From a virus, in the IMG/VR virus record IMGVR_UViG_3300022074_000061, positions 1 through 52,838 of that record: DNA of 52,838 nt, one strand, 5' to 3'. The notes below the pieces were generated by a model. That model was not told the origin of the DNA. It saw only the letters and a list, made by a program, of their open reading frames with translations, and searched no databases. Positions 1 through 52,838 of this stretch are shown piece by piece (the first letter of the stretch is position 1; every line of letters starts with the position of its first letter). The position numbers and the translations under genes were made by a program.

Positions 1-2
1 AA

Positions 3-1850
3 TTTATATTTGGTAATATAACTAAAGTAGATAATGGTAAAATTAGACTACTTACTAGTAAAGAATACAATAGATCTAAGGCATCACTATCTAAAGAAGA
101 AAGAGATTACTATGAAATGTACAGAAACGTAACAGCTAGATTATTTCAAGGTCAACAAAGAGCTGGTAATGATGCGTTGTTTTCATATGTACATGGTGCG
201 AGCATGAGATCTTTAGAAGCTATGGACAAGAATGGCATGTTTGGCTTGTATGATATGATTATAGATTCATCCGATTATAATCGTGTTAAGGTAAGGGGTA
301 AAGATTTAGATGGTAAAATAAAACTAAAAACATTCTATGAATGGAAATATGATGTTTATAAAAACAAAAGTACATTCGGTGGATTACGAGAGCTAAATAA
401 ACTTAGAGCAAAAGCTAAAAGATTTAAAAAACAAGGCATTAATGAAGATGGATCAAAAATATTATTATCGGATGTGGAAGTAGATGCGTTGATAAATAAT
501 GGTCAGCTACTACAAAAGATGTTGGATAAAAACATCAGAGGAGCATCTGATATAGATCTTGAAATAATTAAAGAGTATGAAAGACGAAGAGGTGCAGCTA
601 TAGAATTTGCTACTATGGATATCAATACGGCTTTACTTGAGTTTGCCAGAGGTAGTTTATTTTCTAATGGTGATTCAGAGTTTGGGGGTATGAAACAAAC
701 CACTATATTAACTAATGCTGCAATAGCATATAATAAAAATCTTAACAATGAGAATGCAGTTAAGTATTTGACTGAGTGGTGGAAACAGGGTTTTTTAGGT
801 AAACAGCAACAAACAAGTATATTTGGAGAAACAGGCGACAAAGTTATAGATGGATTTGTTAGCCTTACATCATTAAGATTATTAGGATTTAATTTATCAG
901 TTGGTGTTGGTAACTTGTTAGCTGGTAAATATCAAGAACTACGTAAGCGTGGTGGTAGACAATTTATTACAGGAGAAGATAGATATTTTAGAAATAGAGG
1001 TAAGTCATTAGAAATACTTAAAAGGTATAGGGTTATACAGCATAGCTTTGATGACTTTGTTCATTTATCAGAAGGTAAAGGTTTGTGGGGTAAAATAGAA
1101 AAAGCGTCATTTATTTTTATGGATAAAACAGAACACTATATACAAGGTGCTGCATTTCTAGGGTTTCTTACAGATCAAGAGTTTAACACTGGTGAGATTA
1201 GTGAGTTAAGAGTTAGAGAAATAAATAACAAAGTAGCAACATTACATGGTGAGGGCTATACAGCTTTAGACGCATCACTATTATCTATGTATTCATATGG
1301 TAGATCTTTATTGCAGTTTAAGAAATGGTGGCTAACATTATTTGCTGATCGTTTTGGATCAGAGCAGATTAATAGATTTGGCGAGGTAACTATTGGAAGC
1401 TATACCGCAGCCACACAATACACAAGAGACATCTTTCAAAAATATTTTAGAGGTGAGATTACTATGGTAGACTTTTTTGAAGAGTATAAAAAACTATCAC
1501 CTGCACGTCAAGAAGAAATAAAAAGTTTTATGCGGGGTATTGGTATTACTGTAGCAATTTTATCTATGATAGCTATATTAGAAGATGATGATGATCCAGA
1601 TACAGAAGTAATCAAAGCGCTTAAAAAACTAGAAAATGATATATATGCAGCTACAGATATAGATAGATTTATTGGCTATACTGTAATACCCGCATCTATT
1701 GCTACTGGTGAAACGGCAGTTGATTTTATAGGTGAAGTTGCTTTAGATAAAAAAGATAGACTAGGTAGAAGTAAAGCTTTACGTACTCTAAAAACAGAAT
1801 TGATTCCTGGTTCTAGTTTAGTTGAAGGTATAGAAAACCTTATAGACTAA
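3..1850 (+). CDS. C-terminal part of a large virion protein (partial)
   Basis: The frame is open from the left window edge, so the N-terminus is missing; 615 residues are visible. The visible part is mostly helical and charged, with one hydrophobic helix (GIGITVAILSMIAIL) followed by a run of acidic residues EDDDD, about 100 residues before the end. Large proteins of this type, sometimes called polyvalent or internal virion proteins, follow the tail and lysin genes in podovirus-like and crAss-like phages and may be ejected with the DNA. The gene would continue the + strand structural block that runs off the right edge. No catalytic motif was recognised in the visible part. Virion assignment is by context and character only. 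Confidence 0.6.
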   Translation, partial: FIFGNITKVDNGKIRLLTSKEYNRSKASLSKEERDYYEMYRNVTARLFQGQQRAGNDALFSYVHGASMRSLEAMDKNGMFGLYDMIIDSSDYNRVKVRGKDLDGKIKLKTFYEWKYDVYKNKSTFGGLRELNKLRAKAKRFKKQGINEDGSKILLSDVEVDALINNGQLLQKMLDKNIRGASDIDLEIIKEYERRRGAAIEFATMDINTALLEFARGSLFSNGDSEFGGMKQTTILTNAAIAYNKNLNNENAVKYLTEWWKQGFLGKQQQTSIFGETGDKVIDGFVSLTSLRLLGFNLSVGVGNLLAGKYQELRKRGGRQFITGEDRYFRNRGKSLEILKRYRVIQHSFDDFVHLSEGKGLWGKIEKASFIFMDKTEHYIQGAAFLGFLTDQEFNTGEISELRVREINNKVATLHGEGYTALDASLLSMYSYGRSLLQFKKWWLTLFADRFGSEQINRFGEVTIGSYTAATQYTRDIFQKYFRGEITMVDFFEEYKKLSPARQEEIKSFMRGIGITVAILSMIAILEDDDDPDTEVIKALKKLENDIYAATDIDRFIGYTVIPASIATGETAVDFIGEVALDKKDRLGRSKALRTLKTELIPGSSLVEGIENLID

Positions 1851-1870
1851 CAATATAAGAAGAAATTTAT

Positions 1871-1878
1871 TAACTTTG
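1871..1878 (+). promoter_or_regulatory. Bacteroidetes-type -7 element TAACTTTG
   Basis: TAACTTTG matches the TAnnTTTG -7 consensus of Bacteroidetes primary-sigma promoters. It lies 12 bases before the ATG of the next gene, inside the extended context TTAACTTTGTAAAAA that recurs almost unchanged before genes at 10361 and 16150. The implied leader is only a few bases long. No clear -33 element is visible. Confidence 0.6.
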
Positions 1879-1890
1879 TAAAAAATTCAA

Positions 1891-2298
1891 ATGGCAAATA
1901 TAGATGATTTATATAATAAAAGCTTTGGTCAGTTAGGATCAGTTTTTACATCTGGTAGTTCTGGAGTAATAACACCACCTTCAAATAAAGTATTTGTAGC
2001 TATACTTATATTAGATCAAAACACTACTTTTGATACACATGGTGGTTTAGTAGCAGATACAAATAAAGGAGATATGCAATATATTACTACAGAAGATGCA
2101 AGCGGTAATGACATATATTCAGGAGGTGCAAATGGAGGATCACATTCAATAGCAGTGGGTTCTGAAACATTAGAGTTTGGTGGTGGAGGTCAAGAGCTTA
2201 CAAACGCACAAACATTTCCTTTAGGAACAACAATAGTTGGAAGATACAAAAGAATAGCAATAAACTCGGGTGCAGTTATAGCGTATATTGGTGACTGA
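1891..2298 (+). CDS. Small beta-rich virion protein
   Basis: 135 residues, Gly/Ser/Thr-rich, with no signal peptide or charged helices. It begins with a short helix (IDDLYNKSFGQLGSVF) and then beta-prone segments; a Gly-rich stretch SETLEFGGGGQ is present near residue 90. Such proteins accompany tail fibres or decorate heads in marine phages. It ends one base into the next gene (tgATG), so the two are translationally coupled. The start is the ATG 12 bases after a TAnnTTTG promoter. Exact role unknown. Confidence 0.6.
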   Translation: MANIDDLYNKSFGQLGSVFTSGSSGVITPPSNKVFVAILILDQNTTFDTHGGLVADTNKGDMQYITTEDASGNDIYSGGANGGSHSIAVGSETLEFGGGGQELTNAQTFPLGTTIVGRYKRIAINSGAVIAYIGD

Positions 2299-3590
2299 TG
2301 TTAAGTTCAGTCAACTCATTAAGTTCAGCAAATTTTAAAAAATCATTTGCAACCACTACAAATAGAGTTCTTCAACTTGATGGAAGTGGTGATTATGTGG
2401 ACGCCTCTACATTAGCATCTTCAATAGGATTTGGACAAGGCTCTGTTAGTGTTTGGGTTAAGATAGACACAACTAGTGGTAATGAAGCATTTTTTAGCGT
2501 ATGTAAAGATGATGATGGAGATAATAAAATAGAATTACAATATATAACAGCTGACGCCCTTTTTAGAGCTATATACAAATCAGAGGGAACAACAAAAAAA
2601 GCTGTTTTAGTAAGATCTAATTCGCAAGTAGAAGCTGATGAGTTTAATCATTTAGGCTTAGTATATAATACTTCAACAGATCAAATTTCTTTATATTTTA
2701 ATGGAACTAGAATTGATCCAGCTACACCAAGTGCTATAACGATAATAGATGAAGGGACAGTAGGGACATTTAACAGGCTTCAATTTGGAAGAGCAGCTGA
2801 TGGAACAGGTGCGTCATCTCATCATGGAAAGCTTGGTGATATGGCTATTTATGATACAGCTCTTACAGATGATCAAATGACAGAAATATATAATGGTGGA
2901 AAAACTTTTAATCATAATGACGGATCTGCAAGTGGTAATTTATTAGCATGGTACAAATTTGGAACAGGTATAGTAGATGGTATACAAGATTCAACATCTG
3001 TTATTTTTAATTTAAAAAGTACAGGCTTGGGATCAGAGCTAGTAGAAAACTCTGATTTAAGTTCACACGGAACTTCTTCAGATCATGCAAGATTAGGATC
3101 TAATTTTAGTATAGATAACTGGATAATAGAAAAAAATAGTGGAGATTCTGGTGTTAGAACATTTACAGCTTTAGATGGGGGTGGTGTAAGGTGTACTATC
3201 AACACACAATGCACATCAGGCTTTCACCAAAGAATATATCATACTGTAAGTAGTGACTTAACTATTGGTGATTTTTATGTATTTAGAGCTGTTATACTTA
3301 CATCAGATGGTAGCAATGTGAGATGTTCTGTGCAAAAATTAACTTCCGCCTCTGATACTACAAATACAACTCATGGCTCTTTTACAACTACAGTAGCTAA
3401 TGTGCCTACAATAGTTGAAAGTGTATTTAAATGTATAGACAATACAGAACAAAGAATACATATATTTCCTTTAACTACAATAAGCGCAGGGGGGTTTTAT
3501 GAAGTTCATTCTGCAAGTTTAAAAAAATATAGTGGTTTTGCTGCTTTTGCAGTTGCTGATGGTAGCTTAGTTTCAACAGGTTTAAGATAA
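2298..3590 (+). CDS. LamG/concanavalin-like adhesin, tail fibre component
   Basis: 430 residues. Residues about 25-205 read as a laminin-G/ConA-like jelly roll (Laminin_G_3 type): LQLDGSGDYVD at the start, GSVSVWVKI, LGLVYNTSTDQISLYFNG and GKLGDMAIYDTALTDDQM near the end are the usual strand signatures. A linker with AWYKFG leads to a second beta-rich domain (about 240-430) resembling the carbohydrate-binding modules that follow LamG in secreted proteins. There is no signal peptide, so a virion location is likely, with polysaccharide or glycoprotein binding on the host surface as the inferred role. It is coupled to both neighbours by one-base overlaps. Confidence 0.75.
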   Translation: MLSSVNSLSSANFKKSFATTTNRVLQLDGSGDYVDASTLASSIGFGQGSVSVWVKIDTTSGNEAFFSVCKDDDGDNKIELQYITADALFRAIYKSEGTTKKAVLVRSNSQVEADEFNHLGLVYNTSTDQISLYFNGTRIDPATPSAITIIDEGTVGTFNRLQFGRAADGTGASSHHGKLGDMAIYDTALTDDQMTEIYNGGKTFNHNDGSASGNLLAWYKFGTGIVDGIQDSTSVIFNLKSTGLGSELVENSDLSSHGTSSDHARLGSNFSIDNWIIEKNSGDSGVRTFTALDGGGVRCTINTQCTSGFHQRIYHTVSSDLTIGDFYVFRAVILTSDGSNVRCSVQKLTSASDTTNTTHGSFTTTVANVPTIVESVFKCIDNTEQRIHIFPLTTISAGGFYEVHSASLKKYSGFAAFAVADGSLVSTGLR

Positions 3591-3874
3591 TGTATAATAA
3601 TTATACATATGTAATAGTAGAGTCATCAGAGGTTGATAGTTTAAATTTTGAATCTGATGAAAATGAAAACAGATATTTATTAAATTTAAATAAAAATTTT
3701 TTAAGATATAATGTATCTAAAAATAAAGCAATTGTTAAATATGAAGGTAATGATCCTATATGGCAAGATGAAAATGAAAATGATGTAGATTTTTTTAGTG
3801 GAAAAACAAAATACAATCATGAAGAAATACTTAATGTATTAAAAAGTTCTGAATGGTTACAAATTGATGAATAA
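3590..3874 (+). CDS. Hypothetical protein, 94 residues
   Basis: Unrecognised. It is acidic and Asn-rich, with the tail ILNVLKSSEWLQIDE. It sits between the LamG adhesin and the secreted barrel candidate and overlaps both by a few bases, so it belongs to the same operon. It has no signal peptide, membrane segment or cysteine. It could be a fibre chaperone or capping protein because of its position after the adhesin, but that is a guess. Confidence 0.55.
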   Translation: MYNNYTYVIVESSEVDSLNFESDENENRYLLNLNKNFLRYNVSKNKAIVKYEGNDPIWQDENENDVDFFSGKTKYNHEEILNVLKSSEWLQIDE

Positions 3875-4895
3875 GTTTGTATACATATTACTATTATTTA
3901 GTATCAGTACTAATGCACAAATAAATAAATATTTAAAATTTTCTACATTTTATGTAGCTGCAAATGGAGGGACATCAATATCTGATGTTGATGTATATTC
4001 AATTCAAGATGGGCTGCAAACATCTACAATACAAACACCGTATGATTATAATCTATCACTTGGGGTTAGAAAAATAGCTAGATTTGGTTATGAAAATAGA
4101 GCACAAACTTTTTATGATGGCACAGAAACATCATGGTCTGATGCTTCTACACTTGGAAAGGTTAGTGGCTTAGAGTTTTTATTTGAGTTTAATAAAAAAA
4201 GACAAGAAGGTGATGATTATCTAGATCAACACTATTTTATAAGATATGTTGATAATGATTGGTTAACAAAAGTAGAATATCTACAAGATGGATTTGCAGA
4301 CATACAATACTATGAAGCATCACAAAGATATAGGTATAAATACAACAAACATTTATCATTTAATATTGGTGCTGTTCAACGTATAGCAGAGCCTTATGGC
4401 TATGATCCGTTATCAGAATGGTTACTTGATAATGGCGATATACATTACACTTATCTTGCAATACAAGAGGGATATACAATAGATGTTCATAATAGTGAGT
4501 ATAAAGATCCAAATGGAAATATAGTAGCAACATCATCAGATGTTTGGAAAGAAATAATAATACCTAGAGTATTAAGAGATTATGTTGAAAGAAAAAGAGA
4601 TGAATTACCTGCACAATGGAATCACTCTTTAGTTGTTGGGTATGATTATTATTATTATACAAAAATGTTTTGGTTACATTCTTGGGCTAACTTATTACCA
4701 TGGCACTATGATGCGGGTAATGAATATAGCTATCATAAATATAATAATGGTCAGTGGTTAGATTATTCTGGTGGATTAATATTTGGTTATAAGTATAGTA
4801 AACAATTAGGATTATTTGCTGAAGGTAAGTATAATAAATACTGGAATAGAGAATGGTATGATTTTAAATTAGGTGTTAATTATATATTATTATGA
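3867..4895 (+). CDS. Secreted outer-membrane beta-barrel-like protein
   Basis: 342 residues. I chose the ATG at 3867 rather than the TTG at 3864; it gives a clean signal peptide, MNKFVYILLLFSISTNAQ, with the -AQ cleavage site typical of Bacteroidetes. The mature protein is rich in Tyr, Trp and Phe and shows alternating amphipathic segments (YDYNLSLGVRKIARFGYE, HYFIRYVDNDWLTKVEYL, LGLFAEGKYNKYWN) and an aromatic C-terminal strand, FKLGVNYILL. This is the pattern of an outer-membrane barrel. Virion proteins do not carry Sec signals, so it should be exported by the infected host. Role unknown; receptor masking, superinfection exclusion or envelope destabilisation are possible. No homologue was searched. 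Confidence 0.6.
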   Translation: MNKFVYILLLFSISTNAQINKYLKFSTFYVAANGGTSISDVDVYSIQDGLQTSTIQTPYDYNLSLGVRKIARFGYENRAQTFYDGTETSWSDASTLGKVSGLEFLFEFNKKRQEGDDYLDQHYFIRYVDNDWLTKVEYLQDGFADIQYYEASQRYRYKYNKHLSFNIGAVQRIAEPYGYDPLSEWLLDNGDIHYTYLAIQEGYTIDVHNSEYKDPNGNIVATSSDVWKEIIIPRVLRDYVERKRDELPAQWNHSLVVGYDYYYYTKMFWLHSWANLLPWHYDAGNEYSYHKYNNGQWLDYSGGLIFGYKYSKQLGLFAEGKYNKYWNREWYDFKLGVNYILL

Positions 4896-5062
4896 AAGCA
4901 AATTGGATAAATGGCTATAAAGCTAATAACAAAAAAGAAGTATACAGAATAGAATTTAGACTTGGTACAATGACATTATTTTATGTTCATTACTGTGCTT
5001 GTGTTGGTGGGACGTGTTCAAGATTTAGATTGATGTTGTTTAACTTTGGAATAGAATTGTAA
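4892..5062 (+). CDS. Small cysteine-containing protein, 56 residues
   Basis: A short gene fitted exactly between its neighbours: its ATG overlaps the preceding TGA (ATGA) and its TAA overlaps the next ATG (TAATG). It encodes 56 residues, basic at the start and with a central hydrophobic and cysteine-bearing stretch, LFYVHYCACVGGTCSRFRL. The exact coupling on both sides argues that it is a real gene. No signal peptide is evident. Function unknown. Confidence 0.55.
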   Translation: MKANWINGYKANNKKEVYRIEFRLGTMTLFYVHYCACVGGTCSRFRLMLFNFGIEL

Positions 5063-5343
5063 TGTCAAAAGAACTTAATGAAGATACTAGTTTTAAAGTA
5101 AGTGTAAAAACTCTTATAGCAATAGGGGCTGGATTATCAGCTTTAATAGGTATGTGGTTTACGTTACAGGCAGATATAGCTGAAGCTAAAGAACTACCTG
5201 TATCTACACCAGAAGTTACTCGCATGGAGTTTGATATGAAAGATCAAATGATTAGACAATCAATAATCAACACTGAAGCTAATGTTAAGAAACTTGAAGA
5301 AAGAATGATAAGAATGGAAGATAAAATAGATAAACTGAGATGA
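5062..5343 (+). CDS. Single-TM protein with coiled-coil tail
   Basis: 93 residues: a short N-terminal tail, one membrane segment at about residues 16-34 (VKTLIAIGAGLSALIGMWF), then a charged region ending in a coiled coil (ANVKKLEERMIRMEDKIDKL). The topology suits an inner-membrane protein with a periplasmic coil, as in i-spanins or small phage membrane adaptors. It overlaps the next gene (gATGA), which encodes a secreted protein. Spanin is an attractive but unproven reading; no matching outer-membrane lipoprotein is certain. Confidence 0.6.
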   Translation: MSKELNEDTSFKVSVKTLIAIGAGLSALIGMWFTLQADIAEAKELPVSTPEVTRMEFDMKDQMIRQSIINTEANVKKLEERMIRMEDKIDKLR

Positions 5344-5678
5344 AAAAATGTTTGAAATTTTTATTTGTATTATTTTTATTTACGGTATATACAGAATGTT
5401 GTTTTTCACAGATAACAGCAATTTACTTTAATGCATCTTGGAACGCTGCGAATGAAGTTGTTTGGTTTGATAAATTAAATGATGTAGAAAAAGAAACTAT
5501 GGATATCGGTAAAGGTGATTGTCAAAAAAAATATAAAATAGCAGTAGTACCTACAATACTACTTATGAAAGATGGAGAAGAGGTTGAAAGATTTCAAGCT
5601 GATTTAAGTTTTAAATTAATGGCTACTAAAAAAGAAATACAAAATATAATTGATGAACTTTTGATGGAAGATTTTTAA
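5340..5678 (+). CDS. Secreted thioredoxin-like protein lacking the CxxC cysteines
   Basis: 112 residues with a signal peptide ending CCFSQ. The mature part follows thioredoxin order: a strand with aromatic and Trp (ITAIYFNASWNAAN, residues 25-38), a helix, then the cis-Pro strand pair KIAVVPTILLMKDGEEV (66-82) that corresponds to the IPTLLLFKNGE region of thioredoxins. The active-site position WCGPC is replaced by W34-N-A-A-N38, so both redox cysteines are gone. One cysteine, C61, remains in the mature fold. It cannot perform normal thiol exchange; a binding or chaperone role is more likely. It lies between a membrane coil protein and a T9SS cargo gene and overlaps both. Confidence 0.65.
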   Translation: MKKCLKFLFVLFLFTVYTECCFSQITAIYFNASWNAANEVVWFDKLNDVEKETMDIGKGDCQKKYKIAVVPTILLMKDGEEVERFQADLSFKLMATKKEIQNIIDELLMEDF

Positions 5679-8011
5679 TGAAAAAATTTATTTTTATATT
5701 ATTAATATTACAGGCTTGCATTGCACCAAAAGAATGTTGTGGTCAAAAACTTGCTGTTTTAAGCTTAACAACCGATCAGTATCCAACAGAAACATCGTGG
5801 TGTTTATTTGCAGATAGTTTATATGGTGATACTATTAGTTTTATTACTCCAGGAGATTTGACATTACCATATCATAATTATGTAGATACATTTTTTATAA
5901 ACGGACCTATTAACACTATTGTTTTTTTAATTAGAGATACTTATGGAGACGGTATGGATGGTAGTTATTATTTATCTGTATGTGGTGATACAATAATTAA
6001 TAAACCTAGTGTTTCGTTTCAAAGTGGTTTATTTTCTACTAGACCAGTGCCGCCATGTTTACCACAACCACCGCCACCTCAGTCAAATAATAACTGTGTG
6101 CCTACATTAATTAATATAAATTTAGATCAGTTTCCAGAAGAAACATCATGGGATATAGTAGATAGTTTAGGAAACACAATAATATCAGGAGGCACATACC
6201 CAAATGTACCAAACTATCAACCACAATTTATTATTAATTGTTTACCAGAAGGTGAGCTTACATTTACAATTTATGATACATATGGTGATGGTCTTCAAGG
6301 ATCACTATGGGGTGGACAAGACGGATCATATTATATAATGCAGTGTGAAGACACTCTTGTATATGGAACAATAGCTAACTTTGGCAATGACACAAGTCAT
6401 GTGTTTATAAGCGATACTTGCATACCACCACCACCTGTATATGGTTGTACAAATGATGACTACGTTGAATATAATCCACTTGCAACGATAGAAGATAGTA
6501 GTTGTGTTACTTTAAAGATATACGGATGTACAGATAGCACTATGTTTAATTATGATAGCTTAGCTAATACAATAGAAAATATAGATCGCTGTACATATGA
6601 TTTAATATTACATGATTTAGTAGGTAATGGTTGGGTTGGAACAAGATTAGAAATATATCAAGAAGATGATACATCTGTATTTTATATGTCAAATGGTTTT
6701 AATCAATATTTTACTATTGATTTATATGCCATAGAAGAAGTAAGCGCAAAACTATTTGTAAGTCAACAAGCGCAAAGCACTGCACTTGAATGTGGCTTTA
6801 CACTAATTAATCCATACGGAGATACTGCATTAAGCATAAGACCACCTTTTGTGGTGCCGTTTAAATTATATGAAGGTGAAACGTATTGCGGCAATAAATG
6901 TGAAGAAAAAATTTATGGGTGTATGGATTCTTTAGCATTTAATTATGTGGACACAGCAAACGTAGAAACTGTTTGTTATTATTATCCAGGATGTATATCA
7001 CCTGCGTATCTTGAATATCATGTGGATACAACAAATGGTTATTTTACAGATATTAATATACAAGATAGCTGTATAACATTAGCTGTATTTGGATGTATGG
7101 ATGATACTATGTCAAACTATAATGCATTAGCTAATGTAGATAATGGTGGATGTATACCTTATGTGTATGGATGTATGGACCCCTTGATGTTTAATTATAA
7201 TGCTTTAGCTACAGCACCAGATACATGTATACCATATTTATATGGGTGTACAGATCCAACTATGTACAATTATGATTTATTTGCAAATACAGATAATGGA
7301 TCATGTGAACCTTATGTATATGGTTGTACAGACAGTACAATGTTTAACTATAATCCTTTAGCCAATGCTGATAACAATACTTGCCTGCCTTATGTCTATG
7401 GTTGCACTGATCCTAGCATGCTCAACTACAACCCACAAGCGAATACAGAAGATTTCAGTTGCATACCTTACATTTACGGTTGTACTGATAGTACTGCCTT
7501 TAATTATGATTCAACAGCTAATACTGATAATGGCTCGTGTGAAGCTATTGTACAAGGATGTATGGACCAATCAGCATATAACTATGACGTTACGGCTAAT
7601 GTTAGTGACAGTACTAACTGCCTTTTTGATGCTGGTTGCGTCACTGGTCCTGGTTCCCCTTATTGGTTAAACGATCTTTGTTATGCTTGGGTAATAGATG
7701 TAGATGAGTATTGTTGTGAAAATGAATGGGATACTATTTGTCAAAGCACATATAATTATTGTTATAATAATTGGAGTGGTCCAATACTAACTAGACAAAT
7801 AGCAGATCTTGATATATATCCTAATCCAACAAAAGGTAAAATATATTTTAGTAAATTTGTAAATGTTGTATTATACAACATATCAGGACAAGAGCTCAAA
7901 AGAAAAAAGAAAGTACAGGAGTTAGATTTATCTAACATGGAAGAAGGACTATATTTAATTGAATTAAAATACAACGAAAGTGTATTTATAAACAAAATTA
8001 TTAAACGTTGA
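5678..8011 (+). CDS. Type IX secretion cargo with YGCTD repeats
   Basis: 777 residues. N-terminal signal peptide (MKKFIFILLILQACIAPKECCGQ); LQAC could alternatively be a lipobox. Two modules with PxETSW...DTYGDG motifs lie at about 32-110 and 150-245, of a kind found in secreted Bacteroidetes proteins. Residues 255-650 hold about ten units of the type YGCTDPTMYNYDLFANTDNG-SC, interrupted by other modules. A Cys-rich ENEWDTIC module follows. Residues 708-777 match the T9SS type A C-terminal sorting domain: DIYPNPTKGKI, VVLYNISGQEL, LDLSNMEEGLYLIEL and a final KIIKR. The expected fate is Sec export, then T9SS transport and anchoring or release at the host surface. Presence in a phage late operon is very unusual; host origin is likely. 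Confidence 0.85.
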   Translation: MKKFIFILLILQACIAPKECCGQKLAVLSLTTDQYPTETSWCLFADSLYGDTISFITPGDLTLPYHNYVDTFFINGPINTIVFLIRDTYGDGMDGSYYLSVCGDTIINKPSVSFQSGLFSTRPVPPCLPQPPPPQSNNNCVPTLININLDQFPEETSWDIVDSLGNTIISGGTYPNVPNYQPQFIINCLPEGELTFTIYDTYGDGLQGSLWGGQDGSYYIMQCEDTLVYGTIANFGNDTSHVFISDTCIPPPPVYGCTNDDYVEYNPLATIEDSSCVTLKIYGCTDSTMFNYDSLANTIENIDRCTYDLILHDLVGNGWVGTRLEIYQEDDTSVFYMSNGFNQYFTIDLYAIEEVSAKLFVSQQAQSTALECGFTLINPYGDTALSIRPPFVVPFKLYEGETYCGNKCEEKIYGCMDSLAFNYVDTANVETVCYYYPGCISPAYLEYHVDTTNGYFTDINIQDSCITLAVFGCMDDTMSNYNALANVDNGGCIPYVYGCMDPLMFNYNALATAPDTCIPYLYGCTDPTMYNYDLFANTDNGSCEPYVYGCTDSTMFNYNPLANADNNTCLPYVYGCTDPSMLNYNPQANTEDFSCIPYIYGCTDSTAFNYDSTANTDNGSCEAIVQGCMDQSAYNYDVTANVSDSTNCLFDAGCVTGPGSPYWLNDLCYAWVIDVDEYCCENEWDTICQSTYNYCYNNWSGPILTRQIADLDIYPNPTKGKIYFSKFVNVVLYNISGQELKRKKKVQELDLSNMEEGLYLIELKYNESVFINKIIKR
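7085..7627 (+). repeat. Tandem YGC[TM]D-coding repeats (7 units)
   Basis: Seven consecutive units of about 24-28 codons encode [YFQ]GC[TM]D....NY...AN.......C. The protein pattern is conserved, while third codon positions have drifted, so these are old repeats under protein-level selection rather than a recent expansion. Three more diverged units occur upstream within the same gene (about 6440-6600 and 6910-6990). Confidence 0.8.
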
Positions 8012-8229
8012 GTTTTCTAAACATCTTTAAAGACAATAACAATTATAATGAAAAAACTATAATTGGATTTATAGCTTTTCTAATAATGTGTGTTATTATG
8101 TTTGCTGATCTACTTACAGGTTGGTTTGGTAAAGACCTTATTATTAATGAATTTGTATATGATTCGTTTACTTTAATCGTATTAGGGTGTTTTGGAATAG
8201 CTGGACTAGAAAAATTTGCAAAAAAATAA
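8008..8229 (+). CDS. Small two-TM membrane protein
   Basis: 73 residues. The start is TTG, sharing bases with the stop of the T9SS cargo gene (TTGA), so it depends on translational coupling. Two hydrophobic segments, about 18-36 (TIIGFIAFLIMCVIMFADL) and 51-68 (DSFTLIVLGCFGIAGLEKF), are separated by a short polar loop. Size and topology fit a holin-like or accessory membrane protein, but a better holin candidate lies at 9687. Function is unproven. Confidence 0.6.
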   Translation: MSFLNIFKDNNNYNEKTIIGFIAFLIMCVIMFADLLTGWFGKDLIINEFVYDSFTLIVLGCFGIAGLEKFAKK

Positions 8230-8390
8230 TGGCTAGAAAAACAGTTAAAGCACCTACAGGATTTCATTGGATGAAAAAAGGCAACAATAGTTATAAGTTA
8301 ATGAAACACACAGGTAAGTTTAAAGCACACAAAGGGGCTAGTTTAAGTGCTAGCTTTGATGTACAGAAAGTTCACAGAAAAAAAAGTTAA
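8229..8390 (+). CDS. Small basic protein, 53 residues
   Basis: The ATG at 8229 overlaps the previous stop (TAATG), which makes it preferable to an upstream in-frame start at 8187. The product is strongly basic (MARKTVKAPTGFHWMKKG at the start, ending KVHRKKS). It is the first of five consecutive Lys/Arg-rich small proteins before the holin. Proteins of this look occur in marine phage late operons and may bind DNA inside the head. No fold recognised. Confidence 0.6.
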   Translation: MARKTVKAPTGFHWMKKGNNSYKLMKHTGKFKAHKGASLSASFDVQKVHRKKS

Positions 8391-8391
8391 T

Positions 8392-8556
8392 ATGCCAAAA
8401 GACGCTTGTTATCATAAAGTAGTAGCTAGATATGGTCCAAAGACTTCTGCATATAGAAGTGGTGCAATGGCTAAATGTAGAAAAGTTGGTGCAGCTAACT
8501 GGGGTAATAAATCCAAAAAGAAAGCATCACAGGGTATGAGATTCCAACACGATTAG
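8392..8556 (+). CDS. Small basic protein with ACYHKV...CRKVGAANWG motif
   Basis: 54 residues from the ATG at 8392, two bases after the previous stop; longer starts would run through the upstream gene. The sequence DACYHKVVARYGPKTSAYRS and then MAKCRKVGAANWGNKSKK matches a small module I know from many marine phage and giant-virus proteins, with conserved Cys, His, Tyr and Ser-Ala-Tyr. Its function there is unknown to me. It ends MRFQHD, similar to the -QLD ends of the next three proteins. Stop is TAG. Confidence 0.65.
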   Translation: MPKDACYHKVVARYGPKTSAYRSGAMAKCRKVGAANWGNKSKKKASQGMRFQHD

Positions 8557-8557
8557 T

Positions 8558-8815
8558 ATGGCTGTTAGAAAAACAAAAGCTGGACTAAGATTAAAGCGTT
8601 GGTTTAAAGAAGATTGGAGAACACCGTCAGGTGAAAAAGATTACAGTAAAGGAGAAAATACATTTAGACCTACTAAACGTATAAGTAAAGATACACCAAA
8701 AACTTGGAGTCAATTATCTCCAGGTGAAAAAAGAGCAGCAGCAAGAGAGAAAAAGAAAAAAGGTAGAGTTAGTAGATATAAAGGTGGAGGAAAATTTTTA
8801 AGACAACTAGATTAA
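8558..8815 (+). CDS. Small basic protein, DUF5872-like
   Basis: 85 residues, very Lys/Arg-rich. The segment KTKAGLRLKRWFKEDWRTPS followed by RPTKRISKDTPKTWSQL is the pattern I associate with DUF5872, a short domain in phages and large DNA viruses; this is from memory and was not searched. It ends KFLRQLD, sharing the QLD tail with the following two genes. Probably a DNA-associated virion or packaging accessory. Confidence 0.6.
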   Translation: MAVRKTKAGLRLKRWFKEDWRTPSGEKDYSKGENTFRPTKRISKDTPKTWSQLSPGEKRAAAREKKKKGRVSRYKGGGKFLRQLD

Positions 8816-8825
8816 ATTTAATATT

Positions 8826-9140
8826 ATGAAACATAAAATGAAAAAAAAGAAAATGTATAAAAAAGGCGGTATGCTAAAGCCAGTTGATTCCAAAAAGAAT
8901 CCAGGTTTAGCTAAACTTCCAAAAGATGTTAGAAATAACATGGGCTTTATGATGTATGGAGGTAAAGTTAAAAAAGCACCAGGCGGAATGATGATGAAAA
9001 AAAGAATGATGAACTATGCTGGTGGTGGTAAAATGCTTAACGGTATGTCTATGCAAAAAGCTGGTAAAGGTATGAAAATGGACTATGGTCACGGTGGTAT
9101 GATGAATAAGCCAGGAGAAGGCTTAAAGCAGCTTGACTAA
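8826..9140 (+). CDS. Met/Gly/Lys-rich small protein
   Basis: 104 residues, low complexity: many Met, Gly and Lys (KKAPGGMMMKKRMMNYAGGG). No globular domain is visible. Met/Gly/Lys-rich proteins of this style recur in marine phages among small structural genes. The C-terminus EGLKQLD repeats the tail of the neighbouring basic proteins. The stop overlaps the next start (taATG). Confidence 0.55.
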   Translation: MKHKMKKKKMYKKGGMLKPVDSKKNPGLAKLPKDVRNNMGFMMYGGKVKKAPGGMMMKKRMMNYAGGGKMLNGMSMQKAGKGMKMDYGHGGMMNKPGEGLKQLD

Positions 9141-9487
9141 TGTCAGAAAAACCTATTAGACGTACAGTAGGTAAAGGAGGTAACTATCGTAAAACAAAGT
9201 CTGGAGCTGGTATGACTCGTAAGGGTGTTGCTGCATATAGAAGAGCAAACCCTGGTAGCAAGCTTAAGACTGCAGTAACGGGCAAAGTTAAACGTGGTAG
9301 TAAAGCAGCCAAACGAAGAAAGTCTTATTGTGCTAGAAGTTTAGGGCAACTTAAACGAAGTAGTGCAAAGACTAGAAATAATCCAAACTCAAGAATAAGA
9401 CAAGCAAGACGTAGGTGGAAATGCGAACATGGGTGTGCAATGCCTGCGAGATCAGGATCTAGAGCTATGTATAGACAATTAGACTAA
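9140..9487 (+). CDS. Basic protein, DUF6321-like
   Basis: 115 residues. GAGMTRKGVAAYRRANPGSK, then SKAAKRRKSYCARS and NPNSRIRQARRRWKC form the pattern I recall for DUF6321, found in viral proteins; not verified by search. It is strongly basic, with Cys at the SYCARS and KCEHGC positions that could bind metal or form contacts. It ends AMYRQLD, the third consecutive QLD tail. Likely nucleic-acid binding inside the virion; function unproven. Confidence 0.6.
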   Translation: MSEKPIRRTVGKGGNYRKTKSGAGMTRKGVAAYRRANPGSKLKTAVTGKVKRGSKAAKRRKSYCARSLGQLKRSSAKTRNNPNSRIRQARRRWKCEHGCAMPARSGSRAMYRQLD

Positions 9488-9687
9488 TGGCAGTATTAAC
9501 AACAATAAATAATATTCCAGTCTATAGTACAGTACAAGAAGCTTTAAACTGGGCAGCATCTAATAATTTATCTGGATATCATACACATATGGTTAATGGT
9601 CAGATAGGATATATGGGTGGGCCAACACATGGGCAGGCCGCAGGATCATCACAAGGACTTAGAGGCAGTAATCAATCTAGTTACTAA
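9487..9687 (+). CDS. Small phage protein with HTHMVNGQIGYMGG motif
   Basis: 66 residues. The N-terminal part resembles a short structured segment (VYSTVQEALNWAASNNLSG), followed by YHTHMVNGQIGYMGG and a flexible Gly/Ser/Gln tail. I recall similar YHTH...GYMGG...HGQA proteins from marine phages, function unknown. It is coupled by TAATG overlaps to the basic protein before and the holin after. Confidence 0.5.
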   Translation: MAVLTTINNIPVYSTVQEALNWAASNNLSGYHTHMVNGQIGYMGGPTHGQAAGSSQGLRGSNQSSY

Positions 9688-10079
9688 TGAGTATATTAGG
9701 TAAAATTTTTAGTTCAGGCGCTAGTGATTTAGTAAAAAATGTAGGTGGTGTAATAGATAATTTACACACATCTAAAGAAGAAAAACTAGAAGCACAACGT
9801 AAACTTCAAGAGTTAGTTGCTAACTATGAAGTTGAAATGGAAAAAAATGTAACTGACCGATGGAAGTCAGATATGAATAGTGATTCTTGGTTAAGTAAAA
9901 ATGTAAGACCATTAGTTTTAATATTTTTAGTAGTAAGCACAGTGCTTATGATATTTATAGATGCAGGGAGTATAAGTTTTTCCGTTGAAGAAAAATGGAC
10001 TGACTTATTACAAATAACTTTGATTACAGTAATTGGTGCGTATTTTGGTGGTAGATCATTGGAAAAACGTAAGAGATGA
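9687..10079 (+). CDS. Holin, 3-TM superfamily (PF11351-like)
   Basis: 130 residues. A coiled, Lys/Glu-rich N-terminal half is followed by DRWKSDMNSDSWLSKNVRP (58-75), the signature just before the first membrane span in the 3-TM holin family also used for gene-transfer-agent release. Membrane segments lie at about 75-92 (PLVLIFLVVSTVLMIFID) and 105-121 (TDLLQITLITVIGAYFG), with a basic end SLEKRKR. It would form inner-membrane lesions that let the murein enzyme at 11251 reach its substrate. It overlaps the next gene by four bases. Confidence 0.8.
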   Translation: MSILGKIFSSGASDLVKNVGGVIDNLHTSKEEKLEAQRKLQELVANYEVEMEKNVTDRWKSDMNSDSWLSKNVRPLVLIFLVVSTVLMIFIDAGSISFSVEEKWTDLLQITLITVIGAYFGGRSLEKRKR

Positions 10080-10348
10080 AATTCAAATGGTTAGTGAAAA
10101 CAGATGATGAAATATATCATGAGTCTATGCAAAATGCATACATATTACTAACACAACAAATTTCATTTGATGAGCTAATAGATTACAATGGTTGCAACCT
10201 TCCATTTCATCCAAGAAAAAAAATAACAAAAAAAATATATAGTTCACTTATTAATTATTTTTGTGAGCTAGAAGAATATGAAAAATGCGCTCAGCTAAAA
10301 AGCGTTATGGATTCAGATAACTATGATAAAAATTTATTAAATTTGTAA
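10076..10348 (+). CDS. Hypothetical protein, 90 residues
   Basis: Unrecognised, helical. The C-terminal part (SSLINYFCELEEYEKCAQLK) resembles the helical hairpins of UvrB/C-type interaction motifs seen in other small phage proteins. Its last codons and stop contain the TAAATTTG promoter of the next gene. Coupled to the holin gene by ATGA. Confidence 0.5.
   Translation: MKFKWLVKTDDEIYHESMQNAYILLTQQISFDELIDYNGCNLPFHPRKKITKKIYSSLINYFCELEEYEKCAQLKSVMDSDNYDKNLLNL
10338..10345 (+). promoter_or_regulatory. Bacteroidetes-type -7 element TAAATTTG
   Basis: TAAATTTG sits in the context TTAAATTTGTAAAAA, identical in 15 positions to the site before the gene at 16150. It lies 15 bases before the ATG at 10361 and overlaps the end of the preceding gene. 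Confidence 0.6.
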
Positions 10349-10360
10349 AAACTTAAAAAA

Positions 10361-10750
10361 ATGGCTAAAAACTATACATTGAATTGTTCTTTAAGCATGG
10401 CAGCTAATTCAGCTACTGGATATTCACAATCACAAAGTGGTAACTATCAACTTAATATTACTGGAGTAGATCAAATAGCTTCAGGCAGAATTGATGTTGC
10501 ACATGACGGTGATGCTACAATTATGGCGGCACCAGGACATGGAAGGGTAATTTACGTTAAAAACTTAGATGACACTAACTTTGTAAAAGTATATGATGGC
10601 GCATCATCTGCAAACGATTTAATTGGTATACTTGAACCAGGTCAATTTTTAATGACAATAATTAGAGGAACAGGAACTACAACAGCAAGAGCTGATACAG
10701 CAACTGTTACAGTAGAATACGCAGCAGTAGAAATAGATTCAAACGCATAA
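10361..10750 (+). CDS. Beta-rich small structural protein
   Basis: 129 residues, Ala/Thr/Ser/Gly-rich with no lysine-rich helices. The pattern RVIYVKNLDDTNFVKVYDG followed by LEPGQFLMTI recurs, diverged, in the proteins at 10761 and 42402, suggesting a small paralogous family with a jelly-roll-like fold, such as head decoration or fibre-associated proteins. It begins its own transcription unit. Virion role inferred. Confidence 0.6.
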   Translation: MAKNYTLNCSLSMAANSATGYSQSQSGNYQLNITGVDQIASGRIDVAHDGDATIMAAPGHGRVIYVKNLDDTNFVKVYDGASSANDLIGILEPGQFLMTIIRGTGTTTARADTATVTVEYAAVEIDSNA

Positions 10751-10760
10751 AAAATAAAAT

Positions 10761-11189
10761 ATGGCAACTCAATCATTATCAGTAACAGTATCAGGTACAC
10801 TTACATTAACAGATTCAGATGGTAATCAAGTGTTTACTTTTTCACCATCTTTTCAAACAGCATCTAGTACAGTAGATTCAGCATTAATATCAACTGGTGA
10901 AGTATTAACTAACGGAACTAGTGACACTACTATTAATTTAGCAAGACACAATAAAGATATGATATTTACATTTATCAAAAATGTAGATACAGACTATCCT
11001 GTAGCAGTAAAGCCAGATGGTGATGTAATTGCTGATCTTAAACCAGGTGAGTGTATGTTTTCACCAATACATGTTGATGGGGCAGGCGATGGATCAGCTA
11101 ACTTAGATTTAGCCGCTACTACAGCTGCACAAAAAGTTCAATATCTTATTTGTGATGGACCTGACACTGGAATAAGTTCAGATGACTAA
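10761..11189 (+). CDS. Beta-rich small structural protein, paralogue of its neighbour
   Basis: 142 residues. It opens with SLSVTVSGTLTLTDSDGNQV, much like the opening of the 42402 gene, and contains FTFIKNVDTDYPVAVKPDG and LKPGECMFSPI, aligned with the NLDD...LEPGQF pattern of the preceding gene. It probably shares the same fold and virion role. A G-rich/C-rich complementary pair (AGGGG...CCCCT) lies in the 61-base gap that follows; the hairpin loop would be long, so I do not call a terminator. Confidence 0.6.
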   Translation: MATQSLSVTVSGTLTLTDSDGNQVFTFSPSFQTASSTVDSALISTGEVLTNGTSDTTINLARHNKDMIFTFIKNVDTDYPVAVKPDGDVIADLKPGECMFSPIHVDGAGDGSANLDLAATTAAQKVQYLICDGPDTGISSDD

Positions 11190-11250
11190 AATATAGGGGG
11201 AAAGGCATATATGTAAAGGTTCTCTTAGTACCCCTTAAAAATGTAAAAAA

Positions 11251-11727
11251 ATGAAACTTAAGGTTTTAAGATTTAGTAGCCAGGAGGATAGCACTTCTGG
11301 CTTACTTTTTTTAGATCACAATGATGGTCTTAAATTTCTATGTTATACTCTTGAAGATGAACACAGATCAAAAAAAGTAAGAGGAGAAACAAGAGTACCT
11401 GCTGGTACATATAATTTATCACTTAGAAAAGTAGGAGGCTTTCATGAAAGATATAAAAAGAAATATGGTGCGTTTCATAAAGGAATGTTACAAGTTATGG
11501 ATGTACCAAACTTTGAATATATTCTTATACATACTGGTAACACTGATGAGCATACTGCTGGATGTTTACTTGTTGGTGACTCGCAAGAAAACAACATCAT
11601 TATCAAAGATGGATTTATTGGTAAATCAAATAATGCGTACAAAAGAATATATCCAGATATTGCAAAAGAGATTAAAAAAGGCAATAAAGTAACAATTCAG
11701 TATATTGATTTAGATAACAATGATTAG
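11251..11727 (+). CDS. DUF5675 lysin, L,D-transpeptidase-like
   Basis: 158 residues. ETRVPAGTYNL (46-56), GMLQVMDVPNFEYILIHTGN (78-97) and HTAGCLLVGD (101-110) are the defining blocks of the DUF5675 family. The H94-x-G-N...G-C105 arrangement resembles the active site of L,D-transpeptidases, with Cys105 as the candidate nucleophile. In phages these proteins sit beside holins and are taken as endolysin or murein-modifying enzymes. Here a 3-TM holin is about 1.2 kb upstream. It has no signal peptide, consistent with release through the holin. It overlaps the giant fibre gene by eight bases. Confidence 0.75.
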   Translation: MKLKVLRFSSQEDSTSGLLFLDHNDGLKFLCYTLEDEHRSKKVRGETRVPAGTYNLSLRKVGGFHERYKKKYGAFHKGMLQVMDVPNFEYILIHTGNTDEHTAGCLLVGDSQENNIIIKDGFIGKSNNAYKRIYPDIAKEIKKGNKVTIQYIDLDNND

Positions 11728-14700
11728 AAAACTTGGAATCAATCAATTTGAATATGATGTAGAGTTTAAGGGAGATGTAAGGTTTCCTGAAATTACAAGC
11801 ACATCAACATCTCTTGATACAATCGTTATTGATTCTACAGGTAAGCTTTTTAAAAGCACAGGATCAGAACCTGATGGTATAGGTTTTGATGGAAGTGGTG
11901 ATTTAATAATACAGCAACCAACTTCTGATAAAGATATAATATTTATAGCACCTGGAACATCTGATTTAGGAGACACCGTAACATATATTACTATTGATTC
12001 AAGTGTTGCTACAATACTATTTAGTCAAGAAGCAAGATTTACTGATAATGTTAATTTAAAGTTTGGGACTGGTGGTGACACGATGATTTATCATGATGGT
12101 AGTAATTCATATATAGATCATACTGGTACTGGGCATTTATATATAAGACAAGGTAGTGACGATAATGATATTATATTTCAAAGTGATGATCAGTCTGGTG
12201 GTTTAACAACATATTTAACTTTAGATGGAAGTAATGGTTATATTAGGCTAGAAGATGATAGAAGATTAACCATAGGTAGCGGTAATGATTTACAATTAAG
12301 ACATACATCGTCTGGAACATTTATAACTAACTTTACACATGACTTTAATATAGTTCAACAAGCAGCTGATAAAGATATAACTTTTCAATGCGATGATGGT
12401 AGTGGAGGTGTTGAAACATATTTCTTCTTAGATGGTAGCGCTAGTAGTGGTAATCCAATAACACAATTTCCTGATTTATCACAATTAGTTTTTGGTAATT
12501 CACAAGATTTACTTTTAAGGCATGATGGCACTGACAGTTTAATTCAAAACAATGGTGGTGATTTTATTATTAGTCAACATACAAACGACAAAGATTTAAT
12601 ATTTAAGTGTGACGATGGCAGTGGTAGTACTACTGAATATTTTAGACTAGATGGTGGTTCTGAAAAAACATTTTATAGTAAACCTATATTGCTTTTTGAT
12701 TCTGTTGCATTACAGTTAGGTACAGGTACTGATGCTACTTTATACCACTCTGGTGGTGAAGGTACTTTACAGAATTTTACTGGTAACTTTAGAATTATAC
12801 AAAGTGCAGACAATAGTGATATACAGTTTTTCTGCGATGACGGATCTGGAGGAACTACAGAGTATTTGAGAATTGATGGTGGTCAAGAAGTAAATATTTT
12901 TTCTAAAAACATAAAGCTTGAAGATAATGTAATGGGTATGTTTGGAGGTGGTAATGACCTAAAACTACGCCACAATGGAACAGATAGTTTTATTGAAAAT
13001 GAAACAGGTGATTTAACTATTAAAAATTCTGCAGACGATAAAGACATAATTTTTCAAAGCGACGACGGATCAGGGGGTACAACTACATATTTTTATTTAG
13101 ACGGTGACACAGTTCATAATAGATTTCCTAAAAGTATACTACTTGATGATAATGTTAATCTTGATTTTGGGGGTTCTGGAAATACTAGAATTAAAACTGA
13201 TGGTACAGATACTTTTATTCAGAATTATGTTGGTGATTTTTATATACAACAAGCTACTGACGACAAAGACATTATCTTCCAATCAGATGACGGTAGCGGC
13301 GGTAGTGAAACATATTTTAGATTAGACGGTAGCACTGGTTATGTTCAGTTTGCTGACAATAGAAGAATAACTATAGGTAGTAGTGATGACGCTAATATCA
13401 GACACGATGGAACAGATACATATATAGGTAATAGTACAGGTCATTTTTATATACAACAAGCTACTGACGATAAAGATCTAGTATTTCAGTGTGATGATGG
13501 AAGCGGAGGTTTAGCTACGTATTTTACGCTTGATGGTAGTTTAGCTAGTGGATCACAGTATTTTACTAAATGGGCTGATAATAGTATAGTTGCTTTAGGT
13601 AGCGCGCCTGACTTGTTTATATTTCATGACGGTTCTAATAGTTATATTAGACAATTTACAGCTCATGATTTAATAATAGAAAACATAAGTGATGATAAAG
13701 ACGTTATTTTTAGATGCGATGACGGTAGTGGCGGTGTGACCGCTTATTTAACTTTAGATGGTAGTGAAACTAATATAAAAGTAGAAAAAAACTTATATGC
13801 TACAGACGGTGTCTTGTTAAGTGTAGGTAGTGGTTTAGATTTAAGATTAAAGCATGATGGTACTGATAGTTTTATTTTTAATGAAACTGGACATTTATAC
13901 ATACAAAATAAAGCTGATGATAAAGATATTATCTTTCAATCAGATGATCAATCTGGTGGCGTAACAACATATTTTTTCTTAGATGGTAGTAATAGTAGCG
14001 GTAATCCAGTAACTATATTTCCTGATAACTCTAAACTTACTATTGGTACTTCTAGTCATGGTATTAGTTTATTACACGATGGTAGCAACTCTACTATAAC
14101 TAATGCTATAGGTAATTTAACAATTACTAACTTTCAAGATGACGGTGACATAATATTTAAATCAGATAATGGAAGTGGCGGTACAACTACTTATTTAACT
14201 TTAGATGGTGGTTTTTCAGTTCCTTACGTTGCTTTAGAAGACAGCACTATATTAGCTCTTGGTACACATAAAGATCTTTTACTTACTCATGATGGCACAG
14301 ATTCTAAGATTGACAACATGAATACTGGTGATATTAAAATTAGACAATTTGCTGATGATAAAGATATAGTTTTTTATAGTGATAACGGTGCGGGTGGAAC
14401 GGCAGAGTATTTTAAATTAGATGGTAGTTTAGCCGCACATGATGGTAGTTCATATACAGCTTTATACACAGCTTTTCCTGATAATAGCTTAGCTGCTTTT
14501 GGTGATAGTCAAGATTTAGTGATGTATCACAGTGGTAGCAATAGTTTTATAAGACATCTTGGTACTGGTCATTTATATATTGATAACACTACAGATGATG
14601 CTAATATATATTTTAGAAGTGATGATGGATCTGGTGGTTTAGCTACATATTTTAGGTTAAATGGTAGTGCTGCAGAAACTGTAGTAAGTAAAAACATGAG

Positions 14701-16120
14701 GTGGGAAGATAGTGTTGAGGCTCGTTTTGGTGATGGTAGTGATTTACAAATAGATCACGACGGAAGTAATAGTTATATAAAAAATGAAACTGGTAATTTA
14801 AACTTACAAAATAACGCTGACGACGCAGATATAGCTTTTTACTGTGACGATCAATCAGGAAGTGTTGCTGAATACTTTAGGTTAGACGGTAGTCTAGGTA
14901 TAAATAGATTTTTTAAAGATAGCAGACATAATGATAGCATTACAGCTAGTTTTGGTAGTAGTGACGATCTAAAAATACAGCATAATGGCACAGACAGCTA
15001 TATACAAAACTTTACTGGTAATTTAAATATAATACAACATTTAGATGACGGCCGTATTAATTTTCAATGCGATGATGGTAGCGGAGGTGTTACTACTTAT
15101 TTTTTCTTAGATGGTAGTTTAGCTAATGGTACAGATCAACTAGCAACTGTTTTTCCTGATACAAGTAAAATATTTTTTGGTACAGGACAAGATATGCAAA
15201 TTTACCATAGCGGAACACATAGTTTTATAAGACAAACAGGTGTTGGTAATTTATATATAGATCAAACTCAAGATGATGCAGATTTAATTTTTAGATGTGA
15301 CGATGGTAGTGGAGGTTTAGCTACATACTTTATGCTTGATGGTAGTTCTAAAAGAATTGATATTCCAGATGATATACGCTTAACGTTAGGTACTAGTGAT
15401 GATCTTCAAATTTACCACAACGCTACAAATTCTGTAATAGAAAATTATACTGGTGATTTTTTTATTAAAAACAATACTGACGATGGAGATATTAAGTTTC
15501 AGTCTGATGACGGAAGTGGAGGAACTACAGAGTATTTGAGAATTGATGGTGGCACTGAAACAGTTGAAGTAGCTAAACCAATTAATTTAGCAAGTGCAAG
15601 TTCTTCTACATCATCTGGTATATACGCTCAGTTTATAAATATAAAAGGTTTTTGTACATTAGCCGCTAATTATAAATATGCAGAAGATCAAGAAGATACA
15701 TTAGCGCCTTATGAAATGGCAGAAGATTATGGTAGCGCAACAATTAGTAGTAGTACAGAAGTTAATCAATCAAAAATGTTTAGATCATCTGGTTTTCACG
15801 TGCCAGTTGCTTGTAGTGTTAATGCTATAAACATGCAAGTAACTTGTAATAATACTGGTAACGTTACTATAGCTGTAGTTGAATATAGGCCTTCTGAATT
15901 AGCTGCAGATCAAGTAGATCATCCAAGAACAGTATATGAAGAAGTTGTAGTAGCTTCTAATGATAATAATAACAAAGTAAAAACAGTAACAGTAGCAACA
16001 GCAGACTTAGATAATACAGCAGTACCTGCTGGTAGTCATATAATGATTATGGCTAAAGGTGATAGTGATAGTATTGGTGGCAAAGCGTTTATAAGCGCTG
16101 CAATAGAAATCAAATGGTAA
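11720..16120 (+). CDS. Giant repeat tail fibre protein
   Basis: 1466 residues. After an N-terminal section with a half unit, about 16 units of 69-80 residues follow, each built as DLxLxHDGTDSFI-x-N-xTGxLYI, then DDKDIIFQSDDGSGG and TTYFxLDG. This repeat is familiar from marine phage fibres and probably forms a long trimeric beta-helical shaft. The last about 180 residues (from YAQFINIKGFCTLA) are a different beta-rich domain, likely the tip or a head-group that binds receptor. No chaperone domain or autocleavage motif is obvious. The gene is followed by a separate promoter for the small genes behind it, which may be assembly partners. Confidence 0.8.
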   Translation: MIRKLGINQFEYDVEFKGDVRFPEITSTSTSLDTIVIDSTGKLFKSTGSEPDGIGFDGSGDLIIQQPTSDKDIIFIAPGTSDLGDTVTYITIDSSVATILFSQEARFTDNVNLKFGTGGDTMIYHDGSNSYIDHTGTGHLYIRQGSDDNDIIFQSDDQSGGLTTYLTLDGSNGYIRLEDDRRLTIGSGNDLQLRHTSSGTFITNFTHDFNIVQQAADKDITFQCDDGSGGVETYFFLDGSASSGNPITQFPDLSQLVFGNSQDLLLRHDGTDSLIQNNGGDFIISQHTNDKDLIFKCDDGSGSTTEYFRLDGGSEKTFYSKPILLFDSVALQLGTGTDATLYHSGGEGTLQNFTGNFRIIQSADNSDIQFFCDDGSGGTTEYLRIDGGQEVNIFSKNIKLEDNVMGMFGGGNDLKLRHNGTDSFIENETGDLTIKNSADDKDIIFQSDDGSGGTTTYFYLDGDTVHNRFPKSILLDDNVNLDFGGSGNTRIKTDGTDTFIQNYVGDFYIQQATDDKDIIFQSDDGSGGSETYFRLDGSTGYVQFADNRRITIGSSDDANIRHDGTDTYIGNSTGHFYIQQATDDKDLVFQCDDGSGGLATYFTLDGSLASGSQYFTKWADNSIVALGSAPDLFIFHDGSNSYIRQFTAHDLIIENISDDKDVIFRCDDGSGGVTAYLTLDGSETNIKVEKNLYATDGVLLSVGSGLDLRLKHDGTDSFIFNETGHLYIQNKADDKDIIFQSDDQSGGVTTYFFLDGSNSSGNPVTIFPDNSKLTIGTSSHGISLLHDGSNSTITNAIGNLTITNFQDDGDIIFKSDNGSGGTTTYLTLDGGFSVPYVALEDSTILALGTHKDLLLTHDGTDSKIDNMNTGDIKIRQFADDKDIVFYSDNGAGGTAEYFKLDGSLAAHDGSSYTALYTAFPDNSLAAFGDSQDLVMYHSGSNSFIRHLGTGHLYIDNTTDDANIYFRSDDGSGGLATYFRLNGSAAETVVSKNMRWEDSVEARFGDGSDLQIDHDGSNSYIKNETGNLNLQNNADDADIAFYCDDQSGSVAEYFRLDGSLGINRFFKDSRHNDSITASFGSSDDLKIQHNGTDSYIQNFTGNLNIIQHLDDGRINFQCDDGSGGVTTYFFLDGSLANGTDQLATVFPDTSKIFFGTGQDMQIYHSGTHSFIRQTGVGNLYIDQTQDDADLIFRCDDGSGGLATYFMLDGSSKRIDIPDDIRLTLGTSDDLQIYHNATNSVIENYTGDFFIKNNTDDGDIKFQSDDGSGGTTEYLRIDGGTETVEVAKPINLASASSSTSSGIYAQFINIKGFCTLAANYKYAEDQEDTLAPYEMAEDYGSATISSSTEVNQSKMFRSSGFHVPVACSVNAINMQVTCNNTGNVTIAVVEYRPSELAADQVDHPRTVYEEVVVASNDNNNKVKTVTVATADLDNTAVPAGSHIMIMAKGDSDSIGGKAFISAAIEIKW
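12060..15590 (+). repeat. Sixteen fibre-shaft repeats of about 220 bases
   Basis: Each unit encodes the HDGTDS...DDKDIIFQSDDGSGG...YFxLDG block. Units differ at many synonymous and some coding positions, so they are diverged, not recent copies. Three units (about 12380-12480, 13960-14040, 15070-15180) carry a longer loop with the shape FFLDGSxxxGxP...FPD, giving two alternating unit lengths. Confidence 0.75.
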
Positions 16121-16129
16121 AAATTTTAT

Positions 16130-16137
16130 TAAATTTG
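16130..16137 (+). promoter_or_regulatory. Bacteroidetes-type -7 element TAAATTTG
   Basis: TAAATTTG within TTAAATTTGTAAAAA lies 12 bases before the ATG at 16150. It duplicates the sequence context of the site at 10338. Confidence 0.6.
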
Positions 16138-16149
16138 TAAAAAAAAACA

Positions 16150-16404
16150 ATGACAAAAAAAGAACTTAAATCGGAAGATAAAGAAAAAATTATTGAACTT
16201 AGAAAAAAGTTTGCAATTCTTAACGGTCAATTTGGTGATTTAGAATTTGCAAAAATCAATATGAAAAAAAGAAAAGAAATGCTTGTAAATGAATATATAA
16301 ATTTACAAAATGAAGAAGTTGAAATTAGTAATTATTTAAAAGAAAACTACGGTGAAGGCACTATTAATTTAGATAATGGTGAGTTCATCCCAAAAGAAAA
16401 ATAA
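16150..16404 (+). CDS. Small coiled-coil protein
   Basis: 84 residues, Lys/Glu-rich, almost wholly helical with heptad-like hydrophobic spacing (EKIIELRKKFAILNGQFGDL). It directly follows the giant fibre gene from its own promoter and is fused end to start with the next gene (taaATG). A fibre chaperone or attachment protein is possible. Unrecognised family. Confidence 0.55.
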   Translation: MTKKELKSEDKEKIIELRKKFAILNGQFGDLEFAKINMKKRKEMLVNEYINLQNEEVEISNYLKENYGEGTINLDNGEFIPKEK

Positions 16405-16728
16405 ATGGCATTAACAGGATCACTAACATATAAAGGATTAACAATATCTAACGCACATTTAAGAGTAATGCAAGCGCATCACAGGGTTGTAGATACATCT
16501 ACAGAAGCTGAAGATGGGTCAGTATCTTGGAGTAAAACGTTATATGCAGATTATTCAGCAAGAGTATATAAAGATGCTAGCTCTTATGCTGCAAATCCAG
16601 ATGAAGCTATATATACTATAAGCGGATCATTTACTCCATCTGTAGCTGAAGATGCAAAAGATATTGTAGAACAAACATATGTACATCTTAAGACATTGGA
16701 TACTTATAAAGATTTATCTGATGCATAA
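16405..16728 (+). CDS. Small virion protein
   Basis: 107 residues, mixed alpha/beta, starting ALTGSLTYKGLTISNAHLRV and ending HLKTLDTYKDLSDA. I recall similar short proteins with an N-terminal SLTYKG strand beside fibre genes in marine phages, but cannot name a family. One-base overlap with the following gene. Confidence 0.5.
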   Translation: MALTGSLTYKGLTISNAHLRVMQAHHRVVDTSTEAEDGSVSWSKTLYADYSARVYKDASSYAANPDEAIYTISGSFTPSVAEDAKDIVEQTYVHLKTLDTYKDLSDA

Positions 16729-17285
16729 TGGCAATAGGTAAAGTAGAGAAACTAAAGTATATTGAAAAATCAGATAGATCAAGATCTAGATTTTTAACTA
16801 GTGATACAGAAAATACACCACAAATTACACGTGAACCAACTGCAAGAAGAGGTTTACGTAGAGCTACAGCTAGAGATCAAGCTAGACAACAAAGTACAGT
16901 CATTCAAAAAGAACAACAGGGTAGTATATTTGTTGTTAAAACCAATACAGTAAATACATTATATTTTTTAACTGAATTAGAAAAAGGACAAAGTATAAGA
17001 GATATGATAATATCACACTGGAGTAGTTCTAGCACTGATGCAGTAATAAGTTTATATTGGAGTGTATCACCACCATCTGAAGTTGAGGTAACAGTTTTAG
17101 CGGGTAGAATAAGTGCGCAAACTAAAGGCAATTTTGCAAGACTACTTACAATAGACATGCCTCATTCAACAACATTATCATTAGCAGACAATCATATTAT
17201 TAATTCGTTTGGAAATTTAGATAGAAATATATATTTTTATGCTGTAAGTTCTCAACAATATACACAGTGGACGATAATAAAATAA
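16728..17285 (+). CDS. Hypothetical structural protein, 185 residues
   Basis: An Arg-rich N-terminal part (DRSRSRFLTSD, RREP-like REPTARRGLRRATARDQARQ) leads to a beta-rich C-terminal domain from about residue 65 (GSIFVVKTNTVNTLYFLTEL). The design suggests a tail- or fibre-attached protein with a flexible basic arm. No recognised family. The next gene begins inside its last codons. Confidence 0.5.
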   Translation: MAIGKVEKLKYIEKSDRSRSRFLTSDTENTPQITREPTARRGLRRATARDQARQQSTVIQKEQQGSIFVVKTNTVNTLYFLTELEKGQSIRDMIISHWSSSSTDAVISLYWSVSPPSEVEVTVLAGRISAQTKGNFARLLTIDMPHSTTLSLADNHIINSFGNLDRNIYFYAVSSQQYTQWTIIK

Positions 17286-17515
17286 AGTTCTGTGTACCAA
17301 TTTGGATGTCAAATTGGGTTTTTGAGGACAAAAGAAAAAACAAATTTACTATTAGTGACGTTATAGTTAAAGGGCACAATAAAGATGAGATTATATCAAA
17401 TCCAGTAATTGTTAATAAAGTCGTTAGAAAAATAAACGGCAAGAGAAAGAACAAACAATTAAAGCCAATAAATTTAACACTAATCAAGCAGCATGGCTAT
17501 GGTGTTAAAGAGTAA
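17267..17515 (+). CDS. Hypothetical protein, 82 residues
   Basis: Starts with GTG inside the end of the preceding gene (19-base overlap); an internal ATG at 17306 is an alternative start giving 69 residues. Basic (VVRKINGKRKNKQLKP near the end). Unrecognised. Confidence 0.45.
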   Translation: MDDNKIKFCVPIWMSNWVFEDKRKNKFTISDVIVKGHNKDEIISNPVIVNKVVRKINGKRKNKQLKPINLTLIKQHGYGVKE

Positions 17516-17529
17516 CTAATATAAAATGT

Positions 17530-18813
17530 ATGTCACTTAATGACGAAATAAAAGAATATTTATTAAACAATCCAAATCTTTTACGTAGTAAATATGCTGA
17601 CACAGCAAAAAAGTTTGGAACAAACTATGAGCAGATAAGAACTATAGCTCGTAGAATCAGAAAAGATAATCCTGATACAGCTCCTAAAGAAAAAGAAGTA
17701 TTACACTTTCAAGAAACAAAAGATCAAGCTATACTTTCCGCAGAAAATTGCACAAGAGTAAAGTCACTTGAAGATTTATTATCAGCATGTAGTGTTGATT
17801 TAGATACATGGGAAGTTGACAAATATGATATAGGTACATATGAGGTTACAGGTTTTGACGCAAAGCGTAAGCCTATTACAATTACAATGTATAGAACAAA
17901 AGCTTGGTTAAAAAAAATTAAAGCAGAACTTAATATTGCTCAAGTAAAAAAACAAATCATAGAAGATCTGTCAAGTCTTTCTCCTATAGTAAATAAAAAA
18001 GAAAGATGCAGACCAGATGATCGTAATGATTTGCACCTCTTAGAAATATCTGCATTTGATTTACATTTAGGTAAAATAGGTATTAAGGGTGATGAGTATA
18101 GTATGGATATAGCTTCAGAACGCCTTTTAAGCGCCATAGAGCACCTTTTATACAGAGCACAGGGGTATTACATAGATAAAATATTATTTATCGTAGGACA
18201 AGATCTATTGAACTCAGATGGTGATTGGCCAATACCAAGCACAACAAAAGGTACACCGCAGTTTAACAGTAATTATCATATAGATATGTACCGCACAGCA
18301 AGAAAACTTATGATTAAAGCGATTAATAGATTATCAGAAATAGCAGACGTACATGTTATGGTAATACCAGGTAATCATGATAGAGAATCTATTATGCACT
18401 TAGGTGATCTGTTAGAGTTGTATTATGAAAACAATAAGAATGTTAAAGTTGACAACTCTGATTGTTTAATGAAAGCAATACCATATGGTAATAATTTGAT
18501 TGTAAGTGATCATGGTGATGGTCCAAAAACAAATGATTTACCAGGCATTATTTCACAAAGGTTTAAAAATTTATGGAGTGATGTGACTTATGTAGAGGTG
18601 CATAGGGGTCACTATCATACTAATAAAGCAACAAAACTACAAGCAATAGAAGAGCTAAATGGTATTACAGTTAGAAACTTATCTTCTATGTCAGCCACAG
18701 ACTATTGGCATGATTCTAAAGGATTTATTGGCAATATAAAAAAAGCACAAGCTTTTATATATAGTCGCAATAACGGACTACAGGGTATCCTGAACTACAA
18801 CGTAAATATTTAG
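17530..18813 (+). CDS. Calcineurin-like metallophosphoesterase
   Basis: 427 residues. An N-terminal helix-turn-helix-like segment (about 10-45, KYADTAKKFGTNYEQIRTIA) precedes the enzyme domain. All metal-site motifs are present: D177-L-H179 in SAFDLHLGK, VGQD225 with LNSD230, GNHD at 281-284, SDH328, and GHYH at 360-363. The fold hydrolyses phosphoesters with two metal ions; in phages such enzymes act on nucleic acid ends or nucleotides. The added helix-turn-helix points to a DNA substrate. It is the last + strand gene before the convergent replication operon. Substrate is inferred, the fold is secure. Confidence 0.85.
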   Translation: MSLNDEIKEYLLNNPNLLRSKYADTAKKFGTNYEQIRTIARRIRKDNPDTAPKEKEVLHFQETKDQAILSAENCTRVKSLEDLLSACSVDLDTWEVDKYDIGTYEVTGFDAKRKPITITMYRTKAWLKKIKAELNIAQVKKQIIEDLSSLSPIVNKKERCRPDDRNDLHLLEISAFDLHLGKIGIKGDEYSMDIASERLLSAIEHLLYRAQGYYIDKILFIVGQDLLNSDGDWPIPSTTKGTPQFNSNYHIDMYRTARKLMIKAINRLSEIADVHVMVIPGNHDRESIMHLGDLLELYYENNKNVKVDNSDCLMKAIPYGNNLIVSDHGDGPKTNDLPGIISQRFKNLWSDVTYVEVHRGHYHTNKATKLQAIEELNGITVRNLSSMSATDYWHDSKGFIGNIKKAQAFIYSRNNGLQGILNYNVNI

Positions 18814-18814
18814 T

Positions 18815-18928
18815 TTATAGTTCAGTTTTTTTATCTGCTTCTCTTTTATATATTTCAAGTAACATAGATATAATAGAACAACCTATTATGTATATCATTA
18901 TTAGTGTAATTCCAAGTATTATTAGCAT
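18815..18928 (-). CDS. Small single-TM protein, 37 residues
   Basis: A short minus-strand gene after the end of the DNA-metabolism operon, reading ATG at 18928 to TAA. The product begins MLIILGITLIMIYIIGCSII, one membrane span, and ends with a charged cytoplasmic tail EIYKREADKKTEL. The clean hydrophobic-then-charged design is not what random AT-rich DNA gives. The hairpin at 18939-19004 lies between it and the upstream gene, so expression may be by read-through. Confidence 0.4.
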   Translation of the reverse strand: MLIILGITLIMIYIIGCSIISMLLEIYKREADKKTEL

Positions 18929-18938
18929 AGTTTAAAAA

Positions 18939-19004
18939 AATCCTACCCCATGATAGGGAGTTTAATCAGAAAAGTAATACGATCATGGATTATAGGGTAG
19001 GATT
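18939..19004. terminator. Inverted repeat between convergent genes
   Basis: AATCCTACCC (18939-18948) pairs perfectly with GGGTAGGATT (18995-19004). Inside, CATGAT (18949-18954) pairs with ATCATG (18982-18987). A-rich flanks on the left and T-rich flanks on the right allow termination in both directions. It overlaps the stop codon of the minus-strand gene at 19003 and lies 126 bases beyond the + strand phosphoesterase gene. Confidence 0.6.
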
Positions 19005-19275
19005 ATTCTTTTAGTTTGTCAAGCTCAAAACTAAGATGTGCTATAGCTTTCTTAATATCGGATATACCACCATCACTATGTTTACGTTTAGATCGCAAAC
19101 AATATGTAACGGCAGTTCCGACATTATATGATAGGTCAAAGTCTTCAATAACCTTTCTAGCTTCATAACGATATTTACTTCCAACATAGTATGTAGGTAT
19201 TCTATCATCACCAGTTGTGGTTGGATAAAAACCATTTCTACCAATCTCCCAGTAATATTTGTTATGTTCACTCAC
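19003..19275 (-). CDS. DUF3310-like protein
   Basis: 90 residues. KYRYEARKVIEDFDLSYNVG, TAVTYCLRSKRKHSDGG and SDIKKAIAHLSFELDKL follow the DUF3310 pattern (Y..E....I......G.A..Y..R...K......D..KA..YL..EL) found in many phages and often called a nucleotide-kinase-associated protein, with function unproven. Start is GTG overlapping the TAG of the upstream gene. It is the last large gene of the minus-strand operon. Confidence 0.65.
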   Translation of the reverse strand: MSEHNKYYWEIGRNGFYPTTTGDDRIPTYYVGSKYRYEARKVIEDFDLSYNVGTAVTYCLRSKRKHSDGGISDIKKAIAHLSFELDKLKE

Positions 19276-19667
19276 TAATCTAGTTTTGTTTTGTAGTGTT
19301 CAATTATTGTATTCATCTGTCTTCTGTAAAACAACTCAAAGTCAACATATTCCATTTCTCCAGAATCTCCATTTAGTTGCTTTGGCTGTGTTTTTTCCCA
19401 CAGCTTAAACATTACAGATCTTAATCTTTGACTTACAGTCTTTTCATTAAACTCTGTGTTAGCTGTTGCTTTTTCAACCGCATCTATTTGATCTTGCGAT
19501 ATAGAATTAGTTGATACTAAAACGTAACCAGGTTTTTTTATTAGTGAAAATACTTTAACCATAGTTTCGTTTGAAAGTTCAGGTGTACCGATATATATAC
19601 GCAGACTTCCGTCTGCTAATGTACTAACTTTATCAATACCACCTTCAAAAACTACTGAATTTTTCAT
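19275..19667 (-). CDS. Conserved phage protein of unknown function
   Basis: 130 residues. An N-terminal beta part (VFEGGIDKVSTLADGSLRIY) is followed by a helical C-terminal part. I recall proteins with GIDKxSTLADGSxRIYI from phage replication regions, but not their role. It overlaps the exonuclease gene upstream and the DUF3310 gene downstream, so it is part of the DNA-metabolism operon. Confidence 0.6.
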   Translation of the reverse strand: MKNSVVFEGGIDKVSTLADGSLRIYIGTPELSNETMVKVFSLIKKPGYVLVSTNSISQDQIDAVEKATANTEFNEKTVSQRLRSVMFKLWEKTQPKQLNGDSGEMEYVDFELFYRRQMNTIIEHYKTKLD

Positions 19668-20479
19668 AGTATGTCTTCAAAATTATTAATTTCAATAGGA
19701 TGCCTTTCAAGATCATCTACCCACAATGAAATAGATGGACCAGGCCATATATCTGCATCCATACATTTTTTGTATAAATACAATTCATTATTATATATTT
19801 CTCTACCCCTGTCTAGTATATCACCATTTAGTTCAAATACATTCAAACTATAAGGTGGACTCTTTTCAATAGCCAAAATATAATATGATACGGCTCTTAC
19901 AGCATCTGTATAAAATGCTGCTTGTTTATGATACATATACTTTCTAATTGATCTTGTAAATGGTTTTAAATTACAATCTTGTGTAGTTTTTAAGTCAACA
20001 ATAATATCATTTTTATTACAATGTATATCTAGCATACCTTTACAATTTACATCATACTCATGATTATTCCAGGCTATAATTTGTTCAGGTTTGCCAATTG
20101 TTAACAAATCTTTACACAATGAATCTTGCAGTAATTTATCTGACATCATTCGTATAGTTGCAAGTTCGTTTTCTGAAAGTAAAGTTTTGAACTGATTTTT
20201 CAACATAAAATCAGCGTAGTCAAGTTTACCCTGTTTGGTTCTTTTATCTATGTTTGGTGTTACAACATAGTGTTTATCAAACTCATCAGGCTGTAATACA
20301 TACATATGAAATGCTGATCCAAACTTCATAGCAGGACTAGGAGGTTGTGAGTTGTTTAGCATGTACTGAAAATATTCAGGTGATTTGTTTGTTAAATGGC
20401 TTAACATACTATTAGATACATAGTCTGTATCATTATAATAGTTTTCATACGTTAAGTTGTGATCTGTAATTAATTTCAT
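19664..20479 (-). CDS. PD-(D/E)XK exonuclease, RecE/DUF3799-like
   Basis: 271 residues from the ATG at 20479; a TTG at 20500 would add seven unlikely residues. MKFGSAFHMYVLQPDEF (51-67), GMLDI (148-152), IIVDLKTTQ (159-167) and KQAAFYTDA (185-193) are the ordered motifs of the RecE-like/exodeoxyribonuclease VIII clade; D151, D162 and K164 form the metal site. It should resect double-stranded ends 5' to 3' to give single strands for the Rad52-type annealase at 22373. It has its own promoter and a long hairpin leader, unlike most operon members. Confidence 0.8.
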   Translation of the reverse strand: MKLITDHNLTYENYYNDTDYVSNSMLSHLTNKSPEYFQYMLNNSQPPSPAMKFGSAFHMYVLQPDEFDKHYVVTPNIDKRTKQGKLDYADFMLKNQFKTLLSENELATIRMMSDKLLQDSLCKDLLTIGKPEQIIAWNNHEYDVNCKGMLDIHCNKNDIIVDLKTTQDCNLKPFTRSIRKYMYHKQAAFYTDAVRAVSYYILAIEKSPPYSLNVFELNGDILDRGREIYNNELYLYKKCMDADIWPGPSISLWVDDLERHPIEINNFEDIL

Positions 20480-20498
20480 ATTCTGTTTGTAAAACACC

Positions 20499-20523
20499 AA
20501 GAGACTCCCAGAAGGGAGCTCTT
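20499..20523 (-). promoter_or_regulatory. Leader hairpin before the exonuclease gene
   Basis: On the minus strand AAGAGCTCCC pairs with GGGAG-CTCTT across a TTCT loop, with one bulged base: a ten-pair stem that can extend by three more (CAC/GTG). It ends about 20 bases before the exonuclease ATG and is not followed by a T run, so it is more likely a translational or anti-termination element than a terminator. Confidence 0.5.
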
Positions 20524-20572
20524 AGTGCAAACAAAACAAAAACCATGGTGAACACGGAAAGAGAAAGTACTA

Positions 20573-20580
20573 CAAAAGTA
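20573..20580 (-). promoter_or_regulatory. Bacteroidetes-type -7 element TACTTTTG
   Basis: On the minus strand TACTTTTG (20580 to 20573) matches TAnnTTTG and lies 93 bases before the exonuclease ATG, just beyond the end of the upstream gene. It gives the exonuclease a separate transcript with an unusually long leader for this phage. Confidence 0.5.
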
Positions 20581-20586
20581 ATGATT

Positions 20587-20892
20587 TTATTCTTTGGTCT
20601 CTACTTTTTTCTCTGATTTGTTTTGCTTGTCTATATTAATCATTCTTTCTATAATTTGTTCTGCATTTGGTATCTGCATGCAGTATTTATAAAGAGTCTT
20701 TTTAAATTGATTAATCTCTTTAGTTGAAGCTGATTTATTATACACAACATGTGCCCATGAAAGCAGTGACACTTCATGATTTTGTAAAGCTTCTTTAAGT
20801 ATTTTCATAGTATCAGCTACTACAGGATTTACTTTAAAATTCCTTCCATCAATTTTGATTTCAGTTTTTTTTATTTTCATTTTACGTTTCAT
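20587..20892 (-). CDS. Hypothetical protein, 101 residues
   Basis: Basic N-terminus (MKRKMKIKKTEIKIDG) and acidic/Lys-rich tail around a helical core (VVADTMKILKEALQNHEVSLL). Overlaps the gene upstream by eleven bases. Position between RusA and the exonuclease suggests a recombination or replication accessory. Family not recognised. Confidence 0.55.
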   Translation of the reverse strand: MKRKMKIKKTEIKIDGRNFKVNPVVADTMKILKEALQNHEVSLLSWAHVVYNKSASTKEINQFKKTLYKYCMQIPNAEQIIERMINIDKQNKSEKKVETKE

Positions 20893-21094
20893 ATTTATAT
20901 TCTACTAGTAAGACTTCTTCTTTTATTGTCATTATGGCTTGTATTTTGCCAGTCAACAAAAAATATTGTTTACCATACTTAGGAACTTGATTAAGTTCTT
21001 TTTGGTATTGTTCTATTTTATAATCTAATTTTTTATGAATCCGCTCTATAAATTTATTGCGCGGTTCAAAATATATTTCATCTGATAATTTCAT
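20882..21094 (-). CDS. Hypothetical helical protein, 70 residues
   Basis: Almost entirely helical, charged (FIERIHKKLDYKIEQYQKEL). Overlaps the RusA gene upstream by four bases and the next gene downstream. No recognised domain. Confidence 0.55.
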   Translation of the reverse strand: MKLSDEIYFEPRNKFIERIHKKLDYKIEQYQKELNQVPKYGKQYFLLTGKIQAIMTIKEEVLLVEYKYET

Positions 21095-21456
21095 AATACT
21101 GATATATATACTCCTGCATTATTTTTATCATAGCCATATTCTTCAAATATAGGTATGATAATATTGCAGTTATCATCTTCAAGATATTCATATTTTACCA
21201 TAAGATCATGGACAGTTTGACAAGGGTTTATGTAATCAAACCTACGTTTACTATTTCTAATAAACTTTAAACTAATCTTATAAGGTATATCCTTGTCTTT
21301 GATTATATTTTGAAATTTAAATTTATTTACTAACCACTGATCTTTAGTATTTTTAATATACTTTGATACAGTTTTTGAATTAACAAAATACTTTCCTGTC
21401 CATATTTTACTGTTTTTTGAGGATGGTACATTTCCTGCTATAAATATTTTATCCAT
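21091..21456 (-). CDS. RusA-like Holliday junction resolvase
   Basis: 121 residues from the ATG at 21456. The promoter TACATTTG four bases upstream supports this start over one 33 bases earlier. NVPSSKNSKIW (9-19), then FIRNSKRRFDYINPCQTVHD (65-84), LMVKYEYLEDDN (85-96) and DKNNAG (110-115) follow the RusA pattern; D74, D84, D94/D95 and K111 are the expected catalytic acidic and basic residues. It would cut four-way junctions made during recombination-dependent replication or before packaging. Followed by two small genes in the same operon. Confidence 0.75.
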   Translation of the reverse strand: MDKIFIAGNVPSSKNSKIWTGKYFVNSKTVSKYIKNTKDQWLVNKFKFQNIIKDKDIPYKISLKFIRNSKRRFDYINPCQTVHDLMVKYEYLEDDNCNIIIPIFEEYGYDKNNAGVYISVL

Positions 21457-21460
21457 GCAG

Positions 21461-21468
21461 CAAATGTA
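21461..21468 (-). promoter_or_regulatory. -7 element TACATTTG, near-leaderless RusA promoter
   Basis: TACATTTG on the minus strand is separated from the RusA ATG by only CTGC. With transcription starting about seven bases after the element, the mRNA would begin at or beside the start codon. Confidence 0.55.
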
Positions 21469-21488
21469 ATAAAAAACAAAGAGTTGCA

Positions 21489-21596
21489 CCCAAGGGGAAT
21501 TTGGCGCACTTAAGTCTTAAAGAATAAATAAAAGGGTTGTTTATCAATGTATGTTACCATACAATTTATTTATTTATTCTACCTGATACCCTTGGG
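21489..21596. repeat. Nested inverted repeats between ssb and rusA
   Basis: Three dyads share one centre. Outer: CCCAAGGG (21489-21496) and CCCTTGGG (21589-21596). Middle: AGAATAAATAAA (21521-21532) and TTTATTTATTCT (21569-21580), twelve perfect pairs. Inner: TGTATG (21548-21553) and CATACA (21558-21563) with a four-base loop. The element fills most of the non-coding space between the SSB-like gene and the RusA promoter. It could be a structured terminator of the SSB transcript or a replication or recombination site. Confidence 0.6.
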
Positions 21597-21607
21597 ATTT
21601 GTTATCT

Positions 21608-22189
21608 CTAGAATGGAAGATCATCATCTACTTCATGACCAACATAATCGCTGTTAGCATTAGATGACCAATCTTTATGTTTTTGTGAAAACTCAGATTT
21701 TTGATCTTGTGTTAGTTTTTTATTCATATCTGGTGTATATGTACAATTACCACCTTCTTTAGATGACCACCTATATCTGACTGATTCTCTTATCACGGGT
21801 TCATCAGTGTCTCTGTTTACACTAATATACTGTTCAGATATAAATGCTACCATCAAAGACTTACCAATAGAAGAATTCATAGCTGTGCTGTCATCAGAAA
21901 AATCTTTGACACCTGCATTGACTAAGAAGTCTTTTATTTGTTTGGTTTTCCATTCCATAGTGGATGGTTTGTCTGTTTCTTTTACAGCCCAAAATCTACA
22001 TCTACCAACTTTGTTATTACTACTAACATTGAAATCTATAAATGGAGATCCATTATAGTTATCTAAATTGTCAGAAGTAGATATACTAGTAATTGTACAT
22101 AAATGTGCACCAGGTTTTATATATTCAACTTTTTCACCTTTAGTATAGGTTTGTTTAGTTGTGTTTAAATTAAAGGGTAATACTTTCAT
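21608..22189 (-). CDS. Single-stranded DNA-binding protein-like
   Basis: 193 residues. An N-terminal beta-rich part fits an OB fold (KPGAHLCTITSISTS, PFIDFNVSSNNKVGRCRFWA). A polar linker leads to the C-terminus EVDDDLPF, the acidic tip with terminal Pro-Phe that bacterial SSBs use to recruit partner enzymes. The neighbours are the annealase and RusA, as expected for a recombination set. The sequence is too diverged for the classic SSB signature, so the call rests on tail, length and context. Confidence 0.7.
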   Translation of the reverse strand: MKVLPFNLNTTKQTYTKGEKVEYIKPGAHLCTITSISTSDNLDNYNGSPFIDFNVSSNNKVGRCRFWAVKETDKPSTMEWKTKQIKDFLVNAGVKDFSDDSTAMNSSIGKSLMVAFISEQYISVNRDTDEPVIRESVRYRWSSKEGGNCTYTPDMNKKLTQDQKSEFSQKHKDWSSNANSDYVGHEVDDDLPF

Positions 22190-22370
22190 TTATAATATTT
22201 TTTAAGTGTCCTAATTTTTCAATTAGTGCTATATACTTCAATTTATAAGTCTCATTGTTTTTTCGTAATCTTGCATTTTCTTGTTTTAAGGTTTGCAATT
22301 GTTCAATAAGTTCTTCTTTATTTTCTTCAACAGGTATGTTGATACTATTTTTTGGTATATAAGTTTCCAT
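22170..22370 (-). CDS. Coiled-coil protein, 66 residues
   Basis: Residues 14-60 form a coiled coil (ENKEELIEQLQTLKQENARL). It overlaps the SSB-like gene by twenty bases and follows the annealase gene after a two-base gap, with the A/T-rich leader AATTAATT-ATG. An adaptor in the recombination complex is possible. No family recognised. Confidence 0.55.
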   Translation of the reverse strand: METYIPKNSINIPVEENKEELIEQLQTLKQENARLRKNNETYKLKYIALIEKLGHLKNIINESITL

Positions 22371-22372
22371 AA

Positions 22373-22834
22373 TTAATTATTTTTAATTTTCCAATTTATA
22401 TATTTTGTAAGTGTATCACCGTCAAAAATGATTTTATCTTTTTCAGGAGCATAGGGATATTCTTTTCCTTTCCATTGTTTTGTGGTAAGTGTTTGTATTG
22501 TTAGTCTATACAAAAATCTACCTATACCCCATGATACACATGCACGCTTAAATGCATCTGATACGTGACCTTTGTCTTTTTCTACATTAGACTCTGATCC
22601 TGTATCTGATTTCCATATCCAAATGTTTTCATTACAAAGAATACCTACTTTACAAAACAGTAAACCATTTTCTTCGTAGAATACACTTTGCCATTTGTCA
22701 GGACCTACCACTTCATCAAGTAGATCTTGACAGTCTCTTGCATCAATATATGCGACACAAGTAGCTTTACCAAATCTAATAGATTGTACTCTCCATTTAT
22801 ATGGTAATTCTTTTTTAAGATCGTTTAAATTCAT
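22373..22834 (-). CDS. Rad52/22-type single-strand annealing protein
   Basis: 153 residues, the size of a minimal Rad52 core. VAYIDARDCQDLLDEVVG (27-44) with PDKWQ, IWIWKSDTGSES (71-82), KGHVSDAFKRACVSWGIGRF (88-107) and LY are the family blocks, including the basic VSDAFKRA helix that lies in the DNA groove. It should anneal complementary single strands produced by the exonuclease at 19664, with the SSB-like protein as partner. This trio is typical of phages with recombination-driven replication. Confidence 0.8.
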   Translation of the reverse strand: MNLNDLKKELPYKWRVQSIRFGKATCVAYIDARDCQDLLDEVVGPDKWQSVFYEENGLLFCKVGILCNENIWIWKSDTGSESNVEKDKGHVSDAFKRACVSWGIGRFLYRLTIQTLTTKQWKGKEYPYAPEKDKIIFDGDTLTKYINWKIKNN

Positions 22835-23032
22835 TTAAATCTTTTTTTTTGCAATTACAAATTTGATAAACCTGCGTATCATTACAGGCTTACCCTTTAA
22901 CAATAGTAGTAAAGCAATCTCTTTGAACGCAATTACTAATATTTTTTTTACAAGTGTTTGATTTATATTAAGATCATGTGCTATCTCAGCAACAATATCT
23001 TTTAGCTTTGATACTTTCTTTTTCTCCTCCAT
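22835..23032 (-). CDS. Short HU/IHF-like DNA-binding protein
   Basis: 65 residues: KLKDIVAEIAHDLNINQTLV and a second helix (VIAFKEIALLLLLKG) followed by GKPVMIRRFIKFVIAKK, which reads as the helical half of HU/IHF up to its first strand. The long DNA-wrapping arm is missing, so it may act as a dimerising half-HU. The promoter TATATTTG is seven bases before the ATG, and a perfect dyad covers the start codon. One base separates it from the annealase gene. Confidence 0.55.
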   Translation of the reverse strand: MEEKKKVSKLKDIVAEIAHDLNINQTLVKKILVIAFKEIALLLLLKGKPVMIRRFIKFVIAKKKI

Positions 23033-23039
23033 GTGGAGG

Positions 23040-23047
23040 CAAATATA
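23040..23047 (-). promoter_or_regulatory. -7 element TATATTTG with dyad over the start codon
   Basis: TATATTTG on the minus strand, seven bases before the ATG at 23032. The dyad CCTCCA-TG-TGGAGG (23026-23039) abuts the element and contains the start codon, so a repressor, perhaps the HU-like product itself, could block initiation there. Confidence 0.55.
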
Positions 23048-23052
23048 GTAAA

Positions 23053-23208
23053 TTATTTTCTATTATCAAAATAGCAAACAGTTAAATACATTAGAACCAT
23101 TATGGTTGCAGTAAGTATAAAAGCAAATATGTAAGGCATAATAGTAATTACAATTACATATAATACAACAAAAACTGTAAACGGATAACGCGTTATTATA
23201 TTATGCAT
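23053..23208 (-). CDS. Small two-TM protein, 51 residues
   Basis: ATG at 23208 overlaps the end of the helicase gene by eight bases, TAA at 23053. The product has a short basic start (MHNIITRYP) and two hydrophobic spans (FTVFVVLYVIVITIMPYIF and FILTATIMVLMYLTVCYF), ending DNRK. The overlap and the clear membrane pattern support a real gene. Function unknown. Confidence 0.5.
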   Translation of the reverse strand: MHNIITRYPFTVFVVLYVIVITIMPYIFAFILTATIMVLMYLTVCYFDNRK

Positions 23209-24484
23209 AGTCTATAAATTTTGTTATGTGGCTTTTGAATCTAAGTCTTACTTCACCAACACCAATATTTCTACCTTTTGCAAAAATAATATTTGCATTA
23301 CTTTTTGTAGTATTACCATCATCATCAAACTCAATACCATAATATTCAGGACGATATATTAACATAACAACATCAGCTGCTTGTTCTATTTCACCTGATT
23401 CACGTAAATCAGATAGTGTAGGCTTGCTGTTATTACGCATACCAACGCCACGATTAAGTTGACTAAGAGCAATAATTGTAATATCAAGTTCTTTAGCAAG
23501 ATTTTTTAGTGATCTTGCTACCTGACTTACTTCTTGCTCACGAGTTGTTGATTTAGTTTTATATGATACTAGTTGTAAGTAATCTACCAAAACTAATTTT
23601 ACTTGTTTATCTTTTACATAATCTTTGATTCTTGTGATAAGATATCCAAGAGATGTAATATTAGCTTCATCAATATGTAATGGTGTATTTTGTATAGTGC
23701 CTACAGCATGATGTATTTGTTTCATGTCATCATTACTAATTGTACCATTTGTGATATAGCTATTGTTTATTTCTGATTCCATAGATGTTAATCTACGTAT
23801 CAGTTGTATGGCACTCATTTCATATGAAAATATAACAGTGCTAGTGTTACTTTGTTTTGCTGCATTATATGCAAGTGCTAGTGCAAAACTAGTTTTACCC
23901 ATGGATGACGCACCACCTACAATTATTAAATCTGTAGATTGCCACCCACCAGTAAAAGTATCTATGTCTTTAAATCCTGAGGCTATACCAAGTAAACCAT
24001 CCGTATTCATTCTAGTTTCTGTATCTTGTAAGAAACCAGTAATTTGTTTTGATATACTTGGTAGTTGTTCAGGAGTTTTTATAGATAGTTTTGATACTTG
24101 TGTATTAACATAATCTACAAGTGGTTCAATATCTTCTCCTTCTGATAATTTATTATTAATATCATTTACCAGAGCTGCTAAAGTTTTTTTGTGATAATTT
24201 TCTGTTAGCGAAGCTATACAATTTGTAATCTTAACAGGAGAATATCCTACATCTAACATATGTGCTAGATTATAGGATATGTTTTCACCTTTAACAATTT
24301 TAGATAAAGATACAATATCAATATCTTTGTTGTTATCTTTAAGTTTACATATAGCTACGTAAGTAGAAATATTCAAAGGAAATGTAAATAAATCCTTGTG
24401 AATTAAATCACCATATTTATCTAATAGCTCTGGGCTAATAATTAATTTACCAAGGAGAATCTGTTCAATGTCATATAACTCCAT
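23201..24484 (-). CDS. Replicative DNA helicase, DnaB family
   Basis: 427 residues, near family length. N-terminal helical domain to about 135; RecA-like domain after it. Walker A GGASSMGKTS (190-199), the arginine and sensor region IFSYEMSAIQLIRRLTS, Walker B LVLVDYLQL (297-305), IIALSQLNR (337-345), LSDLRESGEIEQAADVV (358-373) and KGRNIGVGE (403-411) are all intact. It would load as a hexamer on the phage fork and unwind DNA for a polymerase supplied by the host, since no phage polymerase or primase is visible in the window. It begins its own transcript (promoter 14 bases upstream). Confidence 0.9.
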   Translation of the reverse strand: MELYDIEQILLGKLIISPELLDKYGDLIHKDLFTFPLNISTYVAICKLKDNNKDIDIVSLSKIVKGENISYNLAHMLDVGYSPVKITNCIASLTENYHKKTLAALVNDINNKLSEGEDIEPLVDYVNTQVSKLSIKTPEQLPSISKQITGFLQDTETRMNTDGLLGIASGFKDIDTFTGGWQSTDLIIVGGASSMGKTSFALALAYNAAKQSNTSTVIFSYEMSAIQLIRRLTSMESEINNSYITNGTISNDDMKQIHHAVGTIQNTPLHIDEANITSLGYLITRIKDYVKDKQVKLVLVDYLQLVSYKTKSTTREQEVSQVARSLKNLAKELDITIIALSQLNRGVGMRNNSKPTLSDLRESGEIEQAADVVMLIYRPEYYGIEFDDDGNTTKSNANIIFAKGRNIGVGEVRLRFKSHITKFIDYA

Positions 24485-24498
24485 GATCGTTGTTTTTG

Positions 24499-24506
24499 CA
24501 AATATA
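24499..24506 (-). promoter_or_regulatory. -7 element TATATTTG of the helicase gene
   Basis: TATATTTG on the minus strand in the context AATTATATTTGCAAAAA, 14 bases before the helicase ATG and just past the stop of the upstream gene. Confidence 0.6.
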
Positions 24507-24507
24507 A

Positions 24508-24699
24508 TTATTTAATTATAACTTCATTTTTTGTTAACATCCACTGACAACAGTTTAGTGAATGTCCATTATTACATATAAATACCTCTACTGTATCATT
24601 ACAATATTCATATGGCAAAGTATAGATAAATGTAATATTTTTACGAAAATCAAGTATAACTAATTTATTCACAGAAACATTTACATCACTGGAATGCAT
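24508..24699 (-). CDS. Small hypothetical protein, 63 residues
   Basis: Beta-prone with several cysteines (EYCNDTVEVFICNNGHSLNC, CQWML). Overlaps the gene upstream by 19 bases and is followed by the helicase promoter. Its place in a tightly packed operon supports it as real; family unknown. Confidence 0.5.
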   Translation of the reverse strand: MHSSDVNVSVNKLVILDFRKNITFIYTLPYEYCNDTVEVFICNNGHSLNCCQWMLTKNEVIIK

Positions 24700-24926
24700 G
24701 GCAAATCTTTATAAGTTGTGAACATAGCGCCACCATCATTACCTTCATCATCCATAGTTGGATAAATCCAGTGACCATCATCTAGTTTTATTGCTAGTGG
24801 TGATTTATGCCACATAAACTCTTCTAATTCTGGATCAAGAAGATACTCTACATTTATAATTTTTCTGCCAATCAAATGATCTGCAGCTTTTTTTGTCCAA
24901 TATTTAGTTGGGTTTTTAATTTCCAT
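24681..24926 (-). CDS. Conserved small phage protein, 81 residues
   Basis: I use the ATG at 24926, one base after the upstream stop, rather than an upstream start inside the previous gene. KKAADHLIGRKIINVEYLLD, then SPLAIKLDDGHWIYPTMDDE and GNDGGAMFT form a compact beta domain I recall from marine phage genomes without a known function. Confidence 0.55.
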   Translation of the reverse strand: MEIKNPTKYWTKKAADHLIGRKIINVEYLLDPELEEFMWHKSPLAIKLDDGHWIYPTMDDEGNDGGAMFTTYKDLPCIPVM

Positions 24927-24927
24927 A

Positions 24928-25788
24928 TTAATTATTTTTAAGATATTCAAAAGCTTTATTATTCATTTTACTACATGCACCTACAAGTATAGATTCTTGT
25001 TGTCCATAGGTACGTTTGGGAGCTGATTTATGATGTGTTGTAAATTGTGTTACACCATTAAACAAGCCCCATTTGTTATGACCTATTCTGTACATTTCAA
25101 TTTGAATACACTGTTCAAGTTTTTCACGTTGATTTTTTAGTCTTGATGACATTTTATCTAAACGATCAGTGTTTATTAAGTAGTTTACTGTATCTTCTAT
25201 TAGTTGTTTTGTTACATTTTGTGTAGCAAAATCATGAAGATCAGCTATTTTACTATCATGATCTGTAAAATTGATCATTCCAGATAATAAACCTACTTTA
25301 TCTTGTATAGACTTAGTGTGTCTATAACTTGCAAAAGCATTGCTTGACATCCAAGCAAACTGATTTTGACAGAACATAACTTTATTCATAAATCCAAATT
25401 TTAATGAACAAGTACCATCATGACTATTCATAGCATATATATATTCTTGTGTTCTTTCACCACCAATAAGCGTAATGTTATTAGACCTTTGCATTTGAAC
25501 AACAATTTTTCTACCACCATGCAATGATAATGCTTTTACAATTTCAAGTTGATTGTCTTGTGCAATATTTCGCATAGTTTCTATAATAGTATAGTTTTGT
25601 GTAGGTGTATAAGATTTTGATACACTATTTAATACTTCACCATTGTCTGATCTAACAAGTGCATAGTATGGTGTATCGTGTAATCCATTGTTTGCTTGAG
25701 GAGTGCATTGTCCTGCGTACATTAATGGTTTTTTAACGACCTCCCAATCAAGATCGTTTTGTTGTAATATAGTTTCTGTATTAAGCAT
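24928..25788 (-). CDS. DUF932 family protein
   Basis: 286 residues from the ATG at 25788; a TTG eight codons earlier is less likely. LDWEVVKKPL near the start, DTPYYALVRSDNGEVL, VSKSYTPTQNY, GGRKIVVQMQ and the long helical C-terminal half match the DUF932 family of phage and plasmid proteins. The function is not known; members usually lie in early or replication regions. Overlaps the gene upstream by eight bases. Confidence 0.75.
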   Translation of the reverse strand: MLNTETILQQNDLDWEVVKKPLMYAGQCTPQANNGLHDTPYYALVRSDNGEVLNSVSKSYTPTQNYTIIETMRNIAQDNQLEIVKALSLHGGRKIVVQMQRSNNITLIGGERTQEYIYAMNSHDGTCSLKFGFMNKVMFCQNQFAWMSSNAFASYRHTKSIQDKVGLLSGMINFTDHDSKIADLHDFATQNVTKQLIEDTVNYLINTDRLDKMSSRLKNQREKLEQCIQIEMYRIGHNKWGLFNGVTQFTTHHKSAPKRTYGQQESILVGACSKMNNKAFEYLKNN

Positions 25789-26188
25789 ATTCTTTAGTAT
25801 TAATTTTTTCAATTAGTTCAGCTGATGTGCCATTAAATATAATTTTATCATTCCAATCTTTAACATCAATATTTAATTGATTGTCAATTAGTGATATTGT
25901 ATATATAAACTCTTCTCCAACATCTTTTGTATTAGTTGGATATAAATATATATTACCAATACCATCTTTAAAGTATGCAACTAGCTGTGCAGCTAAACAT
26001 GACATACCATTTGCAGAGCGAGCAGGAGTTATATTACTATAACCATTAACAACATTAAAGTCTTGTAAAAATTCTGCTAGTTCTTTACCATGACCACTTA
26101 AATAGCCATCATACTGACGATACATGCATATAATATTATTATTTTTATCGTATTCGTCTTTTATAAAGGTTAAACTTCTTGTACCCAT
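25781..26188 (-). CDS. MGTRSLT-type conserved protein
   Basis: 135 residues beginning MGTRSLTFIKDE, followed by IICMYRQYDGYLSGHGKELA. This opening, with RQYDGYxSGHG, defines a small family found in phages and bacteria with unknown function. It follows the gene upstream through the leader AATAATT-ATG. Confidence 0.6.
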   Translation of the reverse strand: MGTRSLTFIKDEYDKNNNIICMYRQYDGYLSGHGKELAEFLQDFNVVNGYSNITPARSANGMSCLAAQLVAYFKDGIGNIYLYPTNTKDVGEEFIYTISLIDNQLNIDVKDWNDKIIFNGTSAELIEKINTKEYA

Positions 26189-26190
26189 AA

Positions 26191-26409
26191 TTATTTAATT
26201 TTATTTAGTATTAATTCGTTAATTTCCCATTGTTCATGATCTATGTCCATTTGTTCTAATTCTTTTTCTGCTATTAGATCCCAAATTGAATCATCTCCAG
26301 ATAATATTTTTTCATTTATTAATGTTTTATGATTTCTGCCATCATCTGGAAATTTTAATGTTACACGCGTAGTGTATTCTCTAATTACTTTAACTTCATA
26401 TTCTTTCAT
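26191..26409 (-). CDS. Hypothetical protein, 72 residues
   Basis: Begins KEYEVKVIREYTTRVTLKFP, a beta hairpin, then an acidic helical tail (EKELEQMDIDHEQWEI). Small phage proteins of this shape often accompany DUF932 genes. Overlaps the upstream gene by four bases. Confidence 0.5.
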   Translation of the reverse strand: MKEYEVKVIREYTTRVTLKFPDDGRNHKTLINEKILSGDDSIWDLIAEKELEQMDIDHEQWEINELILNKIK

Positions 26410-26669
26410 AGTTCTAATTTGATTTGTGTTTTATTAGGCATCCATTCGTAGTAGTAAAGAACATATGTTTTATTACGTCCAAATTTGTCTTGAAAAGACT
26501 TTTTACCTAATAAAGGTGTATTATTATTTATTATCATTTTTTCATCAGCGTACTGAACTTGTACACTGTTTTCTTTGACATTATGTGGTATACCAACCAG
26601 TGTCATCCCAGATAAACTGGGATTAATTTTATAACCACTGATTAGTTTTTTTATCAAATATTGTTTCAT
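26406..26669 (-). CDS. Hypothetical protein, 87 residues
   Basis: Beta-rich and basic: SLSGMTLVGIPHNVKENSVQ, KSFQDKFGRNKTYVLYYYEW. Overlaps both neighbours by four bases. Family not recognised. Confidence 0.5.
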   Translation of the reverse strand: MKQYLIKKLISGYKINPSLSGMTLVGIPHNVKENSVQVQYADEKMIINNNTPLLGKKSFQDKFGRNKTYVLYYYEWMPNKTQIKLEL

Positions 26670-26914
26670 CTTTGTATAACATTGATGTTTTTGTTTCTAT
26701 CAACATGTTGTATTGATTTTAATTTATCCCAATGAGATGTTTCTTGTTTGACAACATTATAACAGTCTTTTATTAATTCTTGTCTTTGCGTCTCAATATC
26801 TCTGCTAGGATCAACACTAACACTCTGACCATAATTGATTTTAATAGCTTCAAAGTTTCCGATGTTTATAGTTTTACTTACGTTAAATGATATAGTTTCA
26901 ATATTATTGTTCAT
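26666..26914 (-). CDS. Hypothetical protein, 82 residues
   Basis: The ATG at 26914 is used; extension further upstream would lie inside the MPNWC gene in another frame. The protein starts MNNNIETISFNVSKTINIGN, has a beta half (FEAIKINYGQSVSVDP) and a helical tail. Overlaps the MPNWC gene by eleven bases. Confidence 0.5.
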   Translation of the reverse strand: MNNNIETISFNVSKTINIGNFEAIKINYGQSVSVDPSRDIETQRQELIKDCYNVVKQETSHWDKLKSIQHVDRNKNINVIQR

Positions 26915-27455
26915 AATTAGGTTTATAGTTAGGATTTTTTTTAATTTCATCTGCACGTACCGAAACAGTTTCTGTTTCACATCCACATATTGTGCAATAA
27001 TAATCGTATGTAGGATTATCCCAATCAATCTCTGCGTGACAACATTCAGATGCTGACTCAATCTGCCAAGATTGATTGTCCCGTACTTTATTGTGTTGTA
27101 TTTCTAAAATACCTGCAAAACACATACCTGTTTCTTCGTATTGTAATGTAAAATAAAGTTTAGGAAACATGTGTACAATATTTTCTAACCATGATATTGG
27201 TGGCGACCAAGCGCTATCAAAAGTTACAGCAAAATATTCTTTATTATTATTTTCAATATTTGGTTCACATGCATCCCATTTAGTACCCCAGTTTCCTAAA
27301 GACCAGTCGTACCAGTCTTTACGATCACCACGTGGTAGAGTACCTTCAAATGAAAACTCTGTTTCTTTACGAGCATTCATTGATTTTTCTACAAATTCTT
27401 GTAGTTCTTTTTCATCACCTGTTACTGTTAGGTTATTCCAGCACCAATTTGGCAT
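26904..27455 (-). CDS. MPNWC protein, Api92-like ferredoxin-fold (DUF1281-like)
   Basis: 183 residues. MPNWCWNNLTVTGDEKELQE is the hallmark opening of the DUF1281/Api92-like family, with WGTKWDA, FDSAWSPPISWL and YEETGMCFAG as later blocks. A Cys-rich C-terminal segment (YYCTICGCETETV) is extra. The family is widespread in phages and plasmids with a ferredoxin-like fold and no established activity. Confidence 0.7.
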   Translation of the reverse strand: MPNWCWNNLTVTGDEKELQEFVEKSMNARKETEFSFEGTLPRGDRKDWYDWSLGNWGTKWDACEPNIENNNKEYFAVTFDSAWSPPISWLENIVHMFPKLYFTLQYEETGMCFAGILEIQHNKVRDNQSWQIESASECCHAEIDWDNPTYDYYCTICGCETETVSVRADEIKKNPNYKPNYEQ

Positions 27456-27457
27456 AA

Positions 27458-27715
27458 TTATTTATTTAAGTTTATATCTTTTGTTATACAGTACGAGTAT
27501 TTATCTCCACAATCTTCATCATATTCTACTTGTTCTGTTACTTTTATATACATGTCTTTTTCATGTATTGCTATAATATTATTTAATAGTTGATAATCTA
27601 TTTTATCCCAATATCCAAAACGAAACATTAGGTCATTATTACCATAAGTCTGAATTATAAAATTTTTATTGAATGCAAATCTGATGGTTGTAAGGGTGCT
27701 ATCGTGTATTTTCAT
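27458..27715 (-). CDS. Hypothetical protein, 85 residues
   Basis: First gene after the strong terminator at 27730-27769, so it opens the long operon running to 19003. It is mixed alpha/beta and acidic at the end (EYDEDCGDKYSYCITKDI). No TAnnTTTG element is visible before it, so its promoter is unclear and may lie within the terminator region. Confidence 0.5.
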   Translation of the reverse strand: MKIHDSTLTTIRFAFNKNFIIQTYGNNDLMFRFGYWDKIDYQLLNNIIAIHEKDMYIKVTEQVEYDEDCGDKYSYCITKDINLNK

Positions 27716-27729
27716 ATTTATAATTTTAG

Positions 27730-27769
27730 AAAAAAAAGGGCAGTGTTCGTACGACTAAGACCGCCCTTT
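27730..27769 (-). terminator. Strong intrinsic terminator
   Basis: On the minus strand AAAAGGGC (27769-27762) pairs with GCCCTTTT (27740-27733) and the T run continues to eight. The 21-base loop contains the perfect palindrome TCGTACGA. A weaker hairpin (ACTAAAAGG/CCTTTAGT) precedes it at about 27773-27810. Confidence 0.75.
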
Positions 27770-27810
27770 TAACTACTAAAGGTCCACTAAGAAGTTTTAT
27801 CCTTTTAGTA

Positions 27811-28149
27811 TTATGCAGACACAATAGAACCTATTGTATTCCTTTTGTGTCTTTTGTTAAACTTATTTACCACTACAAAATATCTTTTGATATAAGCTTT
27901 TTTGAAAACCTTGTAAGAAAAGTTTAGATTAGATATATACTTTTGAAATAGTTTATATTTACTTTTCTTAAATTTTTCTGATGTGCCATCCAGAAATGTA
28001 ATAACTAGATTTTTGTAGTCTACACTTTTAATAATACAATCAGCATTATTTTTTCTGAATGAAGCATGAGCCATGTCATATGGTGTAGCTTGTCTTTGTT
28101 TCATTTGCTTATGTAATTGTTTGAGGTATTGAGAAGATATTTCTTGCAT
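27811..28149 (-). CDS. Hypothetical basic protein, 112 residues
   Basis: Helical N-terminus (SSQYLKQLHKQMKQRQATPY) then a small beta part (KNLVITFLDGTSEKFKKSKY) and a basic tail FNKRHKRNT. It is an isolated single-gene unit: repeat leader and terminator before it, two hairpins after it. A host-acting early protein is plausible from the arrangement alone. Confidence 0.5.
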   Translation of the reverse strand: MQEISSQYLKQLHKQMKQRQATPYDMAHASFRKNNADCIIKSVDYKNLVITFLDGTSEKFKKSKYKLFQKYISNLNFSYKVFKKAYIKRYFVVVNKFNKRHKRNTIGSIVSA

Positions 28150-28161
28150 AGTAATAGTTTT

Positions 28162-28183
28162 TATTTATTGTTAGTGGTAAAAA
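28162..28183 (-). repeat. Leader repeat, type 1, copy a
   Basis: On the + strand it reads TATTTATTGTTAGT-G-GTAAAAA, matching 21 of 22 positions at 28721-28742. It lies between the preceding terminator and the start codon of the gene at 28149, so it is a promoter or operator candidate. Confidence 0.55.
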
Positions 28184-28200
28184 GGGGGAATTGCACCCCC
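28179..28200 (-). terminator. Intrinsic terminator after the 28205 gene
   Basis: On the minus strand GGGGG-TGCAATT-CCCCC is followed directly by TTTTT. It starts five bases past the stop codon at 28205. Confidence 0.75.
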
Positions 28201-28204
28201 ATAT

Positions 28205-28426
28205 TTATTTCTTAGGTGTAAAATATGTGAATATTGAAAATATAACACCTGCCATAACAGCGGTGGCAACACCACTGAATGTGCCAATAAAGATAATTGG
28301 CAAAAGCAGAGTGAACAATATGTCCCAGAACACCTGTGTCTTGACCATTCTACGTCTGCCGAGAGCTTTATATACAATGATATAATAGCCCACAGCAGCG
28401 AAGATAGCAATGAAAAACAAGCTCAT
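28205..28426 (-). CDS. Two-TM membrane protein, 73 residues
   Basis: Residues 2-20 (LFFIAIFAAVGYYIIVYKA) and 33-66 (WDILFTLLLPIIFIGTF then VATAVMAGVIFSIFTYF) are membrane segments around a basic loop GRRRMVK. Its G+C looks higher than that of its neighbours. Coupled to the gene upstream (TAATGA-type overlap) and closed by a terminator. Unknown function; an envelope-acting early protein is possible. Confidence 0.55.
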   Translation of the reverse strand: MSLFFIAIFAAVGYYIIVYKALGRRRMVKTQVFWDILFTLLLPIIFIGTFSGVATAVMAGVIFSIFTYFTPKK

Positions 28427-28701
28427 TAGAACGGTAAGTTAGTAGATTCTAACGCCTGTTTTGCAGCTTGTTTAGGACTGAATGTATTTAGTTTCATATA
28501 CATAGGTCTTGAAGCATCAGCTTTTTGAGACTTTTGTATAGTTGTAGTTACAAAGCCTTTATCGTTGACATGTTCTTTCATGAAGTTACAGAACTCTTTT
28601 GCGTTAAAGTCAATGTTTATAACACTTGATCCATTGTCAAATGTTTTTTCTCTGATGTATACACCTTCAGCGAAAGTGATAGGGTTTTTAGTTTTAGACA
28701 T
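28426..28701 (-). CDS. Hypothetical protein with SSB-like C-terminal tip
   Basis: 91 residues. A beta-rich core (GSSVINIDFNAKEFCNFMKE, KGFVTTTIQKSQKADA) with MYMKLNTFSPKQ is followed by ESTNLPF at the C-terminus. The final Leu-Pro-Phe resembles the SSB-like protein's DDDLPF, though without the acidic run. It may be a small ssDNA-associated protein; this is inference. Confidence 0.5.
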   Translation of the reverse strand: MSKTKNPITFAEGVYIREKTFDNGSSVINIDFNAKEFCNFMKEHVNDKGFVTTTIQKSQKADASRPMYMKLNTFSPKQAAKQALESTNLPF

Positions 28702-28720
28702 AATTAAATTTTTAGATTAA

Positions 28721-28742
28721 TATTTATTGTTAGTAGTAAAAA
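28721..28742 (-). repeat. Leader repeat, type 1, copy b
   Basis: Reads TATTTATTGTTAGT-A-GTAAAAA on the + strand; one mismatch to 28162-28183. Same place relative to terminator and next gene. Confidence 0.55.
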
Positions 28743-28767
28743 AAAGAGTGACTATAGTGCCACTCTT
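28737..28767 (-). terminator. Intrinsic terminator overlapping the 28752 gene end
   Basis: On the minus strand AAGAGTG pairs with CACTCTT across a ten-base loop, followed by a T run. The stop codon of the gene ending at 28752 lies inside the loop. Confidence 0.7.
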
Positions 28768-29009
28768 ATGTTATCGTATTCAAACACTTTAGCCCAGTCA
28801 ATTATATCTGACTGACACATATCTATTAGAGCTTGCTCTTTGGCAATCTCGTCAAGAGATTTGATAGGATAGTTGCCTTGAATATTGTACTCTTCAATAG
28901 CGTCAATATTGTTAGGCGCAGAACATTCATAGCAGTTTGCTATGGTGTATGATACTGGACGCAATTTAGTGCATGAGCACGAATCGCATTGTTGAGAAAT
29001 TATTTCCAT
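28752..29009 (-). CDS. Small Cys-rich, zinc-ribbon-like protein
   Basis: 85 residues. Cysteines at 8, 11, 13, 26 and 29 (CDSCSC...NCYEC) form a zinc-ribbon-like knuckle pair, followed by an acidic helical tail. It could be a transcription or host-factor binding protein. It is a single-gene unit with its own terminator and repeat-bearing leader. Confidence 0.55.
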   Translation of the reverse strand: MEIISQQCDSCSCTKLRPVSYTIANCYECSAPNNIDAIEEYNIQGNYPIKSLDEIAKEQALIDMCQSDIIDWAKVFEYDNIRVAL

Positions 29010-29031
29010 GATAAATTATTTTTGATTAAAC

Positions 29032-29049
29032 TTATGTATAGTTGTAAAA
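29032..29049 (-). repeat. Leader repeat, type 2, copy a
   Basis: On the + strand TTATGTATAGTTGTAAAA. It matches TATGTATAGT-C-TGTAAAA at 29582-29599 apart from one inserted base. It precedes the 29009 gene on the minus strand. Confidence 0.5.
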
Positions 29050-29120
29050 CTGTGAACACATAAATAATAGAAGTCAAAGATTGTATGCATAAATCTGATA
29101 GTTGGTACTTGACTTTATCA

Positions 29121-29156
29121 AAAAAAAACACTAACTTCGCAAAGCAGTTGCGTAAG
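29121..29156 (-). terminator. Hairpin with distant T run
   Basis: On the minus strand CTT-A-CGCAA-CTGCT-TTGCG-AAG forms a stem with one bulge, followed by TTAGTG and nine T residues. No gene ends here, so it may close a small non-coding RNA. Confidence 0.4.
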
Positions 29157-29342
29157 CATTACAATCAGTTAAATACAATAAGTATTTATTATATTTACAA
29201 TGTAAAGTAAAAAAAGTAGATAACTGTTTGATTATCAATACTTTAGATTATTTGCAATAGTATTTGTATAAAAAAAAGGGTATAAACTAAGGGATTAGAT
29301 TATATAACACAATCAGGGATAGTTATATTTTTTTCACAATAT

Positions 29343-29376
29343 AAAAAAAAAGAGAGACTAGTTTGCCTCTCTCTTT
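29343..29376 (-). terminator. Intrinsic terminator after the micro-gene pair
   Basis: AAAGAGAG (29376-29369 on the minus strand) and CTCTCTTT (29355-29348) pair and run into a T tract. The stem overlaps the last codons of the gene ending at 29358. Confidence 0.6.
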
Positions 29377-29441
29377 GTATATCTGGTGTCCATATACCAC
29401 TCTAGTATAAGAACACCTATAATAATTTTAAGTATCATCAT
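29358..29441 (-). CDS. Micro-protein, 27 residues
   Basis: ATG at 29441 overlaps the stop of the preceding micro-gene (ATGA). It encodes MMILKIIIGVLILEW then YMDTRYTKREAN: a short hydrophobic segment and a charged tail. It is followed at once by a terminator, which supports a real transcription unit. Confidence 0.4.
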   Translation of the reverse strand: MMILKIIIGVLILEWYMDTRYTKREAN

Positions 29442-29551
29442 TTCTTTTTAAATTTTTTAATGTTATCAATATCTTTATTAAGTTGTATAGTATTTACTGT
29501 GCAGTATTTTATGACAAGCACAGTGATGACCACTGTAAGTATGGTTTCCAT
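29438..29551 (-). CDS. Micro-protein with one TM segment, 37 residues
   Basis: METILTVVITVLVIKYC gives one membrane span, followed by a basic tail ending KKFKKK. The leader carries the type 2 repeat and ends in AATAATTACT-ATG, like other genes in this region. Confidence 0.45.
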   Translation of the reverse strand: METILTVVITVLVIKYCTVNTIQLNKDIDNIKKFKKK

Positions 29552-29580
29552 AGTAATTATTTAAATTAAACATATAATAT

Positions 29581-29599
29581 CTATGTATAGTCTGTAAAA
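29581..29599 (-). repeat. Leader repeat, type 2, copy b
   Basis: CTATGTATAGTCTGTAAAA on the + strand, 30 bases before the micro-gene start at 29551. Partner of 29032-29049. Confidence 0.5.
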
Positions 29600-29700
29600 A
29601 AAACAACAGACAAAACAAAGGGTGGGTGTAAAAAAAAAGTAGAAGGGTAGGGGCGTAAAGAGACAAAGCATCTCTTCCTCACAAATACAAATAATTTTTT

Positions 29701-29708
29701 TACTTTTG
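29701..29708 (+). promoter_or_regulatory. -7 element TACTTTTG of the morphogenesis block
   Basis: TACTTTTG preceded by a T run, 15 bases before the ATG at 29724. It drives the first gene of the head operon and diverges from the micro-gene unit at 29551. A purine-rich tract lies about 45-80 bases upstream. Confidence 0.6.
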
Positions 29709-29723
29709 TATAAAAATCTTACA

Positions 29724-30653
29724 ATGATTACAAATCCATATAATGAGCTTACAGAAAACCCAACAGGTGATGGACCAATTAAAACTTTTGATGATCCAGA
29801 TCTACCAGGAGGGCTTAATCCAGGATCTACAGGTGGAGGGGGCATTAATCCTTATGGTGGTAGTAATCCTACAGCCGCTAGTCAGCTTAATAGAATGGTA
29901 AGACCTAGTGCTAATATGATGATGACTGACAGATCTACGTCTAGTAGAATGGGTGGAGGCTTTTTACCTAGTCAAAGATTTGATCCAGAACTATATTTGA
30001 ATCAAGGAATGCTTGGAGATAATGTAAAGCAATACGGATTAGGTGGATTCTTTTCTTCTTTAGGTGAAGGTATTGTACAGCTTTATGAAGGAACCGCAGA
30101 TGTTCTTGATGATATATCTTCTTTTTTTACAGGTTATGATGATGACTATTATCAAGACAGAGGGGTTGTAAATGAAGAAGGAAATAAAACAGCTTCAATA
30201 AATCCAGATGGCTCACTGAATATGCAGACAGGACAAGAAGGTACAGTAGATCTTTCAGGTAGAAAACTCTCTGATGATGGTAGTGGTCTTCAGTTATTAA
30301 GAGCTGGAATGCTACGTAAAGATCCAAGTCCAGCTATAGATAGAAGCATAGACATGGGACAACAACAAGACATGATGCCTACAGGACAAAGAAGAGTAGT
30401 AAATCCTTTTGGATCAAGTGCCTTTACTGGTTCGGGTGATGCGACAGCAACAGAGTCTAATCCATATGGCAAACAAGATCTTGACAATCCATATATTAGA
30501 GAAAATGTAAATGTATTTAACAAAGGGGGTATGATTGATAAAGAAATGACATACGAGGGTAGCGGCAGCTTTAGTGAACTAGCGAACAGAGTCATTGCTA
30601 AAAACCAAATAAAAAAGATAAGACAAAGATTTACTAACGGAGGTATATTCTAA
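29724..30653 (+). CDS. Putative virion protein, 309 residues
   Basis: Start taken at the ATG 29724; a TTG at 29706 lies inside the promoter. Low-complexity Gly/Asn/Pro/Met-rich regions (GGLNPGSTGGGGINPYGG) flank a short hydrophobic segment (YGLGGFFSSLGEGIVQLYEG). The end KIRQRFTNGGIF and the phrase VFNKGGMI resemble Gly-rich motifs in the lysin protein at 49637 (SFENGGILQAAG). Probably a minor head or ejected protein; first gene of the block. Confidence 0.5.
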   Translation: MITNPYNELTENPTGDGPIKTFDDPDLPGGLNPGSTGGGGINPYGGSNPTAASQLNRMVRPSANMMMTDRSTSSRMGGGFLPSQRFDPELYLNQGMLGDNVKQYGLGGFFSSLGEGIVQLYEGTADVLDDISSFFTGYDDDYYQDRGVVNEEGNKTASINPDGSLNMQTGQEGTVDLSGRKLSDDGSGLQLLRAGMLRKDPSPAIDRSIDMGQQQDMMPTGQRRVVNPFGSSAFTGSGDATATESNPYGKQDLDNPYIRENVNVFNKGGMIDKEMTYEGSGSFSELANRVIAKNQIKKIRQRFTNGGIF

Positions 30654-30883
30654 TGAAAGAAATAGAAACAGTATTCACAACAGTCAATGCAACTGAAAGT
30701 ATTTATCAAATAGAAAGAACATATGTTGATATGTACGATCTAATAATGGATGAAGATAAAATCATAGCAAATATGATTAACTCAGGTTTTGATGTGACTG
30801 ATACTGCCTGGAGCATTGAAACTCATGACTTAGATGATAATTGTTTATACAAACTATCTTTGACTGTAGAATACAATGGCTAA
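30653..30883 (+). CDS. Hypothetical protein, 76 residues
   Basis: Acidic, mixed fold (ESIYQIERTYVDMYDLIMDE, SLTVEYNG). TAATG overlap with the next gene and one-base overlap with the previous one. Unrecognised. Confidence 0.5.
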   Translation: MKEIETVFTTVNATESIYQIERTYVDMYDLIMDEDKIIANMINSGFDVTDTAWSIETHDLDDNCLYKLSLTVEYNG

Positions 30884-31413
30884 TGTATTTATTAAAATTA
30901 AATCGTAAAGGTGATATATTCAAGGACGATGATGGGGTAACAGGAGTGCCAGAGTTCTTGGGTATTATCAAAAAAGAAAAATTCGGGCCTACGGCCCTCA
31001 AGTGGATTGCATTAGTCTACGACTATGAAAGTCCATACAGACATTACTCAGAACAAGAACGCAAGAAAGCAGTCAGTAAAGACTTGTATGATACGTACAA
31101 TTGGAAAGGACAGAATGATCCTACTTTACTTGCGGCTTGTGATAAATATATAAAGCTACAATTTGATCCCCTTGACGAACAACTTATAGCTTTCAACAAA
31201 AAAATAAATCAGTTCACTGAACTTATTGACGTAATGCAGCTCAATGAAGAGAATGCAGAGCTGTTACAAAAACTTATGATTGGTGTAGAAAAGATATTAA
31301 AGACTAGACAGACATTACTTGATGCTATAGAGAGAAGGGGGGAGCGACAAAAGATAGCGGGTAACAAGGGGCTTAGTTTTTTAGAAAGAAGAAAAGAGAT
31401 GCAAAGTGGCTAA
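30883..31413 (+). CDS. Conserved protein upstream of terminase
   Basis: 176 residues from the ATG at 30883 (TAATG overlap); a longer start would lie in the previous gene. FGPTALKWIALVYDYESPYR is followed by long helices (LIAFNKKINQFTELIDVMQL) and a basic end (SFLERRKEMQSG). Position two genes before the large terminase would suit a small terminase subunit, but no helix-turn-helix is obvious; treat as candidate only. Confidence 0.5.
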   Translation: MYLLKLNRKGDIFKDDDGVTGVPEFLGIIKKEKFGPTALKWIALVYDYESPYRHYSEQERKKAVSKDLYDTYNWKGQNDPTLLAACDKYIKLQFDPLDEQLIAFNKKINQFTELIDVMQLNEENAELLQKLMIGVEKILKTRQTLLDAIERRGERQKIAGNKGLSFLERRKEMQSG

Positions 31414-31624
31414 TGGCCCTGTATACAAATTAGATTATGTGTACAAGAGATACATTAAACATTACAAGCAAGGAAACTTGAAACGTGCACAAGAATATAA
31501 TAAGATAGCACAAAAGTTTCACGGTGTAGACTTAGATATAAGATATCACAATAAGTTGGCCAGCCAGGAACAAGCTAAAGGCTTGTATGGTATTGGTAAA
31601 GTCAAAAGAATAAAGTATGGGTAA
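31406..31624 (+). CDS. Small basic protein, 72 residues
   Basis: GTG start inside the end of the previous gene. Lys/Tyr-rich, with a TPR-like helical pair (YIKHYKQGNLKRAQEYNKIA). Overlaps the terminase gene by eight bases. A packaging partner is plausible from context. Confidence 0.5.
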   Translation: MANGPVYKLDYVYKRYIKHYKQGNLKRAQEYNKIAQKFHGVDLDIRYHNKLASQEQAKGLYGIGKVKRIKYG

Positions 31625-33437
31625 GATAAAAAAAGATCCACAAAGATATAGACCTATTGCTAATAATGGGCATCCAGATCTGAATCCAGACTCTGTGCAA
31701 TATCAAGAGTACTGGGCACAAGAAATGGATAGGTGCGTCAATGGTTATAAACCAAAAAGCATGAAGAAAATATCAGGTAAATACTATTTCTACCTTAACT
31801 ACTATATGATTCTTGGTAATGACGGAACTAGTGGTAATCGTAAAACCTTAATACATCCATGGTATAGAGCTATGGATCATGAATACTTTGATACCATAGA
31901 AATCTGTAAAGATGAAGGTAAAGGTATGATTGTAATAAAAGCCAGAGATAAAGGTTTTTCTTATATGAACTCTGGTGCTGTGGCACACGAATATACATTC
32001 TTTCCATTTAATGATGTAGGGGTTGCAGCAGGATTACAAGCTACAGCAGATGCTTTCTTTGATAAAGTAAAAAAAGGATTGAATGGTATACATCCTAACT
32101 TTAAACACTCAGTTCTTAAAGACACAACAGACATTATGCGTAGTGGATACAAGCAAAAGAACAAAGACGGTAAGTGGGAAACAGGTGGCTACCAATCTAC
32201 AATTATCTGTCGTACTATGGATAATCCTGAAGTATTTAAAGGGGAACGTGTTAGTCTTATGGTGTTTGAAGAAGCGGGTGAATTTAAGAAACTAAAAAAC
32301 GCATACATGTCATCTAAAGCGTGTTTCATGGATGGAGATATACAGTTTGGTGTACCTATAGTTGGAGGAACTGGTGGTGATATAACCAAAGCATCTAAAG
32401 ACTTTATGGATATGTATTATAGCTACGATGCTTATAATCTTATACCTATGTTTATTCCAGCATCTAGGGCGTACTATGGATTCTTTGATATTAATACTGG
32501 TGTAGAAAATGAGAAAGCAGCAATAGAAAAGCTAACAGAAGAGCGAGACAACATACAAAAGTCTGGTGACAATGACGCTTATAATCTACACGTACAAAAC
32601 TATCCACTTACTGTTGAAGAAGCATTTCTTAATACCAAGTCATCACGATTTGACATATCATTACTCAATGCACAAAGGTCAAGAATATTGTCTAGTATTG
32701 ATTTCAGATCACAAATACAAAGAGGATATCTAGATTGGGAGCTAGGCAATGAAGAGTTTGCCGTAAAATGGAGACCACACCCAGAAGGGCCATACAGAAT
32801 ACTAACACATCCTATGACAGAGTATCGTTTCTTAGATATAGGCGGGGTAGACTCGTATGATCAGGATACTGCTGGCGCATCAGATTCTTTGGGTAGTGCA
32901 ATAATTTATCGTAGATTTGCAAATACAGATGTACCAAGCGATTATGTTATCGCAGAATACACTGATAGACCACCTAAAAAAGAAGACTTTTGGGATGGTG
33001 TGTTGAAGCTAGCAGTTTACTATAATGCAAAAATGCTAGTTGAATACACAAAGATAGGTATATTAGATTATTTCAAACGTATGAATGCATTGAAATATTT
33101 AAAAGAAAAGCCAGAGTCTGCACACAACCCTGGTACAAAAACTAGAAATAGATATGGTGTGCATATGAATAAGCAAGTCAAGTCTTTACTTGAAGATTTG
33201 ATTGATGATTATATAAGAGAAAATGTTGAAGACATATGGTTTATGGATCTGATAGATGAGCTAGCAGTATATGGCAGACAGAATACTGACCGTGCTATGG
33301 CTTTTGGATTATGTTTAATACACAACATAGATAATTATAGATTACAAGTAAGTGATTATGAAGAAGAAAAAGATTTAGGTTTTAGGTATTATAAAATGGG
33401 TTGGAACGGTATACCCACACAAATGAATAAAATATGA
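31617..33437 (+). CDS. terL: Large terminase subunit
   Basis: 606 residues. The ATPase half has a Walker A-like KARDKGFSY (108-116), Walker B VSLMVFEEAGEF (212-223) and the coupling motif VGGTGGDI (249-256). The nuclease half begins near 400 with FLDIGGVDSYDQD (405-417), the first metal-binding acidic cluster, and FMDLIDELAVYG near the end. It translocates DNA into the prohead and cuts concatemers. Length and order (followed at once by portal) fit crAss-like and related podoviruses. Overlaps the portal gene by four bases. Confidence 0.88.
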   Translation: MGKIKKDPQRYRPIANNGHPDLNPDSVQYQEYWAQEMDRCVNGYKPKSMKKISGKYYFYLNYYMILGNDGTSGNRKTLIHPWYRAMDHEYFDTIEICKDEGKGMIVIKARDKGFSYMNSGAVAHEYTFFPFNDVGVAAGLQATADAFFDKVKKGLNGIHPNFKHSVLKDTTDIMRSGYKQKNKDGKWETGGYQSTIICRTMDNPEVFKGERVSLMVFEEAGEFKKLKNAYMSSKACFMDGDIQFGVPIVGGTGGDITKASKDFMDMYYSYDAYNLIPMFIPASRAYYGFFDINTGVENEKAAIEKLTEERDNIQKSGDNDAYNLHVQNYPLTVEEAFLNTKSSRFDISLLNAQRSRILSSIDFRSQIQRGYLDWELGNEEFAVKWRPHPEGPYRILTHPMTEYRFLDIGGVDSYDQDTAGASDSLGSAIIYRRFANTDVPSDYVIAEYTDRPPKKEDFWDGVLKLAVYYNAKMLVEYTKIGILDYFKRMNALKYLKEKPESAHNPGTKTRNRYGVHMNKQVKSLLEDLIDDYIRENVEDIWFMDLIDELAVYGRQNTDRAMAFGLCLIHNIDNYRLQVSDYEEEKDLGFRYYKMGWNGIPTQMNKI

Positions 33438-35692
33438 AAAAAGATTACTCTCCAATGCCACCCCTGGTATTGTCTGAAGCAGAAAAGACTCCAGAGTGGT
33501 GTGAACAAGTTTTAGATTCTATTATAAGCTACATGTCATATGATGATGGTTTTTACCTGTCAGGTAGAACGAAAGATATTAGAAACTATTTGATATATAA
33601 CGGACAGGTTAATCAACAAGATTATAGCTATATAACAGAACAGTATGGATTAACATATCCTGCAAGACTTGTAAACTATCCAATCATTACGCCTAAAATT
33701 GATTTGTTAGTTGGAGAAGAAATCAGGCGACCGCTTGACATGAAAGTTACTACAATTAACAAAGATGCTATCATAAGAAAGCTAGATCATAAAGTAGCTA
33801 TTACAATGAGAGCTTTGTTGCAAGACATCCATGATGAGTTTGAACAACAACAAGGTGTAAGTATTATAGAGCAAGGAACAGGTATGCCTGTGCCAGAGGA
33901 TATTGAAACTTACATGAAATACAACTATCGTGAAATGGTAGAGGAAACTGCACAAGATGGTTTGGAGTATGTAATAAATAGATACAATGTAAAAGATATA
34001 TTTAAAGAAGGATTTAGAGATTTACTTGTAACAGGTAAAGAGTTTTACAAAGTTGAAATAAAAAATGGTGATCCATTTGTTAGGCGTGTAGATCCAAGAC
34101 AAATTGTATTTGATGCTTCTGCACACTCAGATTATATAGACGAAGCTAACTGGGTAGGTGAAGAAAGATATATGTCAGTCAATGAAATCAATGATGAATA
34201 CAAAGAAGAGCTTACAGAAGAAGATCTGTTAGAATTAGAAAACATGCGTAATGCATATTACAATTCAGATCAATATAGTGAGTACAATGCTAGTTTTGAT
34301 TGGATTGATGCGGGCTATGGTAAAGAAACTAGAATACGTGTAATACAGTGTGAGTGGAAATCACTTAGAGCTATTAAGTATAAAGTTTCTGAAAACAAAT
34401 ATGATCCTAACAGACCATTTAGAAAAATAGTAAAAGATACATACAAGGCAAGAAAAGGTGAAGTAGTTGAAGTAAAGTATGTAGATGATTTATGGGAAGC
34501 AACAAAGATTGGGGGCAAAATTTTAATTAGAGCTAGACGTAGAAGTAATCAAGTTCGTAGTGTGGATGATCCAGGAACAAGTCCTTTATCATATGTTGGC
34601 TGTATATATAATAACACTACAGGTAAAAGTGTATCTATGGTAGATTTACTAGATAATATACAGATGCTTTATAATATAGTCATTTATCAAATTGAGTTAG
34701 CTATGGCTAGATCAGGTGGTAAGGCTGTAGTATATGATGTATCGCAATTACCAACTAACGCTGGTATGGATATACAGACTGTATTGTATCATTTGAAAAC
34801 TGATGGTATTATACCAATCAATTCAAAAGATGAGGGTAATCAAGTTAGCTCATTTAATCAATTTCAGCAAATAGACTTTACATTATCTCAGTCAGTACAG
34901 CAGTTGATCAATCTTAAGATGATGTTAGAAGAAATGGCTGGTCAAATATCTGGAGTATCCAGACAAAGAGAAGGAGCAGTTGGTCAGTATGAGTATGTTG
35001 GTAATGTACAGAGAAGTGTGATCCAGTCAGCAACAATTACAGAAAGCTGGTTTAAATCACACGCTGAAGTAAAACAAAAAGTATTAGAAAGACTTTGTAA
35101 TTTAATGAAAGTATGTTGGGCTGGTGGTAAAAAAGCTGCAATGATATTAGGTGATGGGGCTTACAAGTTTTTGAATGTAATGCCAGATATAGCTTTACAA
35201 GACTTTGGATTATATGTAGGTGACAGCGGTAAAGACGATGCAATGAAACAGGTAGTTCAGCAATTATCACAAGCAGCCTTACAATCAGGCAACATTGATT
35301 TGCTTAATGTTATCAAAGTATTAAAAGCTGACACACTTACTGAAGCTGAAAAAGTTTTAGAAAAAGGTATGGATGTAATGAAGCAACAGCAAATGCAACA
35401 ACAGCAAGTGGCTATGCAGCAACAACAAGCCCTGCAACAAGCTCAACAATCTGATCTGCAGAAACAAGCACAGCTTAAAGAAATTGATAATCAAGCAAAA
35501 AGAGATGTAGCACAGATTGGCGCACGGTCAAGAGTTGATGTGGCTAAGTTGCAAACAGATGCACAGCGTGATATTAATGATGCAAAAGAATCATCAGACA
35601 GAACCAAAAAAGCTCTGGATGTTTCACTAAGTCAGGAAACACCACGTACATCAACAGTAAGGCAAGTAGAAGAGGCAAAAGAAAGAATATAA
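33434..35692 (+). CDS. Portal protein
   Basis: 752 residues, typical of the large portals of crAss-like phages. The N-terminal half contains NYPIITPKIDLLVGEEIRRP, a characteristic portal phrase, and VTGKEFYKVEI, VRRVDPRQIVFD. The central part has the long helices of the stem and crown; the C-terminal 100 residues are Gln-rich coiled coil (KQQQMQQQQVAMQQQQ). It forms the dodecameric DNA gate bound by the terminase encoded just upstream. Confidence 0.82.
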   Translation: MKKDYSPMPPLVLSEAEKTPEWCEQVLDSIISYMSYDDGFYLSGRTKDIRNYLIYNGQVNQQDYSYITEQYGLTYPARLVNYPIITPKIDLLVGEEIRRPLDMKVTTINKDAIIRKLDHKVAITMRALLQDIHDEFEQQQGVSIIEQGTGMPVPEDIETYMKYNYREMVEETAQDGLEYVINRYNVKDIFKEGFRDLLVTGKEFYKVEIKNGDPFVRRVDPRQIVFDASAHSDYIDEANWVGEERYMSVNEINDEYKEELTEEDLLELENMRNAYYNSDQYSEYNASFDWIDAGYGKETRIRVIQCEWKSLRAIKYKVSENKYDPNRPFRKIVKDTYKARKGEVVEVKYVDDLWEATKIGGKILIRARRRSNQVRSVDDPGTSPLSYVGCIYNNTTGKSVSMVDLLDNIQMLYNIVIYQIELAMARSGGKAVVYDVSQLPTNAGMDIQTVLYHLKTDGIIPINSKDEGNQVSSFNQFQQIDFTLSQSVQQLINLKMMLEEMAGQISGVSRQREGAVGQYEYVGNVQRSVIQSATITESWFKSHAEVKQKVLERLCNLMKVCWAGGKKAAMILGDGAYKFLNVMPDIALQDFGLYVGDSGKDDAMKQVVQQLSQAALQSGNIDLLNVIKVLKADTLTEAEKVLEKGMDVMKQQQMQQQQVAMQQQQALQQAQQSDLQKQAQLKEIDNQAKRDVAQIGARSRVDVAKLQTDAQRDINDAKESSDRTKKALDVSLSQETPRTSTVRQVEEAKERI

Positions 35693-35699
35693 AATTTAT

Positions 35700-35707
35700 T
35701 ATATTTG
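35700..35707 (+). promoter_or_regulatory. -7 element TATATTTG before the scaffold gene
   Basis: TATATTTG in the context AAATTTATTATATTTGCAA, 19 bases before the ATG at 35727. It gives scaffold and capsid a separate transcript from terminase and portal. Confidence 0.65.
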
Positions 35708-35726
35708 CAAATAAAAATAAAACAAA

Positions 35727-36752
35727 ATGGCAGAAGAATCAAAATTAGTTGCAGAGACTACGGAGTCTACTGAAACACAAGAGAAATTTAATCCACTAGC
35801 ATTCACAACGGATAACTATGTGGAAGAAAAAGAAACAGAAGTAACAGAAGAATCAAATGAAAAAACTGAATCTGCTGAAGCTACTGAAACTGAAACTAAC
35901 GAAGAAAAAGAAACTACAGAAGAAAAGGAACAAGAAGAACAGGAAGAAGGGTTTTCTTGGGATTCTGTTAAAGTAGAAGAAGAAAATAAAGATGAAGAAG
36001 AGGTCTATAATTGGGATCAAGAAGATGTTGATGAGACCAAAGAGAAGATTGAAACTAATGAATTAGATTGGGAAAAAGTTTCTAAAGAACTTAATCTTGA
36101 GGCTAAATCAAAAGACGAGCTCCTTGAAATAATAAATGGTTTTGCAAACCAAACACCTGTTGCAGACACGTCACAGGTTTCAGAACTTAGACGATATTTA
36201 TCATTCAATGATAGAGATTTAGTTGCTGAAGAACTTAAAGCAGACGGTATGGATGCTGGAGAAATTGAAGAGTCTTTAGACAAACTAGAGGATGCGGGCA
36301 TGATTAAGATAAAAGCAAAAAGCATTAGAAGAGTAATTAATAATGCTATTGAATCGCAAACTGCACAAACAAAAAAACAAGTTGAAGCTGAACAAAAACA
36401 AAGAAAAGAGGGTGCAGCAAAAGCTAAAAAAGAATTACAAAACACAATCAAAAACATGAGTGAGTTCATGGGCGGGAAAGTAACTAAAAAACAGAAGGAA
36501 GAGGTATACAAATATGCCACAGGTAAAATGATGAATGACATTTACAACAGTCATGCCAATGTAGCTGACGTTGCAATGTTCATGCTTTACCGAAAGCAAA
36601 TTGAAAAAATTCTTCGTTCTCAAGGCTTGGAAGATGGCAAAGCCGCTATCATGGATAGCATTGTATCTCCAAGTTTGAATACTGGAAAAGGCAAACCGAA
36701 ATATAAAATAAAAGACGGTGCGTTTAATCCAAAAGCGTTCATGGGCAAGTAG
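35727..36752 (+). CDS. Putative scaffold protein
   Basis: 341 residues. The first 120 are extremely acidic and Glu/Thr-rich (ETNEEKETTEEKEQEEQEEG) with repeated W-D phrases (SWDSVKVEE, YNWDQED, LDWEKV). The rest is helical and basic, ending KPKYKIKDGAFNPKAFMGK, a likely capsid-binding tail. Location between portal and capsid genes and this charge pattern fit an internal scaffold. No protease motif was seen. Confidence 0.7.
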   Translation: MAEESKLVAETTESTETQEKFNPLAFTTDNYVEEKETEVTEESNEKTESAEATETETNEEKETTEEKEQEEQEEGFSWDSVKVEEENKDEEEVYNWDQEDVDETKEKIETNELDWEKVSKELNLEAKSKDELLEIINGFANQTPVADTSQVSELRRYLSFNDRDLVAEELKADGMDAGEIEESLDKLEDAGMIKIKAKSIRRVINNAIESQTAQTKKQVEAEQKQRKEGAAKAKKELQNTIKNMSEFMGGKVTKKQKEEVYKYATGKMMNDIYNSHANVADVAMFMLYRKQIEKILRSQGLEDGKAAIMDSIVSPSLNTGKGKPKYKIKDGAFNPKAFMGK

Positions 36753-36836
36753 GCTTACATGAGATAGTCAAAGACTGCTTAGAGTTGAAAGTTAATTGGA
36801 CAAAGTAAAATGTTTAATTAATTTAAAAATAATAAA

Positions 36837-38426
36837 ATGGCTAGAGTTTATACAGGTACCTATGGTTCAGGTACTACGGCCGAGAATGCGTTGAACACAG
36901 CTCTAATGCAATACCCAGAGATTGCTAGAACTTTAATTCAACAGTATCCTCGTTATGCTGCTACATATCTATTAGAAAGAACTGGTAGATTTGCAGCTGA
37001 AAAAGTCCTTGGGGACAATTCGTTTGAATGGAAGGTTATGGGAAGATATAACACTCCTTCATTTTCTAATGGTTGGATTTCAACTGATGGTGTAACATTT
37101 GTAGGTAGTGCTGCTGGTTCAGGAGCTGCTACATTAAGTGGATCAGCTATTGCTGCTGCTGATGCAAATGGAAATCAATTCTTTTTATCATTTGATGGTG
37201 AAGGAATTTACACTACTGCTGGTTTTGCAAATGCAAGTTTTCTAAACAAATTTGACTTAGTAAGATTTCAATCAGGAGCTACTGCAATTGTAGTAGAAGA
37301 TCCTGTAACAGATGTTGCAAGAGCAGCAGCAAACAGTGGGCTTATTGTTACAAGCGCATCTGCTGTTGTTAAATTTGAAATGGTAGACGGTACTGCTAAT
37401 CCTTTACAACTAAGTGATATTCAAGCTGGAGCAATTGTTGCTTCTATTGGATCTGCATTTCCAAATGGATCTAACGGTGCAGATGTAGGTGAAAACTACG
37501 TATATCCTTCAACACATAAGAACTATTTAACTACAATGAGAAAGAAAGTTTCTGTTTCAGGTAAAGATTTAACAGATGTTTCTTGGATTGAAAATAATGG
37601 TTCTAGACTTTGGTACTTTACTAAAGAGCAAATGATGATGGATGAATTTATGTACCAACAAGAATTACAAAGATGGTATGGTAGAAAATCAATTACTAAT
37701 GAAGGTTCAGGTTCAGTTGCTAGACCAGGCGGTCTTGTCAGTTCTGCAACTGGATTATCAGGAACATTAGCAACTTCTATTGTTACTGGTGATGGTTTAT
37801 TAGCACAGATTGATTCATCTAACCAAGCATCTTATACTTTAGGATCTTTAACTGAAGATATCATTACTGAGTTTATCGCTAAGATATCTCTTAATGCAAC
37901 TTCTGCTGAAGGTAATGAGTATGTTGTGATGACTGGTACAGAAGGAAGATTAGCATTCCACAGAGCTATGAAAGACCTTATTGTTGCACCTGCTGGTTCG
38001 TTTACTGGAGGTTCAATGGAAGGTGTTGCTGGTGATGTAGAATTAGGTGCTAACTTCACTTCTTACAGCGCATTGGGTAATAAAATTACTATTGCACACT
38101 GCCCTGTATTTGATGATCCAAATTTACATTCTCTTGCTGGTGGAACTAACTCGTTTGGTGACAACAGATTAAAAGAGTCTGCTAAAATGGTATTCCTAGA
38201 CTTCGGAAGAACTTCTGGTGTTTCTAACATTGAGATGGTTACTAAAGGAGCTGAAGGAGTAAATAGAAGTATGATTAAGAAGTATGTGGCTGGTATGGTA
38301 AACCCATATGACCAACAAGCAATCTTGGCTGCTAACGCTGATGACAAATTTGAAGCACACGTGCTTTCAGAAACTGGAATCGTTGTTAGAAACCCATTAT
38401 CTTGTGGTATATTAAGTGCATCGTAA
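36837..38426 (+). CDS. Major capsid protein
   Basis: 529 residues, expected HK97 fold. N-terminal helical part (NALNTALMQYPEIARTLIQQ) is followed by beta-rich segments; NYLTTMRKKVSVSGKDLTDV and LWYFTKEQMMMDEFMYQQEL in the middle resemble the spine region, and MIKKYVAGMVNPY with a final domain completes it. Codons are the most regular in the window, as expected for an abundant protein. It has a Bacteroidetes-type A-rich leader but no clear TAnnTTTG. Assigned from position after the scaffold, size and composition. Confidence 0.8.
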   Translation: MARVYTGTYGSGTTAENALNTALMQYPEIARTLIQQYPRYAATYLLERTGRFAAEKVLGDNSFEWKVMGRYNTPSFSNGWISTDGVTFVGSAAGSGAATLSGSAIAAADANGNQFFLSFDGEGIYTTAGFANASFLNKFDLVRFQSGATAIVVEDPVTDVARAAANSGLIVTSASAVVKFEMVDGTANPLQLSDIQAGAIVASIGSAFPNGSNGADVGENYVYPSTHKNYLTTMRKKVSVSGKDLTDVSWIENNGSRLWYFTKEQMMMDEFMYQQELQRWYGRKSITNEGSGSVARPGGLVSSATGLSGTLATSIVTGDGLLAQIDSSNQASYTLGSLTEDIITEFIAKISLNATSAEGNEYVVMTGTEGRLAFHRAMKDLIVAPAGSFTGGSMEGVAGDVELGANFTSYSALGNKITIAHCPVFDDPNLHSLAGGTNSFGDNRLKESAKMVFLDFGRTSGVSNIEMVTKGAEGVNRSMIKKYVAGMVNPYDQQAILAANADDKFEAHVLSETGIVVRNPLSCGILSAS

Positions 38427-38452
38427 TTATTAACTTTTAAATATATAAAAAA

Positions 38453-38770
38453 ATGGCAAAATATATTAAATTCCAAGATGTAGCATCTAGTGCTAATACA
38501 GCTAATGTAGTAAATTACATTGAGGCTGGAGAAATAAAATATGTTTCAACAACTTCAACTACAGTGATATTTCACTCTATTGGAGCTGGTGCAAACGTAT
38601 CTGCATTAGATACTACTACAATTACATGTGCTAGTGGAGAATCTGTCAAATTAGCTGATATTCTAATGAAAGCAATTGGAGGTATGCGTAACGGCAGTAT
38701 CATAACAATTGATGTAGATTCAGGACACTCAGCTGCAGCGATATCTGATATATCATATGCAACAGTATAA
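38453..38770 (+). CDS. Small virion protein after capsid
   Basis: 105 residues, Ala/Ser/Thr-rich, beta-prone (YIEAGEIKYVSTTSTTVIFH). Between the capsid gene and a strong terminator, so it is made at capsid levels. A head decoration protein is the natural guess. Confidence 0.6.
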   Translation: MAKYIKFQDVASSANTANVVNYIEAGEIKYVSTTSTTVIFHSIGAGANVSALDTTTITCASGESVKLADILMKAIGGMRNGSIITIDVDSGHSAAAISDISYATV

Positions 38771-38785
38771 TAATTAACAACTAAC

Positions 38786-38828
38786 GGAGGTCTGTAGAAG
38801 ATCGTGCCTTTATGCAGGCCTCCTTTTT
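38786..38828 (+). terminator. Strong intrinsic terminator of the capsid unit
   Basis: GGAGGTCTGT pairs with GCAGGCCTCC (ten pairs, two of them G-T) and runs into TTTTT. It closes the scaffold-capsid-decoration transcript. Confidence 0.8.
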
Positions 38829-38852
38829 AATAACTTTAATAAATTTAGAAAA

Positions 38853-39353
38853 ATGGCAATAAAATTTGATTTTAACAGACTAAGAACTGCTGTAGATTCA
38901 TTCTATAAAGCTAAGGACACAGTCGGCGAAGAAGTAGTGCATTTACCTGCTTTAAAAAGTGTAAAGAAAGTAATTGCATTAGGTGACGCAAATGCAACTA
39001 TCATTGATGATGATAGCAACTCACTTTATGCTTTAACTGCTGCTACAACTGGTGATCGTACATATACTTTACCAGCTGCTGCAAAAGGATTGTGTTTTGA
39101 GTTTTTAGCTACTGTAGCGTCTAATGCACAAGCTTGTATTTTTGAAGTTCCATCTGGAGCTTTATTAGGCGGTGTATTAGCACAAAATGGTACTGGAACT
39201 ACAATTGTTCAGTCTGATCTTACAGATACCAAATTAACTCTTAATGATGATATAGAGCCAGGAACACACTTACAGTTTCGTTGCGTAGATGACACTAACT
39301 GGGTTGTTTCAGGTATTGTATTATCTGCAGATGCTAATCCAGCATTTAGTTAA
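38853..39353 (+). CDS. Beta-rich head protein
   Basis: 166 residues. A helical start (FDFNRLRTAVDSFYKAKDTV) precedes a beta domain (YALTAATTGDRTYTLPAAAK, HLQFRCVDDTNWVVSGIVL) resembling head-fibre or decoration domains of other marine phages. Flanked by terminators on both sides, so it is a single-gene unit; a weak promoter-like TAAATTTA lies before it. Confidence 0.6.
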   Translation: MAIKFDFNRLRTAVDSFYKAKDTVGEEVVHLPALKSVKKVIALGDANATIIDDDSNSLYALTAATTGDRTYTLPAAAKGLCFEFLATVASNAQACIFEVPSGALLGGVLAQNGTGTTIVQSDLTDTKLTLNDDIEPGTHLQFRCVDDTNWVVSGIVLSADANPAFS

Positions 39354-39370
39354 TAGATAATTAGAATTAA

Positions 39371-39391
39371 GGGGGAGCTTTATGCTCTCCC
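39371..39391 (+). terminator. Hairpin after the 38853 gene
   Basis: GGGGGAGC-TTTAT-GCTCTCCC: eight pairs with one G-T, in GAATT/AATTC flanks. The T tract is weak, and the next promoter begins ten bases later. Confidence 0.55.
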
Positions 39392-39400
39392 AAAATTCTT

Positions 39401-39408
39401 TATATTTG
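39401..39408 (+). promoter_or_regulatory. -7 element TATATTTG, near-leaderless
   Basis: TATATTTG ends four bases before the ATG at 39413, so the transcript should start at or next to the start codon. It follows a hairpin directly. Confidence 0.6.
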
Positions 39409-39412
39409 TGAT

Positions 39413-39619
39413 ATGAATTTAATACAATTTTTAAAAAGCATAGCTAAAGATCCAGAAGCCTGGGAAAAAAAACAAGTTGAAAATGCAAATAAAAATCAAG
39501 TTAGATTCAACATTGGTGGTCAATCAGGTTTTAAATGGAAGACTGAGTCTGCTAATAAAACTTGGGTAGAAAATGGAAAAGTAGTGAGAGATAGAAAAGG
39601 TAAAACAATAACAAAATAA
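39413..39619 (+). CDS. Small basic protein, 68 residues
   Basis: Helical start (LIQFLKSIAKDPEAWEKKQ) and a basic beta tail (GQSGFKWKTESANKTW). First gene of a connector unit, probably leaderless. Unrecognised. Confidence 0.5.
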   Translation: MNLIQFLKSIAKDPEAWEKKQVENANKNQVRFNIGGQSGFKWKTESANKTWVENGKVVRDRKGKTITK

Positions 39620-39624
39620 ATAAA

Positions 39625-40347
39625 ATGAGACACGTAGTAATAATTAAATCAAACAATCCAAGCAAGTTTAATTACTGTAAGTTTGGAAACTATAAAGATA
39701 GAGAGGGTAAAATAAGAGAACTAGTAGACATTAATGGAATAACAGTATCAGGTTTTGAAATGTTTCAAGCTGTAGTATCTTTAGATATTAATAAAGATCA
39801 CGACAGAAGGCTATATAAATTTTTAAAAGATCATCCATTAATACAGGGTAAATTTACAATTGAAGACGTATCAAGTAAAGAACAAAGAATTGCTGAACAA
39901 TCTATAAGATCTGCAGAAGCAGTTACAACAGCATCTGATCTTAAAGAAAAAGATTTAAGAGATTTAGCTTTACTTATGGGTATAGATATTAACATGCAAG
40001 AAATGTTACTTAAAGCTAAAGTAATTCAGTTTGCTAACGAACAGCCTGAGAACTTTATGAAATCAATTGAAGATATAGATAAAGAGCACAGAGTGTTTTT
40101 GAAAAAAGCATTAGCTGAAGATGTTTTACAAAAAGTAAACGGAGTTTGGAAACATAACACACTTAATATTGGCCTTACAGATGATCAGGCTATTGTATGG
40201 TTAAAAGATAATGGAGATTCGTATGCTTTGTTAAAACATCAGCTTAGAACTGGCAAAAAAGAAGAGCCAAAGAAAGTAGAGTTAAGTGAAGTAGAAGAGC
40301 ATCCAATGAGAAAAGGATCAGTTATATCTGAAATAGAAAATAGCTAA
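39625..40347 (+). CDS. Structural protein, 240 residues
   Basis: N-terminal beta part (VVIIKSNNPSKFNYCKFGNY) then helices (ASDLKEKDLRDLALLMGIDI) and an acidic end. Located between head and connector genes and coupled to the next gene (aATGA). A head-completion or assembly protein is likely; family not recognised. Confidence 0.5.
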   Translation: MRHVVIIKSNNPSKFNYCKFGNYKDREGKIRELVDINGITVSGFEMFQAVVSLDINKDHDRRLYKFLKDHPLIQGKFTIEDVSSKEQRIAEQSIRSAEAVTTASDLKEKDLRDLALLMGIDINMQEMLLKAKVIQFANEQPENFMKSIEDIDKEHRVFLKKALAEDVLQKVNGVWKHNTLNIGLTDDQAIVWLKDNGDSYALLKHQLRTGKKEEPKKVELSEVEEHPMRKGSVISEIENS

Positions 40348-40946
40348 TGACACAACAAGAAGCATTTGATTATATGGATTTGCTTTTAGATAAAGCAGAT
40401 CAACCTTACTTTTTAGATACAGAAAAAGAAAAGTTTTTATTACTTGCTTCTTACGAATATGTCAATATCTATTATCCAACATTTGGTGTTAATCAAAGTA
40501 GTAGAGATAAGTTAAGAAGTTTTATTAAAACAGATGAGATAGAAGATGTTTCTGATGAGGTAGGCGGAACGTCTATTTCTGATTATTATCATTTGATATC
40601 TGTGAATCATTCAGAAGATTCAACTAATTTTTATAAGGCTGAAATATTAAGCTCAGAAGAATTTATGAGTCGTATTAATAATACAGATCCATTTAAAAAA
40701 ACTGATGTTAATAATCCTGTTGCTACTATAGAGGATGATGAATTATTAGTTTCACCACCAACGACAGCAAATGGAAAGGTAGAAGTGAAATATATAGGAG
40801 ATCCAAAATCAATTATTAATACTTTTAATAATTTAAACGAAGGGCAGGCACTTGAGATAATCAAGATAGCAATTAGAATCATGGGTGCAAGTATTGAAAG
40901 CTCCAATTACGAAGTTTTTGATAACGAAGTAAAAACAAACATGTAA
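40347..40946 (+). CDS. Head-tail connector candidate
   Basis: 199 residues. An N-terminal helical bundle (AFDYMDLLLDKADQPYFLDT, KEKFLLLASYEYVNIYYPTF) and a beta insertion (ATIEDDELLVSPPTTANGKV) recall adaptor proteins that stack under the portal. It is followed by a terminator. Assigned by position and shape. Confidence 0.55.
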   Translation: MTQQEAFDYMDLLLDKADQPYFLDTEKEKFLLLASYEYVNIYYPTFGVNQSSRDKLRSFIKTDEIEDVSDEVGGTSISDYYHLISVNHSEDSTNFYKAEILSSEEFMSRINNTDPFKKTDVNNPVATIEDDELLVSPPTTANGKVEVKYIGDPKSIINTFNNLNEGQALEIIKIAIRIMGASIESSNYEVFDNEVKTNM

Positions 40947-40972
40947 GATTTTCTTTTGCTCCCTGCTTCAAG

Positions 40973-41009
40973 AATAGGCGGAAACTAGAAATAGTAGATG
41001 CCTATTTTT
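40973..41009 (+). terminator. Intrinsic terminator with inner GAAA hairpin
   Basis: AATAGGC pairs with GCCTATT, followed by a T run; inside, ACTA-GAAA-TAGT forms a tetraloop hairpin. It closes the connector transcript. Confidence 0.7.
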
Positions 41010-41029
41010 GTTTACTAGAGAAATTTAAT

Positions 41030-41037
41030 TAATTTTG
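41030..41037 (+). promoter_or_regulatory. -7 element TAATTTTG of the tail block
   Basis: TAATTTTG in the context AAATTTAATTAATTTTGCAA, 21 bases before the ATG at 41059. It starts the tail transcript. Confidence 0.6.
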
Positions 41038-41058
41038 CAAGAAGCATAAATATACCCT

Positions 41059-42018
41059 ATGGCAACATTAAATGAAATAGCATATAATATAAAAAATTTA
41101 GCTTACGGGGGCAGCCACTCTATAGAGGAGTCTATGGATATTAGACAGATAAAGTTTTGGATAAATTATCATAGAGCAAATATTATTACAGAAAACGTAG
41201 ATAGAGGTATATTAAATCATCATAATTTATATCAAGAACAAGAACTAAGCTTGTATAATATATTTAATGATAGTATTATAGAGTTTGTTAATAGTTATAT
41301 TGATAGCGGTTATACCCAACTTACATCAACGACTATACAATCGTATCTTGATAATATAATAATTCCAGACGGTAAATTTAGTCCATTATCACCTATTACG
41401 CTTACAACAATAAATCAAAGCTTTAATCTAGATCCTTATGGTAGAAGCTATGAAACTCAACAAGCTACAGACTATTGGAGAAACAATGGTTATGCAGATT
41501 TTAGTATACCACAAATATTATCAATAGATAATCACAAAGCTGTAAAATATGTTAGATTAAATAGATCTGTATATGATGGAGCAATTGAAGGAAATCAAAC
41601 TAATGTAATTAATGTTGCAATAAATACAGGAGCAGGATCAAAGTACAATAAAGCACCACTGGCTGAAATAAATAGAAAGAAAGGAACAGATTTACTTGAC
41701 AGAGAGCAAAGCATATTATCTGTATATAATCTACAAGTAAAGCCACTATTAGAACAAGATGCTTATTGGCTATATAAAGGAACAATAAAGGCTATATTTA
41801 ATGATCCTACTAAGGTTGTTCACTTAAGAAATTCTCAAATATATAATACTATACAATGGGATGATGATAAAGATTATTATCCATTACCTGACCAGTATAT
41901 TAAAGAGCTTATAGAAAGAGTGTTGAATGTTGAAGTAAGAACATCAATGGGTATGCCGTCTGATATAGTAGATGATGCGGCTGACACAACTAAAATGATG
42001 AAGCAAAGTGGGGCTTAA
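41059..42018 (+). CDS. Tail ring or connector protein
   Basis: 319 residues. The start MATLNEIAYNIKNLAYGG and DIRQIKFWINYHRANIITEN suggest a helical ring-forming domain; the middle is Asn/Ile-rich with PQILSIDNHKAVKYVRLNR. The size and position, before an HU/IHF-like gene and the hub gene, match ring proteins in the crAss-like tail block. Assigned by context. Confidence 0.55.
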   Translation: MATLNEIAYNIKNLAYGGSHSIEESMDIRQIKFWINYHRANIITENVDRGILNHHNLYQEQELSLYNIFNDSIIEFVNSYIDSGYTQLTSTTIQSYLDNIIIPDGKFSPLSPITLTTINQSFNLDPYGRSYETQQATDYWRNNGYADFSIPQILSIDNHKAVKYVRLNRSVYDGAIEGNQTNVINVAINTGAGSKYNKAPLAEINRKKGTDLLDREQSILSVYNLQVKPLLEQDAYWLYKGTIKAIFNDPTKVVHLRNSQIYNTIQWDDDKDYYPLPDQYIKELIERVLNVEVRTSMGMPSDIVDDAADTTKMMKQSGA

Positions 42019-42400
42019 ATATAAAAATAGATATGTATCTGTAAAAGACATTTACAGTAATGTAAATCATAATTTTAATAGAAAAATTAATTACAGTATA
42101 TTTTATAAAGTAATAAAAAAATTTTTTGAAATAGTAGTTAGAGATATTGTTGAAAGAAATAGAAGGGTGTTTCTACCTAATAGTATGGGATATATTTATT
42201 TGGCAGAAAAGCCACACAAAAGAGCGTTCCACACAAGAGTAGATCATAAGGCATCTAAAGAAACTGGAAAGTTGGTAACATTTAAAGTACCAATACTAAG
42301 TGACTTTTATAAGAAAATAGTTTGGGTAAGACCAAACAAATATAATACCTGCAAAATATTACCGCTAGGGTATTCAAAAAAAATAATTAAAAATAATTAA
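42008..42400 (+). CDS. HU/IHF-like protein in the tail block
   Basis: 130 residues, GTG start inside the end of the preceding gene. VSVKDIYSNVNHNFNRKINY, IKKFFEIVVRDIVERNRRVF and LPNSMGYIYLAEK follow the helix-helix-strand order of HU/IHF; a basic arm (AFHTRVDHKASKETGK) could be the DNA-wrapping loop. crAss-like phages carry IHF-like genes at this position in the tail block, which supports both this call and the relationship. The protein is strongly basic. Confidence 0.55.
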   Translation: MGLKYKNRYVSVKDIYSNVNHNFNRKINYSIFYKVIKKFFEIVVRDIVERNRRVFLPNSMGYIYLAEKPHKRAFHTRVDHKASKETGKLVTFKVPILSDFYKKIVWVRPNKYNTCKILPLGYSKKIIKNN

Positions 42401-42401
42401 T

Positions 42402-42863
42402 ATGGGTACAGAACTAACAGCACAAACCTTAACAGTAACAGTAACAGAAGCGCTAGCTGTAGATCATGCAAATGGATCAACAAACGATATTGACTTTGCA
42501 CAAACATACACACATACATATGGCAGTATTGCAAATGTAAGTAAAAGAATCATTAAGCTAGCTAACACTAATTTAACAGAAATAGCTACACTAGGATCTG
42601 ACACGGCAGACGGCGCTTTTGTAAGAGCTGACATAAAATATATTAGAGTAACTAATTTAGATTCCTCAGATACGTTACAAGTTGGATTAGATGATGAGGC
42701 ATCAGATGCAGCTTATGTAGAAGTAGCTGCGGATAGCAGTATAATATTTACAGGCACAAAATGCGAAGGAGATAATGGTGGCTCAACTTTAGATAATGCA
42801 ACAGCATTAAAAGTAAAAGGTAGTGCAAATCAACAATTAGAATTGTTCATAGCTTCAGTTTAA
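42402..42863 (+). CDS. Beta-rich small structural protein, third paralogue
   Basis: 153 residues. TAQTLTVTVTEALAVDHANG and IKYIRVTNLDSSDTLQVGLD followed by VEVAADSSIIF match the pattern of the genes at 10361 and 10761. It lies one base before the tail hub gene, whereas its relatives lie next to the lysis genes, so the family was duplicated across the genome. Decoration or fibre-attachment role inferred. Confidence 0.6.
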   Translation: MGTELTAQTLTVTVTEALAVDHANGSTNDIDFAQTYTHTYGSIANVSKRIIKLANTNLTEIATLGSDTADGAFVRADIKYIRVTNLDSSDTLQVGLDDEASDAAYVEVAADSSIIFTGTKCEGDNGGSTLDNATALKVKGSANQQLELFIASV

Positions 42864-43936
42864 TGTATATAGAATTAGAAAACGTTTTTCAGTCGGTAAG
42901 CAGAAACTTAGGTATAAAAAACTATGATCATCATATAGATGAGTGGATTGAATGGTCTTTTGAGGCAGAAAAATACATAGGCAGTTTAGATACTTTTAGA
43001 ATGATAGAGGCTACTTATACAACCACAGGTGAACAAGCTACAGGTACACTTACGTTTGCGGCAAATCCTTCCGATGGCGACTGGATTGAATTAAATGGTA
43101 CTAGATTATATTTCAAAGACTCAAGTAGTATAGGTGGTGCTCAGGCATCAAATGAAATAGTTATTGGAACTACATTAGCACTTACTCTAAGCAATGGAAC
43201 TGTAGGATTAGAACAAAATTTATCTACAACTGTAAATTCTAACGCAGCTTTATTTAATTATCCAGAAACTCTTAACGTTGCTACATACGCTGTTGATACT
43301 ACTGCAGGAACTCTTACTATAACATATAAAGATATTGGACCAGAAGGTAATAATTATACCATTTCATCTAGTTCATCTAATGTTACGTTCAGCAATACCA
43401 CATTAACTGGCGGTAAACATATGTTTAGAAATCAACAATTAACTTTACCTAAAAATATGATAAAGTTATTAGCGGTTAGAGCAGGTGGTAACGATCTACA
43501 AAATAAACATGCTGAATTTAGACCAACATCTACAACACATAGATCAAGAGTTGGACAAAGCGATGATGGTACACAACAAAGACATTTTAGATACTATGTT
43601 GATGGTAATAGATTAAACATTACGCATGATCAAGTAACTGAAATTACTATAACATATTATGAGTATCCTACAGACGTAAGAGGATGGCCAATGATCAAAG
43701 ATAGTCATATTACGGCAGTAGCTCAGTATATAATGTGGCAACACAAACTGGTAGGCTACTATAATGCTGAAGTACCCCAATACATTATTAAAGATTTAGA
43801 AAAAAGATGGTACTATTTATGTGCAAAAGCAAGGGGTGATGACAGTATGCCATCATCAGATGATATAAAACAAATTGGTAAAATGTGGAATAATTTAGTT
43901 CCTATACGTAGTGGTAATGATTTATTAGACTTCTAA
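42863..43936 (+). CDS. Tail hub protein with inserted beta domain
   Basis: 357 residues. Residues 1-56 and 185-357 form the hub-like body: FQSVSRNLGIKNYDHHIDEW at the start, FRNQQLTLPKNMIKLLAVRA and EITITYYEYPTDVRGWPMIK later, with a helical end. Residues about 57-184 are a separate beta domain: GTLTFAANPSDGDWIELNG, IVIGTTLALTLSN and GPEGNNYTISSSSS...LTGG, a module common in phage tail proteins. It is spliced into a loop of the hub. The role is joining the portal tunnel to the nozzle. Confidence 0.65.
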   Translation: MYIELENVFQSVSRNLGIKNYDHHIDEWIEWSFEAEKYIGSLDTFRMIEATYTTTGEQATGTLTFAANPSDGDWIELNGTRLYFKDSSSIGGAQASNEIVIGTTLALTLSNGTVGLEQNLSTTVNSNAALFNYPETLNVATYAVDTTAGTLTITYKDIGPEGNNYTISSSSSNVTFSNTTLTGGKHMFRNQQLTLPKNMIKLLAVRAGGNDLQNKHAEFRPTSTTHRSRVGQSDDGTQQRHFRYYVDGNRLNITHDQVTEITITYYEYPTDVRGWPMIKDSHITAVAQYIMWQHKLVGYYNAEVPQYIIKDLEKRWYYLCAKARGDDSMPSSDDIKQIGKMWNNLVPIRSGNDLLDF

Positions 43937-43937
43937 T

Positions 43938-46900
43938 ATGGCGCAGAAAAAACAAGTAAGCAAGCCACAAGGATTTACACATGGATTAGTATCAGATCCA
44001 GATCCAAGATTTCAAATCAAAGGTAGTTATACTGATGCGCTTAATATACGATTAACTAATGATACAGGTGATACGTTTACTGTAGAAAACATTAAAGGTA
44101 ATACTTTGCTTATAGATTTATTTGGATTGCAGTTTCAGTCATATATTGATGCTGCTGAAGTTTCATCAGGAATACTTGGAACAAGACCTGATATACAAAA
44201 TAATTCAAATACTACTGGAGCAAGTAATTTAATATTTTCTGAAATATATGCAGATCCAAAAACTATCATAAATAATCAAGAGGTTGGATCTAATTTTCCA
44301 AGTCCACAAAATCCAGAACCAGGATCTGGCCCAAATCTAAATGCAACTAATCAAACAGGTTATCAAGGTTTGTTTCCTTTTTTTGAGCCAGGAACATTAC
44401 CACAAACTACAACAAATGTAGATTCATTTGAATCTATTGCTAGAAAAAATCATTCTAATATAGTTGGATATGTTTCTGTTGGTAAGGAATTAATTTTAAT
44501 TATTGTAGTAGCTACAGTAAAAGAAATAAAACCTGATGGAACAGATATTGATAACCCCACAACAAGAACAGTATTTTTAAGACTTACTATTGATGATGAA
44601 AATAAAGTTGAATCTGTAGAGGATTTACTTGTAAGTTATAGTTTTTTAAATGGTAATTATCCAGATTTAAACATGAATATTGATAATCCTGTTCGTGTAG
44701 AAGCTATAGTTGAAAATGAAAGTATAACGAGAATATATTGGACAGATAACAAAAATCCGCTTAGAACATTAAACACAAGACAGTCTGGTAAAAATCTATT
44801 ACCACCGTCTAGTTTAAATTTAACACCACTTGTAAATGCATCACAACCTGTATTAGATTTAACACTAAATGGATCTTTACCTGTAGGAACATATCAGTAT
44901 GTATATAAATATATATCTGCAAATGGAGGAGAATCTTCATATTCACCACTTAGTAACTTTTACCATGTAAGTGAAGAGGGTTTTGCTACATCAACTGATT
45001 ATGGAGGATCTCCAAAAGGTGAAATAGGATCACAAGGTTTTAGAATAGTAGTAGAAGATTTAGATACAAACTTTTCATATATAGAGCTATATGCTCTATT
45101 GTACGAAGATCTTAATATACCACCTAGAGTCGGCTTAGTAGACAGAAAGCTAATAACAGATGGCGCTACAAATGTTGTTTTTAATCATCTAGAATTTAGT
45201 AATGAAATATCAAATGGATTAGAAGAGGTTTTAATTGAAACTAATACGTGGGACGTTTGTAAAGATATTGCAATAAAAGATAATATATTATTTGCAGGTA
45301 ATTTAAGACAAAAAAGAAACTTTATATCTGAAAAAGAATGGAATGTAAAAATTTTAAGATATAATATAAATTCATCATACACCCCGCCAATAACAGATCA
45401 AACAGCGATGCTTACATCAACTGATCCAGAAATACCTGTGTATTTTAAAGAGTCAAGTAATTCTGCAACTGTAAAATTAGCACCAGACGATGATTATCTT
45501 TTGGGTAGGTTAAATAATGGTGATCCAGCAGAACCACAATATGCAACAAGATATTTGCAGAGAAAAATGAATGGTAATGCATTTTCTTTAGCTACTAAAA
45601 CACAAGATGAGTATAGGTTTTTAAATGATGGCATGACGCTTGGTGGTCAGAGTTATAAGTTTGGTCAGAATTATTTAGGTGGATGCAGGGTAACTTTTGG
45701 TATTAAAGAAAAAGTTGCTGACATAACCACTAATGATGGAAATGTGCCATATATAGAAAGTGTTTCTAATTCAATAGATAATTTTCAAACAGATAATATA
45801 GCAGGTGAAATAGTGGAAGTTGCAGGCGTGCTAACCACACAAACACTAATAAATAATAATACTGAAGTAACATATAGTGCTTCAATGAATTTAGGGGGTA
45901 GTAAAGATCCACATCTTGCAGGAGATCAAAGAGGTTATCAAAGAGGCGAAATATATAGATTTGGAGTACAGGTGTATGATTTAAATGGTAGCCCTGGTAA
46001 TGTACTTTGGATTGGTGATATACAAACACCAGAAATGTACGATTTATTAAGAATGATGAATGTAGACTCATTAGCTTATGATCCATTACAACTTGATTCA
46101 ACATATATAAATGGCGAGTATAAAATAATTAGTTTTGATAAAATTAAAGATCATAGAATATCTACAGTTTGGGGACATTCTGTACCGCCAGTGGCCTGTT
46201 CATGGTTTAATGAAACAACTAGCGTACAAGATAGTCAACCAAAACCAGAAGCTTACATCAATGCTGATGGGACACAAGTAGATTTAAATACAGATAATTT
46301 AAATCCTGGACAACCAACAAATGCAACAAGAAAAAATAAATGGTATCCTGGATATATAGCTAATTCATTACCCTTATATCCTGATAGCCTTAATAACTAC
46401 GATAGCAGGCATTATCTTTTTGATTTGTTTGTAAACTTTGAGTTTTTAATACCTCAAGAAGTGTGTGAAAAAATATCAGGATTTAGAGTAGTAAGAGCAG
46501 AAAGAAAAGAAATAGATCGTAGAGTTTTACAACAAGGTTTGCTAAATCAAACAATGAAGTATGGTAGAATTGATCAAGGGTTACAAAGGGGTTATTATCA
46601 AGATGCTAAATTTTCTGTAGATGATAATGAAAACTATTCTGGATCTACAGATTTTCCATTTTCAAATGCAACAAACACTGATCCACAATTCTTAGAATAT
46701 GACACATTTTTAAATGGATATGTTGGTTTAGCAGAAAACTCACATATTGCTAGATATGAAAATGGACTGACAACAGGTAAACTAACGGTTGGAGGTATTA
46801 CAGAGGGAGAAGTTTATGTAATGCAAGAGAATGAAAATCAAATTGGTTTTTACGGAATAAATTATCCATATAGAGATAATTTAGCAGGATCAAGATCTGC

Positions 46901-49637
46901 TAACAGTCTTCATGTGGGTATGGGTGCTCCTGGAGAAAAAGGCATGCATAGTGCATATTTTGGATCATATGAAAAATGTCAAAATGGTCAAGTTCAGAAT
47001 GGTGGTAATGCAAAGCTTAATAGACACGCGTGGATAACTGACAACATATTTACTTTAGATTGCCCTGACAGTTCTTTTGGTACATATAGGTATTCTACAA
47101 AAGAAGGTGATATGTTAAGAATAGATAGTTTATTAAAACTAACAGATGAATTAAGATATACGTCAGATTTAAACCAATCCAACTATCCTTCAGGTTGGTA
47201 TAGAAACGGAGTTGGAAAACCAAGTACAAATAATAGCACAAGCTGGCAATCACCTGATAAGGCAATAGATTTGTCACAAGCTTTAAGATTTAGTAGTAAA
47301 AGACAAACAGAGTTAAATGAAAAAAATGGAATTTTAATTGGTAAATATTATGTTTACGATCCATCATGGGGTATTGATTTTGAAATATCTGGAGGTAATA
47401 CTTTTGTAACAAGAGATTTTAGTAATTCTGTAGTTAATGTTGCAAACCCTAATAGAGATTACAGGCAAATGGGCACTATAGTTGCAGCAAAAGAAATTAT
47501 TGCAGGCGAAATATTATCAAGCACATTTTTTGAAAATGATGATTCAATGACAAGTGGACAATATTCAGGTTTTTCTAATAACACATTAGGATTTGTCGGA
47601 GACTATGTTTGGTATGCTCAATTTTCAAGTGTAACAAATAATATACAGGCAGGATATCAAACGGCTAATGCTGATGATTTTAACTATGATACAATTTCTA
47701 CAATGCAACAAGGTTTAAGGTCTATAGTGGTTGAGGTAGGCAGAGATCTTAATGGTAATACACTTAGTATGTATAACTTTCATCCAAGAAATTTAAGTAT
47801 GATTTTACAAAATCAATCATTTCTTTCAAGACAAAATAATGGGACTTTTTATTCAGATGCAGCTCAACAATATGATTATTATTTAGGTAATAGTAAAAGT
47901 GCAGAAACAATAAAATCTTACATACCATTTAAGTATCTATGTTCTATAGTTAGAAAATCTGTAGCATATGGCGGAAGTTCAAAGTCATCTATTGAATCAA
48001 CTAGATTTATACCCTGTGGTAATTTTCATCCAGTTGTATTCACAGCTGGACCAGAAACTGTTATGCAGTTTCATAATTCTAAAGTGTTTGGTGGTGATAC
48101 ATTTGTAAATTTATATTCACATCAAAAAACAAACATACCTTACTCAAGAATTTCATTTGCAAGATGGCAAGTGTTTCCTGTAGAATCATTTACTAATACA
48201 GATATGCGTGGTTTATTATCATTAAACGCAGGTGACACTACACTAGGTACAGATAAAAACTTACCACCATTTAGTAATGATTGGGTATACAACTATGTGT
48301 ACTCACAAGAAAATAATATTAAGTCAGGATTGATGATAGATGAGGAAAGAACAAATGATCCGCTTGACTTACCTTATGAGTTGGCGTATTCAAGAACAAA
48401 AATATTAGGTGAGCTAGGTGATGCATTTAGAGTGTTTCCTATCAATCAATTCCATGATATGGAAGGTAAGTATGGACAAATCAATAGAGTCATAAACTTT
48501 AAAAATGATATTTATGTATTACAGGATGAAGCATTTGCAAAAGTTTTAGTTAATCCAGTATCTATGATTACCGACGATACAGGTTCAAGTTTATTTACTG
48601 GTACAGGTGAAACTTTAGAAAATCATCTTTACATAACAACAAAGTTTGGTACACGTCACATGCATAGTGTAACTACTAGTGAACAGGCTATATACTATGT
48701 TGATAGCAGATATGGTAAAATATATAAATACGATACAGAAACACTAATGTCATTGGGAGATACTTTAGGGTTAAGGGCGGCTTTAAGATCTACAATTAAA
48801 GAGGAAGGTCGTTTGGATTCATATAATCAAACAGCTATTGGTGATCTATCTGAAGTCCCATTTCAAGTAGGCGCAAGCAGAAACTACGTATCTGATAATT
48901 ATTTAGATTTTATAGGCATACAAAGTACATTTGATCATATGAATAAAGAGTTAATTGTTACTTTTCATAATTCAACTTTATTAAATAACACAAGATCTAG
49001 ACCTAGAATATCTACTGATATTATTAGCACAACAGTAGCATACAATGAAGGTGTCAATGCTTTTACTTCATATTATAGCGCATCACCAAGCCAATGGCTT
49101 TTACATGATCCAGCTTTAATACATGTAGGAGATCAACAGCCTGTAAGTTCATACTTACATAATGAAGCAATTGATGGTACATATAGATACAATCCGTTAC
49201 AATTATGGTTATGGGACAGTAACCCTTTAAGAAATGTATACTATCAAGACTCATCAACCGACGAATTGCCAACTGCAGATAATACAGTATTAGAAAAAGT
49301 TATTAATGAGCAGGCGCAGGACACAAAAGTTTTTGACAACTCATTAATTCCTATGACAAGTGATGGTGATGGGGGTATGGATCAATTTTCTAATGATGTC
49401 AAACTATCTTTTCAAACTGAAAATATGATAACACCACAAACAATAGATAATACTCTTGTAAAATATAGAGAAAATATATTAAGATATCCGATTCGTGGAA
49501 GTGTAGAAACAGAAGCTGGTAATCAGTTTTTTGGAAGAGCAAGAGGTACATATTGTAAGCTTAGATTGGAAATAGAAACATCAGAAAAATTTAATATCTT
49601 TGCAATAATGGCGAAGTATCGCAAATCTTATAATTAA
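43938..49637 (+). CDS. Giant tail nozzle/stabilisation protein
   Basis: 1899 residues, the largest gene. It opens GFTHGLVSDPDPRFQIKGSY and TDALNIRLTND...FTVENIKGNT, the N-terminal signature I associate with the crAss-like tail stabilisation (muzzle) protein. The rest is beta-rich, with Asp/Asn-rich loops and repeated aromatic strands (RIYWTDNKNPLRTLN, YRYNPLQLWLWDSNPLR) as in beta-propellers, and ends FNIFAIMAKYRKSYN. It likely closes the tail tip and plugs the DNA channel until adsorption. It overlaps the lysin gene by one base. Confidence 0.7.
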   Translation: MAQKKQVSKPQGFTHGLVSDPDPRFQIKGSYTDALNIRLTNDTGDTFTVENIKGNTLLIDLFGLQFQSYIDAAEVSSGILGTRPDIQNNSNTTGASNLIFSEIYADPKTIINNQEVGSNFPSPQNPEPGSGPNLNATNQTGYQGLFPFFEPGTLPQTTTNVDSFESIARKNHSNIVGYVSVGKELILIIVVATVKEIKPDGTDIDNPTTRTVFLRLTIDDENKVESVEDLLVSYSFLNGNYPDLNMNIDNPVRVEAIVENESITRIYWTDNKNPLRTLNTRQSGKNLLPPSSLNLTPLVNASQPVLDLTLNGSLPVGTYQYVYKYISANGGESSYSPLSNFYHVSEEGFATSTDYGGSPKGEIGSQGFRIVVEDLDTNFSYIELYALLYEDLNIPPRVGLVDRKLITDGATNVVFNHLEFSNEISNGLEEVLIETNTWDVCKDIAIKDNILFAGNLRQKRNFISEKEWNVKILRYNINSSYTPPITDQTAMLTSTDPEIPVYFKESSNSATVKLAPDDDYLLGRLNNGDPAEPQYATRYLQRKMNGNAFSLATKTQDEYRFLNDGMTLGGQSYKFGQNYLGGCRVTFGIKEKVADITTNDGNVPYIESVSNSIDNFQTDNIAGEIVEVAGVLTTQTLINNNTEVTYSASMNLGGSKDPHLAGDQRGYQRGEIYRFGVQVYDLNGSPGNVLWIGDIQTPEMYDLLRMMNVDSLAYDPLQLDSTYINGEYKIISFDKIKDHRISTVWGHSVPPVACSWFNETTSVQDSQPKPEAYINADGTQVDLNTDNLNPGQPTNATRKNKWYPGYIANSLPLYPDSLNNYDSRHYLFDLFVNFEFLIPQEVCEKISGFRVVRAERKEIDRRVLQQGLLNQTMKYGRIDQGLQRGYYQDAKFSVDDNENYSGSTDFPFSNATNTDPQFLEYDTFLNGYVGLAENSHIARYENGLTTGKLTVGGITEGEVYVMQENENQIGFYGINYPYRDNLAGSRSANSLHVGMGAPGEKGMHSAYFGSYEKCQNGQVQNGGNAKLNRHAWITDNIFTLDCPDSSFGTYRYSTKEGDMLRIDSLLKLTDELRYTSDLNQSNYPSGWYRNGVGKPSTNNSTSWQSPDKAIDLSQALRFSSKRQTELNEKNGILIGKYYVYDPSWGIDFEISGGNTFVTRDFSNSVVNVANPNRDYRQMGTIVAAKEIIAGEILSSTFFENDDSMTSGQYSGFSNNTLGFVGDYVWYAQFSSVTNNIQAGYQTANADDFNYDTISTMQQGLRSIVVEVGRDLNGNTLSMYNFHPRNLSMILQNQSFLSRQNNGTFYSDAAQQYDYYLGNSKSAETIKSYIPFKYLCSIVRKSVAYGGSSKSSIESTRFIPCGNFHPVVFTAGPETVMQFHNSKVFGGDTFVNLYSHQKTNIPYSRISFARWQVFPVESFTNTDMRGLLSLNAGDTTLGTDKNLPPFSNDWVYNYVYSQENNIKSGLMIDEERTNDPLDLPYELAYSRTKILGELGDAFRVFPINQFHDMEGKYGQINRVINFKNDIYVLQDEAFAKVLVNPVSMITDDTGSSLFTGTGETLENHLYITTKFGTRHMHSVTTSEQAIYYVDSRYGKIYKYDTETLMSLGDTLGLRAALRSTIKEEGRLDSYNQTAIGDLSEVPFQVGASRNYVSDNYLDFIGIQSTFDHMNKELIVTFHNSTLLNNTRSRPRISTDIISTTVAYNEGVNAFTSYYSASPSQWLLHDPALIHVGDQQPVSSYLHNEAIDGTYRYNPLQLWLWDSNPLRNVYYQDSSTDELPTADNTVLEKVINEQAQDTKVFDNSLIPMTSDGDGGMDQFSNDVKLSFQTENMITPQTIDNTLVKYRENILRYPIRGSVETEAGNQFFGRARGTYCKLRLEIETSEKFNIFAIMAKYRKSYN

Positions 49638-51205
49638 TGGCATATTCTGATATTATAAAAGCAATAAATACTTACGGTGGTTTTTACAATCAAGGTAAAG
49701 AATATGAAGCTACAAATCCATATTCAAGCTTAGCTTTTCAGCCTTCATTAGAAAATGTATTTGCACAAAATCCACAACCAATAAATCCTGTAACACAAGC
49801 TAGAGAAATGCAAGATGAAATGACTGGGACCGATAAAACACTTATGGGTTTGAGTCAGTTTGGAGTAGGAGCTGGTGTAGGTAAAGGCCTTGCGTACGCT
49901 AAAGGTAAAGCACCAGAGTTTCTTACAAAAATATTCGGTAAAGCAACACCTGCATCATTTAATCCTGCAGCAGCATTAGGAGTATATACAGCAACAAGAG
50001 ATCAAAACCCTTATGAATATAGCGATGTAGAGTTTGGGGGTGATATAGCTAGTGGGGCATTGCTTGGTTCACAAATAGTACCTGGAGCGGGAACAATTAT
50101 AGGTGGTTTAGTTGGTTTAGGCAAGGGTTTGTTTGGTCAAGCTCAAGCTAAGAAAAAAAGAGAAAAAGCAGAAACTAAGTTTCAAAAACAATTAGAAAAA
50201 AGACAAGACGCGATAAATGAAGCTGTGATTGATCAAAGAGAAAAAATAGCTAACATGAATACAGCTTTAGCATATAGTGATGAAGCTGGTAAATATCAAA
50301 ATATATATGGTGGTAATTTATCATTTGAAAATGGTGGTATTTTACAAGCAGCTGGTATGCCTATGGATAGCATTATGAATAGACAAATGTTTGTAGAGTC
50401 TAGTTTTAACCCTTTGGCTGAAAGCAGTCAAGGAGCATTAGGCTTGACACAGATTACTCCATTAACATTTAAAGATATGCAAAATCGTGGTTTTGTTCCA
50501 GAAGGTAAAACTTTTGAAGATTTAAAAACTGATACAAATCTATCTATGAATTTGCAAAATAAATATATGGACGCATTATTAGATAGAAGTTGGAATCAAA
50601 CAGGTAGTGAAGAGGTAAGAGTTGCAAAAGCATTAGCAGCATATAATCTTGGACCAACTAAATTAGTTGATAGATTAAATAAAATAAAAGATCAAGGTGT
50701 TGATATATATGGTGGTTTGTCATGGGTGGATAAGCTACCTGACGAAACAAAGAATTATGTAAATAAAATACTGGGAATGGCAGGTGAAGAGTTTGAGCAA
50801 GATTATAAAAAAGGGTTCAAAGAAAAAGGTTCAAAGTTTAATGAGGGTGGTAGAAAAAATATTGTAGCAGAATTTACTGGAAATGAATTGATAGTAAATG
50901 ATCAAAATGAAGTAGAAGCTGGACTAAAGTCTGGTGATTTTAAAAGAGCTGCTGCACCTATTAGAAGAGCAATGCAGGGCGGTATGATTACACCAGGCAA
51001 AGAAACCCATGTAAAGAATCCTATGCCTGTAGATGCAGATGGTAATATTTTTACAAAAAAAGGACAATTGAGCTTTCGCGTGCGCGGGGGCGCGGGCGTG
51101 TATGACCATGCAACAGATCAGTTCAAATCTAATATGGATGATAAAGAAATTGCTATGGTTGCACAAAAGAATATGAATAAGTGGAAAAAAAATAATATGG
51201 CATAA
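49637..51205 (+). CDS. Virion protein with lytic transglycosylase domain
   Basis: 522 residues. A Gly-rich hydrophobic zipper (138-165, IASGALLGSQIVPGAGTIIG) suggests membrane insertion during ejection. Residues 243-345 are an SLT domain: QMFVESSFNPLAESSQGALG with catalytic Glu254, LTQITPLTF, and AKALAAYNLGPT (330-341). The C-terminal part (GNELIVNDQNEVEAGLKSGD, GGMITPGKETHVKNP) is a domain found on structural proteins of related phages. It should cut murein glycan strands as the genome enters. It is followed at once (TAATG) by a second lysin gene. Confidence 0.8.
   Translation: MAYSDIIKAINTYGGFYNQGKEYEATNPYSSLAFQPSLENVFAQNPQPINPVTQAREMQDEMTGTDKTLMGLSQFGVGAGVGKGLAYAKGKAPEFLTKIFGKATPASFNPAAALGVYTATRDQNPYEYSDVEFGGDIASGALLGSQIVPGAGTIIGGLVGLGKGLFGQAQAKKKREKAETKFQKQLEKRQDAINEAVIDQREKIANMNTALAYSDEAGKYQNIYGGNLSFENGGILQAAGMPMDSIMNRQMFVESSFNPLAESSQGALGLTQITPLTFKDMQNRGFVPEGKTFEDLKTDTNLSMNLQNKYMDALLDRSWNQTGSEEVRVAKALAAYNLGPTKLVDRLNKIKDQGVDIYGGLSWVDKLPDETKNYVNKILGMAGEEFEQDYKKGFKEKGSKFNEGGRKNIVAEFTGNELIVNDQNEVEAGLKSGDFKRAAAPIRRAMQGGMITPGKETHVKNPMPVDADGNIFTKKGQLSFRVRGGAGVYDHATDQFKSNMDDKEIAMVAQKNMNKWKKNNMA
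51077..51100 (+). other. GC-rich island in the lysin gene
   Basis: 24 bases with 22 G or C (TTT then CGCGTGCGCGGGGGCGCGGG onward) inside an AT-rich gene. It encodes RVRGGAGV with G/C at every third position, unlike the AGA and GGT/GGA codons used elsewhere for Arg and Gly. Confidence 0.7.
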
Positions 51206-52838
51206 TGGCATTACCTGGAAAAAATTTAATATCAGAAAAAGAAATATTTGATTATTTAATGACTAAGCCTGGAATGACTGATGTCAAGGCGGCAGGCATA
51301 GTTGCAAATATTGCAAAAGAATCCTTATACTATGCTGATGCTGTTCAAATGGGTGATGTTGAAAATCCAGGTATTGGATTATTTCAATATACATTTAAAG
51401 CAAGAAAAGATGCTTTTCTTAAAGCAGTGCCAGATTGGAAAACAAATTGGAAAGGCCAAATAGATTTTGCGTTTGAAGAAAATGAATTTAAAGCTTTTAT
51501 GAAAGAGCCTTACGAAACAGTACAAGACTCTACAAGAGGTTTTATGACAACCTTTGAAAAGCCAAAAGATCAATCAGAAGAAGAAGTACAGGATAGAGTA
51601 AATAGACTTTATAACTCTCCCAATATTAAAGATGATCTTAAAAATTTACCAAAAGATAAAAGCATTGACACTGAAGATGAGCAAAATATATTACCTGAGG
51701 TAACTATTGAAATTGATAAAGAATCAGACAAAAGTATAAAAGCGCCAACAATAGGAGTTCAGCCTTTACCAGTAGATAAGAACGAAGAATTAAATAAACC
51801 AGATTTATATCAACAACGTATTATTGCTGGTTTAGATGGAGATGCAGCGGAAAAAAAATATGGTACACCTGCTGGACCCAAAGGAGGTGTTGAAGGGACA
51901 GTTGAAAATCCTTACAAAAAATTAGTTCCAATAGATAACGCAATAGAGGATTCTTTTTATCAAGATGTAAATGGTGAAATATATCATTTTATTGAAGGAG
52001 ATTATAGGCCTATTGAAAGCGAAACATATAAAGAAAGGTTTGGAAAAAAACTAGAAAAAAAACTAGATGAAATTAATAAAAATAGAGATAGAATTGAACA
52101 AATTCAAACTCCAGAACCCGACAAACGAAAAGGGGAGTTGATTCCAAAATCACCAGAACTTGAACAAATACAAAAAAATCTAGATCAAGAAAGATTAGAA
52201 AAAGAAAGACAGCAACAATTAAATAATATGGAATTTGTAGATGTACCTGAAGAAGATGATCCAGATGATTTTTTAAAACCTCAAACAAAAACTACAGAAA
52301 CAACAGATCCAACAGAAGATACGCAAGAAAAAAAATCTCTTACAGACACTTTAGGTGGGGCAGCATCATTTGCAGATTCAGCATTTACTGCTGCATCAAA
52401 AGTGTTAGACGGTATTGGAGGTCCAGGAGCATTGGTTTCGTATGTATTGGGTAAAAGAGCACTAAAAGATGCTATGCAAGAAGTGCAGCCACAAAAAAGA
52501 GCTGATCTATCTCCATTGTTTTATGAGCAATATAGACAATCAAAAGAACTTGCTAAACAAGGCTTTGCTCCTAATGAAGAAAGAGCAATCAGAGAGCGTA
52601 TTGATGATGCATATCAACTAGGATTAGAAAATGCAGTAAGAGGTACTGCAGGTAACAGAGCTAGATTTTTAGCACAGTCAGGAGTATTAGATTCTGCTAG
52701 ATCTTCAGCGTTATTAAACTTTGCAGCACAAGATGATCAATTACGTAGACAGAATCAAAAAGAGTTTACTGATCTTATGATGTTTAAAGAAAATTTTGAT
52801 CAACAAAGATCGGAACAACAAAGAGCAGAAGATATGAG
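51205..52838 (+). CDS. Virion protein with phage tail lysozyme domain (partial)
   Basis: Open to the window edge; 544 codons visible. Residues 9-90 (SEKEIFDYLMTKPGMTDVKA, GIVANIAKESLYY, PGIGLFQYTFKARKDAFL) fit the phage_lysozyme2 family, with E39 as probable catalytic acid. A long low-complexity, Lys/Glu/Pro-rich linker (about 140-385) follows, then a short hydrophobic stretch (GIGGPGALVSYVLG) and helical C-terminal material (QSKELAKQGFAPNEERAIRE). The domain plan fits an internal or tail-tip protein with murein hydrolase. Its missing end lies outside the window. Confidence 0.75.
   Translation, partial: MALPGKNLISEKEIFDYLMTKPGMTDVKAAGIVANIAKESLYYADAVQMGDVENPGIGLFQYTFKARKDAFLKAVPDWKTNWKGQIDFAFEENEFKAFMKEPYETVQDSTRGFMTTFEKPKDQSEEEVQDRVNRLYNSPNIKDDLKNLPKDKSIDTEDEQNILPEVTIEIDKESDKSIKAPTIGVQPLPVDKNEELNKPDLYQQRIIAGLDGDAAEKKYGTPAGPKGGVEGTVENPYKKLVPIDNAIEDSFYQDVNGEIYHFIEGDYRPIESETYKERFGKKLEKKLDEINKNRDRIEQIQTPEPDKRKGELIPKSPELEQIQKNLDQERLEKERQQQLNNMEFVDVPEEDDPDDFLKPQTKTTETTDPTEDTQEKKSLTDTLGGAASFADSAFTAASKVLDGIGGPGALVSYVLGKRALKDAMQEVQPQKRADLSPLFYEQYRQSKELAKQGFAPNEERAIRERIDDAYQLGLENAVRGTAGNRARFLAQSGVLDSARSSALLNFAAQDDQLRRQNQKEFTDLMMFKENFDQQRSEQQRAEDM

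What the first reader, a model, noticed from the sequence alone, without database searches (positions are those of the whole stretch)
5678..8011. Phage gene encoding a host-T9SS cargo protein
The product has a signal peptide, YGCTD repeats and a complete type A C-terminal sorting domain (DIYPNPTKGKI...NISGQEL...GLYLIEL...KIIKR). A phage late gene carrying the host's type IX sorting signal implies that the infected cell displays or secretes a phage-coded surface protein. Possible roles are masking receptors, blocking superinfection, or sticking progeny or debris to particles. I know of no characterised case.
Basis: partly seen in the sequence, partly recalled or inferred. Interest (0 to 1): 0.88.

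Follow-up and report, generated by a model that had tools for sequence, protein, structure and literature searches.

The report
Phage cassette exporting host-style surface protein
A large group of uncultured marine viruses of Bacteroidota bacteria carries a four-gene set whose main product bears the address tag of the host's own type IX secretion system, so infected cells very probably put a virus-made protein on their outside; the viruses repeatedly swap between two kinds of tag, one of which is in no database searched.

Summary
ORF 5678-8011 (+) encodes a 777-aa Cys-rich protein with a signal peptide, ten YGC[TM]D repeats and a significant type A T9SS sorting domain (TIGR04183 E 2.5e-9, PF18962 E 1.7e-9) whose model matches solved T9SS CTDs. 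It is not a chimera: 52 IMG/VR loci encode relatives, under purifying selection. (1) The gene belongs to a conserved cassette: outer-membrane barrel, single-TM coiled-coil protein, cysteine-less thioredoxin-like protein, cargo. All 43 unique barrel loci with enough flank hold all four; the barrel matches at least 585 IMG/VR stretches. (2) About two thirds of cargos end in a different 39-aa tail that no Pfam or NCBIfam model recognises. Tail type changes at least 10 times on the tree; one sister pair has 95% identical cores and unrelated tails. (3) The same tail ends signal-peptide-bearing proteins in 56 of 148 genomes of one bacterial order, 55 with SprA, so it is probably an undescribed T9SS sorting signal. 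Carriers examined are mostly crAss-like phages. Phage-coded T9SS cargo has been predicted before. Export is inferred; the role, most likely remodelling of the infected cell surface, is unproven.

The parts
5678..8011 (+). T9SS cargo gene, 777 aa: signal peptide, two DxYGDG beta domains, a central beta domain, ten YGC[TM]D repeats, CCENEWD Cys motif, type A CTD
5678..5743 (+). signal peptide (aa 1-22), predicted cleavage before the nearly invariant Q23
   Evidence: sequence; Q23 conservation; signal peptides in the relatives
6440..7627 (+). YGC[TM]D repeat region (aa 255-650), Cys-rich; 33 columns of the whole family alignment are at least 90% Cys
7814..8008 (+). type A T9SS C-terminal sorting domain (aa 713-777); replaced by a 39-aa short tail in most relatives
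3864..4895 (+). cassette gene: outer-membrane beta-barrel (about 12 strands) with signal peptide, 57-97% identical in 42 of the first 52 loci
5062..5343 (+). cassette gene: 93-aa protein with one transmembrane segment and a coiled coil (read from sequence)
   Evidence: weak phrog_12220 match
5340..5678 (+). cassette gene: exported thioredoxin-like protein whose WCxxC site reads WNxxN, overlapping its neighbours by a few bases

Best explanation
The gene encodes a phage-specified surface protein that the infected Bacteroidota host exports with its own machinery: Sec across the inner membrane (signal peptide), then the T9SS translocon SprA, using the C-terminal tail. The elongated, disulfide-rich protein then sits on or leaves the outside of the infected cell. 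It works as one product of a conserved four-gene cassette: an outer-membrane barrel as likely partner or anchor, an inner-membrane coiled-coil protein, and an exported non-catalytic thioredoxin-like protein as likely folding helper. The phages use either a type A tail or a shorter tail also found on proteins of small-genome bacteria of the presumed host order, and swap them repeatedly; what is kept is having a sorting tail. The most likely role is late remodelling of the host surface so that further or progeny virions do not adsorb. Shown by computation: signal peptide, CTD, cassette, tail swaps, use of both tails in bacteria. Inferred: export itself, partner roles, final purpose.
For: CTD by profile and fold. 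Crude signal-peptide test positive in nearly all relatives with intact 5' ends. All four genes on one strand in 43 of 43 unique barrel loci with at least 5.5 kb on both sides. 61 short and 28 canonical tails among 89 unique cargo C-termini; the only complete cargo without a tail, L168, has the short tail just downstream in another frame. Tail type changes 12 times on the core tree, at least 10 forced by well-supported branches. L017 and L037: barrel 92%, coiled-coil 99%, Trx-like 97%, cargo core 95% identical, tails unrelated. dN/dS 0.06-0.22 over whole genes. Short tail in 12 of 12 genomes of a candidate host family and 56 of 148 of the order, at the very C-terminus in 21 of 21 hits fetched from G024, 17 with a detected signal peptide; 55 of those 56 genomes have SprA (compare). 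Type A tails also in 12 of 12 family genomes. Of 12 phage records searched with TIGR04183, the seven with canonical-tail cargos each gave one match above cut-off and the five with short tails gave none.
Against: No experiment; no expression or proteome data. No cultured phage carries the cassette, so host and timing are inferred. The short tail matches no T9SS model and aligns only weakly with the type A CTD (hhalign probability 7%, pairwise E 0.005). YGCTD repeats also occur in large phage proteins without a signal peptide, probably virion proteins, so the repeat itself says nothing about export. The barrel resembles many unrelated barrels about equally, so its partnership rests on linkage alone. 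Nothing tests superinfection exclusion.
Confidence: 0.7

Rival explanations
1. The cassette is an envelope-breaking or egress module: the TM coiled-coil protein would act like an inner-membrane spanin, the barrel and the exported cargo would destabilise the outer membrane, and T9SS export would only deliver the cargo there.
For: The 5062-5343 product has an i-spanin-like layout (one TM, then coiled coil); the cassette lies close to a 3-TM holin-like gene and a DUF5675 gene in the window.
Against: Lysis proteins are usually small, while the cargo is about 600-1100 aa with repeats and interchangeable N-terminal domains, in two relatives a MAM domain. No PHROG lysis family matches the cassette proteins.
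Confidence: 0.15
2. The protein is a virion adhesin or decoration protein, and the signal peptide and tail serve to mount it on particles or keep it folded.
For: YGC[TM]D repeats of the same kind occur in large signal-peptide-less proteins of related phages, some near the cassette.
Against: Signal peptides in nearly all relatives, a sorting tail in every complete gene but one frame-disrupted copy, and swaps to a tail that bacterial proteins use point outward, away from cytoplasmic virion assembly.
Confidence: 0.1
3. It is a soluble secreted public good or an adhesive that clumps cells or debris, released to the medium rather than displayed for receptor masking.
For: Type A cargos can be released or linked to lipopolysaccharide (PMC10994853). 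Repeat and MAM-type domains suit adhesion.
Against: A conserved linked outer-membrane barrel suggests membrane retention, though that is indirect.
Confidence: 0.2
4. Host gene passenger, transduced host DNA or a chimeric assembly without function for the phage.
For: T9SS cargo genes are abundant in these bacteria, and one bacterial MAG has a YGCTD protein 43% identical over the repeats.
Against: Same cassette in many independent contigs; low dN/dS; the barrel is absent from 147 of 148 bacterial genomes, and the one hit is on a contig with phage-type DNA polymerase and DnaB genes.
Confidence: 0.02

Closest known systems
Predicted phage-coded T9SS cargos of 'Cryophage' (Nat Commun 2020, PMC7468147)
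   Same: Phage genome carrying genes with type A T9SS sorting domains; its authors also proposed inter-strain competition or superinfection roles
   Different: There three variable genes (endoglucanase, GH39, PA14) in flexible islands; here one conserved Cys-rich repeat protein in a fixed four-gene cassette across many phages, with two alternative tail types
crAss-like gut phages with T9SS-sorting-domain ORFs near BACON proteins (PMC6949934)
   Same: crAss-like phages with T9SS tails on phage ORFs near the head section
   Different: No cassette, no tail exchange and no short tail described in the passages read; BACON domains are not what is found here
Type B T9SS substrate and PorP/SprF-like shuttle pairs (PMC12618676, PMC9143113)
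   Same: Secreted adhesin-like cargo gene linked to a gene for an outer-membrane barrel
   Different: The tail here is type A or the short type, not type B; the barrel matched no Pfam family; barrels of tail-swapped sister phages are 92% identical, so it does not follow tail type
Type A, B and C T9SS CTDs (TIGR04183/PF18962, type B, type C/ChiA NF033708)
   Same: The short tail replaces the type A CTD at the same place in the phage cargo; both lie at the extreme C-terminus of exported proteins
   Different: The short tail is 39 aa, lacks the YPNP box, and hits none of these models significantly

Membership tests
T9SS type A cargo (window protein) | Type A CTD above curated cut-offs of TIGR04183 / PF18962 | tested here: met
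   37 vs 23 bits and 38.3 vs 27 bits, whole model covered
T9SS type A cargo (window protein) | Ig-like CTD fold as in solved cargo-translocon structures | tested here: met
   Z 8.1-8.3, rmsd 2.3, 67-68 residues against 8glj_D, 8glk_D, 7pq4; blocks of residues 711-777 have mean pLDDT 67-88
T9SS type A cargo (window protein) | Sec signal peptide | tested here: met
   Sequence inspection and crude hydropathy rule, conserved across relatives; SignalP was not available
T9SS type A cargo (window protein) | SprA/PorV-dependent export | not testable with these tools
   Needs expression in a T9SS-positive bacterium
Short tail as a T9SS sorting signal | Extreme C-terminal position on signal-peptide-bearing proteins | tested here: met
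   21 of 21 hits within 0-1 residue of the stop in G024, 17 with detected signal peptide; all significant hits within 0-5 residues in G001, whose ORFs are often broken so signal peptides were found on only some
Short tail as a T9SS sorting signal | Occurs with the T9SS machinery | tested here: met
   55 of 56 tail-positive genomes have SprA; the exception G108 is a 1.3-Mb genome; confounded by phylogeny
Short tail as a T9SS sorting signal | Match to a known CTD class | tested here: not met
   No TIGR04183 or PF18962 hit in short-tail members; one type C hit at E 0.58 among 47 members; weak hhalign
PorP/SprF-like shuttle (barrel 3864-4895) | Sequence match to a known barrel family | tested here: not met
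   No Pfam family at E up to 1; NCBIfam was not run on it
PorP/SprF-like shuttle (barrel 3864-4895) | Same barrel fold | tested here: inconclusive
   Generic barrel; best Z 11.9 to CymA, and a 367-residue chain of a T9SS complex (8gl6_F) at Z 10.0
crAss-like phages (Crassvirales) | crAss-like TerL with portal and major head protein | tested here: met
   phrog_6681, phrog_6547, phrog_11589; TerL best hits are crAss-like records at about 30% identity; 7 of 8 other carriers have the same TerL family. No phylogeny was made

The most novel reading that the evidence does not exclude
The 39-residue tail is a fourth class of T9SS sorting signal, used by up to dozens of proteins per genome in small-genome Bacteroidota and exposed because phages have exchanged it with type A tails at least ten times. 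The phages carry a self-contained surface-display set (own cargo, own outer-membrane barrel, own non-catalytic periplasmic thioredoxin-like protein, own inner-membrane coiled coil) that plugs into the host translocon as a core part of infection.
Probability: 0.5. Interest if true: 0.88.

Novelty: new variant of a known kind. Interest (0 to 1): 0.75.

Why it matters
If right, a widespread but uncultured set of marine Bacteroidota phages routinely re-coats its host through the host's own secretion system. That makes the open question of what phages gain from T9SS cargos testable with ordinary fusion assays. It also suggests that current T9SS models miss a tail class, so secretomes of small-genome marine Bacteroidota are undercounted (in G024, 47 short-tail hits at E up to 1e-5). 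The tail swaps give natural matched pairs for asking what the translocon reads.

Tried and rejected
Chimera or host-read contamination: rejected. Barrel as PorP/SprF by sequence: no hit. Barrel as a tail-specific shuttle: disfavoured, since L017 and L037 have different tails but 92% identical barrels. Catalytic oxidoreductase role for the Trx-like protein: disfavoured, the WCxxC site reads WNxxN in nearly all. Identity of the N-terminal and repeat domains by structure: Foldseek hits other than the CTD are long, poor alignments. Circular permutation of the window: its 3' end did not match DNA upstream of the cassette in five relatives, so completeness is not claimed; no terminal repeat found. 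Cultured relatives: none among 50,697 phage records for cargo, barrel, Trx-like or TM protein. Bacterial homologues of the cargo: two weak loci only. Literature on a short T9SS tail: none found; the library lacks most subscription papers. A search centred on a locus id instead of a genome handle failed.

Full report
What is there. The window is a whole IMG/VR record of 52,838 bases without terminal repeats and is a crAss-like phage: TerL phrog_6681 E 2.1e-94, portal phrog_6547 E 9.3e-118, major head protein phrog_11589 E 5.4e-31, with TerL relatives in gut crAss-like and other Bacteroidota phages at about 30% identity. ORF 5678-8011 encodes 777 aa: signal peptide, two DxYGDG beta domains, a third beta domain, ten YGC[TM]D repeats, a CCENEWD cysteine motif and a type A sorting domain. 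The mature part has 38 cysteines, and 33 columns of the family alignment are at least 90% Cys, as expected of an exported disulfide-bonded protein. The model is modest overall (pLDDT 71, pTM 0.28) but good in the tail, and the tail superposes on solved T9SS CTDs.

Relatives. One scan of IMG/VR gave 52 loci. Signal peptides recur and whole-gene dN/dS is 0.06-0.22 in 18 pairs. No relative was found in 50,697 phage records.

Two tails. Only 10 of 47 aligned relatives match TIGR04183 or PF18962. The others end, after the same CCENEWD region and a GPLPxR-like linker, in a tail such as KKLVAVTDLLGRPTQIIKNKLLLFIYSDGSVTKKIIK. Over both scans there are 61 short and 28 canonical among 89 unique C-termini. 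The only complete cargo without a tail, L168, has a short tail in another frame just downstream. On a tree of the core without the tail (84 rows), tail type needs 12 changes, at least 10 forced by starred branches. L017 and L037 agree at 95% in the core, 92% in the barrel, 99% and 97% in the other two proteins, and have unrelated tails. Selection therefore keeps a sorting tail but not which one.

The short tail belongs to bacteria too. A profile of 14 phage tails finds 3-23 copies in each of 12 genomes of the family of a Cryomorphaceae MAG, which also hold 22-43 type A tails and SprA. In 148 genomes of the order, 56 have it, up to 47 copies, nearly all of them genomes of 0.8-2.0 Mb. By comparing lists, 55 of these 56 have SprA, against 69 of the 92 others; phylogeny confounds this. 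In G024, 21 of 21 fetched hits end 0-1 residue before the stop and 17 have a detected signal peptide; one of the 21 is a partial duplicate. The tail aligns only weakly with the C-terminal half of the type A CTD. I read it as an undescribed T9SS signal class; this is inference until a fusion is tested. The review read here names types A, B and C only (PMC10202324).

The cassette. Three neighbours travel with the cargo: an outer-membrane barrel (3864-4895), a TM coiled-coil protein (5062-5343) and an exported thioredoxin-like protein (5340-5678), found in 42, 42 and 43 of the 52 loci while most other window genes are shared by few. A barrel scan stopped at 585 matching stretches in IMG/VR, with more existing. 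Of 43 unique barrel loci with 5.5 kb on both sides, 43 hold all four genes on one strand, in differing order. The barrel model (pLDDT 74, pTM 0.63) is a generic barrel whose best viral match is a 342-aa unnamed protein, E 1.1e-23. The barrel occurs in one of 148 bacterial genomes, on a contig with phage-type DNA polymerase and DnaB genes. The Trx-like protein has WNxxN in place of WCxxC, so it is probably a non-catalytic binder.

How it most likely works. Sec exports cargo, barrel and Trx-like protein. The Trx-like protein may assist folding of the Cys-rich cargo. The tail takes the cargo through SprA; type A tails use PorV (PMC10994853, PMC12618676), while the short tail's carrier is unknown. 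The cargo is then anchored or released. Linkage to a barrel recalls type B substrate and shuttle pairs (PMC12618676), but the barrel is not a PorP/SprF by sequence and does not follow tail type, so I favour partner or anchor over tail reader. Variable N-terminal domains, including MAM in two relatives, and adhesin-like repeats favour an outward binding function; masking receptors late in infection is my first choice (about 0.4 given export), then release as an adhesive, then egress. All steps after the sequence features are inference.

Novelty. Phage T9SS cargos were predicted in Cryophage (PMC7468147) and in crAss-like phages (PMC6949934). New here, as far as the searches reach, are the conserved cassette, its breadth, the tail exchange and the short tail.

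Noticed in passing
OMP and cargo genes in many loci, e.g. L006:5658-6737, L024:9962-12529; window 5678-5746: Signal-peptide motif close to SC[AT]xPKxCC[GSA]Q: 49 of 106 barrels, 6 of 111 cargos, 0 of 3102 other ORFs. It holds a possible lipobox as well as a signal peptidase I site; processing unknown.
   Followed up: partly
window 5340-5678 and most relatives: Thioredoxin-like protein with both catalytic cysteines replaced, WNxxN conserved.
   Followed up: partly
L029:440-5038, L036:1717-6210, L043:1493-5845, L052:4022-13072: YGCTD repeats also in 1450-3017-aa phage proteins without signal peptide or sorting tail, probably virion proteins; a shared binding module between virion and exported cargo is possible.
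   Followed up: partly
L002 record (G150:C1:3819-5696): TerL match in the window's nearest relative runs through six in-frame stops (1 TGA, 3 TAG, 2 TAA): frameshifts, an insertion or a decayed gene.
   Followed up: no
L168:1802-3826: Cargo ends early at DIDEYC; a short tail follows in another frame, so a deletion or assembly fault.
   Followed up: yes
L192:124-1716: Phage contig binned in bacterial genome G123 carries a Nol-like carbamoyltransferase (phrog_1601 E 2e-87), a possible surface modifier.
   Followed up: no
L038:2386-4854: N-terminal MAM domain (PF00629 E 2.7e-20); two of the 47 cargo relatives have one.
   Followed up: no
window 11720-16120: Tail-fibre-like protein (phrog_13518, phrog_8745) with at least 14 repeats spaced about 207-240 nt, about 60-70% alike.
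   Followed up: no
window 2298-3590: Laminin_G_3 lectin-like domain protein (E 3.4e-18) upstream of the cassette; only 35% identical in L002 although the barrel and w117 are 97%.
   Followed up: no
window about 4892-5062: Small ORF of 56 aa with a Cys-rich HYCACVGGTC stretch between barrel and TM gene, read from the sequence.
   Followed up: no
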